64,000 nucleotides of DNA from Bacteroidia bacterium (lineage in GTDB: Bacteria; Bacteroidota; Bacteroidia; Bacteroidales; Prolixibacteraceae). Below, piece after piece: positions 1-64,000 of this stretch (its first letter is position 1; every line of letters begins with the position of its first letter). The notes under the pieces were generated by a model. That model had not been told where the DNA came from. It did not search any database and saw only the letters and a program-made list of their open reading frames with translations. The DNA lies in the NCBI GenBank assembly GCA_026391655.1, contig JAPLDR010000022.1, forward strand, positions 1 to 64,000, written 5' to 3'. A program made the translations under genes and the position numbers.

Positions 1-226
1 AAACCAATAATAAGCTCAATATTTAATGGAATATTAGCCAATATGGCTCCATTTTAGTGAATTAATAAAATCTAAAGCAAAATTTAGAAACAAAAATTGA
101 TTAAACGAAAAGAATTGCCAATTGGCTTTTGATACAGCCTCTGAATTATTGTAGAAACTTGCACACCATCAAAATGATTACCGCGTAGCGGTTAAACTAT
201 TCAAAAACAAAATGAACTACCTCCAT
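1..226. other. AT-rich window edge, no gene
   Basis: Downstream of the rhamnosidase-type gene on the minus strand. I see no open frame, no T-tailed hairpin and no RNA gene here. The only structure is a small hairpin word at 180-192, listed separately. Confidence 0.5.
180..192. repeat. Small hairpin word ACCGC-GTA-GCGGT
   Basis: A 5-bp inverted repeat with a 3-nt loop. Its reverse complement shares the core CCGCTACGCGG with two copies near 56115 and 56166. It lies just past the stop of the minus-strand glycoside hydrolase. There is no T-run, so it is not an obvious terminator. A dispersed intergenic repeat is the likeliest reading. Confidence 0.4.
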
Positions 227-3200
227 CTATTTAATATTCTGAATATTGATCATCCTGATTTTTACCGGACCGAGCAAACCTGATTCACGAAGATACCTTT
301 CGGCGGTGGAGTCGCTGAATTTGTTGATATTGGTTTTGGTTAGCCGTTGGTTTTCGGGCAGCTTACTGTCGCCAATCAGTCGGTTGGGCCATAAATTCAC
401 AACTTCCACCTCCAGATCGTTGCTCCCGGTTTTGACAAATGGACTAATATCGAACCAGAAAGGCGCACTCCAGATCACCTGCATCTGATGTCCGTTTATT
501 TTCACCGAAGCCATTTCCTGAACATTGCCCAAATCAAGAATCAACAATTTGTCTTTGATATCTTTAGCCGCTAATGAAAACGACTTCAAATACCTGGCAG
601 TTCCTGAGTAGTATTTAATACCTGGTTCGCCAAATTTAATCCAGGATTTTAGTTCATTAATTTCTACCTTTTCCGGCGCACCCCATTTCGGATCAAAGTG
701 CAAATCCCATTGCCATGAAAGTATGATTTCTGCCAATGATTTTGGAGCATTGACAACCTCCTGACGGCCATCTGACCATGTCAGGGTGTATTTTCCAGGC
801 TCATAAGTAGCTATAACATTCTTTTCGCGTTGTTTATACAGATCGAGAAAAGGAGTTTCCCTGGTTTCGAACTGGTTGCCCGGAAACCAGTTTTTCCCGT
901 CTTTCTGAATTGCAGTAATATGCTTTTGCGCCTGAGTATCTTTGAAAATCACAAATACCGAACCTTCGGGTTCAAGGTGAAGTGGAAGGATGGTTTGTCC
1001 GTTTTCTTCGCGGTAGGTTAATATTTCCTTTTTTTCACCAGTTTTAGGATTCCATAGTTGTGGAACCTTCCCACTCACCCTGAAAGTGCATTCAACCTGT
1101 TCGTACCTGTCGGGCAGATTGGTCAGGTACCTGAACTCGAAATCGTTGATTCCTTTGCGTGCAAAACGGTTGGCAACGAAATATATTTCCTCAGTATTGG
1201 TCGTGCGGTGAATGTAATCGAGTGCTGTTTTGTCCTGGTTGCTTTTGAATCCAAAATCTGGTTTGACCTTCATTCCGGCAAGCACTTTATTGATATTTTG
1301 CCCCCAAATGACACGCCCTTTACCTACTTTATTTTCGGTGATAATCTTTCCATCCATTTTGCCCCACAGGCGATCAGTAATTGCTTTTAGTTCGCGGTCG
1401 CTCTCCGGAAATCCGGTTAAACCGGTTGCTTTTTCAGGACGTGGCGAAATTACCGTCATCCCCGTATTCACAAGCAATTCAACTTTTTTCAGCACATTCA
1501 AATCGATCGCTTTTTCCGGAGCGAGCATCATTACCCGGTAACTCATTCCGTCGGGTAAAACAATTTTTTCGCCGTCGAAAGAAACGCGGTTCAGAATAAT
1601 TTCCTTGGAACATTTATCCCAGTCGTAACCAAAATTCAATTCCGGGAAATCTTCCTTCAGAAATACAAAATTGGGAACATCATCGCCATAATAATACAGC
1701 ACATCGGCTGTAAATATACCTTGCTGAAGCATAAACATGCAACGATCGAGATAACTGATAAAATCTTTCGATTGTTTCCACCAGGTGACGTTCGGATTCA
1801 GGTGTGTTCCGGCAAAATATTCATTTCCGGGAAGTCCGAACTCTTTAGGCGAGGAGGTAAATGTATGCCAAACAATGCGGTTGATGCCGGAACAAAAAAC
1901 ACGATCGATATTACCTTTCAGATCTTTTGGTGAGCGTTCCCACTGCGGACCAATACTTGTAGGCCCTTCGGCTGCTACAAAACGTTTGCCGTTGGTATGC
2001 GCAACACAGGCACTTTGTTTGACTGAAAGCCGCTCATCGTCTTTGATCCGGTGTGTGTTGGCCACTGCCCAAAATTCGCCTTGTGGAAAATCACTGATTC
2101 CCATCACTTTCAATGCATCAACCGGTGCAGAATGTGGCCCACCCGATTCGGGATGAATACCCATGCCGTACTTATGTGCCAGATTGTAAAATAGTTGATA
2201 GTGGTATTCTGCCACACAATCGCCCACGGTTTTGCGGAAATCGTGAAGAAACCGGTTAGATTCATCGCGGTTTTCAACTATTCGCCCAGCCAAAACAGGC
2301 ATATATTTTTGAAGATCATATCCTCTGAATTTCCTGAATTCTTCGGGGAAACTATCGGTCCAGCTTACGAGATCCATCTCCCAACTGTCGGTTTGCAGAA
2401 ATTTCACACTCTTACCAACCGATTGAGCCGCTTCTATGAGTGGAATAATCACAGTATTGCTGAAAAGTTCAAAGGCTTTCGGGCTCAGATGGTCGACCGA
2501 TAAACCTTCCCAGCCGTCGCTGTTGGTTGAGGTGCGTGCTCCTGTGCAGGTATATCCGTAACGAATGATTGTCCAGTTTCCTTCCGGAGCAAGCCATTCC
2601 AATTTTCCATTTTGATATTTTCCGGTAAGGTCAATAATTTCATCTTTTCGGATGGCTAAATCGCTGCTTTCTCCGGGATAATCGTCCCTCAAGTCGTGGA
2701 GTGGATAAACCCCTTTCCATCCAACATCTTCATTAAAGGATTTTTTCTTCCAGTTTTGGATGGCCTTATTTTGAACCGGCGCCCCCTCTTTTTTTGGTAT
2801 CGCCTGTACCAACACATCCTGATACATTAATTTTTTCTCTGGTTGAGGTAATTCCATGCTGATTTTTGTTCCACCCGTAACATCGACTTCCGACCAAACA
2901 ATTTTTTTCATAGCAAATTCAGGAGTGATCGATGGACCACCTGGATTCCAGCCACTCTGTACGTTCACACTTAGTTCAATGCCAACGCGATCAGCTTCTT
3001 TTACCGCATGTTTGTAAAGCTCCATCCATCCGGGGCTCATAAAAACGGGTCCGGCAGGCGTTTTTCGGGCTACCTGATAGTTCGAACTTCCGGCATCGAC
3101 GAGGGAAGCTCCTCCGTAACCTTTTGCTTTCATTTCTTCGAGATCGCGCGTAATAGATTCCTTAGTCGCCATACTATTGAGCCACCACCAATAACATCGC

Positions 3201-3349
3201 AGACAAGATTCCGAAGGTGGATTTTGGAAACCATTTTCCAATTGCATAAACCCTATTGAATGATCGGTTTGCAGGGAATAATTGTGTGTTTGCCCTGAAA
3301 CCATTAAACTGCTGACAAGGACAGAAAAAATAGCAAGTAGTTTTAACAT
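227..3349 (-). CDS. GH106-type glycoside hydrolase (putative alpha-L-rhamnosidase)
   Basis: 1040 aa. Residues 1-19 form a signal peptide ending near MVSG/Q, so the enzyme is exported. The mature start has the GH106-like signature FQNPPS followed by YWWWLN and a TRDLEEMKAKGYGG segment, as in Bacteroidota proteins of the Glyco_hydro_106 family. The middle part contains the (beta/alpha)-barrel-type region with DSWEMD and GGPHSAP. The C-terminal 120 residues resemble a GH2-like sugar-binding beta-sandwich (LGNVQEMASVKING, NLWPNRLIGD). By family it should remove terminal L-rhamnose from pectic or other plant or microbial glycans. It follows SusD on the same strand but beyond a terminator-like hairpin, so it may be expressed at a lower level than SusCD. 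The rhamnose specificity is inferred from family resemblance; other alpha-linked deoxysugars are possible. Confidence 0.75.
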   Translation of the reverse strand: MLKLLAIFSVLVSSLMVSGQTHNYSLQTDHSIGFMQLENGFQNPPSESCLRCYWWWLNSMATKESITRDLEEMKAKGYGGASLVDAGSSNYQVARKTPAGPVFMSPGWMELYKHAVKEADRVGIELSVNVQSGWNPGGPSITPEFAMKKIVWSEVDVTGGTKISMELPQPEKKLMYQDVLVQAIPKKEGAPVQNKAIQNWKKKSFNEDVGWKGVYPLHDLRDDYPGESSDLAIRKDEIIDLTGKYQNGKLEWLAPEGNWTIIRYGYTCTGARTSTNSDGWEGLSVDHLSPKAFELFSNTVIIPLIEAAQSVGKSVKFLQTDSWEMDLVSWTDSFPEEFRKFRGYDLQKYMPVLAGRIVENRDESNRFLHDFRKTVGDCVAEYHYQLFYNLAHKYGMGIHPESGGPHSAPVDALKVMGISDFPQGEFWAVANTHRIKDDERLSVKQSACVAHTNGKRFVAAEGPTSIGPQWERSPKDLKGNIDRVFCSGINRIVWHTFTSSPKEFGLPGNEYFAGTHLNPNVTWWKQSKDFISYLDRCMFMLQQGIFTADVLYYYGDDVPNFVFLKEDFPELNFGYDWDKCSKEIILNRVSFDGEKIVLPDGMSYRVMMLAPEKAIDLNVLKKVELLVNTGMTVISPRPEKATGLTGFPESDRELKAITDRLWGKMDGKIITENKVGKGRVIWGQNINKVLAGMKVKPDFGFKSNQDKTALDYIHRTTNTEEIYFVANRFARKGINDFEFRYLTNLPDRYEQVECTFRVSGKVPQLWNPKTGEKKEILTYREENGQTILPLHLEPEGSVFVIFKDTQAQKHITAIQKDGKNWFPGNQFETRETPFLDLYKQREKNVIATYEPGKYTLTWSDGRQEVVNAPKSLAEIILSWQWDLHFDPKWGAPEKVEINELKSWIKFGEPGIKYYSGTARYLKSFSLAAKDIKDKLLILDLGNVQEMASVKINGHQMQVIWSAPFWFDISPFVKTGSNDLEVEVVNLWPNRLIGDSKLPENQRLTKTNINKFSDSTAERYLRESGLLGPVKIRMINIQNIK

Positions 3350-3391
3350 ATTGGCTTATATTTAATTTCAAAAATAGGGAAACATACGTTG

Positions 3392-3430
3392 AAAAAAACA
3401 GGGACAGCCTTATTTAAAGATGTCCCTGTT
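3392..3430 (-). terminator. Rho-independent terminator after susD
   Basis: Read on the minus strand there is a perfect 10-bp stem, AACAGGGACA with TGTCCCTGTT (3421-3430 and 3397-3406), a 14-nt loop, and a U-run from the A-tract at 3392-3396. It lies 25 nt past the SusD stop and 43 nt before the GH106 start. Confidence 0.8.
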
Positions 3431-3454
3431 AATTAGTTCAAAGAAAAGAATTAT

Positions 3455-5242
3455 TTATCGTGTCCAACCTGGATTTTGATCCAATTTTTGATCCTTATTG
3501 GTATCGATAACGGTTTGCGGAATCGGCCACAAGTTGTAGCTAAAGGTCAGGGTCGCTGCTGCTTCCGGCCAGTAAGCATACTTTTTAATGCGGTCAACAG
3601 CAATCGTTCCACCCATACGAAGCAAAGTATTCCAGCGACATTCTTCGTAAACCAGTTCACGCGTGCGTTCGTCCAGAATTGTATTGAAATTGTCATCCAT
3701 ATCCGCTGCAGTTACCAGATAGGTGCATTGAGCGCGGCTTCTGAGTAAGTTGATATCAGCTGCCGCACCAGTTTTGTCGCCGCTACGTTGTTTGGCTTCA
3801 GCACGTAAAAGAATTGTTTCGGGAAGACGGATAAAATAATCATCGCGGAAGAGGTTACTCAGGTTTTCTCCATCAACCAGTCCTGTATATTTGTCAGTCG
3901 CAATTTTACATGAGATTGGGAAACACAAACTTTTGTTGTTGGTATTGGTAGTTGCATCCGTACTTCCATTGTACATTTCGCTCCACGGAACAACTTTTTT
4001 GAAATAGGCTGATGCAGCTACATTTCCTTTAAACCTTCTACGCAATACAATATCAGAATTTCGCATATCTGTACCCCATTTGTCAGTATAAACACCATCA
4101 CGGGTATACATTGTCGGCATTAATTGTATGATACCACGTCCGCCCACATCTTCAAGCGTTCCGGTCATATGATTTTTGACTCCATCACGGAAATCGGCAC
4201 CAAAGGTTCGTGAATAAGGCAGTTTAGAACGTTTATCTTCAGCTTTATAGGCAGCATAGTCGATTTGAATGGCCCAGATACATTCGGTATTTCCATCCTG
4301 ATAGTTTACATTGCCTTCCTGAAACATATCCCAGTAATAATTTGTAGTCTGCATTACCGTGTCAACCGGACTGGCTGAACTTCCACCCTGATAAACATTA
4401 ACACCAATTGATAATGAACTTTTTCTCGTACCAAAACGAGTATTGATCAGCTTAAAGGTAGTGCCATCAATTATTTTACTTGCAAAACTAATCGATTTGG
4501 CGAATGCAGCAGTAGCTTCAGCTGCCTTGCCATCAGCTGCCAATTGAGTCCCCATGGCCAGGTAGGTTTCGCTAAGATTGTGCTGAGCGGCACCTTTTAC
4601 CAATCGGCCGCCAATGGTCGTGGTTTCCGGAAGGTCGGCTTCGATAGCTTCGAGTTCGGTAATCGCAAACTGATAGGTTTCAACACGGGTCGCACGCTTA
4701 TAATCATACTTTGGAGTTGTAGAGATATCGGTAACAATTGGCACTCCTCCAAAAAGTTCAGCCAGGTTGCGGTATGCAAAGGCGCGGAAAAACCTTGCCT
4801 GAGCAACAGCATAAGCTTTTTCGGAAGCTGACGACCATGAAATCTGAGGCAACTCAGAAGCATGTAACGCAAGGTTGGCACGCGAAATCACATAGTACCA
4901 TGTCGTATAGTTTTCGTAGAAGTAACTGTTATCCGGATTGATAGTACCATAATTATTAAAGGTATTTCCTCTACGTATACTTGCTACATCAAACATATCA
5001 GTACCATTGCCCCTGAAGGCAAAGATCCAGCCCGTTTCATCCGGATTTGCCCATAAATTGCGCAAATGTGAGTAGATTGAAACCAATACCTGATCTACCT
5101 GCGCTGAGGTTGAGAAAGCGTTGTCGACAGTATAAAATGTTTGGGGTTTTTCTTTCAGAAAAGCTTCATCCGATTCGCAGCTCACCATGCTCACCAGGAA
5201 TAACAGCATCCAGATGCCGGCTATATATTTTATCTTTTTCAT
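3455..5242 (-). CDS. RagB/SusD family outer-membrane glycan-binding lipoprotein
   Basis: 595 aa. Residues 1-21 are a lipoprotein signal with lipobox SMVSC; Cys22 is followed by acidic ESDE, as in surface-exposed Bacteroidota lipoproteins. The body has the SusD-like N-terminal TPR region (YYVISRANLALH, AQARFFRAFAYRNLAELFGGVPIV) and the usual C-terminal ending with DERTRELVYEECRW and LWPIPQTVID. SusD proteins cap the SusC barrel and capture oligosaccharides at the cell surface. The gene follows susC by 23 nt and almost certainly shares its transcript, which ends at the hairpin at 3392-3430. The ligand cannot be read from the sequence; the neighbouring GH106-type enzyme suggests a rhamnose-containing glycan. 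Confidence 0.95.
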   Translation of the reverse strand: MKKIKYIAGIWMLLFLVSMVSCESDEAFLKEKPQTFYTVDNAFSTSAQVDQVLVSIYSHLRNLWANPDETGWIFAFRGNGTDMFDVASIRRGNTFNNYGTINPDNSYFYENYTTWYYVISRANLALHASELPQISWSSASEKAYAVAQARFFRAFAYRNLAELFGGVPIVTDISTTPKYDYKRATRVETYQFAITELEAIEADLPETTTIGGRLVKGAAQHNLSETYLAMGTQLAADGKAAEATAAFAKSISFASKIIDGTTFKLINTRFGTRKSSLSIGVNVYQGGSSASPVDTVMQTTNYYWDMFQEGNVNYQDGNTECIWAIQIDYAAYKAEDKRSKLPYSRTFGADFRDGVKNHMTGTLEDVGGRGIIQLMPTMYTRDGVYTDKWGTDMRNSDIVLRRRFKGNVAASAYFKKVVPWSEMYNGSTDATTNTNNKSLCFPISCKIATDKYTGLVDGENLSNLFRDDYFIRLPETILLRAEAKQRSGDKTGAAADINLLRSRAQCTYLVTAADMDDNFNTILDERTRELVYEECRWNTLLRMGGTIAVDRIKKYAYWPEAAATLTFSYNLWPIPQTVIDTNKDQKLDQNPGWTR

Positions 5243-5265
5243 ATCTATTTCGTTTTAAGTAATGA

Positions 5266-8200
5266 TTAGAAACTAATATTTGCACCAATTGAATAGGTTG
5301 AAGGAACCGGGAAGGTATTTTCACGGACTGGAGTACCCATTTCCGGGTCGCCACCGAACCAGTTGGTGAAGGTTGCCAGGTTTTTTGCACTAACGAAGAC
5401 TTTTAATGAATTAATGTTAGCCGTCTTAACCCAAGGCTGATTAAATGTGTACGACAGTGAAACGTCCTGCACTCTTACAAATCCTCGTGATTGCAGTGCC
5501 AGATAACGACCATCACCCGTAAAATAGGCAGAAGGATAAACATTACTCTTGTTATCAGTTGTCCAGTAGGGTTTCGAAGTCATATTATCGTTAAAACGGC
5601 CTGTTCCTGAAGTCATATACGCAGCGGTGTTACTTTTCAGAAAGTAGTTGTTTCCGCCGAATGAACCCGTGACCATCGCATAAAGCTCGAAATTCTTATA
5701 ACTAACACTATTACTCATATTGAGCCTGAAGTTTTCCTTGTTATAGCCCAGAATTTTACGGTCGGCCGCTGTGATTCCGGCAACTCCGTCGATGTCCTTG
5801 TATTTAGGTGCTCCCGGAGCAGCACCTGTCAATGCAATATAATCGACATCTGCAACCTGAACAATCCCATCCTGTTGGTAACCATATATGGCACCAAGAG
5901 ATTTTCCAATGAATAAAGAGTTCGCAATATCATCATCTTCTTTCCCATCACCATTCTTATCTTCACCATAAAGATGCACCAACTTATTGTTGTTTTTCCA
6001 GTAGGTTACAGAAGTAGTCCAACTCAGATCTTTGGTTTTCACATTTACTGATCTTAAGGTTAGTTCAACACCTGAATTATTCACCTGCCCCATTGAAGCC
6101 AGGATAGTTTTAAATCCGGCCATTACAGGAATATTCCGTGTGAAAATCTGATTAGTTGTTTGTGAATAATAGATATCCACATCGGCAAAAAGACGGTTGC
6201 TTAACCAGGCTGATTCGAAACCGGTATTCCATGTTGCAGTTGATTCCCAACCAAGGTCAGAGTTACCTAGTGCATTCTGGAACAGACCGTATTTGATTAT
6301 TCCCTGAGCGTTAGCGAATTCATAGCGGATATCGCCTGAAGTACCATTGGCAATTGTTGACAATGTAGCATAAGGTCCAATACCCTGATTCCCGTTTTGA
6401 CCCCATGACAGTTTAAGTTTCAAATTATTAAGCGGTTTGAAACTTTTCATGAATTCTTCATTTGTGATTTTCCATGCACCGCCGAAAGCTGCAAAATCGG
6501 CCCACTTGTTATTTGCACCAAATACCGATGCCCCATCACGACGATAGGAGGAAGTAAAGAAGTATTTATCGTTGAATGAATAACTTAAACGCCCCAGGTA
6601 ACCAATATTGGCACGTTCGTCGATGTTCATATTAACTTTTTGTACGGTTGCCTTAGCAAGCCCCCACATCCCAAGCGTGGTATTTCCGTTGGAAGCAAAA
6701 TCCGATCCGGTTGAATTGACCTGCTCGTAACGACGATAATCCCGTGTTGCAACTAAAGTTGCTTCGATGCTGTGCTTTTTAAACGTGTTTTTATAATTCA
6801 GGATATTATCGAACACATAACTATATGTTTTGTTATTGTCGACATTACCATTGGCACTCGACAAAAAACCAACAACAGTTGCCGGATCGTATCTTACCAG
6901 ACCCTCACCCTCTTTAACGTAGTAGTTTTCGTTCGTGAAATTTCCGGATTGATTTTGATCCAGGTTCGTCAAAACATTCATCCTGAAATTTAATCCTTTC
7001 ACCCATGGTACATCTACAACAGCATAGGCATTCAGCCGGAAATTGTTGCGGATGTCCTTGTTGTTGCGCGTTCCATCCTGAACTCCCCATAATGGGTTCA
7101 TAAGCGATTGGGTATAAGGATATTTTTCCAGGTTATTCATAGCGTCGCGGTACATAACGCCATAAGGAGACATGGTTTGGGCAGCGCCAATATCAGCGGC
7201 AAAACCCGAATAATCTCTTCGTGAATAATTGGCATCTATACCGATTTTCAACCAGCTCGTAATTGTTGTATTTACTTTACCCAAAATCGAAATGCGGTTA
7301 AAATCGTCACCCATTATAATTCCTTTATTGTTGTTGTATGATGAAGACAGATAATAATTTACATTTTGGGTAGCGCCAGAAACTGCAATCTGATAGTCCT
7401 GAATCACGCCGGTACGGGTTACCTGATCGAGCCAATTAGTTTCGGCTCCGGCAGCCAGATTGGCCAATTCACCGGTTTTCATCCAGTTGGTCGCTCCATC
7501 TGCATATTTATTTCGGGCATTTACCACGGTTATCCATTCAGCACCTTTCATCATCACAGGTTGATTTTGCCAGGTTTGAACCCCGGCAGAGGTATTGAAT
7601 GTGATAATAGGTTTACCAATTTTACCTTTTTTGGTTGTGATCGCGATAACACCATTGGCCGAACGTGAACCATAAGCGGCAGAAGAAACCGCATCTTTCA
7701 GAATGTCGAAACTGGCAATATCATTTGGATTGATATCGCCTAAACTTCCGAGATAAACGACTCCGTCTAATACGATCAAAGGTTCATTTGATCCGCTGAT
7801 TGAATTTTGACCACGAATATCCATGGACGGTTGTCCTCCCGCACTGTTGGTGGCACCGATACTCAAACCAGCAATATTTCCTTTTAATGACTCCAGTAAA
7901 TTGAGGTTCGGAGCCAGTGAAACCGGAGAGTTTTCCATTTTCAATGAACTGACAGAACCTGTATAATCCTGTCGTTTGGCTGTTCCGTAACCGATTACGA
8001 TCACTTCATCTATGGCCAGTTTATCTTCTTCCAGTACAACATTTATTATCGGTTTCCCTTGAACCGATATTAGCTGCGATTTCATTCCTACAAACGAAAA
8101 CTGCAACGTCGAATTGTCAGGAATACTGGACAATGTGTAATTCCCATCGTTATCAGTAATCGTTCCATTGGTGGTTCCGGTTACAACAACTGACACTCCG

Positions 8201-8640
8201 GGAAGTGAACCCCCGGATTGATCAGTGACTTTGCCGGTAATTTTTCGACCTTGTTGCATAACTACTTCCGGATCTGCCGCGCCTTTTTGTTTTACAACTA
8301 CATATCGGTCGATTATTTTATATTCCAGGCCGGTTTTTGCCAATGCCTGATCGAGGATATCGGTAACAAGGGCATCTTTTATTTCAATTGATACGGATTC
8401 TTTTGATTTTACTTCCTCTTTTTTAAAGTAAAAATAAAATTCACTTTGATCCTCGATTTGCCTGAAAATATCGATCAAAGAGGAGTTATGAGCAGACAGA
8501 TTTAGCCTGGTGTTCTGTGAGTAAGTTGAGGCACTCATAGCCACCAAGCTTCCAAACAACAGAATTACAGTTAGTTTCATAATTCGAAAGGTTTTTGTCC
8601 AAGACCGTTCATGGCCGAGGGTAATTCGATACAATTTCAT
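5266..8640 (-). CDS. SusC/RagA family TonB-dependent transporter with STN domain
   Basis: 1124 aa. The order is: cytoplasmic lead and signal peptide (MKLTVILLFGSLVAMSAST, residues about 21-42); STN/secretin domain about 45-120 (SSLIDIFRQIEDQSEFYFYF); CarboxypepD_reg-like domain about 132-210 (GKVTDQSGGSLPGVSVVV); TonB box and plug about 215-340 (DEVIVIGYGTAKRQ); and a 22-strand barrel ending in the aromatic F. The STN domain is the part that talks to a FecR anti-sigma factor, and the gene is preceded by fecR and an ECF sigma gene on the same strand, so trans-envelope signalling on substrate binding is expected. The long start at 8640 is kept because this N-terminal lead (about 20 residues before the hydrophobic core) is usual in the family. 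Confidence 0.95.
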   Translation of the reverse strand: MKLYRITLGHERSWTKTFRIMKLTVILLFGSLVAMSASTYSQNTRLNLSAHNSSLIDIFRQIEDQSEFYFYFKKEEVKSKESVSIEIKDALVTDILDQALAKTGLEYKIIDRYVVVKQKGAADPEVVMQQGRKITGKVTDQSGGSLPGVSVVVTGTTNGTITDNDGNYTLSSIPDNSTLQFSFVGMKSQLISVQGKPIINVVLEEDKLAIDEVIVIGYGTAKRQDYTGSVSSLKMENSPVSLAPNLNLLESLKGNIAGLSIGATNSAGGQPSMDIRGQNSISGSNEPLIVLDGVVYLGSLGDINPNDIASFDILKDAVSSAAYGSRSANGVIAITTKKGKIGKPIITFNTSAGVQTWQNQPVMMKGAEWITVVNARNKYADGATNWMKTGELANLAAGAETNWLDQVTRTGVIQDYQIAVSGATQNVNYYLSSSYNNNKGIIMGDDFNRISILGKVNTTITSWLKIGIDANYSRRDYSGFAADIGAAQTMSPYGVMYRDAMNNLEKYPYTQSLMNPLWGVQDGTRNNKDIRNNFRLNAYAVVDVPWVKGLNFRMNVLTNLDQNQSGNFTNENYYVKEGEGLVRYDPATVVGFLSSANGNVDNNKTYSYVFDNILNYKNTFKKHSIEATLVATRDYRRYEQVNSTGSDFASNGNTTLGMWGLAKATVQKVNMNIDERANIGYLGRLSYSFNDKYFFTSSYRRDGASVFGANNKWADFAAFGGAWKITNEEFMKSFKPLNNLKLKLSWGQNGNQGIGPYATLSTIANGTSGDIRYEFANAQGIIKYGLFQNALGNSDLGWESTATWNTGFESAWLSNRLFADVDIYYSQTTNQIFTRNIPVMAGFKTILASMGQVNNSGVELTLRSVNVKTKDLSWTTSVTYWKNNNKLVHLYGEDKNGDGKEDDDIANSLFIGKSLGAIYGYQQDGIVQVADVDYIALTGAAPGAPKYKDIDGVAGITAADRKILGYNKENFRLNMSNSVSYKNFELYAMVTGSFGGNNYFLKSNTAAYMTSGTGRFNDNMTSKPYWTTDNKSNVYPSAYFTGDGRYLALQSRGFVRVQDVSLSYTFNQPWVKTANINSLKVFVSAKNLATFTNWFGGDPEMGTPVRENTFPVPSTYSIGANISF

Positions 8641-8758
8641 AAATTTGAATGATTTAAATTTAACATTAAAGGTTTGTTTGAATCGATTAATGCGGTGGGG
8701 ATGGTACGAACATCTTCGCCGCTTTTTTTTGCTTTTAATCCATCATAGGCAGTCTCGT

Positions 8759-9757
8759 TTAAGTTCTTTTATAAATGGTTATTTTATCTTTCCCGCTTGC
8801 ATTCACCTGATGCTTGAATCTGATTGGGGAAAGCAGTTCCAATGCCTGCATAATTTGGTCAACCGGCTTATTTTTTAGGATAGTTCCTGTAAACCGGCGC
8901 GATTTCAGATGCTCATCGGCAAAGTAGATTTCTACGTTGAACCAACGCTCAAGTTTAGAGGCAATCTGATCTAAAGGTTCGTCATCGAAGTATATTTTGC
9001 CTGCTATCCAGGCTGAATAAAAACAGGTTTTCACATTTTGGATGGCTATGTTGGTTTCGGTTTTGTTTTTTATGACCATCTGTCCGGGGTTCAACCGGGC
9101 AATGCATATTCCTGCACTGTTCTGAACCGTAACTTTGCCTTCAACCAAAGTAACAGAAGTTGCTGCATCTTCCGGGTAAGCCGAGATATTGAACGAAGTT
9201 CCGAGTACTACAACCTTCATATCGGCAGTATTTACAGTAAAAGGTTTGTCGGGCATTTTGGACACTTCGAAATAGGCCTCCCCATCGACCGAAATGGACC
9301 TGCTGTTTTCTGCAAATCTTTCGGGATAACGCAGGGTTGTGCCGGAATTTAACCAGATTTTTGTGCCGTCACTGAGTGTGAGTTGGCTCATCTGTCCAAA
9401 CGGAACCGTGATCTCTGAATAGCGAATTTCTTTATCTGCTGTTAAATAAGGTTTTAGCAGATTCCCTGCAATAAAGGCAGCAACAACAATCGCAGCATAT
9501 TTCATCGCTACTTGTACCCATCGTAACTGATGAATCCTGATTCCTTTTATAACCTTTGGCCACGATTTCACCCTTTCGTGAGTAGAAATTGATCCGGTTT
9601 TAACCAGTTTTTCATGTATTTGTTGTACTTTTTCAAATTCAAGCAAATTATCGTTGTCTGACATGATTTGGTTGAATTCAACTTCTTCCTCATGATTTAG
9701 TTCCCCGTGTAATTTAGCGGCTATTTTCTCCCAGTGAGAATCGTGATTTTCGATCAT
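8759..9757 (-). CDS. FecR family anti-sigma factor
   Basis: 332 aa. An N-terminal cytoplasmic sigma-binding region is followed by one membrane helix near residues 83-100, a periplasmic FecR domain about 115-215 (TVPFGQMSQLTLSDGTKIWLNSGTTLRYP, shown here only as a family hallmark around WLNSGT) and a C-terminal DUF4974-type domain about 255-325 (KIYFDDEPLDQIASKLERW). It should hold the ECF sigma factor encoded 200 nt upstream and release it when the SusC STN domain signals. The gene lies between the sigma gene and susC, all on the minus strand, which is the standard order for such loci. Confidence 0.93.
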   Translation of the reverse strand: MIENHDSHWEKIAAKLHGELNHEEEVEFNQIMSDNDNLLEFEKVQQIHEKLVKTGSISTHERVKSWPKVIKGIRIHQLRWVQVAMKYAAIVVAAFIAGNLLKPYLTADKEIRYSEITVPFGQMSQLTLSDGTKIWLNSGTTLRYPERFAENSRSISVDGEAYFEVSKMPDKPFTVNTADMKVVVLGTSFNISAYPEDAATSVTLVEGKVTVQNSAGICIARLNPGQMVIKNKTETNIAIQNVKTCFYSAWIAGKIYFDDEPLDQIASKLERWFNVEIYFADEHLKSRRFTGTILKNKPVDQIMQALELLSPIRFKHQVNASGKDKITIYKRT

Positions 9758-9891
9758 TTTTTGTATTTGTTTCTACTTTGTATGACGTAATAGTGTTTCT
9801 GAAGGGTGACAGGAGGGAGAAAAAAATGAAAAATTGACAATTGACTTCGTCGAACTTCGTTTCGGCAATTCGACAATGTTTTATGGAACCG

Positions 9892-9950
9892 ACTTGCGAT
9901 CTGGAGCACGTTCTGGCCAGTTGCTAATCGCAAATTGTCCGCCGCTCTTT
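9892..9950. repeat. Degenerate intergenic repeat (TTGCGAT...ATCGCAA)
   Basis: In the sigma/fecR gap. TTGCGAT (9894-9900) is repeated inverted as ATCGCAA (9927-9933), with CTGG/CCAG words between. The same vocabulary recurs in four other intergenic gaps of this window (16.4, 38.5, 53.2 and 54.0 kb). Confidence 0.4.
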
Positions 9951-9955
9951 ACAGG

Positions 9956-10522
9956 TTAAATCATTGAAAACTTCGATTTAAGCAGAAACAACAATTGAAT
10001 ACTTTTGGGATCAAGTTCTTCTTTGAGGAAGCGGTAGGCGCGTCCGATTTGAGTTTTAACCGTATTAACTGAAATTTGTAATTTTCCTGCAATTTGAGCA
10101 TAGGTAAACGATTCAAAAACTGCCAACTCTAAAATTCGACGTCGCTGTTCAGGAAGTTTTTCCAAAGCATTATACAATCGGGCATAGTGGTCAAACTCAT
10201 TCAGCGATTCGTTATCGGGAAGTTCAGGCAAGGAGTTAACTTCGAGAAGAATACTTCCGGTTTTTTTACGGATAAGATCAATCAGTCCGTTGCGTAACAT
10301 TAAAAAAAGGTAGGACTTCACCGAACGTTCAATCACAATTTCGCTTCGTTTTGTCCATAATTTGATAAAACAGTCAGCAACAGCTTCATCCAATCCGATC
10401 TGGTTGTGATATATCTTTATGGCGTAGAGGAACATCTGGTAATAATACCGGTCATGCAACACCTTTAAAGCCTGGGTATCGCCATTTCGGATATTTTTCC
10501 ATAATGTAAGGTCGTCCTCCAT
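9956..10522 (-). CDS. ECF-type RNA polymerase sigma factor
   Basis: 188 aa from the ATG at 10522. A longer frame starts at 10588, but the added 22 residues do not resemble the family and the core begins with DDLTLWKNIRNGD. Region 2 is residues about 15-80 (ALKVLHDRYYYQMFLYAIK, VADCFIKLW, SYLFLMLRNGLIDLIRK). Region 4 is about 110-170 (LEKLPEQRRRILELAVFESFTYAQIAGKLQISVNTVKTQIGRA, helix-turn-helix at VNTVKTQI). It belongs to the FecI-like group paired with FecR and SusC, and should direct transcription of the downstream susCD genes after substrate sensing. Its own promoter is not obvious. Confidence 0.92.
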   Translation of the reverse strand: MEDDLTLWKNIRNGDTQALKVLHDRYYYQMFLYAIKIYHNQIGLDEAVADCFIKLWTKRSEIVIERSVKSYLFLMLRNGLIDLIRKKTGSILLEVNSLPELPDNESLNEFDHYARLYNALEKLPEQRRRILELAVFESFTYAQIAGKLQISVNTVKTQIGRAYRFLKEELDPKSIQLLFLLKSKFSMI

Positions 10523-10809
10523 AAGAATCAATTTATTGTCCTGTTCTATTCGTTGGTTTTCTAACAGGCTTTTTGCAGGAGACTTCAAAAGTATTTATTT
10601 TCTGGCAAGAAGTTAGTGTTGATATCGATTAAACTAATTCGGTCAGTTCGCTTATCGCATAAAGAGGTATGTTAGTTAACCATTCTTTTTTCTGAAATCT
10701 ACTTCAGAAGATATGATTCATTTATTAGGTATTGCAATATCGTTATTTTATATGCATTACCTGCTATTAAACACAAAGAATAAAAGGACTTCAAAATTTG
10801 GTATATTTT

Positions 10810-11568
10810 TTAACTCCCAAAAACCTTTTTTAGCAGTGTGGTTACGCGGGCCTTGGAATTGTTTCGGATATCTTTTTCATGCTCTGCTATTTTCAGAAAC
10901 ATCCCTTTCAGAGCTTGTTCAAGAATGTAATCTTCGAGCTGGACTTCAACGGTTTTTAAGCCGGCCATTTGTGCCAGAGGGGAACGCGCAATTTTGTTCC
11001 AGCGATTGGTTAATTCATTCCACGACTGTTGAGTCGAGATTCCCGCAATAAGGCTTTTATTCAGCGATTCCCTGATTTTAGGGCGATAGAGTTCACTCAG
11101 TTGCTGACTGGTTTTCTGTACGAAATATTCAGTCGCAGCATTGTCGGGACCTTTAAGAATTTGCAGACCATCAGCAAAAGTCATTTCGCGGACACTATTT
11201 ACAAAAATGGGTTTTGCTCCTTTGGCAGCATCTTCGGCAGCGCGGTTTATGCGGATAATTACATCGTCAACCAGTTTTGAACCCCCGGGAAGCTTCGAGA
11301 GATTGTCAGTAATTGCTTTTGCTTCAGGTGGCAGCAATATTTTAACCGTCAAATCTTTAAGGTAGCCGTCAACAGCAGATAAGTGTGCAATGGAACTGTC
11401 GGCACCGACAAGCAAGGCTTCCTTTAGGCCGCCAATGATTTCAACGTTGGAGAGTGGCAGGTTTTTATTGGTTATTTTTTTCAAAACCTTGCTGATTTGG
11501 GCGTCTGAATTCAGAATGGATAAGAAGGATAAAAAGAATACAAGAGTGAAAACCTTTACTTTTTGCAT
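10810..11568 (-). CDS. DUF4197 family exported protein
   Basis: 252 aa. The N-terminus (FTLVFFLSFLSILNSDAQ) is a signal peptide cleaved near residue 23. The rest matches the DUF4197 pattern: VEIIGGLKEALLVGADSSIAHLS near the start, a LLPPEAKAI segment, RAAEDAAKGAKPIF in the centre, and a helical C-terminus with LEDYILEQALKGMF. The function of the family is unknown; the protein is probably periplasmic. It is transcribed on its own, divergent from the blaI-like gene, with 245 nt of AT-rich control region between them. Confidence 0.85.
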   Translation of the reverse strand: MQKVKVFTLVFFLSFLSILNSDAQISKVLKKITNKNLPLSNVEIIGGLKEALLVGADSSIAHLSAVDGYLKDLTVKILLPPEAKAITDNLSKLPGGSKLVDDVIIRINRAAEDAAKGAKPIFVNSVREMTFADGLQILKGPDNAATEYFVQKTSQQLSELYRPKIRESLNKSLIAGISTQQSWNELTNRWNKIARSPLAQMAGLKTVEVQLEDYILEQALKGMFLKIAEHEKDIRNNSKARVTTLLKKVFGS

Positions 11569-11750
11569 GGGGAAACAGAAATGTTACAGGACAAAAGTAA
11601 TCGTTCTTTCAGCAAAATTGCGCGTCGTTTCGCGTTTATTTTGTTGTTGATTTTGAAAAAGAATCAATAAATTTGTTGATAAAATTGATAAGTATCAGTT
11701 ATTGAATAAAATACATTGACTAAAAAAATAGTTAAATAATTACTAAAATA

Positions 11751-11782
11751 TTTGCGTGACTACAAATATAGTCGTATATTTG
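11751..11782 (+). promoter_or_regulatory. Bacteroidota-type promoter for the blaI-blaR pair
   Basis: TTTG at 11751-11754, a 20-nt spacer, and TATATTTG at 11775-11782, an exact TAnnTTTG -7 element. A start site near 11789 would leave a short leader before the ATG at 11814. The -7 box sits inside the palindromic operator. Confidence 0.6.
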
Positions 11783-11783
11783 T
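11758..11783. promoter_or_regulatory. Putative BlaI/MecI-type operator
   Basis: Two nested palindromes: GACTA-CAAATA-TAGTC (11758-11773) and ACAAATATA-GTCG-TATATTTGT (11762-11783, perfect 9-bp arms). BlaI/MecI repressors bind TACA/TGTA-type dyads upstream of their own genes. Its overlap with the -7 box supports autorepression of the downstream pair; this is inference from position and symmetry. Confidence 0.6.
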
Positions 11784-11813
11784 CATGAAGGATTGACATT
11801 AAAAGTTACAGCA

Positions 11814-12191
11814 ATGCAATTAACAAAAGCAGAAGAACAGGTGATGCAGATTTTGTGGGGAATGGGCGAGGGGCTGGTCAAGGATATCCGCAATCACTTC
11901 GATGATCCCAAGCCTGCACGAAATACAGTGTCAACTGTCATCAGGATCTTAGAGAAAAAAGGATTTGTCGGGCACAAAGACTATGGCAAAGTGTTTGTTT
12001 ATTATCCGTTAGTGATGAAAAAAGAGTATTCGGGAAAGCAACTTTTTGGTTTGCTTAACGACTATTTCAATAATTCATTTCCGGCAATGGCTTCCTACTT
12101 TGCCCGCGAAAAAGACCTTTCGATCAAAGATCTTGAACAATTGCTTGAGGATACAAAAATGGAATTAGCGAAACGCAAAAAAAACGAATAA
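11814..12191 (+). CDS. BlaI/MecI/CopY family transcriptional repressor
   Basis: 125 aa from the ATG at 11814; a TTG seven codons upstream is less likely because the family begins with LTKAEEQVMQILW. The winged helix-turn-helix occupies residues 1-75 (PARNTVSTVIRILEKKGFVGHKDYGKVFVYYPLV). The C-terminal helices (LFGLLNDYFNNS, SIKDLEQLLEDTK) form the dimerisation part that M56 proteases cleave in the BlaI paradigm. The stop is one base before the ATG of the M56 gene, so the two are translationally close. It probably represses this operon through the dyad at 11758-11783. The regulated target may be envelope-related rather than a beta-lactamase, since no beta-lactamase lies nearby. Confidence 0.92.
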   Translation: MQLTKAEEQVMQILWGMGEGLVKDIRNHFDDPKPARNTVSTVIRILEKKGFVGHKDYGKVFVYYPLVMKKEYSGKQLFGLLNDYFNNSFPAMASYFAREKDLSIKDLEQLLEDTKMELAKRKKNE

Positions 12192-12192
12192 T

Positions 12193-14760
12193 ATGGAAAC
12201 ACCTGGACTGTACCTTTTAAAATCGGCTGTCTGGCTGACAGGTTTCGCAATTGTATTCCTGATGGTTTTGCGCAATGAGCGGTATTTCCGGCTTAACCAC
12301 ATTTATCTCCTTGCCGGAATCATCGTGTCAATCGTTTTTCCATTTTACACCTGGCATTATGCTGTGATTTTACCTTCCGCTCCTGTTGAAGGATTTGCCA
12401 TTGCCGGTTTACCACAGGCAACCGCAATTACAGCACCTGCTATCCCCGTTTACTGGTGGTTTTACCTTGTCGGGATGGTTGGATTGGCTTTACGGCTTAT
12501 CTGGCAAACAGGAATGGTCATCAGGAAATTGCGAAAAGCCAGTTATATAATCACTGGCCCGGTAAAATTAGTCCGTACTTCGGAATATGCTGCTTCGTTT
12601 TCATTTTTCTCGTTCGTCTTTGTCAATCCTTCAACGTCTGATATTGAAACGAAAGAGATTGTGAACCACGAAAGTGAGCATATCGAACAGCGGCACTGGT
12701 TCGATTTGTTACTTGTGGAATTGCTTTGTATGTTGCAGTGGTTTAATCCGTTTGTTTGGATTTACGCCCGCCTGATCCGTCAGAACCATGAATATCTGGC
12801 TGACCAGATGGCCTTGCAACGCACATCAAATCCTGCAATTTATCAGGCAACACTTCTAAACCAGATGTTTGGCGGCCCGGTTATCAGCCTTGCCAATTCG
12901 TTTAGCTATTCACTCAACAAAAAAAGATTTAAAATGATGAAAAAGAGTATAGATTCCCCAATCAGAAAACTGAAAATGCTGGTGGTATTACCATTAATTG
13001 CAATGGTTTTCTACGCATTCGCGAAACCAGAGTATATTTCCTCAGCATCTGTCGCTTCAGCAGATAAGATCACGACTATCGCCGAAGCTTTGGACGAGCT
13101 GAACGCGCCGATGGCTTCGCCAGTTGACAAATCGGATAAAGTGACTCAGGTTGAAAAAGGTAAAATGATCGGTGACGCATTGAACAAGCTCGATGTACCA
13201 TTGACTTTGCCGGTTGACAAACCAGTTAAAGTGGCTCAGGTTGAAAAGGATAAAATTGTTAAAGGAAAGGTTGTTAACCCTGATGGGAAACCGTTGGCAG
13301 GTGCAACAGTGATCATTAAGGGTACATCAACAGGAACGATCACCGATAAAGATGGGAACTTCCAATTAAAGGATGTTCCGAAAGATGGAGAATTAGTATT
13401 TTCATTTGTCGGGTACGAAACTGCAAAATTGAAACCGGATTTCGATAAACCGATTATCTATATACTAAATACTGCCAACGTCGGGCTTGATAAAGTAGTA
13501 GTTGTCGGCTTTGGAAACTCTAACGGGGCACCACCTCCTCCTCCGCCACCACCTCCACCACCTCCAGGAGTAGCGTTTAGATCTGCCGATTTTTCGAAAA
13601 ATCCGCCATTAGTTTTTCTTGATGGTGTTATTATCGATAAAGCTAAAATGGATGCGATAAATCCTGATAATATTGAATCAATCGAAGTTTTAAAAGATAA
13701 ATCGGCTATAGCGTTGTATGGTGAGAAAGCGAAATATGGAGTATTACGAATTACATTGAAAAAGTCTCTTTCAGGATTAAAAGGCTCCAACTATAGAGTA
13801 AATCCTTCAAAGATTGAAACCTTTGATCCTAAGAATCCACCTTTATATGTTTTGGATGGTGTAATTACTGAAAAAAGTAAATTCGATAAAATTTTAGCGG
13901 AAGGAGTTGAGTCTGTTACCGTTTGGAAGGGTAAAGATGCAACGGATAAATATGGAGAAAAAGCAAAATACGGAGCTGTCGAATTGATTACAAAAAAGGA
14001 TGCTGCTTCTTCCGAACCGAAAATGCAGAAAATGACGTATACACCCGGTAAAGGGACAAAAACTACTGACGTTTACACAGTGGTTGAGGAGATGCCTGAA
14101 TTCCCTGGTGGAAATGGCGCCTTGCGAAAATTTATCGCAATGAATATTAAATATCCGGTTGATGCGCGAAATATTAATGCTCAGGGACAAGTGATCGTCA
14201 ATTTCATTGTAAGCAGTGAAGGTAAAGTTTCAAACACAAAAGTTGTCCGCAGTGTTCATCCTGCACTTGATGCCGAAGCCATCAGGGTTGTCAATTTGCT
14301 ACCTGAATTCAAACCTGGGAAACAGCATGGTGAAGCTGTAGATGTTTCCTATACGCTTCCAATAGAATTTACGCTGCAGGATCAAAAACAAAAACTGGAA
14401 AGCAATAATGCGGGTAATACCAACAATGATCAAAAAAAGGACACAACTCCATATATTGTAGTTGAACAGATGCCTGAATTTCCTGGTGGTCAGGAAGCTA
14501 TGATGAAGTTTATTGGCGAAAATGTCAAATATCCCGATCAGGCAAAAAAAGAGGGGATACAAGGAATGGTAATTGTGAAATTCGTTGTTAAAAGTAATGG
14601 CAAGATTGACAATGCAAAGATTGAACGTAGTGTTCATCCCGCGCTTAATGCAGAAGCCTTAAGGGTCATTAACGCAATGCCCGAATGGAAACCAGGTAAA
14701 CAGCGCGGTCAAACTGTGGATGTTGAATACACCTTACCGATAAAATTTGCACTTCAGTAA
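12193..14760 (+). CDS. M56 (BlaR1-like) metalloprotease fused to receptor-plug-like and TonB C-terminal domains
   Basis: 855 aa. Residues 1-285 are the BlaR1/MecR1 membrane protease part: N-terminal helices, then H159-E-S-E-H163 (HExxH) with E200 in NHEYLAD as the likely third zinc ligand, and a membrane helix around 255-272. Residues about 355-430 are a CarboxypepD_reg-like beta-sandwich (KGKVVNPDGKPLAGATVIIKG). A run of 12 prolines (446-457 approximately) leads to two short TonB-receptor-plug-like repeats at about 471-520 and 549-598, each with PPLxxLDGVI and YGEKAKYG. Two TonB C-terminal domains follow, about 632-730 and 757-855, each starting MPEFPGG and ending with PALxAEAxRVxxxxPExKPGKQ. 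The protease should cleave the BlaI-like repressor; the periplasmic tail may sense or energise an outer-membrane partner, which is inference. The transcript ends at the hairpin at 14816. Confidence 0.88.
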   Translation: METPGLYLLKSAVWLTGFAIVFLMVLRNERYFRLNHIYLLAGIIVSIVFPFYTWHYAVILPSAPVEGFAIAGLPQATAITAPAIPVYWWFYLVGMVGLALRLIWQTGMVIRKLRKASYIITGPVKLVRTSEYAASFSFFSFVFVNPSTSDIETKEIVNHESEHIEQRHWFDLLLVELLCMLQWFNPFVWIYARLIRQNHEYLADQMALQRTSNPAIYQATLLNQMFGGPVISLANSFSYSLNKKRFKMMKKSIDSPIRKLKMLVVLPLIAMVFYAFAKPEYISSASVASADKITTIAEALDELNAPMASPVDKSDKVTQVEKGKMIGDALNKLDVPLTLPVDKPVKVAQVEKDKIVKGKVVNPDGKPLAGATVIIKGTSTGTITDKDGNFQLKDVPKDGELVFSFVGYETAKLKPDFDKPIIYILNTANVGLDKVVVVGFGNSNGAPPPPPPPPPPPPGVAFRSADFSKNPPLVFLDGVIIDKAKMDAINPDNIESIEVLKDKSAIALYGEKAKYGVLRITLKKSLSGLKGSNYRVNPSKIETFDPKNPPLYVLDGVITEKSKFDKILAEGVESVTVWKGKDATDKYGEKAKYGAVELITKKDAASSEPKMQKMTYTPGKGTKTTDVYTVVEEMPEFPGGNGALRKFIAMNIKYPVDARNINAQGQVIVNFIVSSEGKVSNTKVVRSVHPALDAEAIRVVNLLPEFKPGKQHGEAVDVSYTLPIEFTLQDQKQKLESNNAGNTNNDQKKDTTPYIVVEQMPEFPGGQEAMMKFIGENVKYPDQAKKEGIQGMVIVKFVVKSNGKIDNAKIERSVHPALNAEALRVINAMPEWKPGKQRGQTVDVEYTLPIKFALQ

Positions 14761-14815
14761 ATTGAGGTTCAAAAGCAAAATAGTTTGGACTAAAGTCCCG
14801 TAACTGTCATATTAT

Positions 14816-14847
14816 GAATTGCCCCGGCTTTAAAACCGGGGCAATTC
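14816..14847. terminator. Bidirectional terminator hairpin
   Basis: Perfect 12-bp stem GAATTGCCCCGG / CCGGGGCAATTC with an 8-nt loop (ctttaaaa). It lies between the convergent M56 gene (+) and the beta-CASP nuclease gene (-), so it can serve both. Confidence 0.8.
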
Positions 14848-14860
14848 AATTTATATTATA

Positions 14861-16264
14861 TCAATTCAGCACAAATTCATTTCCCGATTCAGGAATTTCG
14901 ATCTCCCCAAAACCCGCTTCTTTCATCCGGTCTTTGTAGAATAATTGTGCATCGTAATCGCCATGAACAAGAAAGGTCTTCTTAATCTGTGACTTGTTCT
15001 GACAATTCAGATACGACAACATTTCGTTGTAATCGCCATGTCCGCTGAAAGCTTCGATCCGCTCAATCGTGGCATTTACTTCATATTGGGTTCCGAAAAT
15101 AGAAACTAATCTTTCGCCGCGAAGTATTCTTGCCCCAAGAGTACGCGGTGCGCAATAGCCGACAGCAAGAATCGTATTTTTTGGGTTGGAGATATTGTTG
15201 GCCAGGTGGTGTTTAATCCTGCCGGCTTCCATCATTCCCGATGCTGAGATAATTACACAAGGTTTATTAATGAAATTGAGTTTTTTCGATTCCTCGGAGG
15301 TTCTTATATAATGTAACGAATTGAATCCAAAGGCGTCTTTGTCTTTTTCAATCACCTCAAGCACATCGTTGTTGAAACATTCGGGATGCAGCCTGAAAAT
15401 ATCGGTGGCATTAATGGCAAGTGGACTATCGACATAAATCTGAACTTTCGGCAATCGCCCGTCATTGAAAAAATTATTCAATGAGTAAACCAGTTCCTGC
15501 GTACGACCAATTGCAAACGACGGAATAATCAATTTTCCACCCCGATTGACACAAGCTTCAGTAACAACCCGCAATAGTTCTTGCTCAGCTTCCTTCAGGT
15601 GCGGATGTAATCTGTTCCCGTATGTCGATTCAGTGATCAGGTAGTCGCTCTGGGCAAATGGTTCGGGAGCCTTCAGAATACGGCTCGATGGACGGCCAAT
15701 ATCACCCGTGCAGGCAATTTTTGTTACTTTCCCGTTTTCGGTGATTTCGATTAGGGCAGCACCAGCGCCCAATAAATGACCAATATTTGTAAACCGGACT
15801 TTAATACTATCATTGATGTAAAATTTTCGGCCAGGTGCAGTACCGATAAAAAGCTCCATACATCGTACTGCATCCTCCTTCTTATAAATTGGTTCCACGG
15901 GTTCCAACCCATGACGCGCTCTTTTCTTATTGAACATCTCGGTATCACTCTCCTGGATATGACCGCTATCGGCGAGCATAATGGCGCATAGATCGCGTGT
16001 GGCGTTGGTACAAATCACTGAACCACGAAATCCGAGTCTGTAAACAAAAGGAATCAATCCCGAATGGTCGATGTGGGCGTGCGTGAGAATGATATGATCG
16101 ATCTCACCTGGTTCGAATCCCAGGTTTCGGTTCATCCCGTCGGTCTCCTGACCTTTTCCCTGGAACATCCCGCAGTCGAGAAGAATCTTTTTACCATTTT
16201 CAAGTGTGATCAATGTTTTACTGCCGGTGACTTCGCGTGCAGCACCAATAAATTTTATTTTCAT
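14861..16264 (-). CDS. MBL-fold beta-CASP RNA-processing metallo-hydrolase
   Basis: 467 aa. The metallo-beta-lactamase core shows HAHIDHSG (HxHxDH) near residue 60, a histidine in IGHLLGAG near 163 and TGDIGR near 190. The beta-CASP insert has SFAIGRTQEL and ISASGMMEAGRIKHHL. The closing RNA-specificity part has EAFSGHGDYNEM and FLVHGD. This arrangement matches the CPSF73/RNase J superfamily, specifically the shorter YSH1-like group of about 450-470 aa, which act as RNA endonucleases or exonucleases. The substrate is not predictable here. It is monocistronic and convergent with the M56 gene. Confidence 0.9.
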   Translation of the reverse strand: MKIKFIGAAREVTGSKTLITLENGKKILLDCGMFQGKGQETDGMNRNLGFEPGEIDHIILTHAHIDHSGLIPFVYRLGFRGSVICTNATRDLCAIMLADSGHIQESDTEMFNKKRARHGLEPVEPIYKKEDAVRCMELFIGTAPGRKFYINDSIKVRFTNIGHLLGAGAALIEITENGKVTKIACTGDIGRPSSRILKAPEPFAQSDYLITESTYGNRLHPHLKEAEQELLRVVTEACVNRGGKLIIPSFAIGRTQELVYSLNNFFNDGRLPKVQIYVDSPLAINATDIFRLHPECFNNDVLEVIEKDKDAFGFNSLHYIRTSEESKKLNFINKPCVIISASGMMEAGRIKHHLANNISNPKNTILAVGYCAPRTLGARILRGERLVSIFGTQYEVNATIERIEAFSGHGDYNEMLSYLNCQNKSQIKKTFLVHGDYDAQLFYKDRMKEAGFGEIEIPESGNEFVLN

Positions 16265-16531
16265 TTTATGAGCGTTTTAAAGATGAGCTAAAGGTAAGAG
16301 AAATAGGGATCTTTAGAGAAATATTGGAGTAAAAATTCTATGATTAGTTAAAGAGTTAATTATATGCAGCTGGCTATTGGCAACTTGCTCAACCGTGATT
16401 GAAGCCAAAACCGCCATTTAACTATTTATTTGAAATTTAGAAACATAAAATTTTCAGTCGGCAGCGGCTGCATGTAGCCAGAAGCCAGCTGCAAGTCGCT
16501 AATTTATTTACCCAATTGAATGGCAAAGAAT
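16265..16531. other. Gene-free gap with an inverted repeat
   Basis: There is no credible frame. The stretch contains the degenerate repeat at 16366-16499 and otherwise AT-rich sequence between the beta-CASP gene and the terminator of the EF-G paralogue. Confidence 0.5.
16366..16499. repeat. Degenerate intergenic repeat with 10-bp inverted ends
   Basis: GCAGCTGGCT (16366-16375) and AGCCAGCTGC (16483-16492) are perfect inverted copies 107 nt apart. Words such as ggcaacttgc, tagccag and gcaagtcgctaa recur in other gaps of the window (38.5, 53.2 and 54.0 kb). Confidence 0.5.
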
Positions 16532-16564
16532 AAAAAAAGCCGCCCCTGAAACAGAGACAGCTTT
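16532..16564 (-). terminator. Rho-independent terminator of the EF-G paralogue
   Basis: On the minus strand AAAGCTGTCTCTG pairs with CAGGGGCGGCTTT over 13 bp (G-U pairs allowed) around a 3-nt loop, followed by a U-run (A-tract 16532-16538 on the plus strand). It lies 20 nt beyond the stop codon. Confidence 0.8.
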
Positions 16565-16584
16565 AGTTATCATCGAAATGCAAT

Positions 16585-18741
16585 TTAATCTTCGACTTGT
16601 TCGGCTTCGTAGGCTTTGAGCAACTCTTCCTGAATTTCGGCCGGAACTTTTTCGTAGCTCGCAAACTTCAGCTTAAACATTGCACGTCCCTGAGTAATAG
16701 AACTCAGCGAGGTAGCATATTTGTTCATTTCTTTGAGAGGAACTTTAGCTAAAATTTTCTCGAATCCTTTTTCAGAACTCATTCCCATGATTAATGCGCG
16801 GCGTCCCTGAAGATCACCCATTACATCGCCTAACCTGTCGGATGGTACTAAAACTTCGACATCGTAAATCGGTTCAAGAATTTTTGGTCCTGCATTTTTA
16901 AATGCGGCACTGAATGCGTTACGTCCGGCAAGCCTGAACGAAATTTCGTTTGAGTCAACCGGGTGCATTTTCCCGTCGTAGACACAAACCCTAATGTCGC
17001 GGGCATACGAACCGGTAAGTGGTCCTTCCTCCATTTTTTCCATAATCCCTTTCAGAATGGCAGGAAGGAATCGAGCATCTATAGAACCGCCAACAATACA
17101 ATTGCAGAATACAAGCTTACCACCCCAGGGTAATTCGGTCACGTCGGTTCCGCGTAAGCTTATTTTCATCTCTTTCCCATCAATTCTGTACATTTCAGGG
17201 ACAGGCATCCCTTCTTCGTAAGGTTCAATTACCAGGTGAACCTCGCCGAACTGTCCTGAACCACCGCTCTGCTTGCGATGACGATAGTCGCCAGGCGCTA
17301 TTTTGGTGATGGTTTCACGATAGGGGATTTTGGGTTTCAGAAATTGGATGTCGATTTTGTAAACATTGTCGAAATACCATTTCAACGTATTAATATGGTA
17401 TTCGCCCTGACCGTGGAGCAGGATTTGTTTTAATTCTTTAGAATATTCAATAATATAGGTAGGATCCTCTTCGGCAAGTTTATGCAGGTATTCTCCCATT
17501 TTTTCTTCGTCCGACTCGCTTACAGCTTTTATTGCAGTTGTGTAGCGTGGCGCAGGATATTTTAAAGGAGGATAACTAATCTCTGCATCCTTGTCGCAAA
17601 GTGTATGGTTATGTTTTACGTCTTTCAGTTTTACAGTAGCGCCGATGTCACCGGCTTGCATTTCGGGGACTTTCATTCGGGTTTTACCCGCTACAGCATA
17701 TATCTGAGAGATTCTTTCTTTCGAATTTTTGGTGGTATTAATAAGATCCATACCCTCTTTCAATATTCCCGAAATCACTTTAAAATAGGTGACCTCGCCA
17801 ACATGCTGTTCGATGGATGTTTTGAAAACAAATATAGAGGTTGGGCCGTTAATATCCATTTTAATAAGTTTTCCGTCGATTGTCTCAACGGGAGCAAGCT
17901 CTCCTGGATTCGGAGCTACATTGAATATAAATTCCATGAGTCGGCGGATGCCCATGTCGCGTGCAGCACAGGTACAGAAAACAGGATAAAGGCTTCGGCT
18001 TAACATTCCAAGTTTAAGTCCCTTACGCATTTCGTCTTCGTTCAGGTTGCCTTGTTCGAAGAAAAGTTCCATCAACTCTTCGTCGTTTTCGGCCGCCATT
18101 TCAAGCAATTGATTATGAACTACTTCTGCACGTTCAAGTTCCGATGCCGGGATGTCGGATTCTTCAGGAGCTCCACCAGTTGGTCCCCATTGGAGCATTT
18201 TCATTTTAAGTACATCAATTACTTTGTTGTAGGTTAAACCGGGATTAAGCGGATATTGCACGATTGCCAGTTTGTTGCCAAATGTGGTTTTGGCCATTTC
18301 AATCGTATTTTCCCAGTTACTATTTTCGTGGTCGAGATGGTTGACAACGAAGATCAGAGGTTTGTGGAATTTCTCAGCGTTACGGTTCGCTATTTCAGTT
18401 CCTACTTCGACGCCGTTAACTGCATTGAATAACAAAAGTCCCGTGGCGGCAACACTCAGAGCAGGGATTACACCTCCTACAAAGTCGTCCATCCCGGGAG
18501 TGTCGATGATGTTAATCTTGCAACCTTCAAATTCGGTATAAAGAACAGTGGCGTGTACCGAATTGCCATATTCCTGTTCAACAAGATTATAGTCCGATGC
18601 AGTGGATTTGGTTTTCACATCACCTCTGCGACTAATTACACCACCCTCGAAGAGCATCGACTCTACAAGGGTGGTTTTCCCGGCGCCGGAATTACCAATT
18701 ACAGTAATGTTCCGGATCTCTTTAGTTTGATATACTTTCAT
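16585..18741 (-). CDS. EF-G paralogue (EF-G2 type) with altered GTPase motifs
   Basis: 718 aa, colinear with EF-G domains I-V. G1 is intact (G16-NSGAGKTT24). Switch I lacks the RGIT motif (Y58-GNS61 instead), switch II reads D80-TPG-M84 where EF-G has the catalytic histidine (DTPGH), and G4 is N134-HLD137 rather than NKxD. The C-terminal domains are well preserved (QSGGSGQFGEV, HPVDSNEISFRLAGRNAF, domain V PLKEMNKYATSLSSITQGRA). Bacteroides thetaiotaomicron has an EF-G2 paralogue reported to support translation without GTP hydrolysis; this protein looks like the same family. The missing histidine and switch I threonine fit that idea. It has its own terminator and is divergent from the str operon, which holds canonical fusA 1.7 kb downstream of the shared gap. 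Confidence 0.9.
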   Translation of the reverse strand: MKVYQTKEIRNITVIGNSGAGKTTLVESMLFEGGVISRRGDVKTKSTASDYNLVEQEYGNSVHATVLYTEFEGCKINIIDTPGMDDFVGGVIPALSVAATGLLLFNAVNGVEVGTEIANRNAEKFHKPLIFVVNHLDHENSNWENTIEMAKTTFGNKLAIVQYPLNPGLTYNKVIDVLKMKMLQWGPTGGAPEESDIPASELERAEVVHNQLLEMAAENDEELMELFFEQGNLNEDEMRKGLKLGMLSRSLYPVFCTCAARDMGIRRLMEFIFNVAPNPGELAPVETIDGKLIKMDINGPTSIFVFKTSIEQHVGEVTYFKVISGILKEGMDLINTTKNSKERISQIYAVAGKTRMKVPEMQAGDIGATVKLKDVKHNHTLCDKDAEISYPPLKYPAPRYTTAIKAVSESDEEKMGEYLHKLAEEDPTYIIEYSKELKQILLHGQGEYHINTLKWYFDNVYKIDIQFLKPKIPYRETITKIAPGDYRHRKQSGGSGQFGEVHLVIEPYEEGMPVPEMYRIDGKEMKISLRGTDVTELPWGGKLVFCNCIVGGSIDARFLPAILKGIMEKMEEGPLTGSYARDIRVCVYDGKMHPVDSNEISFRLAGRNAFSAAFKNAGPKILEPIYDVEVLVPSDRLGDVMGDLQGRRALIMGMSSEKGFEKILAKVPLKEMNKYATSLSSITQGRAMFKLKFASYEKVPAEIQEELLKAYEAEQVED

Positions 18742-19215
18742 GTGATAAAATTTAGATAAAAATCTGGTAATCTATTAGTTCAAAATTCAACTTAATTCAT
18801 CAGGCAAACAAAAAATCAAAGATGCTGAAAAACAACTTTGTCAGGTCATAAAAGGCTTAACTGTGATGATTGTTTTTCAATTCCATCAAAAATAGAAATT
18901 TTTTAAAAAGTTCCAATTTATTACCGGAATTGTTCTTTTTTTTTAATTCATGATACTTATGGATTTAATTTATGTAATAAATTGATTTGTTGGTTTATGC
19001 TATGGGGTGGTAAAAGATGATCTGCGCTATTCTTTGTAATAAATATGTTTTTAAATATATTTTTAGGCAATCGTCCGCTTATTTTTTGAGCAAATCGTCC
19101 GCGGTAATCCGGCATAAAAGATGATCAGGATGGAATTTCACAAATTAACTTCTTCGGATTTAGTTTGAATTAATCTAAACTTTTGAGTAAAAACACTTTT
19201 TTTTCGCAGGTGTGA
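18742..19215. other. Long AT-rich divergent region upstream of rpsL
   Basis: No gene is visible. TAAAAGATGATC occurs twice (19011-19022 and 19115-19126) and AATCGTCCGC twice (19069-19078 and 19093-19102) as direct repeats. This region must hold the EF-G2 promoter on the minus strand, which I could not assign with confidence. Confidence 0.5.
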
Positions 19216-19244
19216 TTGTTTTCCATTGAAATTGTGTACTTTTG
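19216..19244 (+). promoter_or_regulatory. Promoter of the str/S10 block
   Basis: TTG at 19216-19218, an 18-nt spacer, and TACTTTTG at 19237-19244 (exact TAnnTTTG). The predicted start near 19251 gives a leader of about 118 nt before rpsL, room for regulatory RNA structure. Confidence 0.65.
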
Positions 19245-19368
19245 CAGTCCATTTTGGGGAAGATTTGTACGGTTGGAATTAGTTATCGTGTTGATCTTTT
19301 GTGCCGATGGATTGAATTTGAGTTCATTTTCGTGTGTATTATTATAATTCAAAAATTTAAAAACGTTT

Positions 19369-19776
19369 ATGCCTACTATTCAACAGTTAGTACGTAAGGG
19401 GAGAACGAGTCTCGTAGATAAGAGTAAATCTCCGGCACTTAACTCTTGCCCGCAACGAAGGGGCGTATGTGTTCGTGTTTACACCACAACGCCTAAAAAG
19501 CCGAATTCGGCCATGAGAAAGGTCGCCCGTGTTAGGTTGACCAATCAAAAAGAAGTTAACGCATATATTCCAGGTGAAGGACATAACCTGCAGGAGCACT
19601 CAATTGTGCTTGTTCGCGGAGGACGTGTGAAAGACCTTCCCGGTGTACGTTATCACCTTATTCGCGGAGCTCTCGATACAGCCGGTGTTGAAGGCCGTCA
19701 GCAACGTCGTTCAAAATATGGTACAAAACGTCCAAAACCAGGACTGACTGTAGGTGCGACTAAAAAGAAGAAGTAA
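19369..19776 (+). CDS. rpsL: 30S ribosomal protein uS12
   Basis: 135 aa, full length. The decoding-centre segments [10 protein letters not shown] and [12 protein letters not shown] carry the lysines that are usually changed in streptomycin-resistant mutants, so wild-type sensitivity is expected. It opens the str operon, ahead of rpsG and fusA. Confidence 0.98.
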
Positions 19777-19898
19777 TTGATTAAAAATTAGTTATTAGTT
19801 TGGAGGTTTGGTTGAGTAAGGGTTTGCCTGGAGCAAACTATTTAAACTGAAGACTGAACAACAGCCGATTCGAATAACACAAACAATTTGTAACTAAG

Positions 19899-20375
19899 AT
19901 GAGAAAGACAAAACCAAAGAAAAGGATCATTTTGCCCGATCCTAAATTTAAAGATGTGCTGGTGACAAGGTTTGTTAACAGCTTGATGGTAGATGGCAAA
20001 AAAACGATTGCTTTCAAGATCTTTTACGATGCACTCGACATCGTTGAAAAAAAGATGAAAGACAATGAACTCTCCCCACTCGATATTTGGAAAAAGGGTC
20101 TGTTAAACATTACCCCTGCTGTTGAAGTAAAGAGCAGACGAGTTGGCGGTGCTAACTTTCAGGTTCCTATGGAAATTCGTCCGGAACGTAAAGTGGCAAT
20201 ATCCATGCACAATTTAATCCAGTTTGCGACCAAACGTTCAGGTCACTCAATGGCCGAAAAACTTGCAGCTGAAACGGTTGCAGCTTTTAACGAAGAAGGT
20301 GGAGCATTCAAAAAGAAAGAAGATACACACAGAATGGCTGAAGCAAACCGTGCGTTTGCGCATTTCCGATTTTAA
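19899..20375 (+). CDS. rpsG: 30S ribosomal protein uS7
   Basis: 158 aa, normal length. Head-assembly protein binding the 3' domain of 16S r[25 protein letters not shown] is replaced here by its recognisable core [15 protein letters not shown], and the C-terminus ends [12 protein letters not shown]. It is 122 nt after rpsL and 34 nt before fusA. In other bacteria S7 represses its own operon; no such site could be identified here. Confidence 0.98.
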
Positions 20376-20409
20376 TTAAAATATATAGTAGATATCAGGT
20401 TTAAAAATA

Positions 20410-22518
20410 ATGGCTAAAAGGGATCTTACAAATACCAGGAACATTGGTATCATGGCTCACATCGATGCCGGTAAAACAACTACCTCTGAGAGGATTTTGT
20501 TTTATACAGGTAAAACTCACCGCATGGGTGAAGTTCACGATGGAGCGGCTACTATGGACTGGATGGCACAAGAACAGGAGCGCGGTATCACAATTACTTC
20601 TGCAGCCACATTCACAGAGTGGAAGTACAATGATATTGTCCATCAAATCAATATAATTGATACACCGGGGCACGTCGACTTCACAGTTGAAGTTGAACGT
20701 TCACTGCGGGTTCTTGATGGAGCTGTAGCTACTTTTTGCGCGGTAGGTGGAGTTGAAGCGCAGTCTGAAACTGTTTGGCGACAGGCTGAAAAATATGGTG
20801 TACCAAAAATTGCGTTTATTAATAAAATGGATCGGGCGGGCGCTGACTTTTATCGCGTTTATAACGACATCAAGGAAAAACTTGGTGCAAATCCGGTTCC
20901 GGTTCAGCTTCCAATTGGAGCTGAAGAAAAATTTTCAGGAATAGTTGACCTTATTCGGATGAAAGCAATCTATTGGCACAATGAGTCGATGGGTGCAGAC
21001 TATGATATTGCCGAGATTCCTGAAGAGATGATGGAAATTTCACGTGAATGGCGCGATAAATTAGTCGAATCGGTGGCAGAACAGGATGAAGAACTTATGG
21101 AAAAGTTTTTTGCGGATTCTGACAGCATCACTGTTGATGAACTTATTGCTGTAATACGAAAGGCAACAATCACTGGTGCAATTATTCCAATGCTTTGTGG
21201 TTCGGCATTTAAAAATAAAGGGGTTCAAACCTTGCTCGATGCAGTTTGCGCCTTTTTACCAAATCCGCTTGATATTGGATCAATTGAAGGAAAAAATCCT
21301 GATACTGGTGAGCTTATGGAACGCAAACCATCTGTCGATCAGCCGCTTGCAGCTTTGGCTTTCAAAATTGCAACCGATCCGTTCGTAGGACGTTTGTGTT
21401 TTATACGCGTTTATTCGGGTAAGATCGATGCCGGTTCGTATGTATTAAACATGCGTACAGGCAAAAAGGAACGTATTTCGCGTTTATTCCAGATGCATGC
21501 CAACAAACAACAGCCACGAGACGTTATCGAAGCTGGTGATATTTGTGCTGCAGTTGGTTTTAAAGATATTCGTACTGGTGATACTCTTTGTAGTCTCGAC
21601 CATCCGATTATTCTTGAATCGATGACTTTCCCTGAACCAGTAATTGGTATTGCAATTGAGCCTAAAACTCAAAACGATATTGATAAATTGTCAAACGGTT
21701 TGCAAAAACTGGCCGAAGAGGATCCTACCTTCCAGGTAAGGACTGATGAAGACAGCGGTCAGACTGTTATCCGCGGTATGGGTGAACTTCACCTAGAAAT
21801 TATTGTGGATCGTCTGAAACGTGAATTCAAGGTTGAATGTAACCAGGGAGCTCCTCAGGTAGCATACAAAGAAGCGATAACCAAAGAGGTTGAGCTTCGT
21901 GAAGTGTTTAAGAAACAAACTGGTGGTCGCGGTAAGTTTGCTGATATCAGCGTCAAAGTTGGTCCGGTTGACGAAGGCGTAACCGGTCTTCAGTTTGTAG
22001 ACAATATTAAAGGGGGAACTATTCCACGCGAATTTATTCCTGCTGTTGAGAAAGGATTTAAAGAATCACTTAATAATGGACCACTTGCCGGGTTTAAAAT
22101 TGAAAACCTGAAGGTCACTTTGATCGACGGTTCTTTCCACCCGGTTGACTCCGATGCGCTTTCATTTGAACTCTGTGCTAAGCAAGCTTTTAGAACTGCT
22201 GCTTCAAAAGCAAAGCCTGTCTTGCTTGAGCCAATAATGAAGGTTGAAGTTGTTACTCCGGATGATTATATGGGAGATATTGTTTCAGATCTTAACCGTC
22301 GTCGCGGGCATGTTGAAAGCATGGATTCCAAATTTGGAGCCCGTGTTATCAAAGCAAAAGTTCCGCTTGCCGAGCAGTTTGGGTATGTAACAACCTTACG
22401 AACATTATCCTCCGGGCGCGCAACCTCTTCAATGGAGTTTTCACACTATGCCGAAGTACCTAAGAATATTGCCCTGGCAGTTCTTGAGGGTGTCAAAGGC
22501 AGAACAGATTTGTTATAA
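20410..22518 (+). CDS. fusA: Elongation factor G (canonical)
   Basis: 702 aa. All GTPase motifs are canonical: AHIDAGKTT (G1), RGITI in switch I, DTPGHVD with the catalytic His, and NKMD (G4). Domain IV-V features [12 protein letters not shown] and [13 protein letters not shown] are present. It catalyses tRNA-mRNA translocation and, with RRF, ribosome recycling. Compared with the paralogue at 16.6-18.7 kb it keeps every catalytic residue, so it should be the housekeeping factor. It is followed by rpsJ after 27 nt with no tuf gene, joining the str and S10 operons. Confidence 0.98.
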
Positions 22519-22545
22519 CTATCACAATAATAATACGTTCTTATC

Positions 22546-22851
22546 ATGAGTCAAAGAATCAGGATCAAACTAAAATCCTACGATCACAACTTGGTTGATA
22601 AATCTGCCGAGAAGATTGTTAAAACCGTAAAAACTACCGGAGCAATTGTAAGCGGACCTATTCCGCTTCCTACACACCGAAGAATCTTTACTGTTTTGAG
22701 ATCAACATTTGTAAACAAAAAATCGAGGGAACAATTCGAATTATCTTCTTACAAGAGGTTGATCGATATTTACAGTTCCACAGCTAAAACGATCGATGCC
22801 CTTATGAAACTTGAGTTGCCAAGTGGTGTCGAAGTAGAAATTAAAGTTTAA
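22546..22851 (+). CDS. rpsJ: 30S ribosomal protein uS10
   Basis: 101 aa. The start [20 protein letters not shown] and the [14 protein letters not shown] loop are typical. First gene of the S10 cluster; in model bacteria it also acts with NusB in antitermination. Confidence 0.98.
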
Positions 22852-22876
22852 TTAAAAACTGCTTAATCAGTAAAAA

Positions 22877-23494
22877 ATGCCAGGATTAATTGGAAAGAAA
22901 ATCGGAATGACTTCCGTATTCAGTGTTGAGGGGAGAAACATCCCATGCACTGTGATTGAGGCAGGTCCATGTACTGTATCGCAGGTTCGTACTCTTGAAA
23001 AAGATGGGTATGAGGCGGTTCAGTTAGGCTTTCAGGATAAGAAAGAGAAGCATGCGACAAAGCCCGAGATCGGCCATTTTAAAAAGGCCGGTAGTGCTCC
23101 GAAGAATAAAGTCGTTGAATTCGACGGTTTCGGAGCTGATGTGAAGCTTGGAGATATCATTACAGTTGATATGTTAGAGGTTTCAAATTTTATTGATATC
23201 ACCGGGATTTCAAAAGGTAAAGGATTTCAGGGTGTTGTTCGTCGCCATGGATTTGGTGGGGTTGGCGAAAGCACACACGGCCAGCACAACAGGCTGCGCG
23301 CTCCGGGATCTATTGGTGCCTCATCCTATCCTTCACGCGTTTTCAAAGGAATGCGCATGGCAGGACGTATGGGGGGTGCTAAAATAACGGTTCAGAACAT
23401 CGAAGTTTTGAAAGTTATTCCTGAGAATAATCTTGTGATTGTTAAAGGTTCCGTACCAGGAGCTAATGGTTCATACTTAATTCTGTTGAAGTAA
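22877..23494 (+). CDS. rplC: 50S ribosomal protein uL3
   Basis: 205 aa. [13 protein letters not shown] at the start and the peptidyl-transferase-proximal loop with [16 protein letters not shown] in the middle are diagnostic. The stop overlaps the rplD start by one base (TAATG), implying coupled translation. Confidence 0.98.
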
Positions 23495-24123
23495 TGGAAA
23501 TCGCAGTCTTTAATATAGCAGGTCAGGAAACCGGAAGAAACGTAGAGCTGAACACAGAAATCTATGCGGTGGAGCCTAATGATCACGCGATTTATCTCGA
23601 CGTGAAGCAATACCTGGCTAATCAACGTCAGGGAACGCACAAGGCTAAAGATCGTGGTGAAATTGCGGGATCGACCCGTAAAATCAAACGTCAGAAAGGA
23701 ACAGGCGGAGCACGTGCAGGAAGCAGAAAATCTGGTACAATTCGTGGTGGTGGTCGTATTTTTGGACCTCAGCCAAGGGATTACAGTTTTAAGCTGAACA
23801 AAAAGCTCAAAGAGCTTGCACGTAAGTCGGCTCTTACCTACAAAGCTCAGGCAAATGAGATCATGGTTCTGGAAGATTTTTCTTTTGAAGCCGCAAAAAC
23901 AAAGGAATTTGTGGCAATTCAGAATAATCTGAAGATTGGTGATAAAAAATCACTAATTGTGTTATCGGAAGCAAATAAAAATATATATTTGTCCTCCAGA
24001 AATTTACAGAACGTTGAGATTGTAATAGCTTCAGATTTAAGCACATACAAGATTATGCGAGCCCAAAAAATTATTTTGGTCGAAAGTTCTGTGATCAAAG
24101 TAGAGGAATTATTTAAGATTTAA
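23494..24123 (+). CDS. rplD: 50S ribosomal protein uL4
   Basis: 209 aa. The exit-tunnel loop is rich in Gly/Arg ([30 protein letters not shown]). In E. coli L4 autoregulates the S10 operon; whether that holds here cannot be seen. Overlaps rplC by one base. Confidence 0.98.
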
Positions 24124-24134
24124 CGCATAAGACA

Positions 24135-24428
24135 ATGGTTGATATTTTGATTCGCCCTATCGTAACCGAGAAAATGAATCTTTTAACGGAGAAATATAAC
24201 CGTTATGGATTCAAGGTTGATAAGAAGGCAAACAAGCACGAGATCAAAAAAGCCGTGGAAGAAATCTATGGCGTTAAGGTTAGCACTGTTAATACAATGG
24301 TGTATGCCGGTAAATTAAAATCACGCTTTACAAAAGGTGGGGTTATATCCGGACGTACCAATGCTTTTAAGAAAGCAATTGTTACGCTAGCCGAAGGAGA
24401 AAATATTGATTTTTACAGCAATATCTAA
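24135..24428 (+). CDS. rplW: 50S ribosomal protein uL23
   Basis: 97 aa. Starts DILIRPIVTEKM and has the YGFKVDKKANKHEIKKAVEE segment reduced here to its hallmark KANKHEIKKAVE. It sits at the tunnel exit and docks trigger factor and SRP. Confidence 0.97.
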   Translation: MVDILIRPIVTEKMNLLTEKYNRYGFKVDKKANKHEIKKAVEEIYGVKVSTVNTMVYAGKLKSRFTKGGVISGRTNAFKKAIVTLAEGENIDFYSNI

Positions 24429-24436
24429 AGTAAGAG

Positions 24437-25264
24437 ATGGCAGTTAGAAAGTTAAAACCAGTAACTCCGGGACAAAGACACAAGATTATAGGTGCCTTTG
24501 AGACCATTACAACTGGCAACACACCTGAAAAATCATTGTTAAGGCCCATGAAGAGTACCGGTGGCCGTAATAGCGCCGGTAAAATGACAATGAGGTATAT
24601 AGGTGGAGGGCATAAGAGGAAATACCGTGTGATCGATTTCATAAGAGAGAAAGACGGTATTCCTGCACTGGTGGATTCGATCCAGTACGATCCTAATCGT
24701 ACGGCTCGCATTGCACTTTTGGTATATGCCGATGGGGAAAAACGTTACATGCTTGCACCGAACGGTCTTCAGGTTGGACAAACCGTTCTTTCAGGCAGTG
24801 AAGTAGCTCCCGAAATCGGAAATGCACTCCCTTTATCAAAAATACCTCTTGGTACTATCGTTCACAATATTGAGTTGCATCCCGGACAGGGAGGCATCAT
24901 GGCCCGGTCAGCCGGAACATATGCACAACTCACCTCGCGTGAAGGACGATACGCCATCATTAAACTCCCCTCTGGCGAATCCCGAATGGTACTTGTTACA
25001 TGCCGTGCAACGGTAGGTACTGTCGGAAACTCAGACCATGGCCTTGAAAGATCAGGTAAAGCCGGTAGAAGCCGTTGGTTAGGACGTCGTCCTCGTGTCC
25101 GCGGTGTCGTTATGAACCCTGTCGATCACCCAATGGGTGGTGGAGAAGGACGTGCTTCCGGTGGTCACCCACGTTCACGTAAAGGATTGCTTGCAAAGGG
25201 CTTCAAAACCCGTTCGAAGAAAAAAGCTTCCAGCAGGTATATCATTGAACGTAGGAAAAAGTAA
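24437..25264 (+). CDS. rplB: 50S ribosomal protein uL2
   Basis: 275 aa. The conserved peptidyl-transferase-region motif [19 protein letters not shown] is present, including the histidine needed for activity in other species, and the C-terminus is basic. It primes 50S assembly and subunit joining. Confidence 0.98.
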
Positions 25265-25291
25265 TCACTAAATTTAAATGAAAAGTAGATT

Positions 25292-25561
25292 ATGAGTCGT
25301 TCGCTAAAAAAAGGCCCTTTTATCGACTTTAAGTTAGAGAAAAAAGTTCTGGTTCTTAATGAAGCAGATAAAAAGTCGGTAGTAAAAACATGGGCAAGAC
25401 ATTCAATGATTTCGCCAGATTTTGTTGGTCACACAATTGCAGTACACAACGGGAATAAATTTATTCCTGTCTATGTTACTGAAAATATGGTTGGTCATAA
25501 ATTAGGTGAATTTGCTCCTACCCGCACCTTCAGGGGACATGGTGGTAACAAGAAACGATAA
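25292..25561 (+). CDS. rpsS: 30S ribosomal protein uS19
   Basis: 89 aa. [12 protein letters not shown] at the N-terminus and [13 protein letters not shown] at the C-terminus are typical. It forms the head complex with uS13. Confidence 0.98.
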
Positions 25562-25604
25562 GCCATGAACGCGGAAATGTATAATAGTAGTAAAAAGTAC
25601 CAAG

Positions 25605-26021
25605 ATGGGTTCTAGAAAAAAGAAAAGCGCTGAATTGCTTCACAAAGCAAAAACCGAGAGATTTCAGGCTGTTCTGCACGAAGTCCCAACTTCGCCTCGC
25701 AAGATGCGCCTTGTTACCGATATGGTTCGTGGAATGGCGGTAAATCGTGCACTTGACGTTCTGAAGTTTTCCTCGAAAGAGGCTTCACGCAGAGTAGAGA
25801 AACTCCTTCTTTCGGCAATTGCCAACTGGCAAGCCAAAAATGAAGGTGTTAGGCTTGAAGAAAGCAACCTATACGTGCAGGAAGTTTTTGTTGATTCAGG
25901 TCGAATGCTTAAACGTCTCCGTCCTGCTCCGCAGGGTCGCGGTCATCGTATAAGAAAACGTTCGAATCACGTAACTATCCGTTTGGCAAGTAAAAATGTT
26001 GTAGCAGAAAATACGAAATAA
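25605..26021 (+). CDS. rplV: 50S ribosomal protein uL22
   Basis: 138 aa, slightly long because of a basic N-terminal lead ([20 protein letters not shown]). The tunnel hairpin is [20 protein letters not shown]. It follows rpsS by 43 nt. Confidence 0.97.
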
Positions 26022-26025
26022 TAGT

Positions 26026-26757
26026 ATGGGACAAAAAGTAAATCCGATTTCAAATAGGCTTGGAATCATCAGAGGATGGGATTCCAACTGGTTCGGAGGT
26101 AACGATTATGGTGATAAACTGGTCGAAGACCACAAAATCAGAGGTTATCTAAATGCTCGTTTATCAAAAGCCAGCATATCAAGGATCATCATTGAGCGCA
26201 CACTGAAGCTTATTACCATCACTGTTCACACTTCAAGACCTGGTATTATTATTGGTAAAGGTGGTCAGGAGGTTGATAAGCTGAAAGAAGAGCTTAAGAA
26301 GATCACTAAAAAGGAGGTTCAGATCAATATCTTTGAAATCAAACGTCCTGAACTTGATGCTCAAATCGTAGCCAGTAATATCGCCCGACAGGTGGAAGGC
26401 AAAATTGCTTATCGTCGTGCCACAAAGATGTCCATTGCATCTACGATGCGTATGGGCGCTGAAGGGATTAAAGTTCAGGTTTCAGGACGATTAAATGGTG
26501 CCGAAATGGCCCGTTCTGAAATGTACAAAGATGGTAGAACGCCTTTGCACACGCTCAGAGCCGATATTGATTATGCGCTTGCCGAAGCATTGACTAAAAC
26601 AGGTTTGATTGGTGTTAAAGTATGGATCTGTCGTGGCGAAATCTACGGCAAACGCGATCTGTCACCCAATGTTGGTCAATCTGTACAACAACAACGTGGA
26701 CCGAACCGTCCTACACCGGAACATGGTAAAGGTGGGTTTAAAAAACGTAAAAAGTAA
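26026..26757 (+). CDS. rpsC: 30S ribosomal protein uS3
   Basis: 243 aa. N-terminal [22 protein letters not shown] domain with [14 protein letters not shown], and a C-terminal domain containing [14 protein letters not shown]. The basic tail ends FKKRKK. It lines the mRNA entry channel. Starts 4 nt after rplV. Confidence 0.98.
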
Positions 26758-26778
26758 TCATCGACAAAGCAAAACAAG

Positions 26779-27213
26779 ATGTTACAGCCAAAAAAAGTAA
26801 AATTTAGAAGAGTACAAAAGGGCAAGCTGAAAGGAAACGCGCAACGCGGAAATCAGTTATCATTCGGTTCTTTTGGAATAAAGTGCCTGGAAACAGCATG
26901 GATCACCGGCCGCCAGATTGAGGCTGCCAGGGTCGCGGTAACGCGTCATATGCAGCGTCAGGGCCAAATTTGGATTCGTATTTTCCCTGATAAACCAATT
27001 ACCAAAAAACCAGCAGAGGTTCGTATGGGTAAAGGGAAAGGTGCTCCTGAAGGATTTGTTGCCACTATAACACCAGGGCGCATAATAATCGAGGTTGAAG
27101 GAGTTCCTTTCGATCTTGCTAAAGAAGCATTACGTCTGGCAGCTCAAAAACTGCCTGTGACTACCAGATTTGTTGTTAGACGCGATTTTGTTGAATCTTC
27201 AATTATTGAATAA
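26779..27213 (+). CDS. rplP: 50S ribosomal protein uL16
   Basis: 144 aa. [15 protein letters not shown] and the [20 protein letters not shown] segment around the P-site-proximal arginine are conserved. The stop overlaps the rpmC start by one base. Confidence 0.98.
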
Positions 27214-27407
27214 TGAAAAATTCTGAGATCAAAGAGTTAACAACAGCTGAAATCATCGAGAAAATTTCGATTACAACAGAGGAATTAATACGCATGAAAT
27301 TGAATCACAGCGTTAATCCCCTGGAAAACCCGATGAGAATACGGTTTACCCGCAAAAACGTCGCTCGTCTGAATACCGAATTACGTAAACGTCAACTTGA
27401 AAATTAA
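27213..27407 (+). CDS. rpmC: 50S ribosomal protein uL29
   Basis: 64 aa. Two-helix protein with [15 protein letters not shown] and an [19 protein letters not shown] second helix. Coupled to rplP (TAATG). Confidence 0.96.
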
Positions 27408-27409
27408 TT

Positions 27410-27673
27410 ATGACTATGGAAACCAGGAATCTTCGGAAAGAGCGTATTGGGGTTGTTGTAAGTAATAAGATGGAAAAAACCATTGTTGTAGCAGAGAAGG
27501 GAAAAGAGAAACACCCGATTTACGGTAAATTCGTAAACAGGACGACCAAATTCTATGCACATGACGATAAAAATGACTGCAACATAGGCGATACCGTGTT
27601 AATAATGGAAACCCGTCCGCTGTCGAAGCAGAAAGGATGGAGATTAGTTAAAATTTTAGAAAGAGCGAAATAG
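27410..27673 (+). CDS. rpsQ: 30S ribosomal protein uS17
   Basis: 87 aa. [33 protein letters not shown] and [19 protein letters not shown] identify it. A second ATG two codons in (27416) is an equally plausible start. Primary 16S rRNA binder. Confidence 0.97.
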
Positions 27674-27675
27674 CC

Positions 27676-28041
27676 ATGATACAGCAAGAATCACGTTGTA
27701 CAGTTGCAGATAACAGCGGCGCTAAAGAAGCTTTGGTCATTCGTGTTTTAGGAGGGACCCGCAAGCGTTATGCCACTGTTGGAGACAAAATTGTCGTGAC
27801 TGTTAAAAATGCCCTGCCTGGAAGCGATATGAAGAAAGGTACTGTTTCGAAAGCAGTTGTCGTGCGCACTTCTAAGGAAGTACGCCGTGCCGACGGATCA
27901 TATATTAGGTTCGATGACAATGCAATTGTGTTGCTCAACGCTGCCGGTGAATTACGGGGTACCCGTATTTTCGGTCCGGTTGCCCGCGAGCTGCGCGACA
28001 ATTTCATGAAGATCGTTTCATTAGCTCCTGAAGTACTTTAA
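27676..28041 (+). CDS. rplN: 50S ribosomal protein uL14
   Basis: 121 aa. [20 protein letters not shown] and [22 protein letters not shown] are classical. It forms intersubunit bridges and binds silencing factor RsfS in other species. It follows rpsQ by 2 nt. Confidence 0.98.
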
Positions 28042-28053
28042 CACATTCAGACC

Positions 28054-28377
28054 ATGCAGAAAAAGTTACACATAAAAAAAGGAGACACAGTAGTTGTGAT
28101 CGCCGGCAACTCAAAAGGACAGGAAGGTAAAGTTCTTGAAGTTGTTCGCGAAAGTGAACGCGCTATTGTTGTAGGGGTAAATATGGTGTCAAAGCATACC
28201 AAACCCAACGCTAAAAGTCCTCAGGGTGGTATCATCAAACAGGAAGCTGCTATTCATGTTTCCAACCTGATGTTGAAAGATCCTAAAACAGGTAAGCCAA
28301 CCCGTATTGGTCGCCGCCTTGATAAAAAAGGAAAATTAGTTCGCTATTCAAAAAAATCAGGGGAGGAGATTAAGTAA
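28054..28377 (+). CDS. rplX: 50S ribosomal protein uL24
   Basis: 107 aa. KOW motif near the start ([20 protein letters not shown]) and KPTRIGRR near the end. Assembly-initiator protein. The stop overlaps rplE by one base (TAATG). Confidence 0.97.
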
Positions 28378-28934
28378 TGGGTTATACACCTACATTAAAG
28401 CAGAAATATCGCGAGGAGATCGTTCCTGTTATGCAGAAAGAATTCGGATACAAATCCGTTATGCAGGTTCCTCATCTCGAGAAAATTATCATCAACCAAG
28501 GAGTTGGTGCTGCTATTGCCGATAAAAAAATTATGGAAGTGGCTGTAGAAGAGCTTACTACTATAACAGGACAAAAGGCAGTCACAACATTATCAAAGAA
28601 AGATATCGCAAATTTCAAGCTCCGTAAGAAAATGCCTATTGGCGTGAGAGTTACCTTACGCAGCGATAAAATGTACGAGTTTCTTGAACGACTTGTTAGT
28701 ATTGCATTGCCTCGTATCCGCGACTTCAAAGGCATCGGTGATAAACTCGATGGACGTGGAAATTATACGCTCGGTGTTACCGAACAGATTATTTTTCCCG
28801 AAATCGTGTTAGATAAAGTGACCAAAATGAACGGTTACAATATTACGTTTGTTACCTCGGCCAATACTGATGAAGAGGGCTACGCACTGCTTAAGAAATT
28901 TGGATTACCTTTCAAAAACGCTAAAAAGAACTAA
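28377..28934 (+). CDS. rplE: 50S ribosomal protein uL5
   Basis: 185 aa. The 5S rRNA-binding protein; motifs [26 protein letters not shown] and [18 protein letters not shown]. It follows the spc order after uL24. Confidence 0.98.
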
Positions 28935-28939
28935 TTGAT

Positions 28940-29209
28940 ATGGCTAAAGAATCATTAAAAGCCCGCGAAGTAAAGCGCGCAAAGCTTGTTGAAAGGTATG
29001 CTGAGAAAAGAGCCCGTCTAAAAGCGGAAGGTGATTACATTGGAATGAGCAAATTGCCCCGCAATTCGGCTCCAAGCCGCATGCATAATCGCTGTAAGCT
29101 GACAGGTCGTCCTAAAGGATATATGCGCCAGTTTGGTGTTTCGCGTATTCAGTTCCGCGAAATGGCTTCTGCCGGATTAATTCCCGGAATTAAAAAAGCT
29201 AGTTGGTAA
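28940..29209 (+). CDS. rpsN: 30S ribosomal protein uS14 (zinc-free long type)
   Basis: 89 aa, the long C-minus form: the CxxC...CxxC zinc knuckle is absent and one Cys remains in [27 protein letters not shown] and [11 protein letters not shown] are typical. Zinc-independent 30S head protein. Confidence 0.97.
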
Positions 29210-29230
29210 TCGTTTAAAATTATTGCAAAG

Positions 29231-29629
29231 ATGACTGATCCTATTGCAGATTATCTCACCCGACTTCGGAATGCCATAAAGGCAAAGCATAAAGTCGTGG
29301 AAATACCTGCGTCGAACATTAAAAAAGAGATTACCAAAATTCTGAAGGAAAAAGGGTATATCCTCAATTATAAATTCGACGATGAGGTTAATTATCAGGG
29401 AAGTATTAAAATTGCCCTGAAATATCATCCGTCCGATGGTACCTCGGCGATCAAATCGCTGAAACGTGCTTCGAAACCTGGTCTTCGCAAATACTGCGAT
29501 ACAGATCATGTTCCACGTGTATTGAACGGCCTTGGTGTGGCTATTATCTCTACTTCAAAAGGTGTGATCACCGATAAAGAAGCAAAAGATTTGAATGTTG
29601 GTGGTGAAGTTTTATGTTTTGTTTATTAA
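29231..29629 (+). CDS. rpsH: 30S ribosomal protein uS8
   Basis: 132 aa. [15 protein letters not shown] and the C-terminal [22 protein letters not shown] match. In E. coli uS8 represses the spc operon by binding the uL5 region; not testable here. Confidence 0.98.
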
Positions 29630-29631
29630 TT

Positions 29632-29638
29632 AAGGAGG
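29632..29638 (+). promoter_or_regulatory. Perfect Shine-Dalgarno site before rplF
   Basis: AAGGAGG lies 7 nt before the rplF ATG at 29646, at optimal spacing. No other gene in this window has such a strong and well placed site; the neighbours have AT-rich leaders as usual in Bacteroidota. Confidence 0.7.
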
Positions 29639-29645
29639 AATTACA

Positions 29646-30203
29646 ATGTCAAGGATAGGAAAACTACCGATTGAAATCCCTGCCGGAGTAACGATAAACG
29701 TGAGCAAAGAAAACCTCGTTACCGTTAAAGGCCCGCTTGGAACACTTACTCAGAAGGTTGATACCGATCTCGAAATTGCTGTTGAAGCAACGCAGATTGT
29801 GGTAAAACGGCCAACTGAACAAAAACGTCACCGTGCTATGCATGGTTTGTACCGTTCGCTTCTTCACAACATGGTTGTAGGAGTGTCTAAAGGTTATGAA
29901 ATAAAACTTGAACTGGTTGGAGTAGGATATCGTGCTGAAGCTCAGAATCAGATTTTGGATCTGGTGTTGGGTCTTTCTCACCATACCTATTTACAGATCC
30001 CTTCAGAAGTGAAGGTCGTAGCTGTGACAGACAAACGTACTAATCCGATTATTACGCTAAATAGCGCCGACAAGCAATTGATCGGTCATGTTGCAGCTAA
30101 AATCAGATCATTCCGTTCACCGGAGCCGTATAAAGGGAAAGGTGTTAAATTTGTTGGCGAAAAGCTTCGTCGTAAGGCTGGTAAATCAGCTGCTAAAAAA
30201 TAA
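29646..30203 (+). CDS. rplF: 50S ribosomal protein uL6
   Basis: 185 aa. [26 protein letters not shown], and the C-terminal [23 protein letters not shown] are diagnostic. It is preceded by a canonical Shine-Dalgarno sequence, rare in this phylum. Confidence 0.98.
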
Positions 30204-30217
30204 TTGACTTTATAGTT

Positions 30218-30574
30218 ATGGCTCTCACAAAATTAGAAAGAAGAGAAAGAATCCGTAAACGAATCAGAAAAGTAGTTTCCGGTACTAACGAGGTTCCCCG
30301 CATGAGCGTATTTCGCAGCAACATACAGATTTCTGTGCAGTTTGTTGACGATGTAGCGGGAAAAACCTTACTGTCAGTTTCTTCATTGAATAAAGATATT
30401 GCTGCTGTAGCAGGTACAAAAACAGAGAAAGCTGTCCTTGTTGGTAAGCTTGCTGCTGAAAAAGCTCTTGCTGCAGGTATCAATGTTGTTAAATTTGACC
30501 GTGGAGGTTATTTATATCATGGACGTGTGAAGGCAGTTGCCGAAGCGGCACGTGAAGGAGGTTTAAAATTCTAA
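30218..30574 (+). CDS. rplR: 50S ribosomal protein uL18
   Basis: 118 aa. [27 protein letters not shown] at the N-terminus is recognised by the core [39 protein letters not shown] closes it. Binds 5S rRNA with uL5. Confidence 0.97.
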
Positions 30575-30579
30575 GCATT

Positions 30580-31095
30580 ATGGCGAAAAATATTAAAAAA
30601 GTTAAAACCAGCGATCTCGAGCTTAAAGACAGGTTAGTAGCAATTAACCGCGTCACAAAAGTCACCAAAGGAGGTAGAACATTCAGCTTTTCAGCTATCG
30701 TCGTTGTGGGTAACGAAGACGGAATTGTAGGCTGGGGTCTTGGTAAAGCCAGTGAAGTAACTGCAGCCATCGCTAAAGGCGTTGACGCAGCAAAGAAAAA
30801 CCTCGTGAAGGTACCCGTAATTAACGGTACAATTCCTCATACGCAGGAAGCCAAATTTGGCGGAGCCAACGTTTTACTTAAACCTGCTTCTTCGGGAACA
30901 GGAGTTAAGGCAGGGGGTGCTATGCGTGCCGTGCTTGAAAGTGTTGGCATACATGATATTTTGGCAAAGTCAAAAGGATCGTCTAACCCTCACAACCTGG
31001 TGAAAGCAACATTTGCTGCATTACTCGAATTACGTGATGCATACACTGTGGCTGAACATCGTGGCGTGGCTCTGGACAAAGTGTTTAACGGATAA
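30580..31095 (+). CDS. rpsE: 30S ribosomal protein uS5
   Basis: 171 aa. N-terminal double-stranded-RNA-binding fold with [18 protein letters not shown] and [14 protein letters not shown], then the S5 C-terminal fold ending VALDKVFNG. Involved in mRNA helicase activity and fidelity. Confidence 0.98.
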
Positions 31096-31106
31096 TTTTA
31101 TACAAA

Positions 31107-31292
31107 ATGGCGAAAGTTCGTATTACACAGTACAAGAGTGCGATAGGCGCATCAAAGGCTCAAAAGAAAATAATTGAAGCTCTCGGGCTTGGCAAGTTGA
31201 ACCGTCCGGTTGAACACGAAGCTGTCCCCGAAGTTTTAGGTATGGTAAGAAAACTACAACACCTTTTAAGGGTTGAAGAAGTTAACGAATAA
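31107..31292 (+). CDS. rpmD: 50S ribosomal protein uL30
   Basis: 61 aa. KVRITQYKSAIGASKAQKK and LGLGKLNRPVEHEAVPEVLGM are typical of this short bacterial protein. Confidence 0.96.
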   Translation: MAKVRITQYKSAIGASKAQKKIIEALGLGKLNRPVEHEAVPEVLGMVRKLQHLLRVEEVNE

Positions 31293-31306
31293 TATATTCT
31301 TTAGAT

Positions 31307-31753
31307 ATGGAATTGCATAACTTAAAACCTGCAGAAGGTTCCACCAGGAAAGAGAAACGAATCGGACGAGGACAAGGTTCTGGTCATGGGGGTACATCAA
31401 CCCGCGGACACAAGGGAGCCAAATCGCGTTCAGGTTACAAATCGAAACGTAGTTTTCAGGGAGGTCAGATGCCGCTGCAGCGTATTGTACCAAAATTCGG
31501 TTTTACAAACGTGAACAGGGTCGAATATAAAGGGATCAACCTTAGTTCTTTACAAACAATTGCTGAAGAAAACAGCCTTACAGTTATTGATTTTCAGTCT
31601 CTTCAAAATGCCGGTTTTGTCGGCAAAAATGATAAGGTAAAGATCCTTGGCAATGGAGAATTGAAATTGAAACTTGATGTGAAAGCACATGCTTTTTCAA
31701 AGAGTGCAAAAGAGGCAATTGAGAAACTGGAAGGAACTACTGAAATACTTTAA
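31307..31753 (+). CDS. rplO: 50S ribosomal protein uL15
   Basis: 148 aa. Basic N-terminal GRGQGSGHGGTSTRGHKGAK and RSFQGGQMPLQRIVPKFGF identify it. It ends 5 nt before secY. Confidence 0.98.
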   Translation: MELHNLKPAEGSTRKEKRIGRGQGSGHGGTSTRGHKGAKSRSGYKSKRSFQGGQMPLQRIVPKFGFTNVNRVEYKGINLSSLQTIAEENSLTVIDFQSLQNAGFVGKNDKVKILGNGELKLKLDVKAHAFSKSAKEAIEKLEGTTEIL

Positions 31754-31758
31754 ACCGG

Positions 31759-33129
31759 ATGAAAAAACTAATCGAGACACTTAAGAACATTTATAAGATT
31801 GAGGATTTACGATCACGGCTTGGATTGACGCTGTTGCTTTTGGCGGTTTACCGTTTTGGCTCATTTGTTATTCTACCTGGTATCGATCCTAATCCTGCAA
31901 ATTTTGCAGCTTTACGAAGCCAAAGTTCCGACGGGATTCTTGGATTATTAAATATGTTCTCGGGTGGTGCATTTTCTAATGCATCAATTTTCGCGTTGGG
32001 AATTATGCCTTACATCAGCGCCTCGATTGTTATCCAACTTTTAGGTTTTGCTGTTCCTTACATTCAGCGGTTACAAAAAGAAGGAGAGTCAGGCCGCCGC
32101 AAAATTAACCAGATGACACGTTATCTTACGGTTATCATCCTGGTTTTTCAGGGTTGGGCATATTTGGCCAACTTGCGGTTCCAGCTTCCTGAATCCGCTT
32201 TTGTAATGAGCGCCTTTGCCTTTAATGTTAGCTCAACAATTGTGATGGCTGCCGGTTCAATGTTTATCATGTGGCTCGGAGAACGAATCACTGACAAAGG
32301 TATCGGAAACGGTATTTCTATGATCATCATGATCGGTATTATTGCACGATTGCCACACTCGTTAGTGCAGGAATTTGGAAGCCGGCTGGCTGAGCAAGGT
32401 AAAGGCTTCATCATGATCATTATCGAGATGTTAATCTTCCTGTTCGTTATTGCAGCAACCATTCTTTTGGTTCAGGGAACCAGAAAAGTGCCTGTTCAAT
32501 ATGCCAAACGAATTGTTGGTAATAAGCAGTATGGCGGAGTTCGCCAATATATACCTTTGAAAATTAATGCTGCAGGGGTTATGCCGATTATCTTTGCACA
32601 GGCCTTCATGTTTATTCCCATGATGGTCGGAGCACAAGCCATTATGTTTGTGCCGATCAGTTTAGCTGGGTTATTCTCCTCCGATACGCTAAAAAGCATG
32701 ATGTCATCTTTCTCTAATTATGACGGGTTCGTATATAATTTTACGATGTTTCTGATGGTCATCGTGTTTACTTATTTCTACACGGCCATTACGGTTAATC
32801 CGAATCAGATGTCGGATGATATGAAAAAGAACGGCGGATTTATTCCTGGAATTAAACCTGGTAAGAAAACATCTGAGTATCTTGATACAGTTATGTCGAG
32901 AATCACTCTGCCCGGATCTATCTTTCTTGGATTGATTACTATACTTCCTTCATTTGCAAGGATATTAGGGGTGTCTTCAGAATTTTCACATTTCTTTGGA
33001 GGGACTTCACTGCTTATCCTTGTAGGTGTAATTTTGGATACGCTTCAACAAATCGAAAGTCATTTGTTAATGCGCCATTACGATGGTTTGCTGAAATCAG
33101 GACGTATTAAAGGACGTACTGGTGTTTAA
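31759..33129 (+). CDS. secY: Protein translocase subunit SecY
   Basis: 456 aa with ten predicted membrane helices. Family marks: PYISASIVIQLL in TM2, LQKEGESGRRKINQMTRYLT in the first long cytosolic loop, and a pore-plug region between GGAFSNASIFALG and PYIS. It is the channel of the Sec system, working with SecE/G and SecA in the inner membrane. It closes the spc part of the block. The methionine aminopeptidase gene that commonly follows secY in Bacteroides is absent; a 460-nt gap follows instead. Confidence 0.98.
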   Translation: MKKLIETLKNIYKIEDLRSRLGLTLLLLAVYRFGSFVILPGIDPNPANFAALRSQSSDGILGLLNMFSGGAFSNASIFALGIMPYISASIVIQLLGFAVPYIQRLQKEGESGRRKINQMTRYLTVIILVFQGWAYLANLRFQLPESAFVMSAFAFNVSSTIVMAAGSMFIMWLGERITDKGIGNGISMIIMIGIIARLPHSLVQEFGSRLAEQGKGFIMIIIEMLIFLFVIAATILLVQGTRKVPVQYAKRIVGNKQYGGVRQYIPLKINAAGVMPIIFAQAFMFIPMMVGAQAIMFVPISLAGLFSSDTLKSMMSSFSNYDGFVYNFTMFLMVIVFTYFYTAITVNPNQMSDDMKKNGGFIPGIKPGKKTSEYLDTVMSRITLPGSIFLGLITILPSFARILGVSSEFSHFFGGTSLLILVGVILDTLQQIESHLLMRHYDGLLKSGRIKGRTGV

Positions 33130-33589
33130 ATTGTGTGACTCCCTTGAAAATGGGATTCATATTTTGAAATGCGTATAGTTAATTCGCAAGTTAGCTGAAA
33201 AGCAATATATAGTCAGTTGTAATTCAATTTAATACGAGTTTATGCTGATGCGTTCTGTGAAGGATTTTTGAGAATCATGGTTCTGATGTGATCTATATTT
33301 CTGTTGGGCTGCCAACCTTCTGATCATTGGAGGAATCAGCCAGACATGAGATTGTTTCGTTACGATTGTTTGCCATTTATCTGATGGCATTCAAGCGCGG
33401 CAAAACGAAACCTTCGGCGTGTTTTTTTAACATTGCTGGCGTTAGCACATATTTATAACCGGGGTATTTTAGAATATCAGATATCTCATTAATTTTGTGG
33501 ACGTTTTTTGAATCGCTCATTGAGCGAAATTGGAGAGTTTACAGGTCTTTCAACACATTACAGAAATTTTGGAGAAGTAACTAGTTTCT
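33130..33589. other. 460-nt gap between secY and infA
   Basis: There is no recognisable map gene or remnant on the plus strand. A TAnnTTTG match (TAATTTTG, 33490-33497) about 95 nt before infA could be a -7 element for an internal promoter, but I see no good -33 box. A 47-codon minus-strand frame (33377-33520) is listed separately. A weak TCCC/GGGA hairpin just after secY is not a convincing terminator. Confidence 0.5.
33377..33520 (-). CDS. Possible small antisense ORF (47 aa)
   Basis: ATG at 33520, TAA at 33377-33379. The deduced peptide begins MSDSKNVHKINEISDILKYP and ends with HAEGFVLPRLNAIR, with balanced, protein-like composition. It is too short to assign to a family. It could equally be a chance frame in an untranslated spacer, or the end of a decayed gene. 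Confidence 0.25.
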   Translation of the reverse strand: MSDSKNVHKINEISDILKYPGYKYVLTPAMLKKHAEGFVLPRLNAIR

Positions 33590-33811
33590 ATGTCAAAACA
33601 AGCATTTATAGAACAAGACGGAACCATTATTGAAGCATTGTCGAATGCAATGTTCAGGGTGGAATTACAGAATGGTCATGTTATCACAGCCCATATCTCG
33701 GGTAAGATGCGCATGCACTATATCAAGATTCTTCCCGGCGACAAGGTAAAAGTTGAAATGTCTCCTTACGACTTAACCAAGGGGAGGATATCTTTCAGAT
33801 ACAAAAATTAA
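33590..33811 (+). CDS. infA: Translation initiation factor IF-1
   Basis: 73 aa. S1-like OB fold: [24 protein letters not shown] is recognised by [38 protein letters not shown] and [12 protein letters not shown] complete it. It occupies the A site during initiation. Position before rpmJ-rpsM is standard. Confidence 0.98.
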
Positions 33812-33822
33812 AACGCAGGAAA

Positions 33823-33939
33823 ATGAAAGTAAGGGCATCTATTAAGAAACGTAGTGCAGATTGCAAAATTGTCAGCCGTAAAGGCCGTCTCTACGTTATC
33901 AACAAAAAAAATCCCAAGTTTAAACAACGTCAGGGATAA
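33823..33939 (+). CDS. rpmJ: 50S ribosomal protein bL36 (zinc-free form)
   Basis: 38 aa, ATG at 33823 and TAA at 33937-33939. [15 protein letters not shown] and [11 protein letters not shown] are diagnostic. Of the usual three Cys and one His zinc ligands only Cys14 remains, so this is the C-minus type. It lies 11 nt after infA and 37 nt before rpsM. Confidence 0.95.
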
Positions 33940-33976
33940 TATGTTAATTTTGTAAGATCTTTAATCGTATAAGAAT

Positions 33977-34354
33977 ATGGCTCGTATAGTTGGCGTAGAT
34001 ATACCGAATAACAAGAGAGGCGAAATTGCCTTGACTTATATTTATGGGGTAGGCCGTAGCCGCTCACAAATGATTCTGGAGAAAGCTGGCGTTGATAAAA
34101 ACATCAAAGTTAGCGACTGGAACGATGAGCAGTTAGGGGCAATTCGTAAAGTTATTATGGAAAGTTACAAGGTTGAAGGCGAATTACGGTCTGAGTATCA
34201 GATGTCTATTAAGCGATTGATGGATATTGGCTGCTACCGGGGAATTCGTCACCGTATTGGGTTACCGGTTCGTGGGCAGAGTACAAAAAACAATGCCAGA
34301 ACTCGTAAGGGCAGAAAGAAAACAGTTGCAAATAAGAAAAAAGCCACTAAATAA
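33977..34354 (+). CDS. rpsM: 30S ribosomal protein uS13
   Basis: 125 aa. [24 protein letters not shown] reads as the usual uS13 start (core [20 protein letters not shown]); [24 protein letters not shown] closes it. Contacts both tRNA and the 50S head bridge. Confidence 0.98.
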
Positions 34355-34366
34355 TTTTAAGTAGAA

Positions 34367-34756
34367 ATGGCAAAAAAGACTGGAGTATCAAAGAAAAGAG
34401 TTGTAAATATTGAACCTGTAGGTCAGGCTCATGTCTCTTCTTCTTTTAATAATATCATCATCTCGATGACCAATAACAACGGGGAAGTGATTTCCTGGTC
34501 ATCGGCTGGGAAAAAAGGGTTTAGAGGCTCAAAGAAAAATACACCCTATGCAGCACAAACTGCATCAGAGGAGTGTGCCAAAACAGCTTTTGATCTTGGA
34601 TTGCGCAAGGTTAAGGTTTTCGTTAAAGGACCGGGAAACGGACGCGAGTCTGCTATTCGTGCAATGGCTAATGTTGGAATTCAGGTTACTGAAATCGTCG
34701 ATGTTACTCCTTTGCCACATAATGGATGCCGACCTCCTAAACGTCGTCGGGTTTAA
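34367..34756 (+). CDS. rpsK: 30S ribosomal protein uS11
   Basis: 129 aa. [20 protein letters not shown] and [18 protein letters not shown] are classical. Platform protein near the mRNA exit. Confidence 0.98.
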
Positions 34757-34785
34757 TTAATAGGTACTTTTAAACGTAAAATCAC

Positions 34786-35394
34786 ATGGCAAGATATATT
34801 GGTCCAAAATCCAAAATTTCACGAAAATTCGGGGAAGCTATTTATGGCCCTGATAAAGCTTTTGAGCATAAGAATTATCCTCCGGGAATGCACGGTAATA
34901 GCAAACGCAAAAAAAAAGTTTCGGAATATGGAACTCAGCTGAAGGAAAAACAGAAAGCCAAATACATGTATGGTGTACTTGAGCGTCAGTTCCGCAATCT
35001 TTTCGAAAAAGCACACTCTCATAAAGGGGTTACGGGTACTGTGCTTCTACAGCTTCTCGAAAGCCGCCTTGATAATGTTGTGTTTCGTCTTGGTATTGCT
35101 CCAAGCCGCGCTGCTGCTCGTCAGTTAGTATCACACAAACACATTGTTATCAACGGATCGGTTGTAAATATACCCTCTTACACACTTCGCCCTGGAGAAG
35201 TTGTTAGTGTTCGCGAGAAATCTAAATCGCTTGTAGCGATAACGGATGCTCTTGCAACGAACCGTCACAACAAATTTCCTTGGCTCGAATGGGATAGCGA
35301 AGCCAAAGCTGGCAAATTTTTGAATGTTCCTGGCCGCGAAGAGATTCCGGAAAATATCAAGGAACAATTAATCGTCGAATTGTATTCGAAATAA
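34786..35394 (+). CDS. rpsD: 30S ribosomal protein uS4
   Basis: 202 aa. The N-terminal part ([20 protein letters not shown]) lacks the zinc cysteines; the S4 RNA-binding domain includes [23 protein letters not shown]. Primary 16S rRNA binder and, in E. coli, repressor of the alpha operon. Confidence 0.98.
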
Positions 35395-35411
35395 AAATAA
35401 TTTTTAGGTTT

Positions 35412-36404
35412 ATGGCAATTTTAGCTTTCCAGAAGCCGGAAAAGGTGATAATGATTGAGTCGGATGATAAAATCGGTAAATTCGAGTTTCGTCCGCTTGA
35501 ACCTGGCTATGGTATTACTATTGGTAATGCACTGCGCAGAATTCTATTATCGTCTTTAGAAGGGTACGCAATCACAACGATCAAAATCGAAGGGGTAGAG
35601 CATGAATTCTCTACAATCCCCGGTGTAATAGAGGATGTAACCGAGATGATCCTCAACCTGAAACAGATTCGTTTCAAAAAGGTTGTTGACGACTTCGACA
35701 ACGAAAAAGTGTCAGTGACAATTTTTGGTCAGGACAAGTTTAAAGCTGGCGATATTAATAATTTCATCACGGGATTCAGGGTTCTTAATCCGGAGTTGTT
35801 GATATGTAATATGGAACCGGAAGTGAAACTTCAGATTGAGCTTTCAATCGAAAAGGGTCGCGGTTATGTTCCTGGTGTTGATAATAAACCTTCGGAAGAA
35901 GAGTTTGGAGTTATCCCAATTGATTCTATCTTCACCCCGATTAAAAATGTTAAGTATGAAATCGAGAACTATCGTGTCGAACAGAAAACCGACTACGAAA
36001 AACTGGTGATCGAAATCACGACTGACGGATCTATCTATCCTAAAGATGCCTTGAAGGAAGCAGCTAAAATTCTGATTTACCATTTTATGCTTTTCTCTGA
36101 CGAGAAAATTACACTCGACTCAGATGAGAAATTTGCCAATGAAGAATTTGACGAAGAGATTCTTCATATGAGGCAGCTTCTTAAGAACCGGTTAATCGAT
36201 CTTGACCTCTCTGTAAGGGCTTTGAATTGCCTTAAAGCGGCCGATGTTGATACACTGGGCGAACTGGTAACTTACAATCGCAACGACTTGTTGAAATTCC
36301 GCAACTTCGGAAAGAAATCATTGACAGAGCTTGACGATTTATTGGTTAACCTCGGTTTGAGTTTCGGGATGGACATCAGTAAGTATAAATTAGACAAGGA
36401 ATAA
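35412..36404 (+). CDS. rpoA: RNA polymerase subunit alpha
   Basis: 330 aa. The N-terminal dimerisation domain (residues 1-230) has [20 protein letters not shown] and the C-terminal DNA-binding domain (about 255-325) has [19 protein letters not shown] and [16 protein letters not shown]. Alpha nucleates core assembly and contacts activators and UP elements. Between uS4 and bL17, the usual order. Confidence 0.98.
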
Positions 36405-36409
36405 CAGAA

Positions 36410-36943
36410 ATGAGACATAAAAAAAGTTTCAATCATTTAGGCAGAACAAGTTCACATCGGCATGCTATGCTTTCAAATATGGCAAATTCGCTTATCCTTC
36501 ATAAAAGGATCAGCACAACATTAGCCAAAGCCAAAGCATTACGCGTTTATGTTGAGCCGATCCTTACCCGTGCAAAAAGTGATACTACTCACAATCGCCG
36601 CGAAGTGTTCAGCCTGCTGCAAAGCAAAACTGTTGTTACAGAGCTTTTCCGCGATATCGTATTGAAAATCGGCGATCGTCCGGGTGGTTATACCCGGATT
36701 CTTAAAACCGGTAACAGACTTGGTGACAATGCAGATATGTGTATTATTGAGTTGGTCGACTATAACGAGAATATGTTGTCAGCTCCCAAGAAAGAGGTCG
36801 GCAAAAAACGCAGATCACGGAAAAAAGGTGATGCTGTAGTCGCTGAAGACTCACCCAAAAAAGGAGCTGCTGCATCAAAAGCAGAAGCGAAAGTCGTTGA
36901 ATCACCAGTAGTGAAGAACGACGCTGAAGAAAAGGCTAAATAA
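36410..36943 (+). CDS. rplQ: 50S ribosomal protein bL17 with Lys/Ala-rich tail
   Basis: 177 aa. The conserved core (1-125) begins [22 protein letters not shown]-terminal low-complexity extension of about 50 residues, rich in Lys, Ala and Glu, is absent from shorter bL17 proteins such as that of E. coli but common in Bacteroidota. Last gene of the ribosomal block, closed by the terminator at 36965. Confidence 0.97.
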
Positions 36944-36964
36944 TTAATTTCGGAAATTATATTT

Positions 36965-36995
36965 AAAAAGGGCTACGCAAGTGGCCCTTTTTTTT
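36965..36995 (+). terminator. Strong terminator closing the ribosomal block
   Basis: AAAAAGGGC (36965-36973) pairs with GCCCTTTTT (36984-36992); the inner stem continues as TAC/GTG around a GCAA tetraloop (GNRA type). A run of eight T follows the stem. Confidence 0.9.
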
Positions 36996-37089
36996 GTTCT
37001 TTTTATTTGTTGCAGCCAACCTTTTCTCTTAATCTTTGTTAATGAATAGTTATATTTCTTTTGAAACTTATTTTTCTATTAAAAAATCA

Positions 37090-37097
37090 TATATTTG
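37090..37097 (+). promoter_or_regulatory. Likely -7 element of the citrate synthase promoter
   Basis: TATATTTG is an exact TAnnTTTG match, placing a start site near 37103, 16 nt before the chosen ATG. No -33 box at standard spacing was found. It overlaps the alternative TTG start codon at 37095, which argues for the ATG. Confidence 0.45.
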
Positions 37098-37118
37098 GAC
37101 GAACTAATAGGCAATCAC

Positions 37119-38432
37119 ATGGACTATATTAAGAAAAAACTTCTGGAAAAGGGTGAGAAAGAGCGCGCTGTCGTAAAACGGTTAATTGGCGAATTTGGGG
37201 AGGTTGTAGTGGAATCAGTTAATATTGATCAAATCCTTACAGGAATGAAAGGGATGACCAGTTTGCTGACGGTAACATCAAAACTTGATCCGGAGAACGG
37301 AATCAGGTATCGTGGGCATTCAATCCCTGATTTGCAGCAAAAGCTTCCTAAAATCACTCCGGAAGGAGAACCTTTACCTGAAGGGCTTTTCTATCTGATG
37401 TTGCTGGATGAGATGCCTACCCGCGAAGATACTGACTATTTGAGCCGAGACTGGTATAATCGAAGTCATGTGCCTTATCACGTGATTAAGGTAATCGAGG
37501 CCATGCCTATTACAAGTAAACCAATGACTCAGTTTAGTACTGGGATCATTTCAATGGCAACCGATTCGATATTTCAAAAAGCACATAGGGCAGGGTTAAA
37601 TAAAAACGACTACTGGAATACGACTTATGAGGATGTAATGAATCTGATTGCCCGCCTTCCAGTGATTGCTGCATATATCTATCGTCGTAGTTTCAAGGAC
37701 GGTAGTTTCATCGAACCAGATCGCGATCTTGATTGGGCCGCCAACTTTGCACATATGATGGGATATGATAGTGAAGAAATATACCAATTATTCCGTATGT
37801 ATATGTGTATTCACGCTGATCATGAAGGGGGAAATGTTTCTGCCCATGCTACCCATCTTGTTGGTACCGCTTTGAGTAATCCGTACTATTCTTATGCAGC
37901 CGGTATGCTGGGTCTCGCCGGACCACTGCACGGCTACGCCAATCAGGAAGTGATGTATTGGATTTCCGAGATGCTAAAAGTGATTGGGAATGATATTGAT
38001 GAAAAAGTTATACGGGAGAAAATTGAAGCTTATGTGCGTAAAACTATTTCGGAAGGCAAAGTAATCCCTGGTTATGGCCATGCCGTTTTACGTGTGACTG
38101 ATCCACGGTTTACAGCGCAGCAGTTATTCGCTGAAAAAAACATTAAGGATGACCATTTGATTAATATAGTGAATATGCTTTACGAAATAGTTCCTCCGAT
38201 CTTAAAGTCACTTGGTAAGGTTAAAAATCCATGGCCAAATGTTGATGCATTTTCCGGAGCACTTTTACATCATTACGGAATAACTGAATATTTCTTCTAT
38301 ACCGTCATGTTCGGGGTTAGCCGGGCATTAGGTGTTTTGGCTCAATTAATATGGGACAGGATGTATAATCTTCCTCTGGAAAGGCCTTCATCCGAAACCC
38401 TGGAATGGTTTAAGGGGAAAGCGGGAATCTGA
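37119..38432 (+). CDS. gltA: Citrate synthase (eukaryote-like type I)
   Basis: 437 aa from the ATG at 37119; an in-frame TTG eight codons earlier lies inside the presumed promoter. Catalytic signatures: GLAGPLHGYANQE and GYGHAVLRVTDPRF with the two histidines, and NVDAFSGALLHHYGI with the aspartate. The sequence resembles the mitochondrial-like citrate synthases found in Bacteroidetes rather than the hexameric E. coli form. It condenses acetyl-CoA with oxaloacetate and, in an anaerobe, likely feeds 2-oxoglutarate for glutamate synthesis. It stands alone on its transcript. Confidence 0.95.
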   Translation: MDYIKKKLLEKGEKERAVVKRLIGEFGEVVVESVNIDQILTGMKGMTSLLTVTSKLDPENGIRYRGHSIPDLQQKLPKITPEGEPLPEGLFYLMLLDEMPTREDTDYLSRDWYNRSHVPYHVIKVIEAMPITSKPMTQFSTGIISMATDSIFQKAHRAGLNKNDYWNTTYEDVMNLIARLPVIAAYIYRRSFKDGSFIEPDRDLDWAANFAHMMGYDSEEIYQLFRMYMCIHADHEGGNVSAHATHLVGTALSNPYYSYAAGMLGLAGPLHGYANQEVMYWISEMLKVIGNDIDEKVIREKIEAYVRKTISEGKVIPGYGHAVLRVTDPRFTAQQLFAEKNIKDDHLINIVNMLYEIVPPILKSLGKVKNPWPNVDAFSGALLHHYGITEYFFYTVMFGVSRALGVLAQLIWDRMYNLPLERPSSETLEWFKGKAGI

Positions 38433-38702
38433 ATCCGGACTTTATAGCGAATTGACTGTCTAAATATTATTCCGTTTTTTAAGAATCTTATATTGCGGCT
38501 GGCAATTGGCTACTTGCGACTGGCTTTTGGTTATGTGCCAGTAGTAGACTTTGATTATATTCTCAATTATCCTTAAATGGGTGTTATTCAGGTTTTTCAA
38601 TGATGAACTTATTCTTTTGTAGCACAGACTGCCAGTAGCTAGATACTAGCCGCCAGTTGCCCAGATTGAAACATCATTGATGGAATTTTTCATATTTATA
38701 GG
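38433..38702. other. Gene-free gap carrying degenerate repeats
   Basis: Apart from the repeats at 38495-38524 and 38630-38662, I see no gene. The gap ends in the hairpin at 38703. Confidence 0.5.
38495..38662. repeat. Pair of degenerate GGCTGGC/GCCAG repeats
   Basis: A left block (38495-38524, gcggctggcaattggctact...) and a right block (38630-38662, tgccagtagctagatactag...) are roughly inverted copies around a 105-nt AT-rich spacer. They use the same words as the repeats at 16.4, 53.2 and 54.0 kb. Confidence 0.45.
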
Positions 38703-38730
38703 ATAGGGGACCTTAAAATCCCCTATTTTT
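38703..38730 (+). terminator. Terminator-like hairpin abutting the UbiD start
   Basis: ATAGGGGA (38703-38710) and TCCCCTAT (38719-38726) form a perfect 8-bp stem with loop ccttaaaa, followed by TTTT. It may end the citrate synthase transcript or attenuate the decarboxylase gene, whose ATG is 0-18 nt further on. Confidence 0.7.
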
Positions 38731-38748
38731 ATGCTCAAATTAAACAAG

Positions 38749-40659
38749 ATGGCTTTTCAGGGTTTGCGAGATTTTATTGAACTGCTCGAAAATAAAGGTG
38801 AACTGATCCGAGTTTCCATTCCGGTGAATCCTGAATTGGAAATAACTGAGATTGTTGACCGGATATCAAAGAGTGAAGGCGGTGGCAAAGCACTGCTTTT
38901 TGAAAACAACGGAACCGATTTTCCTCTTCTTATCAATGCTTTTGGCTCGGAGAAGCGAATTGCTCTGGCATTAGGTTGTGAGAATCTTGAAAGTATCGGA
39001 GCTGAAATTGAATCTTTGTTTAAGAAATTAGCAATGCCCCGAATAGGTTTTCTTGATAAAATAAAGTTTCTTCCCTTATTGTCACAGATGGCTGGCTGGA
39101 TGCCAAAACCGATATCCGGACGTGGAAAATGTCAGGAGGTTGTGATGAAAGATCCTGATTTATTGAAGCTTCCTATTCTTAAATGCTGGCCCGCTGACGG
39201 TGGCCGATTTATTACTTTGCCTTGTGTGGTTACGCGTGATCCGGAGACAGGACTTCGAAATGTTGGAATGTACAGAATGCAGGTTTTTGGAGCCGATCTT
39301 ACGGGTATGCATTGGCATAAACACAAAACCGGTGCCCGTCATTTTGCCGGATACAAAGAGAAAGCGATGAAAATGCCGGTTTCTGTCGTCATTGGCGGCG
39401 ATCCTGCCTATACCTATGCTGCTACAGCTCCTCTTCCCGATAATATAGATGAATACCTGTTGGCAGGTTTTTTGCGAAAAAAGAAGGTTGAGTTGGTAAA
39501 ATGTCTGACCAATGACCTTGAAGTTCCCGGCGATGCAGATTTCATTATTGAGGGTTACATCAATCCGCAGGAGGAGTTGGTTCGGGAAGGTCCGTTTGGT
39601 GATCACACGGGCTTCTACTCTTTAGCCGATTGGTATCCAAGGTTTCATGTTACTTGTATTACATATCGAAAAGATGCTGTTTATCACGCTACTATTGTTG
39701 GTATTCCACCACAGGAGGATGCCTGGATCGGAAGAGCGACCGAAAGGATTTTTTTGGCTCCGATGAAAATGACACTAATTCCTGAATTAAAAGATATGAA
39801 GTTGCCCCCGGCCGGAGTTGCTCATAATCTTACCATTGTAAAAATTGAGAAAACTTATGCAGGACAGGGACCAAAAGTAATGAATGCCATGTGGGGAGCC
39901 GGTCAGATGATGTTTAATAAGATTCTGATTGTTGCTGACCAGACGACCGATATACAAGACTATGAAGCTTTTGCACGATACTTATCGAAGTCTGTGAACC
40001 CGCTTCAGGATATCTGTTTTTCACAGGGACCAATGGATGTTCTGGACCATTCATCTTCCTGCTTTTCTTATGGTTCGAAACTTGGTATTGATGTGACGTC
40101 AAAATTCAAAGAAGAGCTGGATGTAGCGGAGAAATATTTTGAAAGCAAAATAGATACAGATAATTGCGGAAGAAAGATTTCAGGTATTTCCGGAGTATTA
40201 TCCAGTAATCTGACGCTTGTCGAAAAAGGAATTTCGGCTGTAATTCTTGGGATTCTCAAAAGTGATTCTAAAACAGTGAATGAAATCACAGGTAATCTTC
40301 TTAATATAAATGAGATAAGAGGTGTGAAGCTGATTGTTTTTGTTGATCCTGAATTAAACATATACGATTTGGATGCTGTTTGCTGGTATGTTTCCGGCAA
40401 TATTGATCCGCGTCGCGATTGTCGCATTGTTCCACCGGTTCAAAAAGATGAAGTTGCTCATTTTGTGATGGATGGAACCCGTAAATCTAATGAAGTTGAT
40501 GGCTTTAAACGTGAATGGCCCAATCCTGTTGTCTCTTCGCCCAAAACTATCACAAGAATTGATGAGCTTTGGCCCACAATCGGTTTAGGTTCGTTTATTC
40601 CTTCACCTTCACTTAAATATGCTTCACTTCAAAGAGGCGGAGAGGCCGTTAGCCAATAG
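38749..40659 (+). CDS. UbiD family decarboxylase (menaquinone biosynthesis type)
   Basis: 636 aa from the ATG at 38749 (MAFQGLRDFIELLE, the usual family start); an earlier ATG at 38731 adds six residues. UbiD hallmarks: GMYRMQVFG, HKHKTGARHFAGY, PEHPLV-like region reduced, EGPFGDHTGFYSLADWYP, and LPPAGVAHNL. UbiD enzymes use prenylated FMN to decarboxylate aromatic or alpha,beta-unsaturated acids. This long version (over 600 aa) is the form annotated as menaquinone biosynthesis decarboxylase in Bacteroidota; no partner UbiX is in the window. It starts just after a terminator-like hairpin. Confidence 0.88.
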   Translation: MAFQGLRDFIELLENKGELIRVSIPVNPELEITEIVDRISKSEGGGKALLFENNGTDFPLLINAFGSEKRIALALGCENLESIGAEIESLFKKLAMPRIGFLDKIKFLPLLSQMAGWMPKPISGRGKCQEVVMKDPDLLKLPILKCWPADGGRFITLPCVVTRDPETGLRNVGMYRMQVFGADLTGMHWHKHKTGARHFAGYKEKAMKMPVSVVIGGDPAYTYAATAPLPDNIDEYLLAGFLRKKKVELVKCLTNDLEVPGDADFIIEGYINPQEELVREGPFGDHTGFYSLADWYPRFHVTCITYRKDAVYHATIVGIPPQEDAWIGRATERIFLAPMKMTLIPELKDMKLPPAGVAHNLTIVKIEKTYAGQGPKVMNAMWGAGQMMFNKILIVADQTTDIQDYEAFARYLSKSVNPLQDICFSQGPMDVLDHSSSCFSYGSKLGIDVTSKFKEELDVAEKYFESKIDTDNCGRKISGISGVLSSNLTLVEKGISAVILGILKSDSKTVNEITGNLLNINEIRGVKLIVFVDPELNIYDLDAVCWYVSGNIDPRRDCRIVPPVQKDEVAHFVMDGTRKSNEVDGFKREWPNPVVSSPKTITRIDELWPTIGLGSFIPSPSLKYASLQRGGEAVSQ

Positions 40660-40680
40660 ATTTAATTATTAGCCCATTTC

Positions 40681-40711
40681 TTTGCGAAAGTTTGAAATTT
40701 GATTACTTTTA
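40681..40711 (+). promoter_or_regulatory. Candidate rubrerythrin promoter
   Basis: TTTG at 40681-40684, a 19-nt spacer and TACTTTTA at 40704-40711, one mismatch from TAnnTTTG. It leaves a leader of about 65 nt before the ATG at 40784. Confidence 0.45.
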
Positions 40712-40783
40712 ACTTCATATTCAGAATCATTGCAGTTGGTTCCGGAAAAACGAAAATCTGCTTTAACCTTAAATATTTACACA

Positions 40784-41359
40784 ATGAATAGCATCAAAGG
40801 ATCTAAAACTGAGCAAAACCTGCTCAAGGCATTTGCCGGTGAATCGCAAGCGCGTATGCGATACGATTATTTTGCAAAGCAAGCCAGGAAAGAAGGGCTT
40901 GAACAAATTTCCTCAATTTTTGAAGAAACCTCATTGAATGAACGGGAGCACGCAAAACGGTTTTTCAAATTTCTTGAAGGAGGGCCTGTTGAAATTACCG
41001 CTACTTACCCTGCTGGCGTAATAGGAACTACACTCGAAAATCTTCAAGCTGCTGCAGAAGGCGAGAATGAGGAGTGGACAGTGTTATATCCCGAATTTGC
41101 GAGAATTGCAGATGAGGAGGGTTATAAAGAAGTTGCCGCCGCCTTTAAAATGATCTCAAAAGTCGAAAAAGCTCATGAGGATCGTTACCGTACTTTATTT
41201 GATAATCTGGAATCCGGGAAAGTGTTCAAACGTGGTGACAAAGTAATCTGGAAATGCCGCAATTGCGGGTACCTTCATGAAGCGGCAAGTGCGCCTCAGA
41301 CTTGCCCTGCTTGCCTTCATCCGCAATCATACTTCGAGATAAAAGAATCAAATTATTAG
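40784..41359 (+). CDS. rbr: Rubrerythrin
   Basis: 191 aa from the ATG at 40784; the 18-residue upstream extension (TTG at 40730) is not family-like. The ferritin-like diiron domain (1-145) has GESQARMRYDYFAKQA, ETSLNEREHAKRF and ISKVEKAHEDRY, giving the carboxylate/His ligands. The C-terminal rubredoxin-like domain has CRNCGYLHE and CPACLHPQ (CxxC twice). It reduces hydrogen peroxide in anaerobes using electrons from rubredoxin or NADH oxidoreductases. It stands alone, consistent with an oxidative-stress gene. Confidence 0.95.
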   Translation: MNSIKGSKTEQNLLKAFAGESQARMRYDYFAKQARKEGLEQISSIFEETSLNEREHAKRFFKFLEGGPVEITATYPAGVIGTTLENLQAAAEGENEEWTVLYPEFARIADEEGYKEVAAAFKMISKVEKAHEDRYRTLFDNLESGKVFKRGDKVIWKCRNCGYLHEAASAPQTCPACLHPQSYFEIKESNY

Positions 41360-41483
41360 TCTCGTCTTGCTTTTGTTAGGATTGCCTACACGGCGCAATC
41401 AGCTGTGCCAGAAATGAATAACTTGATAGCCAATGGTTGCGCAAGGTATTTATTTGTGTGTTATTATACCCTAAATTAATCGA

Positions 41484-42503
41484 ATGGAAAACCTGGTTAA
41501 GTATATTGAACGGTTGCCAAAGGCGGAACTTCATCTTCATATCGAAGGAACCTTCGAACCGGAGTTGATGTTCGAAATAGCTGCCCGCAACCATATTCCG
41601 ATTAAATATAATTCGGTTGAGGAGTTACGCAGTGCTTACCAGTTCAGTAATCTTCAGGATTTTCTCGATATCTATTATGCTGGTGCAGCCGTTTTACAAA
41701 CTGAGGAGGATTTTTATGATCTTACCTGGGCGTATCTTGAACGCGCCCATAAAGATCACGTTCTGCATACTGAAATATTTTTCGATCCCCAAACCCATAG
41801 TGCCAATGGCGTTCCATTAAAAATAGTAATTGAAGGGATTCATGCGGCGTTAATCGACGGACACGAAAAGCTGGGAATCACCTCATGTCTGATCATGTGT
41901 TTTCTTCGTCACCTCGAAGAATCATCAGCACTGGTTCTACTCGAAGAGGCACTACCTTATCGGGAATGGATCACTGCTGTCGGACTCGATTCATCTGAAA
42001 ATGGAAACCCTCCCGAAAAATTTGAGCGTGTTTTTTCGCAGGCGCGCGAATACGGATTTTTAACAGTAGCACATGCCGGTGAAGAGGGAACTGCTGAAAA
42101 TATCAGGAATACTATTGAATTGCTGAAAGTTGCCCGGATCGATCATGGGAATAGTTGTCTTAGTGATGATGCATTGGTCGATTTGCTGAAGAAAAGAAAG
42201 ATTCCTCTTACACTTTGTCCGATTTCGAATCTGAAACTAAAAATTATTGAACGACTTGAGGATCACCCGCTGCTGAATATGCTCCAAAAAGGATTAATGG
42301 TTACTATAAACTCCGATGATCCGGCATATTTCGGAGGGTATATTAACGACAACTATGTTGCAGTTTCCAGGGCGCTAAACCTTGATAAAGAACAATTATA
42401 TCAAATTGCACGTAATTCTTTTCTGGCATCATTTTTACCTGAAAGTACCAGGCTAAAGTACATTAACCATTTGAATGATCACCATTATCAAATTTGTGAT
42501 TGA
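41484..42503 (+). CDS. Adenosine/adenine deaminase family protein
   Basis: 339 aa. Metal ligands H17xH19 (ELHLHIEGT), HAGEEG in the middle, DHGNSC, and SDDPAYFGG near the end. The start LPKAELHLHIEGTFEPELMFEIA and the CPISNLKLKI segment resemble the adenine deaminase subgroup (fungal Aah1 and PA0148-like) more than classical adenosine deaminases, which carry CPTSN. It converts adenine or adenosine to hypoxanthine or inosine in purine salvage. Substrate choice is an inference from those two segments. Confidence 0.85.
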   Translation: MENLVKYIERLPKAELHLHIEGTFEPELMFEIAARNHIPIKYNSVEELRSAYQFSNLQDFLDIYYAGAAVLQTEEDFYDLTWAYLERAHKDHVLHTEIFFDPQTHSANGVPLKIVIEGIHAALIDGHEKLGITSCLIMCFLRHLEESSALVLLEEALPYREWITAVGLDSSENGNPPEKFERVFSQAREYGFLTVAHAGEEGTAENIRNTIELLKVARIDHGNSCLSDDALVDLLKKRKIPLTLCPISNLKLKIIERLEDHPLLNMLQKGLMVTINSDDPAYFGGYINDNYVAVSRALNLDKEQLYQIARNSFLASFLPESTRLKYINHLNDHHYQICD

Positions 42504-42546
42504 TTTGTTCGAAAATTCGTAAAAGGTTGTTAGTCAATTAAAAGCA

Positions 42547-42576
42547 TTGTTTATTAATTTTGATTTTTTATATTTG
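42547..42576 (+). promoter_or_regulatory. Promoter of the FadL-type porin
   Basis: TTG (42547-42549), 19-nt spacer, TATATTTG (42569-42576): an exact Bacteroidota consensus, 23 nt before the ATG. Confidence 0.7.
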
Positions 42577-42598
42577 CGTACTAATTAAAAATTCATAA

Positions 42599-44209
42599 AT
42601 GAAAAAACTATTTGTATTTACGGGAATTGTATTATGTTTTTGCCAGGTATTTGCGGGTGGTATACTCACAAACGGCAACCAAAGTGCGCAATATATCAGG
42701 ATGTTATCGCGCAATGCTTCCACCTCGGTTGATGCGGTTTATTTCAATCCGGCGGGTTTAATGAAGATGGATAATGGCTTTTATATTTCAATACAAAGTC
42801 AGAGTTTATTTCAAACAAAAACAGTTGAAAGCGGGTTTCCGCTACTTCATTCCCCAAAATATGAAGGAATCTTATCTGTCCCTGTTTTTCCTACAGCATT
42901 TGCTGTGTATAAAAAGGATCGGTTTGCGCTCTCATTGGGATTGGGTCCAAACAGCGGAGGTGGAAGTATCGAGTTTGCCAAGGGGCTGCCCTATTTCGAG
43001 AAGGATATCTCAACACTTGTTCCAAAGTTAGCTGATTTAAGCAAATTGGGTAAGAATGTAAGTGATTATAGTGTAGATATCTATTTTAAAGGCGAATCAG
43101 TTTATTGGGGAATTCAAGGAGGCGCTTCTTTCAAAATTAATGAGAAATTTTCGATTTACGCCGGAGCACGGTACCTGCCGGCAACTACAAAATACAATGG
43201 CTATCTGAAAAATATTCAATTGAATGTGAACGGACAATTCAAAAATGCTTCAACGTTCCTTTCGGGTGAAGTTGCTCCCCTTTTAACGGCTTCTGCCACT
43301 CAGGCATCAGGAGCTGCAGCAAGCGTTCAGCCACTAATTACAGCAGGGGCAGGATCATTGACTCTTGCTCAGGTTCAGGGTGCAGGTTACATCAATGCAG
43401 CAACGCGTACGCAACTTGAAACAGGTTTATTGGGGCTTGGTTTAACTCAGGCTCAGGTGAATCAATTAAGTATTTCACAGGCTCAGGCTACTTTTACCTC
43501 TGGAGCTGCCACACTTAATGGTAAGGCTGCTACCATGGTGGGAACTGCCGCAGCACTTCAGGATAAATTGGTGGACGTTGAGCAGACCGGCTCCGGGATA
43601 ACTCCGATCCTTGGATTGAATATTTCACCGGCCACAGGTTTGAATATTGGTATAAAATACGAGTTCAAAACTAAATTGACCTTGACGAATGCTACTGTGA
43701 TAGATGGCACAGGTAAATTTCCAGATAAAGCAGAGGTTGGAAGTGACATTCCTTCACTATTTTCAATTGGTGCTGATTATAAATTAACAAAGAAGTTCAA
43801 CCTTTCCTTATCCTACAATTCATACCACGATAAAGGTGTTAACTGGGGAACAAATATCTACGGTGAGACACGTACCATGGCTACAAATGGATGGGAAGTT
43901 GCTGTTGGCGGTCAGTATCAGTTAACTGAAAAATTAGCGGTAAGTATGGGTTACCTGCATACTGAGGTAGGCGTTACCAAACAATTTCAAGCCGATTTCA
44001 GCTATTATAATTCAGGAGATTCATTTGGCGGAGGATTTGAATGGAAACCATTGGCACGGTTTACGGTAGATGCCGGAATGATTTATACTGCTTACCAGGA
44101 TTCTCAAAAACAATTTACAGATCCGACTTTTGGCGCTTATTCTGAAACTTACAAAAAACGCAATGTTGGTTTTGCCATAGGTCTTGGGTACCACTTTGGC
44201 GGATTATAA
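42599..44209 (+). CDS. OmpP1/FadL/TodX family outer-membrane protein
   Basis: 536 aa. Signal peptide 1-20 (MKKLFVFTGIVLCFCQVFAG), then the FadL N-terminal signature around ASTSVDAVYFNPAGLMKM (NPAG motif). The barrel strands end in aromatic GLGYHFGGL. FadL proteins carry long-chain fatty acids or other hydrophobic molecules across the outer membrane. An Ala/Gln/Thr-rich stretch (roughly residues 215-320, with repeated LTQAQ/LAQVQ/SQAQA words) interrupts the barrel and looks like an insertion or a large extracellular loop. Own promoter and strong terminator make it monocistronic. Confidence 0.9.
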   Translation: MKKLFVFTGIVLCFCQVFAGGILTNGNQSAQYIRMLSRNASTSVDAVYFNPAGLMKMDNGFYISIQSQSLFQTKTVESGFPLLHSPKYEGILSVPVFPTAFAVYKKDRFALSLGLGPNSGGGSIEFAKGLPYFEKDISTLVPKLADLSKLGKNVSDYSVDIYFKGESVYWGIQGGASFKINEKFSIYAGARYLPATTKYNGYLKNIQLNVNGQFKNASTFLSGEVAPLLTASATQASGAAASVQPLITAGAGSLTLAQVQGAGYINAATRTQLETGLLGLGLTQAQVNQLSISQAQATFTSGAATLNGKAATMVGTAAALQDKLVDVEQTGSGITPILGLNISPATGLNIGIKYEFKTKLTLTNATVIDGTGKFPDKAEVGSDIPSLFSIGADYKLTKKFNLSLSYNSYHDKGVNWGTNIYGETRTMATNGWEVAVGGQYQLTEKLAVSMGYLHTEVGVTKQFQADFSYYNSGDSFGGGFEWKPLARFTVDAGMIYTAYQDSQKQFTDPTFGAYSETYKKRNVGFAIGLGYHFGGL

Positions 44210-44262
44210 TCATAAGGAAGAGATAGCGATAAACGACGATTTAACGCACTTATATTCAGAAT

Positions 44263-44307
44263 ATAATAAAGAAGCGCTGTCCGGGTTGGAAAGCGCTTCT
44301 TTATTAT
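44263..44307. terminator. Strong bidirectional terminator
   Basis: Perfect 16-bp stem ATAATAAAGAAGCGCT / AGCGCTTCTTTATTAT (44263-44278 and 44292-44307) with a 13-nt loop; T-rich flank in both directions. It separates the convergent FadL (+) and OsmC (-) genes. Confidence 0.88.
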
Positions 44308-44383
44308 ACGGGATCAATTCAACGCCATTTTGCTAATCGAATTGCCTTCATTTAAGCCGGGGAAATGGCAAAGAAGAATTAAA

Positions 44384-44812
44384 TCAGCTGTTTGAGGTAT
44401 TGTGCACCACCATCGAATGAGTTACAGGCATCGCTTTGCGATAAACTGCAGATACTCCACAATAACGCTCGTGTGAAAGATTAATCGCTTTTTCGAGCTT
44501 TTCTACCGGAAGATCCTTACCCCAAAATTCATAGATGATGTGCATACTCGTATAATGAACAGGTTGTTCTTCCGATTGCTCTCCTTCGACCTTGACATCA
44601 AAACTATCAAGTTCGACCCTCATTTTGGCAAGGATTGAAACAACATCCATGGCTGTACACCCGGCCAAAGCAACCAGCATAAGTGGTTTCGGCCTTGGTC
44701 CCAGGTTGCGTCCACCATTTTGTTCTCCGGCATCGAGCATTATTTTATGTCCGTTAACTTCGGCTTCAAACGCCATCCCATCTTTCCATGAAATACTAAT
44801 ATCTTGTTTCAT
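44384..44812 (-). CDS. OsmC family peroxiredoxin-like protein
   Basis: 142 aa. The two catalytic cysteines are in LVALAGCTAMDV and HERYCGVSAVY, the OsmC/Ohr arrangement. These proteins reduce organic hydroperoxides. It follows trxA on the same strand by 12 nt; both face away from a MarR gene, suggesting common redox-responsive control. Confidence 0.92.
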   Translation of the reverse strand: MKQDISISWKDGMAFEAEVNGHKIMLDAGEQNGGRNLGPRPKPLMLVALAGCTAMDVVSILAKMRVELDSFDVKVEGEQSEEQPVHYTSMHIIYEFWGKDLPVEKLEKAINLSHERYCGVSAVYRKAMPVTHSMVVHNTSNS

Positions 44813-44824
44813 AATAAGATAATA

Positions 44825-45190
44825 CTAGTTGATCGAAACTTTCAATACATCATTAATGGCACTTTTAAAAGTGTCTTTTGGTAAAGCACCCATCGCCATC
44901 TGAGGCTGCCCTTCAAGAGGTACGAATAGTATCGACGGGATACTCTGAATCCCAAACATGGATGACAATTCCTGCTGTTCTTCGGTATTTACTTTGAAAA
45001 TGTTCAGTTTATCACCGTATTCTGATTGTAACTCTTCCAAAATAGGAGCAACCATCTTGCATGGACCGCACCAGTTGGCATAAAAATCGATAATTGCCGG
45101 TACTTTCCCTTCGAATTTCCATTCTTTGTTCAGTTCAAAATTGAATACCTTCTCTTTGAAACTCTCTTTTGTTAAATGTTCAAGTGCCAT
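44825..45190 (-). CDS. trxA: Thioredoxin
   Basis: 121 aa, a little longer than E. coli TrxA because of the N-terminal 15 residues. Active site WCGPCKM, then IPSILFVP with the cis-proline. It reduces protein disulfides and may support OsmC, encoded just downstream. The start region lies next to the MarR operators. Confidence 0.95.
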   Translation of the reverse strand: MALEHLTKESFKEKVFNFELNKEWKFEGKVPAIIDFYANWCGPCKMVAPILEELQSEYGDKLNIFKVNTEEQQELSSMFGIQSIPSILFVPLEGQPQMAMGALPKDTFKSAINDVLKVSIN

Positions 45191-45221
45191 AATATTTAAA
45201 ATTTAAAGTAATTAATTCAAA

Positions 45222-45247
45222 TCACATGCTAATAGCAATAATTGTGA
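45222..45247. promoter_or_regulatory. MarR-type operator copy 1 (trxA side)
   Basis: The palindrome TGCTA-A-TAGCA (45227-45237) is flanked by TCACA (45222-45226) and TGTGA (45243-45247), an outer dyad. It overlaps the expected start of the minus-strand trxA-osmC transcript (TACTTTTG as read on the minus strand, 45250-45257). Confidence 0.6.
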
Positions 45248-45249
45248 TG

Positions 45250-45257
45250 CAAAAGTA
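45250..45257 (-). promoter_or_regulatory. -7 element of the trxA-osmC transcript
   Basis: TACTTTTG on the minus strand (CAAAAGTA on plus) matches TAnnTTTG exactly. A -33 element at standard distance was not seen, which would fit an activated or weak promoter. Confidence 0.5.
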
Positions 45258-45298
45258 TTAAATAATTTGGAATAAAAAAGGTTTTCAATAAAAAAATA

Positions 45299-45309
45299 TG
45301 CTATTAGCA
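45299..45309. promoter_or_regulatory. MarR-type operator copy 2 (marR side)
   Basis: TGCTA-T-TAGCA, the exact reverse complement of copy 1, centred 72 bp away. It sits 10 nt upstream of the -33 box of the marR promoter. Confidence 0.6.
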
Positions 45310-45319
45310 AAAAATGTGC

Positions 45320-45349
45320 TTGTAAATAGTTGTCTTCTTTGTAGTTTTG
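45320..45349 (+). promoter_or_regulatory. Promoter of marR-paaK-ACT
   Basis: TTG (45320-45322), 19-nt spacer, TAGTTTTG (45342-45349), an exact TAnnTTTG. The leader before the ATG at 45370 is about 14 nt. Confidence 0.7.
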
Positions 45350-45369
45350 CAAAAAGAAAAAATTGAAAG

Positions 45370-45786
45370 ATGGAAACGACACCCGGAATTTTGAGCATGA
45401 TTTACGAAATGAAGAAAAAATGCGCCCAGGTCGACCAGCGGTTAATGGATGATTTGAATATCTCGCAGTCGGAATTGCTTTTCTTTTCAGCGTTGAACAA
45501 TTGCCAGGGACTAAGCAGCCCTGAACTGGCGAAGAATATGGGACTTTCACTTTCTCGCATAAGTCGGGTAGTCGATAAATTGGTGGTAAATGGTTATCTC
45601 GACCGAAATGCCGATGCAACCGACAGGAGAGCAATAACGTTGTGTCTTACAGCGAAAGGGAAGATGATTCGGGGTAAAATTGACGAGGTTCGGAATGAAT
45701 GTGAAGCAAGGTTGCTTGGAACGATTCCTTCAGGGGATATTGAACGCTTCCGGGAAATAATTTCCAAAATTGTTATAAATATGTGA
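45370..45786 (+). CDS. MarR family transcriptional regulator
   Basis: 138 aa. Winged helix-turn-helix with [24 protein letters not shown] as the recognition region (core [12 protein letters not shown]) and the wing [17 protein letters not shown] containing the DxRxxxLxLT-like motif. Cys18 in the first helix (MKKKCAQVD) sits where OhrR-type members carry their redox cysteine; a second Cys is in NNCQGL. Divergent trxA-osmC and the paired palindromes suggest it senses oxidants or an aromatic ligand. Which of the two is not decidable from sequence. Confidence 0.9.
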
Positions 45787-45803
45787 TTTTTAATTTTCAA
45801 GAT

Positions 45804-47102
45804 ATGATCTGGAACGAGAAAATTGAATGCGCAAGTCGTGAAGAGATGCGGATTATCCAGTCCGAAAGATTGTGCGAAACGGTAAAACGCATTTATCACA
45901 ACGTCCCCTATTACCGGAAAAAGATGCAGGAAGTGGGACTTACGGCGAATGACATTCACGATATTGACGATCTTCATAAACTTCCGTTTACGACTAAAAT
46001 CGATTTGCGCGACAATTATCCATTTGGATTGTTTACCGTTCCCATGAGTGAAATTGTGCGTTTACATGCCTCTTCGGGAACAACCGGAAAGCCAACGGTG
46101 GTCGGTTATACACGCAAAGATATACAAATGTGGGCAGAGGTCGTGACCCGTTCGTTAGTGATGGCCGGCGTTCATCGTAATGATATTGTGCAGATTGCCT
46201 ATGGTTACGGGTTGTTTACAGGTGGTCTTGGATTACACTATGGAACCGAAAACCTGGGCGCTTCTGTCATTCCGATCTCGGGCGGGAATACCCACAAACA
46301 GATACAGTTAATGGAAGATTTCGGCAGTTCTGTCTTGTGCTGCACTCCTTCGTATGCACTCAACATTGCGGAGGTGATGAAAGAGATGAAGGTAGATATT
46401 AATAATCTGAAACTGAGAGTCGGGATATTTGGTGCAGAACCGTGGTCGGAAGCGATGCGCAAAGAGATCGAAACCAAGCTAAAAATAAAAGCGATCGATA
46501 TATATGGCTTGAGTGAAATTGTTGGACCGGGTGTTTCTTGTGAGTGTGAATATCAATGTGGTATGCACATTAATGAAGACCATTTTTTGCCGGAGCTTAT
46601 TGATCCTGAAACATTGCAACCAGTTGCTCCGGGCGAGATTGGAGAACTTGTGTTTACTACGATTACCAAGGAAGGGATTCCTTTGATCCGGTACCGGACG
46701 CGCGATCTTACACGACTTGTCTACGACAAGTGTGCCTGCGGGCGTACGCTCGTGAGAATGGAAAAATGCAAAGGACGAAGTGACGATATGCTGATAATCA
46801 GGGGTGTAAATGTTTTCCCGTCACAGGTGGAAACCGTTCTTTTGAACATGAGTGAAGTAGAACCACATTACCTGATTATTGTTGATCGTGAGGGAACACT
46901 CGATATGATGTCGGTAATGGTAGAGGTTCAGGAGCAATTTTTCTCTGATGAGATTAAAAAACTTCAGGAACTTCGCCAGAAAATTATGCGTAACCTTGAA
47001 AGTGTACTTGGGATATCCGTAAATGTGAAACTTGTTGAACCAAAAACGATTGAGCGGACAGCGGGCAAAGCAATACGAGTGATTGACAATCGGAAGATTT
47101 AA
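45804..47102 (+). CDS. paaK: Phenylacetate-CoA ligase (PaaK-like)
   Basis: 432 aa from the ATG at 45804 ([15 protein letters not shown], the family start); a GTG at 45783 would add seven residues. The AMP-binding signature is [33 protein letters not shown] and [11 protein letters not shown] are typical of PaaK enzymes. It activates phenylacetate or related arylacetates to CoA thioesters with ATP. In anaerobic Bacteroidota and Archaea, PaaK is often linked to ferredoxin oxidoreductases for aryl-pyruvates, as here. It is 17 nt after marR and 38 nt before the ACT gene. Confidence 0.92.
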
Positions 47103-47140
47103 AGATTTTATTTTGATTTAAAACTTAAAAACTCAACAAT

Positions 47141-47566
47141 ATGCTGATCAAACAATTATCAATTTTTCTTGAGAACAAGTCCGGAAGATTGAATGAAGTA
47201 TCACAAATACTTGGAAATTCCGGAATCAATATGTCAGCCTTCTCTGTAGCCGATACCTCTGAGTTTGGTATTTTGCGGTTGATTGTTTCTGATCCTGAAC
47301 GTGCTTGCAAAGTTTTGCATGATAATCAGTTTTCGGTTAGTCTTACCGATGTGGTTTGCCTCAACTGTCCGAATGAACCGGGTGCTTTAGCCAAGGCGCT
47401 TCAGATTTTATCCGATAATAAGGTTTCAATTGAATACCTTTATGCCTATTCTATGGGCGATTCAGCCAATGTTGTCTTAAAACCTGATCAGCTGGAGCAA
47501 TGCATCAAAGTTTTGCAGGAGCATAAAATGGAGCTTGTAAAAGCAAGCGAGTTGTACAAAATATGA
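47141..47566 (+). CDS. Double ACT-domain protein
   Basis: 141 aa, two tandem ACT domains: residues 1-70 (LIKQLSIFLENKSGRLNEVSQILG) and 71-141 (VVCLNCPNEPGALAKALQILSDN). ACT domains bind amino acids. Such proteins recur next to PaaK and aryl-pyruvate oxidoreductases, so it may report aromatic amino-acid levels. The transcript ends at the terminator at 47590. Confidence 0.88.
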   Translation: MLIKQLSIFLENKSGRLNEVSQILGNSGINMSAFSVADTSEFGILRLIVSDPERACKVLHDNQFSVSLTDVVCLNCPNEPGALAKALQILSDNKVSIEYLYAYSMGDSANVVLKPDQLEQCIKVLQEHKMELVKASELYKI

Positions 47567-47589
47567 TTATGCATAGTTATTTAACCATA

Positions 47590-47616
47590 AATCCCGGTTT
47601 TTCCGGGATTTTTTTT
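47590..47616 (+). terminator. Terminator after the ACT gene
   Basis: AATCCCGG (47590-47597) with CCGGGATT (47603-47610), loop TTTTT, then T-run. It separates marR-paaK-ACT from the pheA operon. Confidence 0.88.
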
Positions 47617-47661
47617 ACATTGCGTCGAAAATTAATTAAGTCAGTTTAAATAAGTTTAAAA

Positions 47662-48498
47662 GTGAAAAAAGTTTCAATTCAGGGGATAAAAGGTTCGTTC
47701 CACGAGGATGCTGCCCGTCAATATTTCAGCGAGGAGATTGAAATAGTTGAGTGCAAGTCGTTTCGAAGCGTCTGCGAACTCATTGACACAGATAAAGTTG
47801 ACTATGCGGTGATGGCTATCGAAAATTCTATTGCCGGAAGCATTCTTCAGAATTACTCATTGATTCGCGATTATCACCTTCGCATCATCGGCGAAATCTA
47901 TATCCATATTCAGATGAATTTAATGGCGCTTCCCGGTGTTCGTAAGAAAGATATAAAAGAAATCTATTCACATCCGGTCTCATTTCTTCAATGCGCCGAA
48001 TATTTGGAGAAGTATTTCCCGAATGTTGAAACCAGGGAACTTGGAGATAATGCTGCTGTTGCCAAACTGATCGCTAAAGAGAAAATCACCTATGCAGCCG
48101 CGATCAGCAATTTAAGGTCGGCGGAACTATATGGTCTTGAGATACTTGAAAGGGGTATTGAAAGTAATAAAAAGAATTACACGCGATTCCTGATTATGGC
48201 CAAGCATGCCACCTCATCCGAAAACGCCAATAAAGCCTCCATCTGTTTTGAGGTAGGCCATTTTCATGGTGCTTTGGCTAAAGTTCTGAATACCTTTGCT
48301 GAACATGAAATTAACCTGACAAAAATTCAATCATTGCCGATCATCGGAAAACCCAATGAATACTCTTTTCATGTCGATATTGAATGGGATTCGATTGAAA
48401 ACTACGAAAAAGCCATACATATGGTGCTGAAAAATGTCTCCAGTCTTGCTATTCTTGGAGAATATGTCAGGGGAGAAGTATCTATTCACAACCAATAA
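47662..48498 (+). CDS. pheA: Prephenate dehydratase
   Basis: 278 aa, GTG start. The catalytic PDT domain (1-180) has IQGIKGSFHEDAA at the start and the essential TRF in NKKNYTRFLIM. The ACT regulatory domain (190-275) carries LTKIQSLPIIGKPNEY where many homologues have ESRP, a common Bacteroidota variant. It converts prephenate to phenylpyruvate, the step before phenylalanine. It is the first gene of the operon with the flavodoxin-like gene, the aminotransferase and the oxidoreductase. Confidence 0.95.
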   Translation: MKKVSIQGIKGSFHEDAARQYFSEEIEIVECKSFRSVCELIDTDKVDYAVMAIENSIAGSILQNYSLIRDYHLRIIGEIYIHIQMNLMALPGVRKKDIKEIYSHPVSFLQCAEYLEKYFPNVETRELGDNAAVAKLIAKEKITYAAAISNLRSAELYGLEILERGIESNKKNYTRFLIMAKHATSSENANKASICFEVGHFHGALAKVLNTFAEHEINLTKIQSLPIIGKPNEYSFHVDIEWDSIENYEKAIHMVLKNVSSLAILGEYVRGEVSIHNQ

Positions 48499-48508
48499 AT
48501 ATTTAGTT

Positions 48509-48997
48509 ATGAGTAAAATAGCTATTTTTGTAGCCAAATTCCTGGCGGCAAAGATGGAAAATCAAAAGCCGGATCTGATCCTCGTAAATGAGGCATCGAC
48601 CGAAGATTTGGCACGTTATGATACCATTATCTTCGGTATCTCGACAATAGGTCGGGATACATGGGATCAAAAGTTTGGAAATGTTGATTGGTCTAAGTTT
48701 ATGCCGACGATTTCTTCGTTCGATTTTACGGGGAAAAAAGTTGCCATTTTTGGTTTGGGTGATCATATCACCTACGCTTACCATTTTGTCAATTCAATGG
48801 GAATTCTTGCCAGACTCATAGTCAAAAACGGGGGACAGCTTTTAGGAAAAGTAAGTCCGGAAGGCTACACTTTTCAGGACTCCGATGCTCTTGAAGGAGG
48901 TCTTTTTCTTGGTTTACCAATTGATGAGGATTTCGAACCTGAATTAACCGAAGACCGTTTGAATTGTTGGGTTGAACAATTAAAAAATGAGTTTTGA
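48509..48997 (+). CDS. Flavodoxin-like protein without the FMN phosphate loop
   Basis: 162 aa. Clear long-chain flavodoxin features: IIFGISTIGRDTWDQKF (60s-loop region), KKVAIFGLGDHITYAYHFVNSMG (core IFGLGDHITYAYHFVNSMG), SPEGYTFQDSDALEGGLFLG and the C-terminal LPIDEDFEPELTEDR. The N-terminus reads MSKIAIF directly followed by VAKFLAAKM; the expected loop of about 12 residues, S/T-x-T-G-x-T, which holds the FMN phosphate, is missing in frame. FMN binding is therefore doubtful. It sits 10 nt after pheA and overlaps the aminotransferase by four bases, so it is an operon member. A longer frame from 48434 overlaps pheA and is not family-like. Confidence 0.75.
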   Translation: MSKIAIFVAKFLAAKMENQKPDLILVNEASTEDLARYDTIIFGISTIGRDTWDQKFGNVDWSKFMPTISSFDFTGKKVAIFGLGDHITYAYHFVNSMGILARLIVKNGGQLLGKVSPEGYTFQDSDALEGGLFLGLPIDEDFEPELTEDRLNCWVEQLKNEF

Positions 48998-50337
48998 ATC
49001 AGATCAGTCGAAATAATACGCCAATAAACGGAGAAATTGTTGAGCGTAAAATTGAAGAGCTCAACGTTCCCGATATTGGGAATGCTTCCATCAGGGAAAT
49101 CGTTCAACTGGTTAGCAGCATCGAAGCTGTCACAGGCGACCGTTTTATTCGTATGGAAATGGGGGTTCCTGGTCTTCCACCTGCAAAAGTAGGTGTAGAA
49201 GCCGAGATTGAAGCATTGCGTAACAATGTCGCATCAGTATATCCCCGCATTGATGGTATTCAACCGCTGAAAAACGAAACTTCGCGATTTGTAAAGCTCT
49301 TTCTTGATATTGATGTTAAGCCAGAAGGTTGTGTTCCAACAGTTGGCTCAATGGAAGGAAGTTATGCAGCATTTTTGGTCTCCGGTAGCTGTCGGAAAGA
49401 ACGCGATACAGTGCTGTTTATCGATCCTGGATTTCCTGTTCAAAAACAGCAGCTTCTTGTGATGGGACAGAAATACGAAACTTTTGACATATTCGATTAT
49501 CGCGGGGAGAAACTTCGTGCAAAACTCGACTCCTACCTCTCAAAAGGAAATATCAATTGTATCATCTATTCAAATCCAAATAACCCTTCGTGGATATGTT
49601 TCAACGACGAGGAACTCAAAATTATAGGAGAACTTGCTAATCAGTATGATATTGTTATAATTGAGGATCTTGCATACTTTGGAATGGATTTCCGGCAGGA
49701 TATCTCCCGTCCCGGAGTTCCCCCTTATCAGGCTACAGTTGCCCGCTATACTGGTAACTATATATTGATGATTTCCAGCTCAAAAGTCTTTTCGTATGCG
49801 GGACAGAGGATCGGAGTGATCGTAATTTCGGATGCCCTTTATCACCGCCATTTCCCTTATCTTGAAGAACGATTAAAAGTTCATGGATTTGGTAATGCAA
49901 TAGTTCATAGGGTATTATATTCATTAACATCGGGCACTTCCCACTCTTCTCAGTATGCTTTAGCGGCAATGTTTAAAGCTGCCTGTGACGGAACTTTCAA
50001 CTTCATCGAAGAGGTGAAAGAGTATGGCGAAAAGGCTAAAATCATGAAGAAACTGTTTATCGAAAATGGGTTTACGATTGTTTACGATGCTGATCTTGGG
50101 CAGCCTGTTGGCGATGGATTCTACTTTACTATCGCCTATCCAGGTATGACGGGAGCCGTATTGCTGCACAAACTTCTTTATTACGGAATTAGCGCCATTT
50201 CGCTAAGCAAAACAGGAAGTACAAAAGAGGGATTAAGAGCATGTGTGTCACATGTAAAAAGAGATCAGTTTCACGATCTGGAAATCAGGCTTCAGCAATT
50301 TAATTCAGATTTTCCGGTAAAATCTGAACAAGTATGA
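48994..50337 (+). CDS. PLP-dependent class I/II aminotransferase
   Basis: 447 aa with a TTG start overlapping the previous stop by four bases (TTGA); the first in-frame ATG lies too deep to be the start. SNPNNPSW, EDLAYFGMDF and the PLP-lysine region SSSKVFSYAGQRIG are visible, with the substrate-carboxylate Arg in GLRACVSHV. Class I/II aminotransferases of this kind act on aromatic or branched amino acids. Position between pheA and the oxidoreductase suggests it interconverts phenylpyruvate and phenylalanine. Confidence 0.88.
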   Translation: MNQISRNNTPINGEIVERKIEELNVPDIGNASIREIVQLVSSIEAVTGDRFIRMEMGVPGLPPAKVGVEAEIEALRNNVASVYPRIDGIQPLKNETSRFVKLFLDIDVKPEGCVPTVGSMEGSYAAFLVSGSCRKERDTVLFIDPGFPVQKQQLLVMGQKYETFDIFDYRGEKLRAKLDSYLSKGNINCIIYSNPNNPSWICFNDEELKIIGELANQYDIVIIEDLAYFGMDFRQDISRPGVPPYQATVARYTGNYILMISSSKVFSYAGQRIGVIVISDALYHRHFPYLEERLKVHGFGNAIVHRVLYSLTSGTSHSSQYALAAMFKAACDGTFNFIEEVKEYGEKAKIMKKLFIENGFTIVYDADLGQPVGDGFYFTIAYPGMTGAVLLHKLLYYGISAISLSKTGSTKEGLRACVSHVKRDQFHDLEIRLQQFNSDFPVKSEQV

Positions 50338-50393
50338 TTACGTTTGTGACCCAAATGAGAAAAGATAATAACTAAAATAAACAAGAGAGAAAG

Positions 50394-50621
50394 ATGGCAA
50401 AAGTCAGAGGAGCAGTAATTGTCGACACTGAAGTGTGTAAAGGGTGCAACCTGTGTGTTGTTGCCTGTCCGACACAGACTTTGGCGCTTAACCGCAATGT
50501 AAATAACAAGGGATACCACTATTCGTATATGGAAAATCCCGAAAACTGCACTGGTTGTACAAACTGTTCCGCAGTTTGCCCCGATAGTTGTATCACCGTT
50601 TACCGGGCAAAAATTGAATAA
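50394..50621 (+). CDS. Two-[4Fe-4S] ferredoxin subunit of a 2-oxoacid oxidoreductase
   Basis: 75 aa with two CxxCxxCxxxCP motifs: CKGCNLCVVACP and CTGCTNCSAVCP. Small delta subunit in the four-gene VorDABC/KorDABC type, relaying electrons to free ferredoxin. First of four closely spaced subunit genes. Confidence 0.93.
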   Translation: MAKVRGAVIVDTEVCKGCNLCVVACPTQTLALNRNVNNKGYHYSYMENPENCTGCTNCSAVCPDSCITVYRAKIE

Positions 50622-50645
50622 TAGAAATACTAGATAATCCTGAAT

Positions 50646-51731
50646 ATGGGTGAGTTAAGATTAATGAAAGGGAATGAGGTAATTGCCATAGCGGCAATCA
50701 GATGTGGAGGTGATGCTTATTTCGGTTACCCCATTACACCGCAGTCCGAAGTTATGGAGACTTTAATGGCGGAGCGTCCATGGGAAGATACCGGAATGGT
50801 CGTTTTACAGGCAGAAAGTGAAATTGCCTCAATTAATATGGTTTATGGGGCAGCAGGTTGCGGAAAGCGGGTGATGACTTCATCCTCAAGTCCGGGTATT
50901 AGCCTGATGGCCGAAGGGATCTCATATATGGCAGGGTCTGAACTACCTTGCGTGATTGTAAATGTGCAGCGTGGCGGACCGGGTCTGGGAACAATCCAGC
51001 CATCGCAAGCCGATTATAATCAAGCAACTAAAGGTGGCGGCCATGGCGATTATTCTTTGCTTGTTCTCGCTCCGGCTTCGGTGCAGGAGATGCACGATTT
51101 TGTAGTTCTTGGATTTGAACTTGCATTTAAATACCGTAATCCAGTGATGATCCTTGCTGATGGTGTGATTGGACAGCTTATGGAGAAAGTTAAACTGATC
51201 GACCAACGTCCACGTTGGACAAACGAGCAAATTGCAGAGATATCTGGAAGTTGGATTACGGTTGGAAAATCAAAAAACCGCAAAAAACACGTAATCACAT
51301 CTTTGGAGATGGATTCTTCCATTATGGAAGGAAATAACCTCAGGCTTCAGGAAAAATACAATCGGATGAAAGCTGAAGAGGTTCGTTTTGAAGCCATTGA
51401 ATGTGATGATGCGGAGTATATTTTAGTCGCTTTTGGATCTGCAGCCCGTATTTGTCAGAAAACAGTTCAGATTGCCCGCAAAAAAGGTGTGAAGGTTGGT
51501 CTGATTCGCCCGATCACTCTTTTCCCATTCCCCGAGAAAATCATTTCGGAATATGCCACAAAAGTGAAAGGTTTTCTTTCGGTTGAATTCAATGCCGGAC
51601 AGATGGTCAATGATATCCGTTTGGCTGTAAATGGGAAAACCAGGGTTGAGTACTTCGGTAGGATGGGTGGTATAATTCCTCCGCCTGACGAAGTTGAAGT
51701 AGCTCTTCATCAAAAACTAATAAAAGGATAA
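50646..51731 (+). CDS. vorB: 2-oxoacid:ferredoxin oxidoreductase alpha subunit (VorB-like)
   Basis: 361 aa. MKGNEVIAIAAIRCGGDAYFGYPITPQSE, trimmed to its core GYPITPQSEVME, marks the pyrimidine-binding transketolase part; QAESEIASINMVYGAAGCGKRVMTSSSSPG and NVQRGGPGLGTIQPSQADY are typical of the 2-oxoglutarate/2-oxoisovalerate group. Together with the beta, gamma and delta subunits it oxidises a 2-oxoacid to acyl-CoA and reduces ferredoxin, or runs in reverse for reductive carboxylation. Substrate is not fixed by sequence; the gene context argues for aryl-pyruvates. Confidence 0.92.
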   Translation: MGELRLMKGNEVIAIAAIRCGGDAYFGYPITPQSEVMETLMAERPWEDTGMVVLQAESEIASINMVYGAAGCGKRVMTSSSSPGISLMAEGISYMAGSELPCVIVNVQRGGPGLGTIQPSQADYNQATKGGGHGDYSLLVLAPASVQEMHDFVVLGFELAFKYRNPVMILADGVIGQLMEKVKLIDQRPRWTNEQIAEISGSWITVGKSKNRKKHVITSLEMDSSIMEGNNLRLQEKYNRMKAEEVRFEAIECDDAEYILVAFGSAARICQKTVQIARKKGVKVGLIRPITLFPFPEKIISEYATKVKGFLSVEFNAGQMVNDIRLAVNGKTRVEYFGRMGGIIPPPDEVEVALHQKLIKG

Positions 51732-51733
51732 CT

Positions 51734-52546
51734 ATGTCTGTATTAGCTGATAGAATCAAAGAAATTATTAAACCGGAAAATCTGGTTTATGCAAAATCAC
51801 CTGTTCTGAACGACGATATCATGCATTATTGTCCAGGATGCAGTCATGGAGTAGTCCACCGGTTGATTGCCGAGGTGATTGACGAGATGGGAATTCAGGA
51901 TCAGACGATTGGTGTTTCACCTGTCGGATGCTCGGTTTTTGCCTATAAATACATCGACATCGACTGGCAGGAAGCTGCTCATGGTCGTGCTCCGGCTGTC
52001 GCAACGGGTATAAAAAGGGTATTGCCGGATAAATATGTTTTTTCCTATCAGGGAGATGGCGATTTAGCTGCAATTGGAACAGCCGAGACTTTTCATGCTG
52101 TGAACCGCGGCGAGAATATCGTGATGATTTTTATCAATAATGCCATTTATGGCATGACCGGAGGACAAATGGCTCCGACAACTTTGGTTGGCCAGATTAC
52201 CTCAACCACGCCCTACGGCAGGAACGTGGATTTGAATGGTTATCCTTTGAAAATCACTGAATTATTGGCACAATTGCCGGGCGCTGCCTATGTAACGCGT
52301 CAAAGCGTTCAGAATCCTGCAGCGGTCCGCAAAGCAAAAAAAGCGATTCGTAAAGCATTTGAAGTTCAGGCGCTGAAAAAAGGAACTGCTTTTGTCGAGG
52401 TAGTATCAACTTGTAGTTCAGGATGGAAACTTAATCCTGTTGATTCGAACAAATGGATGGAAGAGAATATGTTTCCTCAGTATCCGCTTGGTGATCTGAA
52501 AGATAGTTCCCGTGCTGATGCTGATTTGTATCGCATCAAAGGTTAA
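51734..52546 (+). CDS. 2-oxoacid:ferredoxin oxidoreductase beta subunit (TPP-binding)
   Basis: 270 aa. The TPP/Mg site is GDGDLAAIGTAETFHAVNRG with NNAIYGMTGGQMAPTT downstream. HYCPGCSHG carries the cluster-linked cysteine pair of this subunit. Two bases after the alpha gene, so translation is coupled. Confidence 0.93.
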   Translation: MSVLADRIKEIIKPENLVYAKSPVLNDDIMHYCPGCSHGVVHRLIAEVIDEMGIQDQTIGVSPVGCSVFAYKYIDIDWQEAAHGRAPAVATGIKRVLPDKYVFSYQGDGDLAAIGTAETFHAVNRGENIVMIFINNAIYGMTGGQMAPTTLVGQITSTTPYGRNVDLNGYPLKITELLAQLPGAAYVTRQSVQNPAAVRKAKKAIRKAFEVQALKKGTAFVEVVSTCSSGWKLNPVDSNKWMEENMFPQYPLGDLKDSSRADADLYRIKG

Positions 52547-52570
52547 TTCTATTTTAAAAAAACTGAAAAA

Positions 52571-53122
52571 ATGACGGAAGAAATCATAATAGCAGGATTT
52601 GGCGGACAAGGGGTTCTTTCTATGGGAAAAATCCTTGCTTACTCAGGAGTGATGCAGGATCAGGAAGTGGCCTGGTTCCCCTCGTATGGTCCCGAAATGA
52701 GGGGTGGTACTGCCAATGTTACTGTTATCCTCAGTGACGAACGGATCAGTTCTCCGATCCTCAACGAGTACGATACGGCCATCATTCTGAACCAGCAATC
52801 GATGACCAAATTCGAATCTCGTGTAAAAGTTGGAGGCACACTAATTTATGATCCTAACGGGATAGTAAAGCACCCTTCGCGGAAGGATATCAATATTCTG
52901 AGGGTGGAAGGCTCCAAACTGGCAATCGAAATGGGTAATCCATTGACATTTAATATGATTGTCCTTGGGGCTTTTTTAAAGGCAAAGCCTGTAATCAAAC
53001 TGGAAAATGTAAAAAAAGGGCTTGAGAAATCGTTGCCCGAACGCCACCATAAACTGATTCCGCTAAATCTGGCGGCTATCGACAAAGGACAGGAAAACCT
53101 GGAGGTGGTTCAGACGGTGTAA
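52571..53122 (+). CDS. 2-oxoacid:ferredoxin oxidoreductase gamma subunit
   Basis: 183 aa. IAGFGGQGVLSMGKILAYSG and SYGPEMRGGTANVTVILSDE are the POR gamma signatures (CoA-binding part). Last gene of the operon; a degenerate repeat follows. Confidence 0.93.
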   Translation: MTEEIIIAGFGGQGVLSMGKILAYSGVMQDQEVAWFPSYGPEMRGGTANVTVILSDERISSPILNEYDTAIILNQQSMTKFESRVKVGGTLIYDPNGIVKHPSRKDINILRVEGSKLAIEMGNPLTFNMIVLGAFLKAKPVIKLENVKKGLEKSLPERHHKLIPLNLAAIDKGQENLEVVQTV

Positions 53123-53159
53123 GAATCGGGGCTCTATATCGGTTTGTAGTGATAATTTA

Positions 53160-53200
53160 CTGGCAGCTAGTGATTAGCGGTTTGAAACTGGCAGTTAGTA
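53160..53200. repeat. Degenerate intergenic repeat
   Basis: ctggcagctagtgattagcg, then a second ctggcagttagta: two direct copies of CTGGCAG in 40 nt, same vocabulary as the other gaps. Between the oxidoreductase (+) and the L,D-transpeptidase (-). Confidence 0.4.
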
Positions 53201-53229
53201 TTTTTTATACATTCAACATACTCAATTTT

Positions 53230-53955
53230 TTAAAATCCTGAAATTAAGACTTTTTCATTACCCATTATAATCGAAGGTTTTGATTCAGGATTCATCCATT
53301 TTAATATCCATTCCATATCCTTTTGGTTCAAAACAACACAGCCAGAGGTTGAATTTGGTATCTCTTTTTCCCACAGATGGAGGAAAATGGCACTACCCAT
53401 ACCTTTTACAACAGGATGCATATTGTACTCAATAACCATACAATACTTGTATTCATCGTCACTAAGTTTTAGTTTTTCATATGATTTTGCCTGAGTAAAA
53501 CCCCTGATATGTCGATTGTAGTCATTTGAATTTGGATCATCTATCCATTTGTCTTCTGAGGTAATTTGAATAAACGGCATCTTCGTATCGACAACTTTAT
53601 CATTACAAAATAATTGTCCCAAACGAAAAAACCCAGTAGGGGACTTATGATCACCTTCTCGTTTTGCGTTTGGGGCAGCGAATCCATTGCGTCCAATGCC
53701 TACTGGCCTGGGAGCAGAAACCACAACCCAACCTTTATCTTTTTTCTCCATCGTCACTAATATTGCCAAATTACTTTCAGTCGTTTTATTAAAAACTACG
53801 AGTAATTGATTTATACTATCAAGCAAAACTGCATTTTTTTTTGCAATATGAAGTGCTTTATTTACATGATTTCTTGACTCTTGTCCCTTTACAGAATCAC
53901 ATAATAGGCCAATCAGAAGACATTGAAAAAGTAGTGTATAAAAAAATATTTTCAC
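53230..53955 (-). CDS. L,D-transpeptidase (YkuD) family exported protein
   Basis: 241 aa. Signal peptide 1-25 (IFFYTLLFQCLLIGLLCDSVKGQ is the hydrophobic stretch). The YkuD catalytic part has HLWEKEIPNSTSGCVVLN, with the His and the SGC nucleophile in the usual spacing. Such proteins cross-link peptidoglycan (3-3) or act as L,D-carboxypeptidases in the periplasm. Transcribed alone. Confidence 0.85.
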   Translation of the reverse strand: MKIFFYTLLFQCLLIGLLCDSVKGQESRNHVNKALHIAKKNAVLLDSINQLLVVFNKTTESNLAILVTMEKKDKGWVVVSAPRPVGIGRNGFAAPNAKREGDHKSPTGFFRLGQLFCNDKVVDTKMPFIQITSEDKWIDDPNSNDYNRHIRGFTQAKSYEKLKLSDDEYKYCMVIEYNMHPVVKGMGSAIFLHLWEKEIPNSTSGCVVLNQKDMEWILKWMNPESKPSIIMGNEKVLISGF

Positions 53956-54038
53956 GATATTATTGCGCTTTTAGTAATGAATTTGAAAACTCAAGTCACT
54001 TGTTCTTCCGGTAGAATGCAGCATTTCAGATTGATCGT

Positions 54039-54071
54039 TTGCAAGCCGCAAGTAGCTAACTGACAGCCGCA
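54039..54071. repeat. Degenerate intergenic repeat
   Basis: ttgcaagccgcaagtagcta followed by ctgacagccgc. Shares gcaag/gcta/cagc words with the copies at 16.4, 38.5 and 53.2 kb. Confidence 0.35.
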
Positions 54072-54106
54072 TTTCATATTGAACCAAAATAGATCTGATC
54101 ATTACC

Positions 54107-54703
54107 TCAAATAATTCCCTGATCGATTTGCCCGACAATATATTCGATCATGCTGTCCTCATTGGCAGCATCATATTCCGATTTTAGGTTATGCCCAAAG
54201 ATCCGGGCAATACTTTGCCAAAAAAATGCACTGAATCCACCTTTAAATTCTTTGATAATCTCAAATGACGACTGACCTGTTTCCCGATCAATCAGTTTAA
54301 TGAGTATTCGCCCCTCAGAGATGGTCATGGTTCGGATTTCGGTCTCATATTCAGCAAAAAGATCTTTTTCAATTTTTTTGACGTAAGCTTTCCGCTCGCT
54401 CTCTTTCTTGAAGCTCAAATAAACGCTATTGTACCCCTTGAGCTTCAAGGCCGCCGTTTTAGCAATGGGATAAACTTTTTTGACTTTCAGTTCTAATGAA
54501 GTATATTGGCGAAATGTCTTGCGCGACATATCCTTAGGTTCCGGATAAATCAAAATTTCCGGCAGTATGATGTGTTTTAATATTGAATCAGAACTGGAGA
54601 TAAGATTCTGTTCACCATACTGATATGGCGGACGGTCTTTGATCTGACCGATTCCAGCAAACGGTAACCACAAAAACACAAAAAAGCTAAACCATTTCGT
54701 CAT
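54107..54703 (-). CDS. DUF4294 family exported protein
   Basis: 198 aa from the ATG at 54703, which begins a signal peptide (MTKWFSFFVFLWLPFAGIGQ); an upstream ATG would add 12 residues without family support. The DUF4294 core has YTSLELKVKKVYPIAKTAALKLKG around YPIAKTAALKL, and SEGRILIKLIDRETGQSSFEIIK in the centre. Function of the family is unknown; Bacteroidota-restricted as far as I know. Divergent from the arginine deiminase gene. Confidence 0.85.
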   Translation of the reverse strand: MTKWFSFFVFLWLPFAGIGQIKDRPPYQYGEQNLISSSDSILKHIILPEILIYPEPKDMSRKTFRQYTSLELKVKKVYPIAKTAALKLKGYNSVYLSFKKESERKAYVKKIEKDLFAEYETEIRTMTISEGRILIKLIDRETGQSSFEIIKEFKGGFSAFFWQSIARIFGHNLKSEYDAANEDSMIEYIVGQIDQGII

Positions 54704-54811
54704 CACCTGCTTCGTATTATTCGACTCCAAAAGTAACAAACGATCGGTTAGGCGGTATTGTTTCTTTGATTATTAAATTCCAAAGTTTACTAACACCGAA
54801 TTTTAAAACGA

Positions 54812-54819
54812 TATCTTTG
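54812..54819 (+). promoter_or_regulatory. -7 element upstream of arcA
   Basis: TATCTTTG matches TAnnTTTG exactly, 36 nt before the ATG. No clear TTG at 19-nt spacing. Confidence 0.4.
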
Positions 54820-54855
54820 TAAATTATTTGAAAAAACATTACAAATAAAGGGATA

Positions 54856-56088
54856 ATGGATAAAATTAAAGTTGGGGTATCCTCCGAAATTGGTTTGCTG
54901 GAAGGGGTCATCCTTCATACACCAGGTCACGAAGTTGAGAACATGACACCCGAGAATGCCCAGCGGGCACTCTACAGCGACATTTTAAACCTTTCGGTCG
55001 CAACAAAAGAGTATGTACATTTGAAAGGGGTGTTGGAGAAGGTGACCCACACTTTTGAAGTCAAAGATTTATTAAGGGAGACGATTGAAGATGACCGTAT
55101 TAAAGAGGATCTCGTAAGGAGGATTTGCATACAGGAAGATGCCGCCTCTGAAGTTGAATTCTTACTCAATACTCCGAATACTCTGCTTGCCATTCAATTG
55201 ATTGAAGGCGTTGTGCTACGGCGCGACAATCTGACCCGTTTCCTGAGCAAGGAACGTTATTCGATGCGTCCTTTGCATAACTTTCTCTTTACACGCGATG
55301 CCTCCATGACACTTTGGGACGAAGTCCTGATTGGTAAAATGGCCAGTAAAGTTCGTGAGCGGGAGCCGTTGATTATGGAGGCGATCTTTAAGAATCATCC
55401 GGCTTTTAGTGTAAAAACGATAAATCCGGCAACGCTCACCGCAAATTTGGGTAGTTTTCCAAATGCCACTATCGAAGGTGGTGATGTTCAGATTGCCCGT
55501 GAAGATGTTTTGGTGGTGGGAACGGGCTCGCGAACCTCAACTGAAGGGATCGACTACCTCATTGAAGTGATTAAGGCAAAGAAGACAAGTCAGAAACATA
55601 TTATAATACAGGAACTTCCAGATAGTCCTGAATCATTTATCCACCTCGATATGACTTTCACATTTCTGGATAAAGATGTCTGTATGGTATACGATCCTCT
55701 AATACTCAAAAACAATAAGTTTCATACTATTCAAATCACTATTGATAATGGGAAAGTTAATAGTATTGGTTTTAATCTCGACCCCGTGTTTTGCGGAGGT
55801 AAGCAGGATCCATGGATTATGGAGCGGGAACAATGGCACAGCGGAGCAAATTTTTTTGCATTCGCCCCTGGCAAAGTGATTGGTTATGAACGCAATGATT
55901 ATACACTCGACGAGATGAGTAAACACGGTTTCGAAATTATCCGGGCGGTTGATTTAATCGAAAACAGGGTTAACCCTGACGATTTTCAAAAGGCTGTGAT
56001 CACGATTCCGGGTTCCGAGCTTGCAAGAGGAGGTGGTGGCGCTCGCTGTATGACGATGCCAATATGCCGGCAAAAGGTTGATTGGTAG
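54856..56088 (+). CDS. arcA: Arginine deiminase
   Basis: 410 aa, the usual length. Motifs: SEIGLLEGVILHTPGHE at the start, LFTRDASM, IEGGDVQ, HLDMTFTF and the C-terminal catalytic-cysteine segment ARGGGGARCMTMPI (Cys about 398). It hydrolyses arginine to citrulline and ammonia. No arcB, arcC or arginine/ornithine exchanger lies nearby, so ATP-yielding fermentation would need genes elsewhere. Confidence 0.95.
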   Translation: MDKIKVGVSSEIGLLEGVILHTPGHEVENMTPENAQRALYSDILNLSVATKEYVHLKGVLEKVTHTFEVKDLLRETIEDDRIKEDLVRRICIQEDAASEVEFLLNTPNTLLAIQLIEGVVLRRDNLTRFLSKERYSMRPLHNFLFTRDASMTLWDEVLIGKMASKVREREPLIMEAIFKNHPAFSVKTINPATLTANLGSFPNATIEGGDVQIAREDVLVVGTGSRTSTEGIDYLIEVIKAKKTSQKHIIIQELPDSPESFIHLDMTFTFLDKDVCMVYDPLILKNNKFHTIQITIDNGKVNSIGFNLDPVFCGGKQDPWIMEREQWHSGANFFAFAPGKVIGYERNDYTLDEMSKHGFEIIRAVDLIENRVNPDDFQKAVITIPGSELARGGGGARCMTMPICRQKVDW

Positions 56089-56102
56089 ATATTATCCGAA
56101 AA

Positions 56103-56208
56103 AAGTATTGTTTATCCGCTACGCGGAATTGTATAAACTTTGTTTTATTGATCTACAATACTTTATCTGCTACGCGGAAAGTTCTCCATAGGAAAATAAG
56201 TATTGTAG
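56103..56208. repeat. Repeat cluster with competing inverted repeats
   Basis: TTTATCCGCTACGCGGAA (56111-56128) and TTTATCTGCTACGCGGAA (56162-56179) are near-identical direct copies containing a small hairpin. CTACAATACTT (56153-56163) is inverted at 56198-56208 (AAGTATTGTAG), and its CAATACTT half could instead pair with AAGTATTG at 56103-56110, giving mutually exclusive folds. A third copy of the CCGCTACGCGG core is near 180-192. Confidence 0.55.
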
Positions 56209-56326
56209 AATTACAACCCTATGTTGCAGATTACCTCGTAGAGGTTAAACAAAATAGACCAATCCAGGAGCTTTGTCAGAATTTGACCAGACACTCCTGA
56301 TAACGTTATAATTCAGTTTTTCAATC
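56209..56326. other. Spacer before the SpoU gene with a nested inverted repeat
   Basis: CAGGAG (56265-56270) and CTCCTG (56294-56299) flank a smaller GTCA/TGAC pair. There is no T-run. No gene is seen. Confidence 0.35.
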
Positions 56327-56857
56327 ATGCGCAAACTAAATAACGAAGAGCTTCCCCGACTTTCAGTAGATGATTTCAAACAAGCCGGGAAATTACCAAT
56401 TGTGGTGGTACTCGACAATGTAAGAAGCTGTAATAACGTGGGTTCTGTTTTCCGCACCTCTGATGCGTTGCTTGTCAGAAAAATCTGCCTGTGCGGAATT
56501 ACAGCAATTCCTCCGGATAAAGAGATTCATAAAACTGCCCTCGGAGCAGAGAACAGTGTCGATTGGGAATACTTTAAAACGACCGAAGAGGCTTTAGAAT
56601 TACTCAAAAAAGAGCGGTATACAATTATTGCCATTGAACAAGTCGAAGGGAGTATTTCGCTTCATGATTACCTTCCGGCACCGGGAGAAAAACTGGCACT
56701 GATCTTTGGCAACGAAGTAAAAGGGGTGCAGCAGGAGGTAGTCAATCTTTGCGATAAAACCATTGAAATTCCGCAGTTTGGCACCAAACACTCCTTTAAT
56801 ATTGCCGTAAGTGCTGGAATTGTGCTTTGGGATTTATTCAATAAGTTGAAACATTAG
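56327..56857 (+). CDS. TrmH/SpoU family RNA 2'-O-methyltransferase
   Basis: 176 aa. Motif 1 VVVLDNVRSCNNVGSVFRTSDA, recognised by SCNNVGSVFRTSDA; motif 2 LALIFGNEVKGV; motif 3 IEIPQFGTKHSFNIAVSAGI, which form the SPOUT knot and SAM pocket. It methylates a ribose in tRNA or rRNA; the target is not predictable from the short form. Convergent with the toxin gene that follows. Confidence 0.92.
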   Translation: MRKLNNEELPRLSVDDFKQAGKLPIVVVLDNVRSCNNVGSVFRTSDALLVRKICLCGITAIPPDKEIHKTALGAENSVDWEYFKTTEEALELLKKERYTIIAIEQVEGSISLHDYLPAPGEKLALIFGNEVKGVQQEVVNLCDKTIEIPQFGTKHSFNIAVSAGIVLWDLFNKLKH

Positions 56858-56869
56858 TAAGCTGAAACT

Positions 56870-57178
56870 TTATTTTTTCATCAATTCTAAAAGAATTTTC
56901 GGGTCTTGCCGATTATCCCAGAATGCAGTAATGATTAATTTATCCTCTGTCAACTTGTAAAAAAGACTAAAATGCCCCATTGCAGATTCTCTGGTTTCGG
57001 GATAAGTGGTTGATTTAAATGATTCAGGACGTCTTAAAATAATTTGTATTCGGTCTGCTGTTAACCTGATTATTTCTTCAGCATAGCTGGTCGAACCATT
57101 ACGCTTGATCCAGTATCTCAAAACCTCTCTTCTTTGTTTTGCTGCTGTTTCAGTCCAAACTACATTTCTTTTAGCCAT
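56870..57178 (-). CDS. RelE/ParE family toxin
   Basis: 102 aa. VVWTETAAKQRREVLRYWIKRN at the start (core RREVLRYWIKRNGS), then RIQIILRRPESFKSTTYPETR and the C-terminal FWDNRQDP, which is a ParE-type ending. It overlaps its antitoxin gene by 19 nt on the same strand, antitoxin first. Either gyrase poisoning (ParE) or mRNA cleavage (RelE) is possible. Confidence 0.88.
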   Translation of the reverse strand: MAKRNVVWTETAAKQRREVLRYWIKRNGSTSYAEEIIRLTADRIQIILRRPESFKSTTYPETRESAMGHFSLFYKLTEDKLIITAFWDNRQDPKILLELMKK

Positions 57179-57402
57179 TGCAAATCGTCTTTGTCTAATT
57201 GGCTTTGAGAAATTAAACTTCCATTTTTAATATCATTGTCACTTAATTGAAGCATTAATATTTGTTCTTCAGTTAATTTTACGGTGTCATTGTCAACGGA
57301 ACTCTTATTAACCAACTGATAAAGTGCAGATAGATAATCCTTATTATTAATTGTCAAAAGTTTGTCAATGATGTTATTTCTCAAGATGTCTGTTGTTCTC
57401 AT
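57160..57402 (-). CDS. Antitoxin of the ParE-type pair
   Basis: 80 aa, upstream of and overlapping the toxin. The N-terminus TTDILRNNIIDKLLTINNKDYL and the C-terminus SQSQLDKDDLQWLKEM fit small antitoxins paired with ParE-like toxins in Bacteroidota. Its last 20 codons are copied at 61641-61700. Confidence 0.82.
   Translation of the reverse strand: MRTTDILRNNIIDKLLTINNKDYLSALYQLVNKSSVDNDTVKLTEEQILMLQLSDNDIKNGSLISQSQLDKDDLQWLKEM
57171..57230 (-). repeat. Duplicated antitoxin segment, source copy
   Basis: 60 nt covering the antitoxin C-terminus, matching 61641-61700 at 56 of 60 positions in the same orientation. Confidence 0.85.
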
Positions 57403-57484
57403 TACTTTAAAGTTTTATCAAATATCTTAATTTTCTTTCTTACCGCATAATATTGCTTCATTTATTTACTTTGCAACCAAGCTG

Positions 57485-60019
57485 TCAAATGTTTTCTACA
57501 TTTCCTGTCCGCTTCAAAATTCCCCATAACGCCAACTCACCTTTAATTGCCCTCAAATAACCTTTTATCAAAACATACCACAACAATTGCCGGTAAAGAA
57601 TTCTTTGCAAAAAAAGATTATAGGCATCGCGCAGTTTGAATTTTTCGCCATCGTAACGGAAAGCTAAAGATGAGATTACAACATCGAGCAGGTAATAGCC
57701 GAAATAAAGAATTACAATCACCCCCGGTTTTGGCATAAAAAACGAAAGGAGCAATGTAATATCTACAATTGGCGACAATATGGGCAGAATGAGTTGGAAA
57801 ACCAGCATATTGGGTAATGCCACCCATCCCAGGTTTGCTTTTTTTGTGGAGAATAACATGTCGCGGTGTTTCCAAAAGGTTTGCATAATCCCGAAAGTCC
57901 AGCGGAAACGCTGTTTTAACAACATTCCCATTGTTTCCGGTACCTCAGTGAAAGCAAGCGCTTCGTTGCAGGTCCGTATTTTGTATCCGGCACGCAACAA
58001 TCTTATAGTGAGGTCACAATCTTCAGCGAGGGTGTCTGTAGTAAACATTCCCACATTTTGAACAGCCTCACGTTTGAAAGCACCGATTGCCCCCGGTATA
58101 ACCATAATGGCATTCAGTCTGTCGAAAGCGCGACGGTCAAAATTCTGACTTGTAATATATTCGATCGACTGCCAACGGGTTAAAAGATTGTTGCGATTTC
58201 CGACTTTAACATTGCCGGCAACTGCTGCCACCAACGGATCAGAAAAATAAGCCACCATGCGCGAAACGGCATCAGACTTTAATACCGTATCAGCATCTAT
58301 GCAAACCAGAATATCACCTGTTGCGAAACTGATTCCGTAGTTCAAGGCCGATGCTTTACCCCCATTCGGTTTGGTGTATACCTTCACTTTAGGATGATTT
58401 CCATAAAGGGCTTCGATATTTTTATAGGTGTTATCCTTCGATCCATCGTCAATAAAAATAATCTCAATATCCGGATAATCAGCATGAAGCAGATTCTCGA
58501 CTGTTTTTGGAGCGGTTAATTCTTCATTATAACCCGGAACGATAATACTTACCTTATGCAAAGCACCAGGTATCCTATCATGTAAATGTTTTTTTGAAGC
58601 TCTTTTCTGCCGAATGGCCAGTATCGCAAGGGTTTTGATTTTTAACAATGAGAGTAACATGGCCAGAAAGAATATGGCAGACAACACCCTGTTAAAATAA
58701 TACCCGACCTTGAAAACTGATGCATCGGCAGTTTCGAGATATCTGTTGTAAGCGTCTTTTGGTGCGGGCATCAAATCATCACGCTTTTTATTGAGCAGCT
58801 TTGCCAGGCTGATAAACTGGTATCCATTTGATTTGTAATACCCGATAATGCGTGGCAATGCTTTGATCGTAGCTTCACGATTGCCACCTGCATCGTGAAG
58901 GAGCATAATGTTTCCAAGTCCCTGCTCTCTTATTGCTCTTTCAACAAGAGTATCTGCCGAAACGCCAATCTGCCAGTCATTCGGATCAATGGATGATCCA
59001 ATGGTAAGATAACCTTCGTTTTTCGCTGTGTAAATAGGTTTGATCTGTACTGGATTAGTTGGTTCAGCATCGGTATTGTAAGGGGGTCTGAATAGTATAG
59101 TTGCATGTCCTGTAATACTTTCGATAATGTAACCAGTTGAGCGTAGTTCGAGTTTTAGCCGATCGTCAGAAACCAGTTCAAGGTTGGGATGTAAAAAAGT
59201 ATGATTACCAATTTCATGACCTTCATTATAGATTCGATTAACGAGCGGGAGGTTTTGCTCGGCATTGATACCAGTAATAAAAAATACCGCCGGCACTTTA
59301 AATTCACTTAAAATATCCAGGATACGTGGAGTATATCTTTCATCAGGTCCATCATCAAAAGTCAACACAATCTTTTTCAGCGATTCTCCTGCCTTATTGA
59401 TGACATAACTTGAAGGAAGACTTTGGTAATCTTCCCCTGCGATAAGTTTCTCTTTTTTGTCCAATTGAATATTGATCAATCCTGGTTGTGGTGTACTTAT
59501 AATATTCAGAACTTCTCCCGCACCCACATAGTCAACGCCATATGATGTTTGAGCATTCGATATAATATTGCTATTGAAAATATCATCAGACAATGCTTTT
59601 TCAGAGAGATCGAGGTGGAAGAATTCCCATAATCTTTGATCTTCAGAGCCTAAACGCCAGATCGCAACTCCCGATGTTTGAAAATCGGCTGCCGTACGCA
59701 TGGCATTGAAAGCTGTAGCAGCATCAGCAAAATGTACATGATGAATGGTATCATTTTCGTCGGAATATTCGTAACTCAGATTATAGGTATTATTGTCAAA
59801 CTTTACTTTCCCTTCGCTTTCAAGCGCTGTTGATATGGCTTCCTGATAAGTAACATCCACACCCTCGTAACCCGTTTCCCAGTCGTATCCATATGCAGCA
59901 ATAAGGAGCAACTGGTCCCGCATCTGATGATGCGTTATGCTGATCATATCCCATAAGGAACAGAAAATCGTTATATTTTGCAAGCGCTTCAACATTATAA
60001 TCCTCATTGAAAGGGGCAA
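57485..60019 (-). CDS. NodB deacetylase - GT2 glycosyltransferase part of a broken GH18-NodB-GT2 gene
   Basis: 844 aa open frame. The first 35 residues come from the wrong frame; homology begins at AAYGYDWETGYEG, the end of the GH18-like domain. NodB deacetylase, about 215-400: LTFDDGPDE, HEIGNHTFLHP, LFRPPYN, LLHDAGG. Membrane helices about 440-460. GT2, about 490-720: FIDDGSKDNT, DADTVLKSD, EDCDLTIRLL and QRFRW; further helices to the end. This is the domain set of fused PgaB/PgaC-like synthases for beta-1,6-N-acetylglucosamine-type polysaccharide. Together with the upstream frame it should be one protein of about 1100 residues. Function is in doubt because the two frames no longer join. 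Confidence 0.85.
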   Translation of the reverse strand: MPLSMRIIMLKRLQNITIFCSLWDMISITHHQMRDQLLLIAAYGYDWETGYEGVDVTYQEAISTALESEGKVKFDNNTYNLSYEYSDENDTIHHVHFADAATAFNAMRTAADFQTSGVAIWRLGSEDQRLWEFFHLDLSEKALSDDIFNSNIISNAQTSYGVDYVGAGEVLNIISTPQPGLINIQLDKKEKLIAGEDYQSLPSSYVINKAGESLKKIVLTFDDGPDERYTPRILDILSEFKVPAVFFITGINAEQNLPLVNRIYNEGHEIGNHTFLHPNLELVSDDRLKLELRSTGYIIESITGHATILFRPPYNTDAEPTNPVQIKPIYTAKNEGYLTIGSSIDPNDWQIGVSADTLVERAIREQGLGNIMLLHDAGGNREATIKALPRIIGYYKSNGYQFISLAKLLNKKRDDLMPAPKDAYNRYLETADASVFKVGYYFNRVLSAIFFLAMLLSLLKIKTLAILAIRQKRASKKHLHDRIPGALHKVSIIVPGYNEELTAPKTVENLLHADYPDIEIIFIDDGSKDNTYKNIEALYGNHPKVKVYTKPNGGKASALNYGISFATGDILVCIDADTVLKSDAVSRMVAYFSDPLVAAVAGNVKVGNRNNLLTRWQSIEYITSQNFDRRAFDRLNAIMVIPGAIGAFKREAVQNVGMFTTDTLAEDCDLTIRLLRAGYKIRTCNEALAFTEVPETMGMLLKQRFRWTFGIMQTFWKHRDMLFSTKKANLGWVALPNMLVFQLILPILSPIVDITLLLSFFMPKPGVIVILYFGYYLLDVVISSLAFRYDGEKFKLRDAYNLFLQRILYRQLLWYVLIKGYLRAIKGELALWGILKRTGNVENI

Positions 60020-60779
60020 TATCCTGTGTGACGATGTAATCTTTCGGGTGAAGTTTTTCGTACAACTCTTTCTGAAAAGCGATCATGTACTCATCGGTTG
60101 TCTCTTTCAACTCCTCAAAATCGATATTAACACCGTTGAATTTATATTGGTCGAGGATGATAACCAGGTTGTTGATCAGATTTTTCCGTCTTAAAGGTGA
60201 AATGATAATGCGATGGACATTATTTCCAACCCAGACATTGTTGGAATAGTTTGTCAGCATCGGAACAATGGCCATATGGTTCTTCCTCATAATATTAAGT
60301 GCAGAAGTATCAATATCGGATGTAATATTACCCAAGGTATCCTTAATTGACAACCACTCAGGTAGTACCATATTTATTTTTGAGGCATTTTGTTTGAGTG
60401 AATATTTTGACTGAATATCCCAATTGACATAAAACCCAGCTCTAACCGGCTTATATTTTCGTACTTCACCCGGAAGTACTTTGTCTATTTTGTAAAAGTC
60501 GTGTCCCTCGTGCAACCTGGCTTCTTTTGCAAGATCAACAAACCGTTTTGTTTCAGCCAATTGAATATCTTCGCTCTTGTATTTTGTATTTTCTTTCTGC
60601 GAAAGGACAAGCTGTTCACGCAAGGATGGTAATTTAAAGACCTGTTTGTGGAAAAGAGAGATAAGGATGGAAGCAACACCGATCAGCAAAATGATGGCAA
60701 ATATTTTTACTGCCCACAAAAAGCGTTTCCACCGGGACGGACTTGATGAATAAAATACTGGTTTTGACGTTGAATCCAT
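59820..60779 (-). CDS. GH18-like N-terminal part of the broken GH18-NodB-GT2 gene
   Basis: 319 aa from the ATG at 60779 (MDSTSKPVFYSSSPSRWKRF), the most plausible start; an upstream ATG at 60833 overlaps the Amj gene. A signal-anchor helix lies at residues about 20-45. The GH18-like domain follows, with the catalytic-type motif FNGVNIDFEE near 213-222 and FLMGYDQHNASSDAGPVA at the end. Reading then enters an unrelated 26-residue tail. The correct continuation (LLIAAYGYDWE) is in another frame, and about 25-30 residues normally present between these two motifs are absent, so a small deletion around 59905-59915 probably caused the break. Confidence 0.82.
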   Translation of the reverse strand: MDSTSKPVFYSSSPSRWKRFLWAVKIFAIILLIGVASILISLFHKQVFKLPSLREQLVLSQKENTKYKSEDIQLAETKRFVDLAKEARLHEGHDFYKIDKVLPGEVRKYKPVRAGFYVNWDIQSKYSLKQNASKINMVLPEWLSIKDTLGNITSDIDTSALNIMRKNHMAIVPMLTNYSNNVWVGNNVHRIIISPLRRKNLINNLVIILDQYKFNGVNIDFEELKETTDEYMIAFQKELYEKLHPKDYIVTQDIAPFNEDYNVEALAKYNDFLFLMGYDQHNASSDAGPVAPYCCIWIRLGNGLRGCGCYLSGSHINSA

Positions 60780-60807
60780 AACAAGATATTTTAGTATTAA
60801 TTCAATT

Positions 60808-61608
60808 CTACAAAATTCCCGAAAAGTAAGCAATCAGTTTTGCCGACGGGATAAAAATGATTTGCGCGACTAAAGTTCCAATAATTCTTGCCAAAACCAT
60901 ATAAACAATGTACTGACGGAACACCGATTCCTTGCATTTTCCAAGTACGACTTCATCGGTCATGATCGACAAATAGGGGTCAATAAAAACAAACAGTAAA
61001 ATTGTTGCAAATCCATTAATTACCGATGACAACGTGCTGGAAGTGGTCCGTAAATCGGGATTCAGATAACCTGCATATAATGATGAGATCACGCCGACTG
61101 TAATGATTGCAACGGCAATCACATTCATCAAAAATACCTTCCATGGAAAGTCGTGCTTAAAATCAATTTGTGTTAGATTCCGCATATCGGGAACGACAAA
61201 GCTCTCTTTGACATAGGTGATTCCCCCTTTGGTAAAACCGTGATATAACGTTTTGGGGACTGATTTATATACACTAAACCGATTTACCGCAACCGATAAA
61301 ATCCGCTGGAAAGTAGGAATTAATAATCCTCCCACAATGGTTGCGATGGTGCAAGAGAAGATAATCAGTTGGAAATCGATCAAATTACTGCCAACTCCCG
61401 ACTTAATATTCTTTTCAATAGTACTTGCAAGTAATGGAGCCTGAAATCCATTGGCTGTTCTCGAAATCAGCACCAAAATATTAAATAAAGCAAATGAAAT
61501 CGCAATCCTACCGGTTCTGATCCCGACAATTCTCACTGAATAGGAGAGAGTTGTGATTAGATTGATAAGAAATGTAAGAATGATTACAAAAATAATGGGG
61601 GTGGTCAT
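60808..61608 (-). CDS. Amj-type lipid II flippase family protein (DUF2837)
   Basis: 266 aa, about six membrane helices. TLSYSVRIVGIRTGRIAISFALFNILVLISR is the family region (core YSVRIVGIRTGRIAISFAL). Amj of Bacillus subtilis can replace MurJ in flipping the peptidoglycan precursor lipid II. A role with the downstream polysaccharide gene on the same strand is possible but unproven. It begins just past the copied antitoxin fragment. Confidence 0.85.
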   Translation of the reverse strand: MTTPIIFVIILTFLINLITTLSYSVRIVGIRTGRIAISFALFNILVLISRTANGFQAPLLASTIEKNIKSGVGSNLIDFQLIIFSCTIATIVGGLLIPTFQRILSVAVNRFSVYKSVPKTLYHGFTKGGITYVKESFVVPDMRNLTQIDFKHDFPWKVFLMNVIAVAIITVGVISSLYAGYLNPDLRTTSSTLSSVINGFATILLFVFIDPYLSIMTDEVVLGKCKESVFRQYIVYMVLARIIGTLVAQIIFIPSAKLIAYFSGIL

Positions 61609-61640
61609 TTGCTATAGGGCTTGTTTCGTGCGGTGTAATT

Positions 61641-61700
61641 TTAACCATTGCAAATCGTCTTTGTCTAACTGGCTTTGAGAAATTAAATTTCCGTTTTTAA
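61641..61700 (-). pseudogene. Orphan copy of an antitoxin C-terminus
   Basis: It encodes IKNGNLISQSQLDKDDLQWL in the minus frame, nearly identical to the end of the antitoxin at 57160 (56 of 60 bases). The frame continues a few codons (KLHRTKQAL) and stops. It begins at the stop codon of the second antitoxin gene, with no start of its own. Confidence 0.75.
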
Positions 61701-61703
61701 TTG

Positions 61704-61979
61704 TCAGATTGTCAAATCAATTTTATCCTCCAGATATTTATGAATTAACGCACTAACAATATTCTGGTGAGGAATGCCTATCTCTAATTCCTTTAGTTTC
61801 AGATTTCTCAAATCTTTTTCTGATATTCGTATACTTAACTCCGCCTTTCTCTCAATAGTGTCTTTTGCCGATTTAACAGCATTTTGCAAATCGATCTTTC
61901 TTGTTTTCGAAATCTTTAATTGATTATTATTGTGGCTTTGTAAAACGTCCAATTCTTCTTCATCCAGTTTTGTTTTCAT
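61704..61979 (-). CDS. Antitoxin-like protein of the second pair (CopG-like)
   Basis: 91 aa. SIRISEKDLRNLKLKELEIGIPHQNIVSALIHKYLEDK matches the C-terminal helix region of antitoxins that partner small BrnT/RelE-like toxins (core ISEKDLRNLKLKELEIG). Encoded 8 nt after its presumed toxin, toxin first. Confidence 0.78.
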   Translation of the reverse strand: MKTKLDEEELDVLQSHNNNQLKISKTRKIDLQNAVKSAKDTIERKAELSIRISEKDLRNLKLKELEIGIPHQNIVSALIHKYLEDKIDLTI

Positions 61980-61987
61980 CTTTGTCG

Positions 61988-62253
61988 CTATTTATGTTTT
62001 TTTGTCACTTTTCTACTTGGTATTATTGTTTTCAAAAATAATTCATCTTCGCTTTCGATAAATGGAATTAAATAAATGTAGTCATCTATTTCAATTTCAT
62101 AAATTTTCTGACCCGGATATTTGCTCTGGTTAGGGTGTTTGTAAACTTCTTTTATTTGATGATAAGCAATCGCCAAAATTACTTCTTCAAACGAAATGGC
62201 ACGATTCTCCTTTAACAATTATTCTTTTCAATGTTCCAATTATAAGGTTTTAT
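61988..62253 (-). pseudogene. BrnT/RelE-like toxin gene, probably frameshifted
   Basis: The open frame (76 aa, TTG start at 62218) has RAISFEEVILAI, HPNQSKYPGQKIYEIEIDDYIYL and FLKTIIPSRKVTKKHK, all typical of this small toxin family (core YPGQKIYEIEIDDYIYLIPF). The missing N-terminus is visible in another frame directly upstream: KPYNWNIEKNN (62219-62250), which would join as NNLLKEN if one base were restored near 62219. No ATG precedes it (ATA at 62251-62253). A functional toxin is unlikely unless the TTG start works. Confidence 0.5.
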
Positions 62254-62425
62254 CTCCTAAATTTACTATTACAAACTTAGTGATTTCTTGTTTACATTTA
62301 TTGACTTCAAATAGTATACATCCCCGAGTGTGTCTCATATTTCCGAATAGATAATACCTTATTATAGCAGATAAGTGGTTAGGGTTAGCTTACATTGTCA
62401 ACCGTAATTTCCTCAAATCACCTTT

Positions 62426-63373
62426 TTACGCAAACTGATCAAGCAATTCAATTCTTTTTTGGATGGGTGGATGGGTGGAGAAAAAGTTACCCAGCGAGAA
62501 TTTTTTCTCTTCGGGTTGTGGGTTTTCGATAAAGAGCTGTGCAACATCACGTCGCTGAACCGCTTCGATAAAAGGATCCTGGTCAATTTTGCGCAAGGCA
62601 TTGGCGAGTGCATAAGGTTTTCGGGTCATTTCGGCGGCACTGGCATCGGCCATATACTCGCGCGACCGCGAAATACCGAAACGGAGTAAAATAGCAATCA
62701 AATAGCAGACAGCCGAAACAACTATCACGACTAAAATTATCACGCCCCCATTTTTTCCCTTGCCTCTTGAAAGCGAGCCAAACCGAATACTTCGGAGTGC
62801 CATTTGGGCGATAAAAGTGAAAATTCCAACGAAGATGATGGAGATAATCATTAACCTGACATCGCGGTTGCGTATATGCGAGAGTTCGTGAGCGATTACC
62901 CCTTCAAGTTCGTCGTCATTCAGTTTATTGATGATTCCGCGCGAAAGCGAAACAGAATAGGAGCCTTCGCTGATTCCACTTGCGAATGCGTTGAGCGAAT
63001 CGTCTTCAATAACAAAGATCTGAGGGATCTTCATCCCTTTTGAGATGCAGAGGTTTTCAACAAGATTATAAACGCGCTTGTTCGACATGCGTTCGAGCGG
63101 TTTCGATCCTGTAGCCATATGGATCATCGAATTATGGAAAAACCAGGCAACTACAAACCAGATGGATGTCCCAATCAGCACAAACGGTACAATATTGATA
63201 AAAGAGTCGTTAATAGTTTGAATATCAATATTCTGTTGGGAATTCTGATAATAAGAAATAAAAAACATAATGGAATAAGTCATCCCAAGCAACACCGCCG
63301 GAAAAGCAATAATCAGGAGAAGACTATTGAAGTTGTTTCTCCTGATTTGTGTCTGTATGCCGACGTAAGTCAT
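62426..63373 (-). CDS. M48 family metalloprotease (HtpX-like)
   Basis: 315 aa. Two N-terminal membrane helices, then VIAHELSHIRNRD (HExxH zinc site) and a further Glu in SREYMADASAAE. HtpX-like enzymes degrade misfolded membrane proteins in the inner membrane. The stop/start overlap with lemA shows they form one operon, a common pair. Confidence 0.92.
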   Translation of the reverse strand: MTYVGIQTQIRRNNFNSLLLIIAFPAVLLGMTYSIMFFISYYQNSQQNIDIQTINDSFINIVPFVLIGTSIWFVVAWFFHNSMIHMATGSKPLERMSNKRVYNLVENLCISKGMKIPQIFVIEDDSLNAFASGISEGSYSVSLSRGIINKLNDDELEGVIAHELSHIRNRDVRLMIISIIFVGIFTFIAQMALRSIRFGSLSRGKGKNGGVIILVVIVVSAVCYLIAILLRFGISRSREYMADASAAEMTRKPYALANALRKIDQDPFIEAVQRRDVAQLFIENPQPEEKKFSLGNFFSTHPPIQKRIELLDQFA

Positions 63374-63933
63374 TAATTAAAACTGATTTTGGGTGGTTCT
63401 TCCATGTTGGTACGTTCCGTGCCAAGATCGAACATCGTTTCGCGCCGGAATCCGAAGTTATTGGCAATAAGGTTTGACGGGAAAGATTCGATACCTGTGT
63501 TATACTCGGTGGTGGCTGCATTGAAATACCTGCGGACGGCAGCGAGTTTGTTTTCGATATCGCTTAACTCTTCCTGAAGTTGAAGAAAGTTTTGGTTTGC
63601 TTTCAGATCGGGATAAGCCTCAACCGATACTTTTAAACCCTGAAGAGCAAAAGAAAGCTGAGTTTCAGTTTTAATTTTTTCATCAATCGTTGTGGCACCC
63701 ATCGCTGCAGTTCTTGCCTGGGTAACGCGCATCAATAACTCTCTTTCATGCGTTGCATAACCTTTAACTGTTTCAACAAGTTGAGGAATAAGGTCGTGCC
63801 GTTGTTTGAGCTGAACATCAATATCAGCAAAAGCATTTTGCCGCGTATTGCGCAGACGTACAAGACTGTTGTAAATTCCAATCAGCCAGAAGACAATCAA
63901 AACAATAACAATCAGAATAATAATAAAGGCCAT
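63373..63933 (-). CDS. LemA family protein
   Basis: 186 aa. One N-terminal membrane helix (MAFIIILIVIVLIVFWLIGIYNSL) and the LemA coiled helical domain with NAFADIDVQLKQRHDLIPQLVETVKGYA reduced to its core DIDVQLKQRHDLIP. Family function is not established; it recurs next to M48 proteases. Overlaps the protease gene by one base. Confidence 0.93.
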   Translation of the reverse strand: MAFIIILIVIVLIVFWLIGIYNSLVRLRNTRQNAFADIDVQLKQRHDLIPQLVETVKGYATHERELLMRVTQARTAAMGATTIDEKIKTETQLSFALQGLKVSVEAYPDLKANQNFLQLQEELSDIENKLAAVRRYFNAATTEYNTGIESFPSNLIANNFGFRRETMFDLGTERTNMEEPPKISFN

Positions 63934-64000
63934 AACAAAGGGTTTTAGGTGATTAATTCAACAAATTTACAACTTTATGATGAAATTATGCTATTTGCTT

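Follow-up and report, generated by a model that had tools for sequence, protein, structure and literature searches.

The flavodoxin-like gene at positions 48509..48997 of the window, i.e., the whole 64,000-nt stretch of the Prolixibacteraceae assembly G000 analyzed here, lacks the segment encoding the phosphate-binding loop for flavin mononucleotide (FMN), and this gap is private to this one assembled genome. The gene, fld, is the operon-linked long-chain flavodoxin of the Prolixibacteraceae, situated between pheA and an aminotransferase gene, and its loop gap is a private, blunt 30-nt deletion in the assembled genome. We consider it fairly probable that the gap is an assembly-level defect and not evolution of the protein, and infer that the reads or living cells carry the loop.

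The gene (plus strand) is an open frame of 162 codons and a stop, which lacks 10 codons between the β1-strand and the α1-helix; it begins MSKIAIFVAKFLAAKMENQ, and its 162-residue product starts MSKIAIFVAKFLAAKM. Strand β1 (MSKIAIF) directly abuts helix α1 (VAKFLAAKM), and the match to the Pfam domain Flavodoxin_1 (PF00258; 39.8 bits, cut-off 25) is entered only at profile position 14, and therefore the loop is absent from the window protein; three intact orthologues score 48.6–52.2 bits. The stop codon and the TTG with which the aminotransferase gene starts at 48994 overlap. The sequence-only reading of this region thus rightly described a flavodoxin-like frame that is open, coupled to the next gene and devoid of the loop, but overestimated the gap as approximately 12 residues or 36 nt: the alignment to the three nearest relatives (G007, G008, and G002) yields exactly 30 nt, or 10 residues (YGPENGAVHR). 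The junction lies at 48528..48530 (plus strand), its placement being ambiguous by 1 nt, and junction homology versus the same relatives is just 1 nt, which speaks against direct-repeat slippage as the cause.

The comparison of orthologues, set beforehand as a test, shows loops in the relatives and hence points to a defect of this strain. All 15 other orthologues read in the same genus (L004–L018) carry the loop segment, e.g., IFYGPENGAVHRVAK; the same-genus genomes G001 and G017, both incomplete (82 and 78%), gave no orthologue. With paralogues counted, 129 out of 140 family genomes match at E ≤ 1e-25. The family places listed at E ≤ 1.4e-57 number 121 and come from 119 genomes, the last three belonging to the related WPxGGSV group; 120 of them start at model position 1 and none of these falls short of its span by more than one residue, the window alone starting at position 18. 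In the order (393 genomes), every other place among the matches listed starts at model position 5 or earlier. Loss of the loop, which a cofactor-free family would share, is thus seen in the window alone out of the 121 family places listed. An open-access literature search found nothing on a loop-less flavodoxin, nor on this clade or operon.

The classical phosphate-binding loop has the consensus [ST]x[ST]GxT, with which the loop of the Anabaena flavodoxin, GTQTGKT, agrees; it is absent from the window protein, and intact relatives have GPxxG[SA]V in its place, so that the missing loop is not of the S/TxTGxT type initially presumed. In the Anabaena protein, Trp57 and Tyr94 are the aromatic residues stacking on the flavin. 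The corresponding W62 and Y99 are invariant among 23 aligned sequences and retained in the window protein as W52 and Y89, and the protein shares the fold and the stacking Trp and Tyr with long-chain flavodoxins (TIGR01752/FldA; Anabaena 1flv). Across the loop, the intact orthologue L033 can be aligned gap-free to the Anabaena flavodoxin, with GPENGAVHR where the latter has GTQTGKTES; its 50s loop is five residues longer, and the window protein, unlike the Anabaena one, has no phosphate loop. The score of the window protein against TIGR01752, 132.1, is below the cut-off of 146.75, which two out of three intact orthologues pass (147.7, 148.3, and 145.9). Long-chain flavodoxins are described in PMC4122359 as having an extra segment splitting the last β-strand; this segment is present, since both L033 and the window protein align there gap-free to the Anabaena long-chain flavodoxin. 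HmuF/FldH likewise are flavodoxin-superfamily proteins departing from the classical role, but the conserved phosphate loop is retained in them and an additional subdomain holds heme, and the available text on them shows no link to the fld operon (PMC10404700).

AlphaFold2 models based on family alignments place the α1-helix of L033 at residues 14–25 (pLDDT 88.6, pTM 0.87), and that of the window protein, cut short, at residues 10–15 (pLDDT 80.8, pTM 0.81); the confidence of the first ten residues is 67 in the window model versus 89 in that of L033. The best Foldseek match of both models is an Anabaena flavodoxin, with TM-scores of 0.89 for the intact protein and 0.85 for the gapped one. The fold can be modelled even with the loop missing, which is no proof of stability. 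Without the phosphate loop and the N-terminal half of the α1-helix, the 162-residue protein as written is expected to have little or no affinity for FMN.

The rest of the gene is not visibly decaying, as judged from its substitutions. The dN/dS ratios of fld to the two nearest relatives, 0.04 and 0.05, are close to those of its neighbors (0.03 for pheA, 0.04–0.05 for the aminotransferase gene), all these figures being rough because synonymous sites, with dS above 1, are almost saturated. The ratio of private non-synonymous to synonymous changes in fld is 6:15 on the window branch, and 5:12 and 3:9 on the sister branches; it is 13:36 versus 1:14 and 11:30 in pheA, and 21:44 versus 7:46 and 17:40 in the aminotransferase gene, respectively. 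Had constraint been lost for at least 20% of the branch, so few amino acid changes in fld would be unlikely (P 0.01–0.02 at 20%, assuming 3.2 non-synonymous sites per synonymous site). As constraint is not visibly lost along the branch, the gap must be recent, harmless, or not real.

The gap in fld is accompanied by others. We surveyed 183 kb of the 5.0 Mb genome G000 (contig C80 and 20 kb of C94), polarizing gaps against stretches of ten same-genus genomes, and found five further private short deletions, in genes for an arginine deiminase, a serine hydrolase, FeoB, an isomerase, and an ornithine transaminase. At least six private gaps, 30–121 nt in size, are thus present in the examined sequence, and three out of six break the frame. 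The arginine deiminase family gene, located in the window at 54856..56088 (plus strand), contains the second in-frame deletion, of 39 nt or 13 codons at approximately 55759; its frame is open though 13 residues of the aligned relatives are missing, which indicates that fld is not the only target of the deletions. The third in-frame gap, 93 nt, is in a β-lactamase-fold serine hydrolase (PF00144) on C94. The frame is broken by gaps of 121 nt in feoB (C80:119591, L179; three supporting genomes), 77 nt in the isomerase-like gene (C80:141151; L207, G000:C80:139145-142642), which has a continuous match in ten out of ten other genomes searched, one of them containing TGA, and 47 nt in the ornithine transaminase gene (C80:156108, L181), where the protein of the one supporting genome fits TIGR01885 nearly end to end. 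Junction homology is 0–1 nt at five out of six gaps, and 6 nt at the 47-nt one. SecY (31744-33126) has a private 12-residue insertion at about 32596, absent from the three relatives compared and resembling an imperfect repeat of the adjoining segment; it was left out of the gap counts.

In-frame gaps were accepted at identity of at least 65% and coverage of at least 75%, with conserved flanks, at least two supporting genomes, and none against. Frame-breaking events were restricted to net losses of at least 20 nt, two supporting genomes not being required: one out of three such events in G000, and one out of three in G003, has a single supporting genome. Junctions of +1, -1, +2, -11, -40, and +32 nt appearing at looser limits, many of them at ORF ends, were left out.

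In-frame private deletions of at least eight residues were found in three out of 89 ORFs of G000 versus none out of 427 in the ten same-genus genomes (Fisher p = 0.005). For all gap classes, including frame-breaking gaps of at least 20 nt, the counts are 6/89 versus 4/427 (p = 0.003), where stop-to-stop ORFs were counted, so that numerators and denominators are not exactly matched for broken genes, shadow frames being present in all genomes alike. Since fld itself had drawn attention to this contig, both tests were recomputed with fld left out (p = 0.03 for in-frame gaps and p = 0.009 for all classes). If two supporting genomes are required, the counts are 5/89 versus 3/427 (p = 0.005), or 4/88 versus 3/427 (p = 0.02) with fld left out as well. 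The base-rate test is weaker without fld, and its direction is kept. The G000 assembly thus shows an excess of private short gaps, whatever the frame, as an artefact would produce. In-frame gaps account for three out of six in G000 and three out of ten overall; neither share differs from the one third of a frame-blind process (p = 0.41 for three out of six), and six events are too few to exclude mild selection on the frame. Sister assemblies also have frame-breaking gaps, three in G003 and one in G002; those in G003 (L175, G003:C29:20001-40000) include gaps in the gene for ribosomal protein L15 (55 nt) and in the fld-operon aminotransferase gene (124 nt). Spurious gene breaks due to low-coverage assembly have been documented for RefSeq assemblies and in E. 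coli simulations, according to the available text of PMC11017572, which does not treat the fld case.

Given the five other private gaps, three of them frame-breaking, an assembly-level origin is the leading reading of the fld gap, and an open frame becomes a weaker argument for function. Against this reading, the in-frame half of the gaps (30, 39, and 93 nt) exceeds the expected one third and would also fit real deletions partly filtered by selection; the sister assemblies G003 and G002 have frame-breaking gaps too, so that the pattern is not unique to G000; and the sample covers 183 kb out of 5.0 Mb with 89 comparable ORFs, one out of six gaps relying on a single genome. Of the two explanations originally offered for the gap, a recent in-frame deletion and a cofactor-free protein, the deletion class stands, the gap being private and blunt in a conserved frame, and the other is unsupported. 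A real and very recent 30-nt loss in the strain, which would have disabled flavin binding and been tolerated because other electron carriers are proposed to exist (a second flavodoxin-like gene is found at G000:C94), is a lesser possibility. It would account for one clean event in an otherwise conserved frame, for private changes (6:15) near those of the sisters (5:12 and 3:9), which make long relaxation unlikely, and for the presence of the paralogue in the genome; however, five similar gaps in unrelated genes, including feoB, ask for a genome-wide cause.

That loss of the loop has been fixed and is functional, yielding a flavodoxin-like protein that carries no cofactor and partners with the oxidoreductase or aminotransferase, seems very improbable. 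The frame is intact with no visible relaxation of constraint, the fold is still predicted (pLDDT 80.8, pTM 0.81), and the gene overlaps the aminotransferase start, but none of the other listed family places is without the segment (120 out of 121 start at model position 1) and no other genome among the matches listed has lost the loop, the flavin-stacking Trp and Tyr are retained, and the model has lost half of the α1-helix, its confidence being below that reached for the intact orthologue (88.6, pTM 0.87). The chance that a different start or frame supplies the loop from elsewhere is negligible: an in-frame ATG is present upstream at 48434, but the extension overlaps pheA in another frame, and several relatives that do have the loop show a similar short open extension. 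An alternative start or frame was rejected, as the 30 nt are missing from the DNA.

The genomic context suggests what the intact protein may do. In the window, all on the plus strand, fld is preceded by genes for a PaaK-like phenylacetate–CoA ligase (45783..47102; TIGR02155, 608 bits, below the cut-off of 646), a tandem ACT-domain protein (47141..47566; PF19571, 121.8 bits), and the prephenate dehydratase PheA (47662..48498; PF00800, 198.5 bits), and followed by genes for a class I/II aminotransferase (48994..50337; PF00155, 68.4 bits; TTG start) and the 2-oxoacid:acceptor oxidoreductase subunits vorB-vorA-vorC (50646..53122; VorB, NF005507, 536 bits with a cut-off of 399; the other two subunits, PF02775 and PF01558). 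The order paaK, ACT, pheA, fld, aminotransferase, vorBAC is recurrent: counted by eye, with some contigs ending too soon, pheA upstream and the aminotransferase gene downstream of fld are seen in 38 out of 45 loci, vorB in 30, and a paaK match upstream in 21. Judging from the families named, the operon might form aromatic amino acids from prephenate and, via reductive carboxylation, from arylacetates, with the flavodoxin as the electron carrier. The intact protein is presumably a flavin electron carrier, and the chances that its partner is the neighboring 2-oxoacid oxidoreductase are about even. Four Draconibacterium loci (L057, L058, L075, L076) keep pheA and the aminotransferase gene and have neither paaK nor vor within 8 kb on each side; hence, the partner may not be the neighboring oxidoreductase everywhere.

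The flavodoxins linked to pheA and the aminotransferase gene have an unusual phosphate loop, GPxxG[SA]V[HN]R. In 54 distinct orthologues with both genes adjoining, position 10 is always Pro, position 12 is never Ser or Thr, position 13 is always Gly, position 14 is Ser (39) or Ala (15), position 15 is Val (51) or Thr (3), and position 17 is Arg in 50; the fragment L077, which has no loop, was dropped, and 41 sequences with no link seen, mostly paralogues and other groups, were not pooled with these. By contrast to three out of 54 pheA-linked proteins, Thr15 is kept in nine out of 13 flavodoxins with only the aminotransferase gene seen adjoining, and one of the four Val15 cases among the 13 comes from a contig ending short of pheA. 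Flavodoxins with GPxGG[SN]TE loops from other families of the same order share Pro10 and Gly13, and a similar aminotransferase gene adjoins some of them. Five paralogues from other genomes of the family (L113, L115–L118) have the loop GS[TDS][TN]GNTE, which shows that the usual loop does occur in this bacterial family. The second flavodoxin-like gene of G000 (L002, G000:C94) encodes the loop SFNSKKTAK; in this second protein of the genus (L002, L107–L110, L112, L114) the pattern is SFxSKKTAK, with Lys replacing the loop glycine, a feature that may be paralleled by the Fusobacterium nucleatum flavodoxin of PDB 6ohk (mutant K13G by title). One further flavodoxin group (L073, L074, L122–L124, L126) has the loop WPxGGSV or WPKDGST, again with Pro at position 10.

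Phosphate binding in the flavodoxins of E. coli is the task of this loop, whereas ring binding falls to the 50s and 90s loops (PMC4122359). Since the two aromatic residues of the ring-binding loops, Trp and Tyr, are the same in all 23 aligned sequences, the flavin is more likely bound through an altered anchor than not bound at all, and the intact pheA/aminotransferase-linked flavodoxin probably still binds a flavin. A broader proposal, which we hold to be rather improbable, is that the whole pheA/aminotransferase-linked clade, having lost the three hydroxyl residues (positions 10, 12, and 15) with which classical flavodoxins grip the FMN phosphate, would use another anchor (Ser14, the backbone, Arg17) or a phosphate-free flavin and be tuned to a dedicated arylpyruvate oxidoreductase, the gap in the window being a chance end-point of a loop under altered demands.

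Thus, what looks like the birth of a new protein class may be a clean gap that preserves the frame in an assembled genome, and such gaps can be exposed by a cheap check, that is, by polarizing short gaps across sister genomes and counting the frame-breakers. The intact operon flavodoxin, lacking the usual loop hydroxyls, provides a testable lead to the minimum that FMN binding requires of the classical loop.
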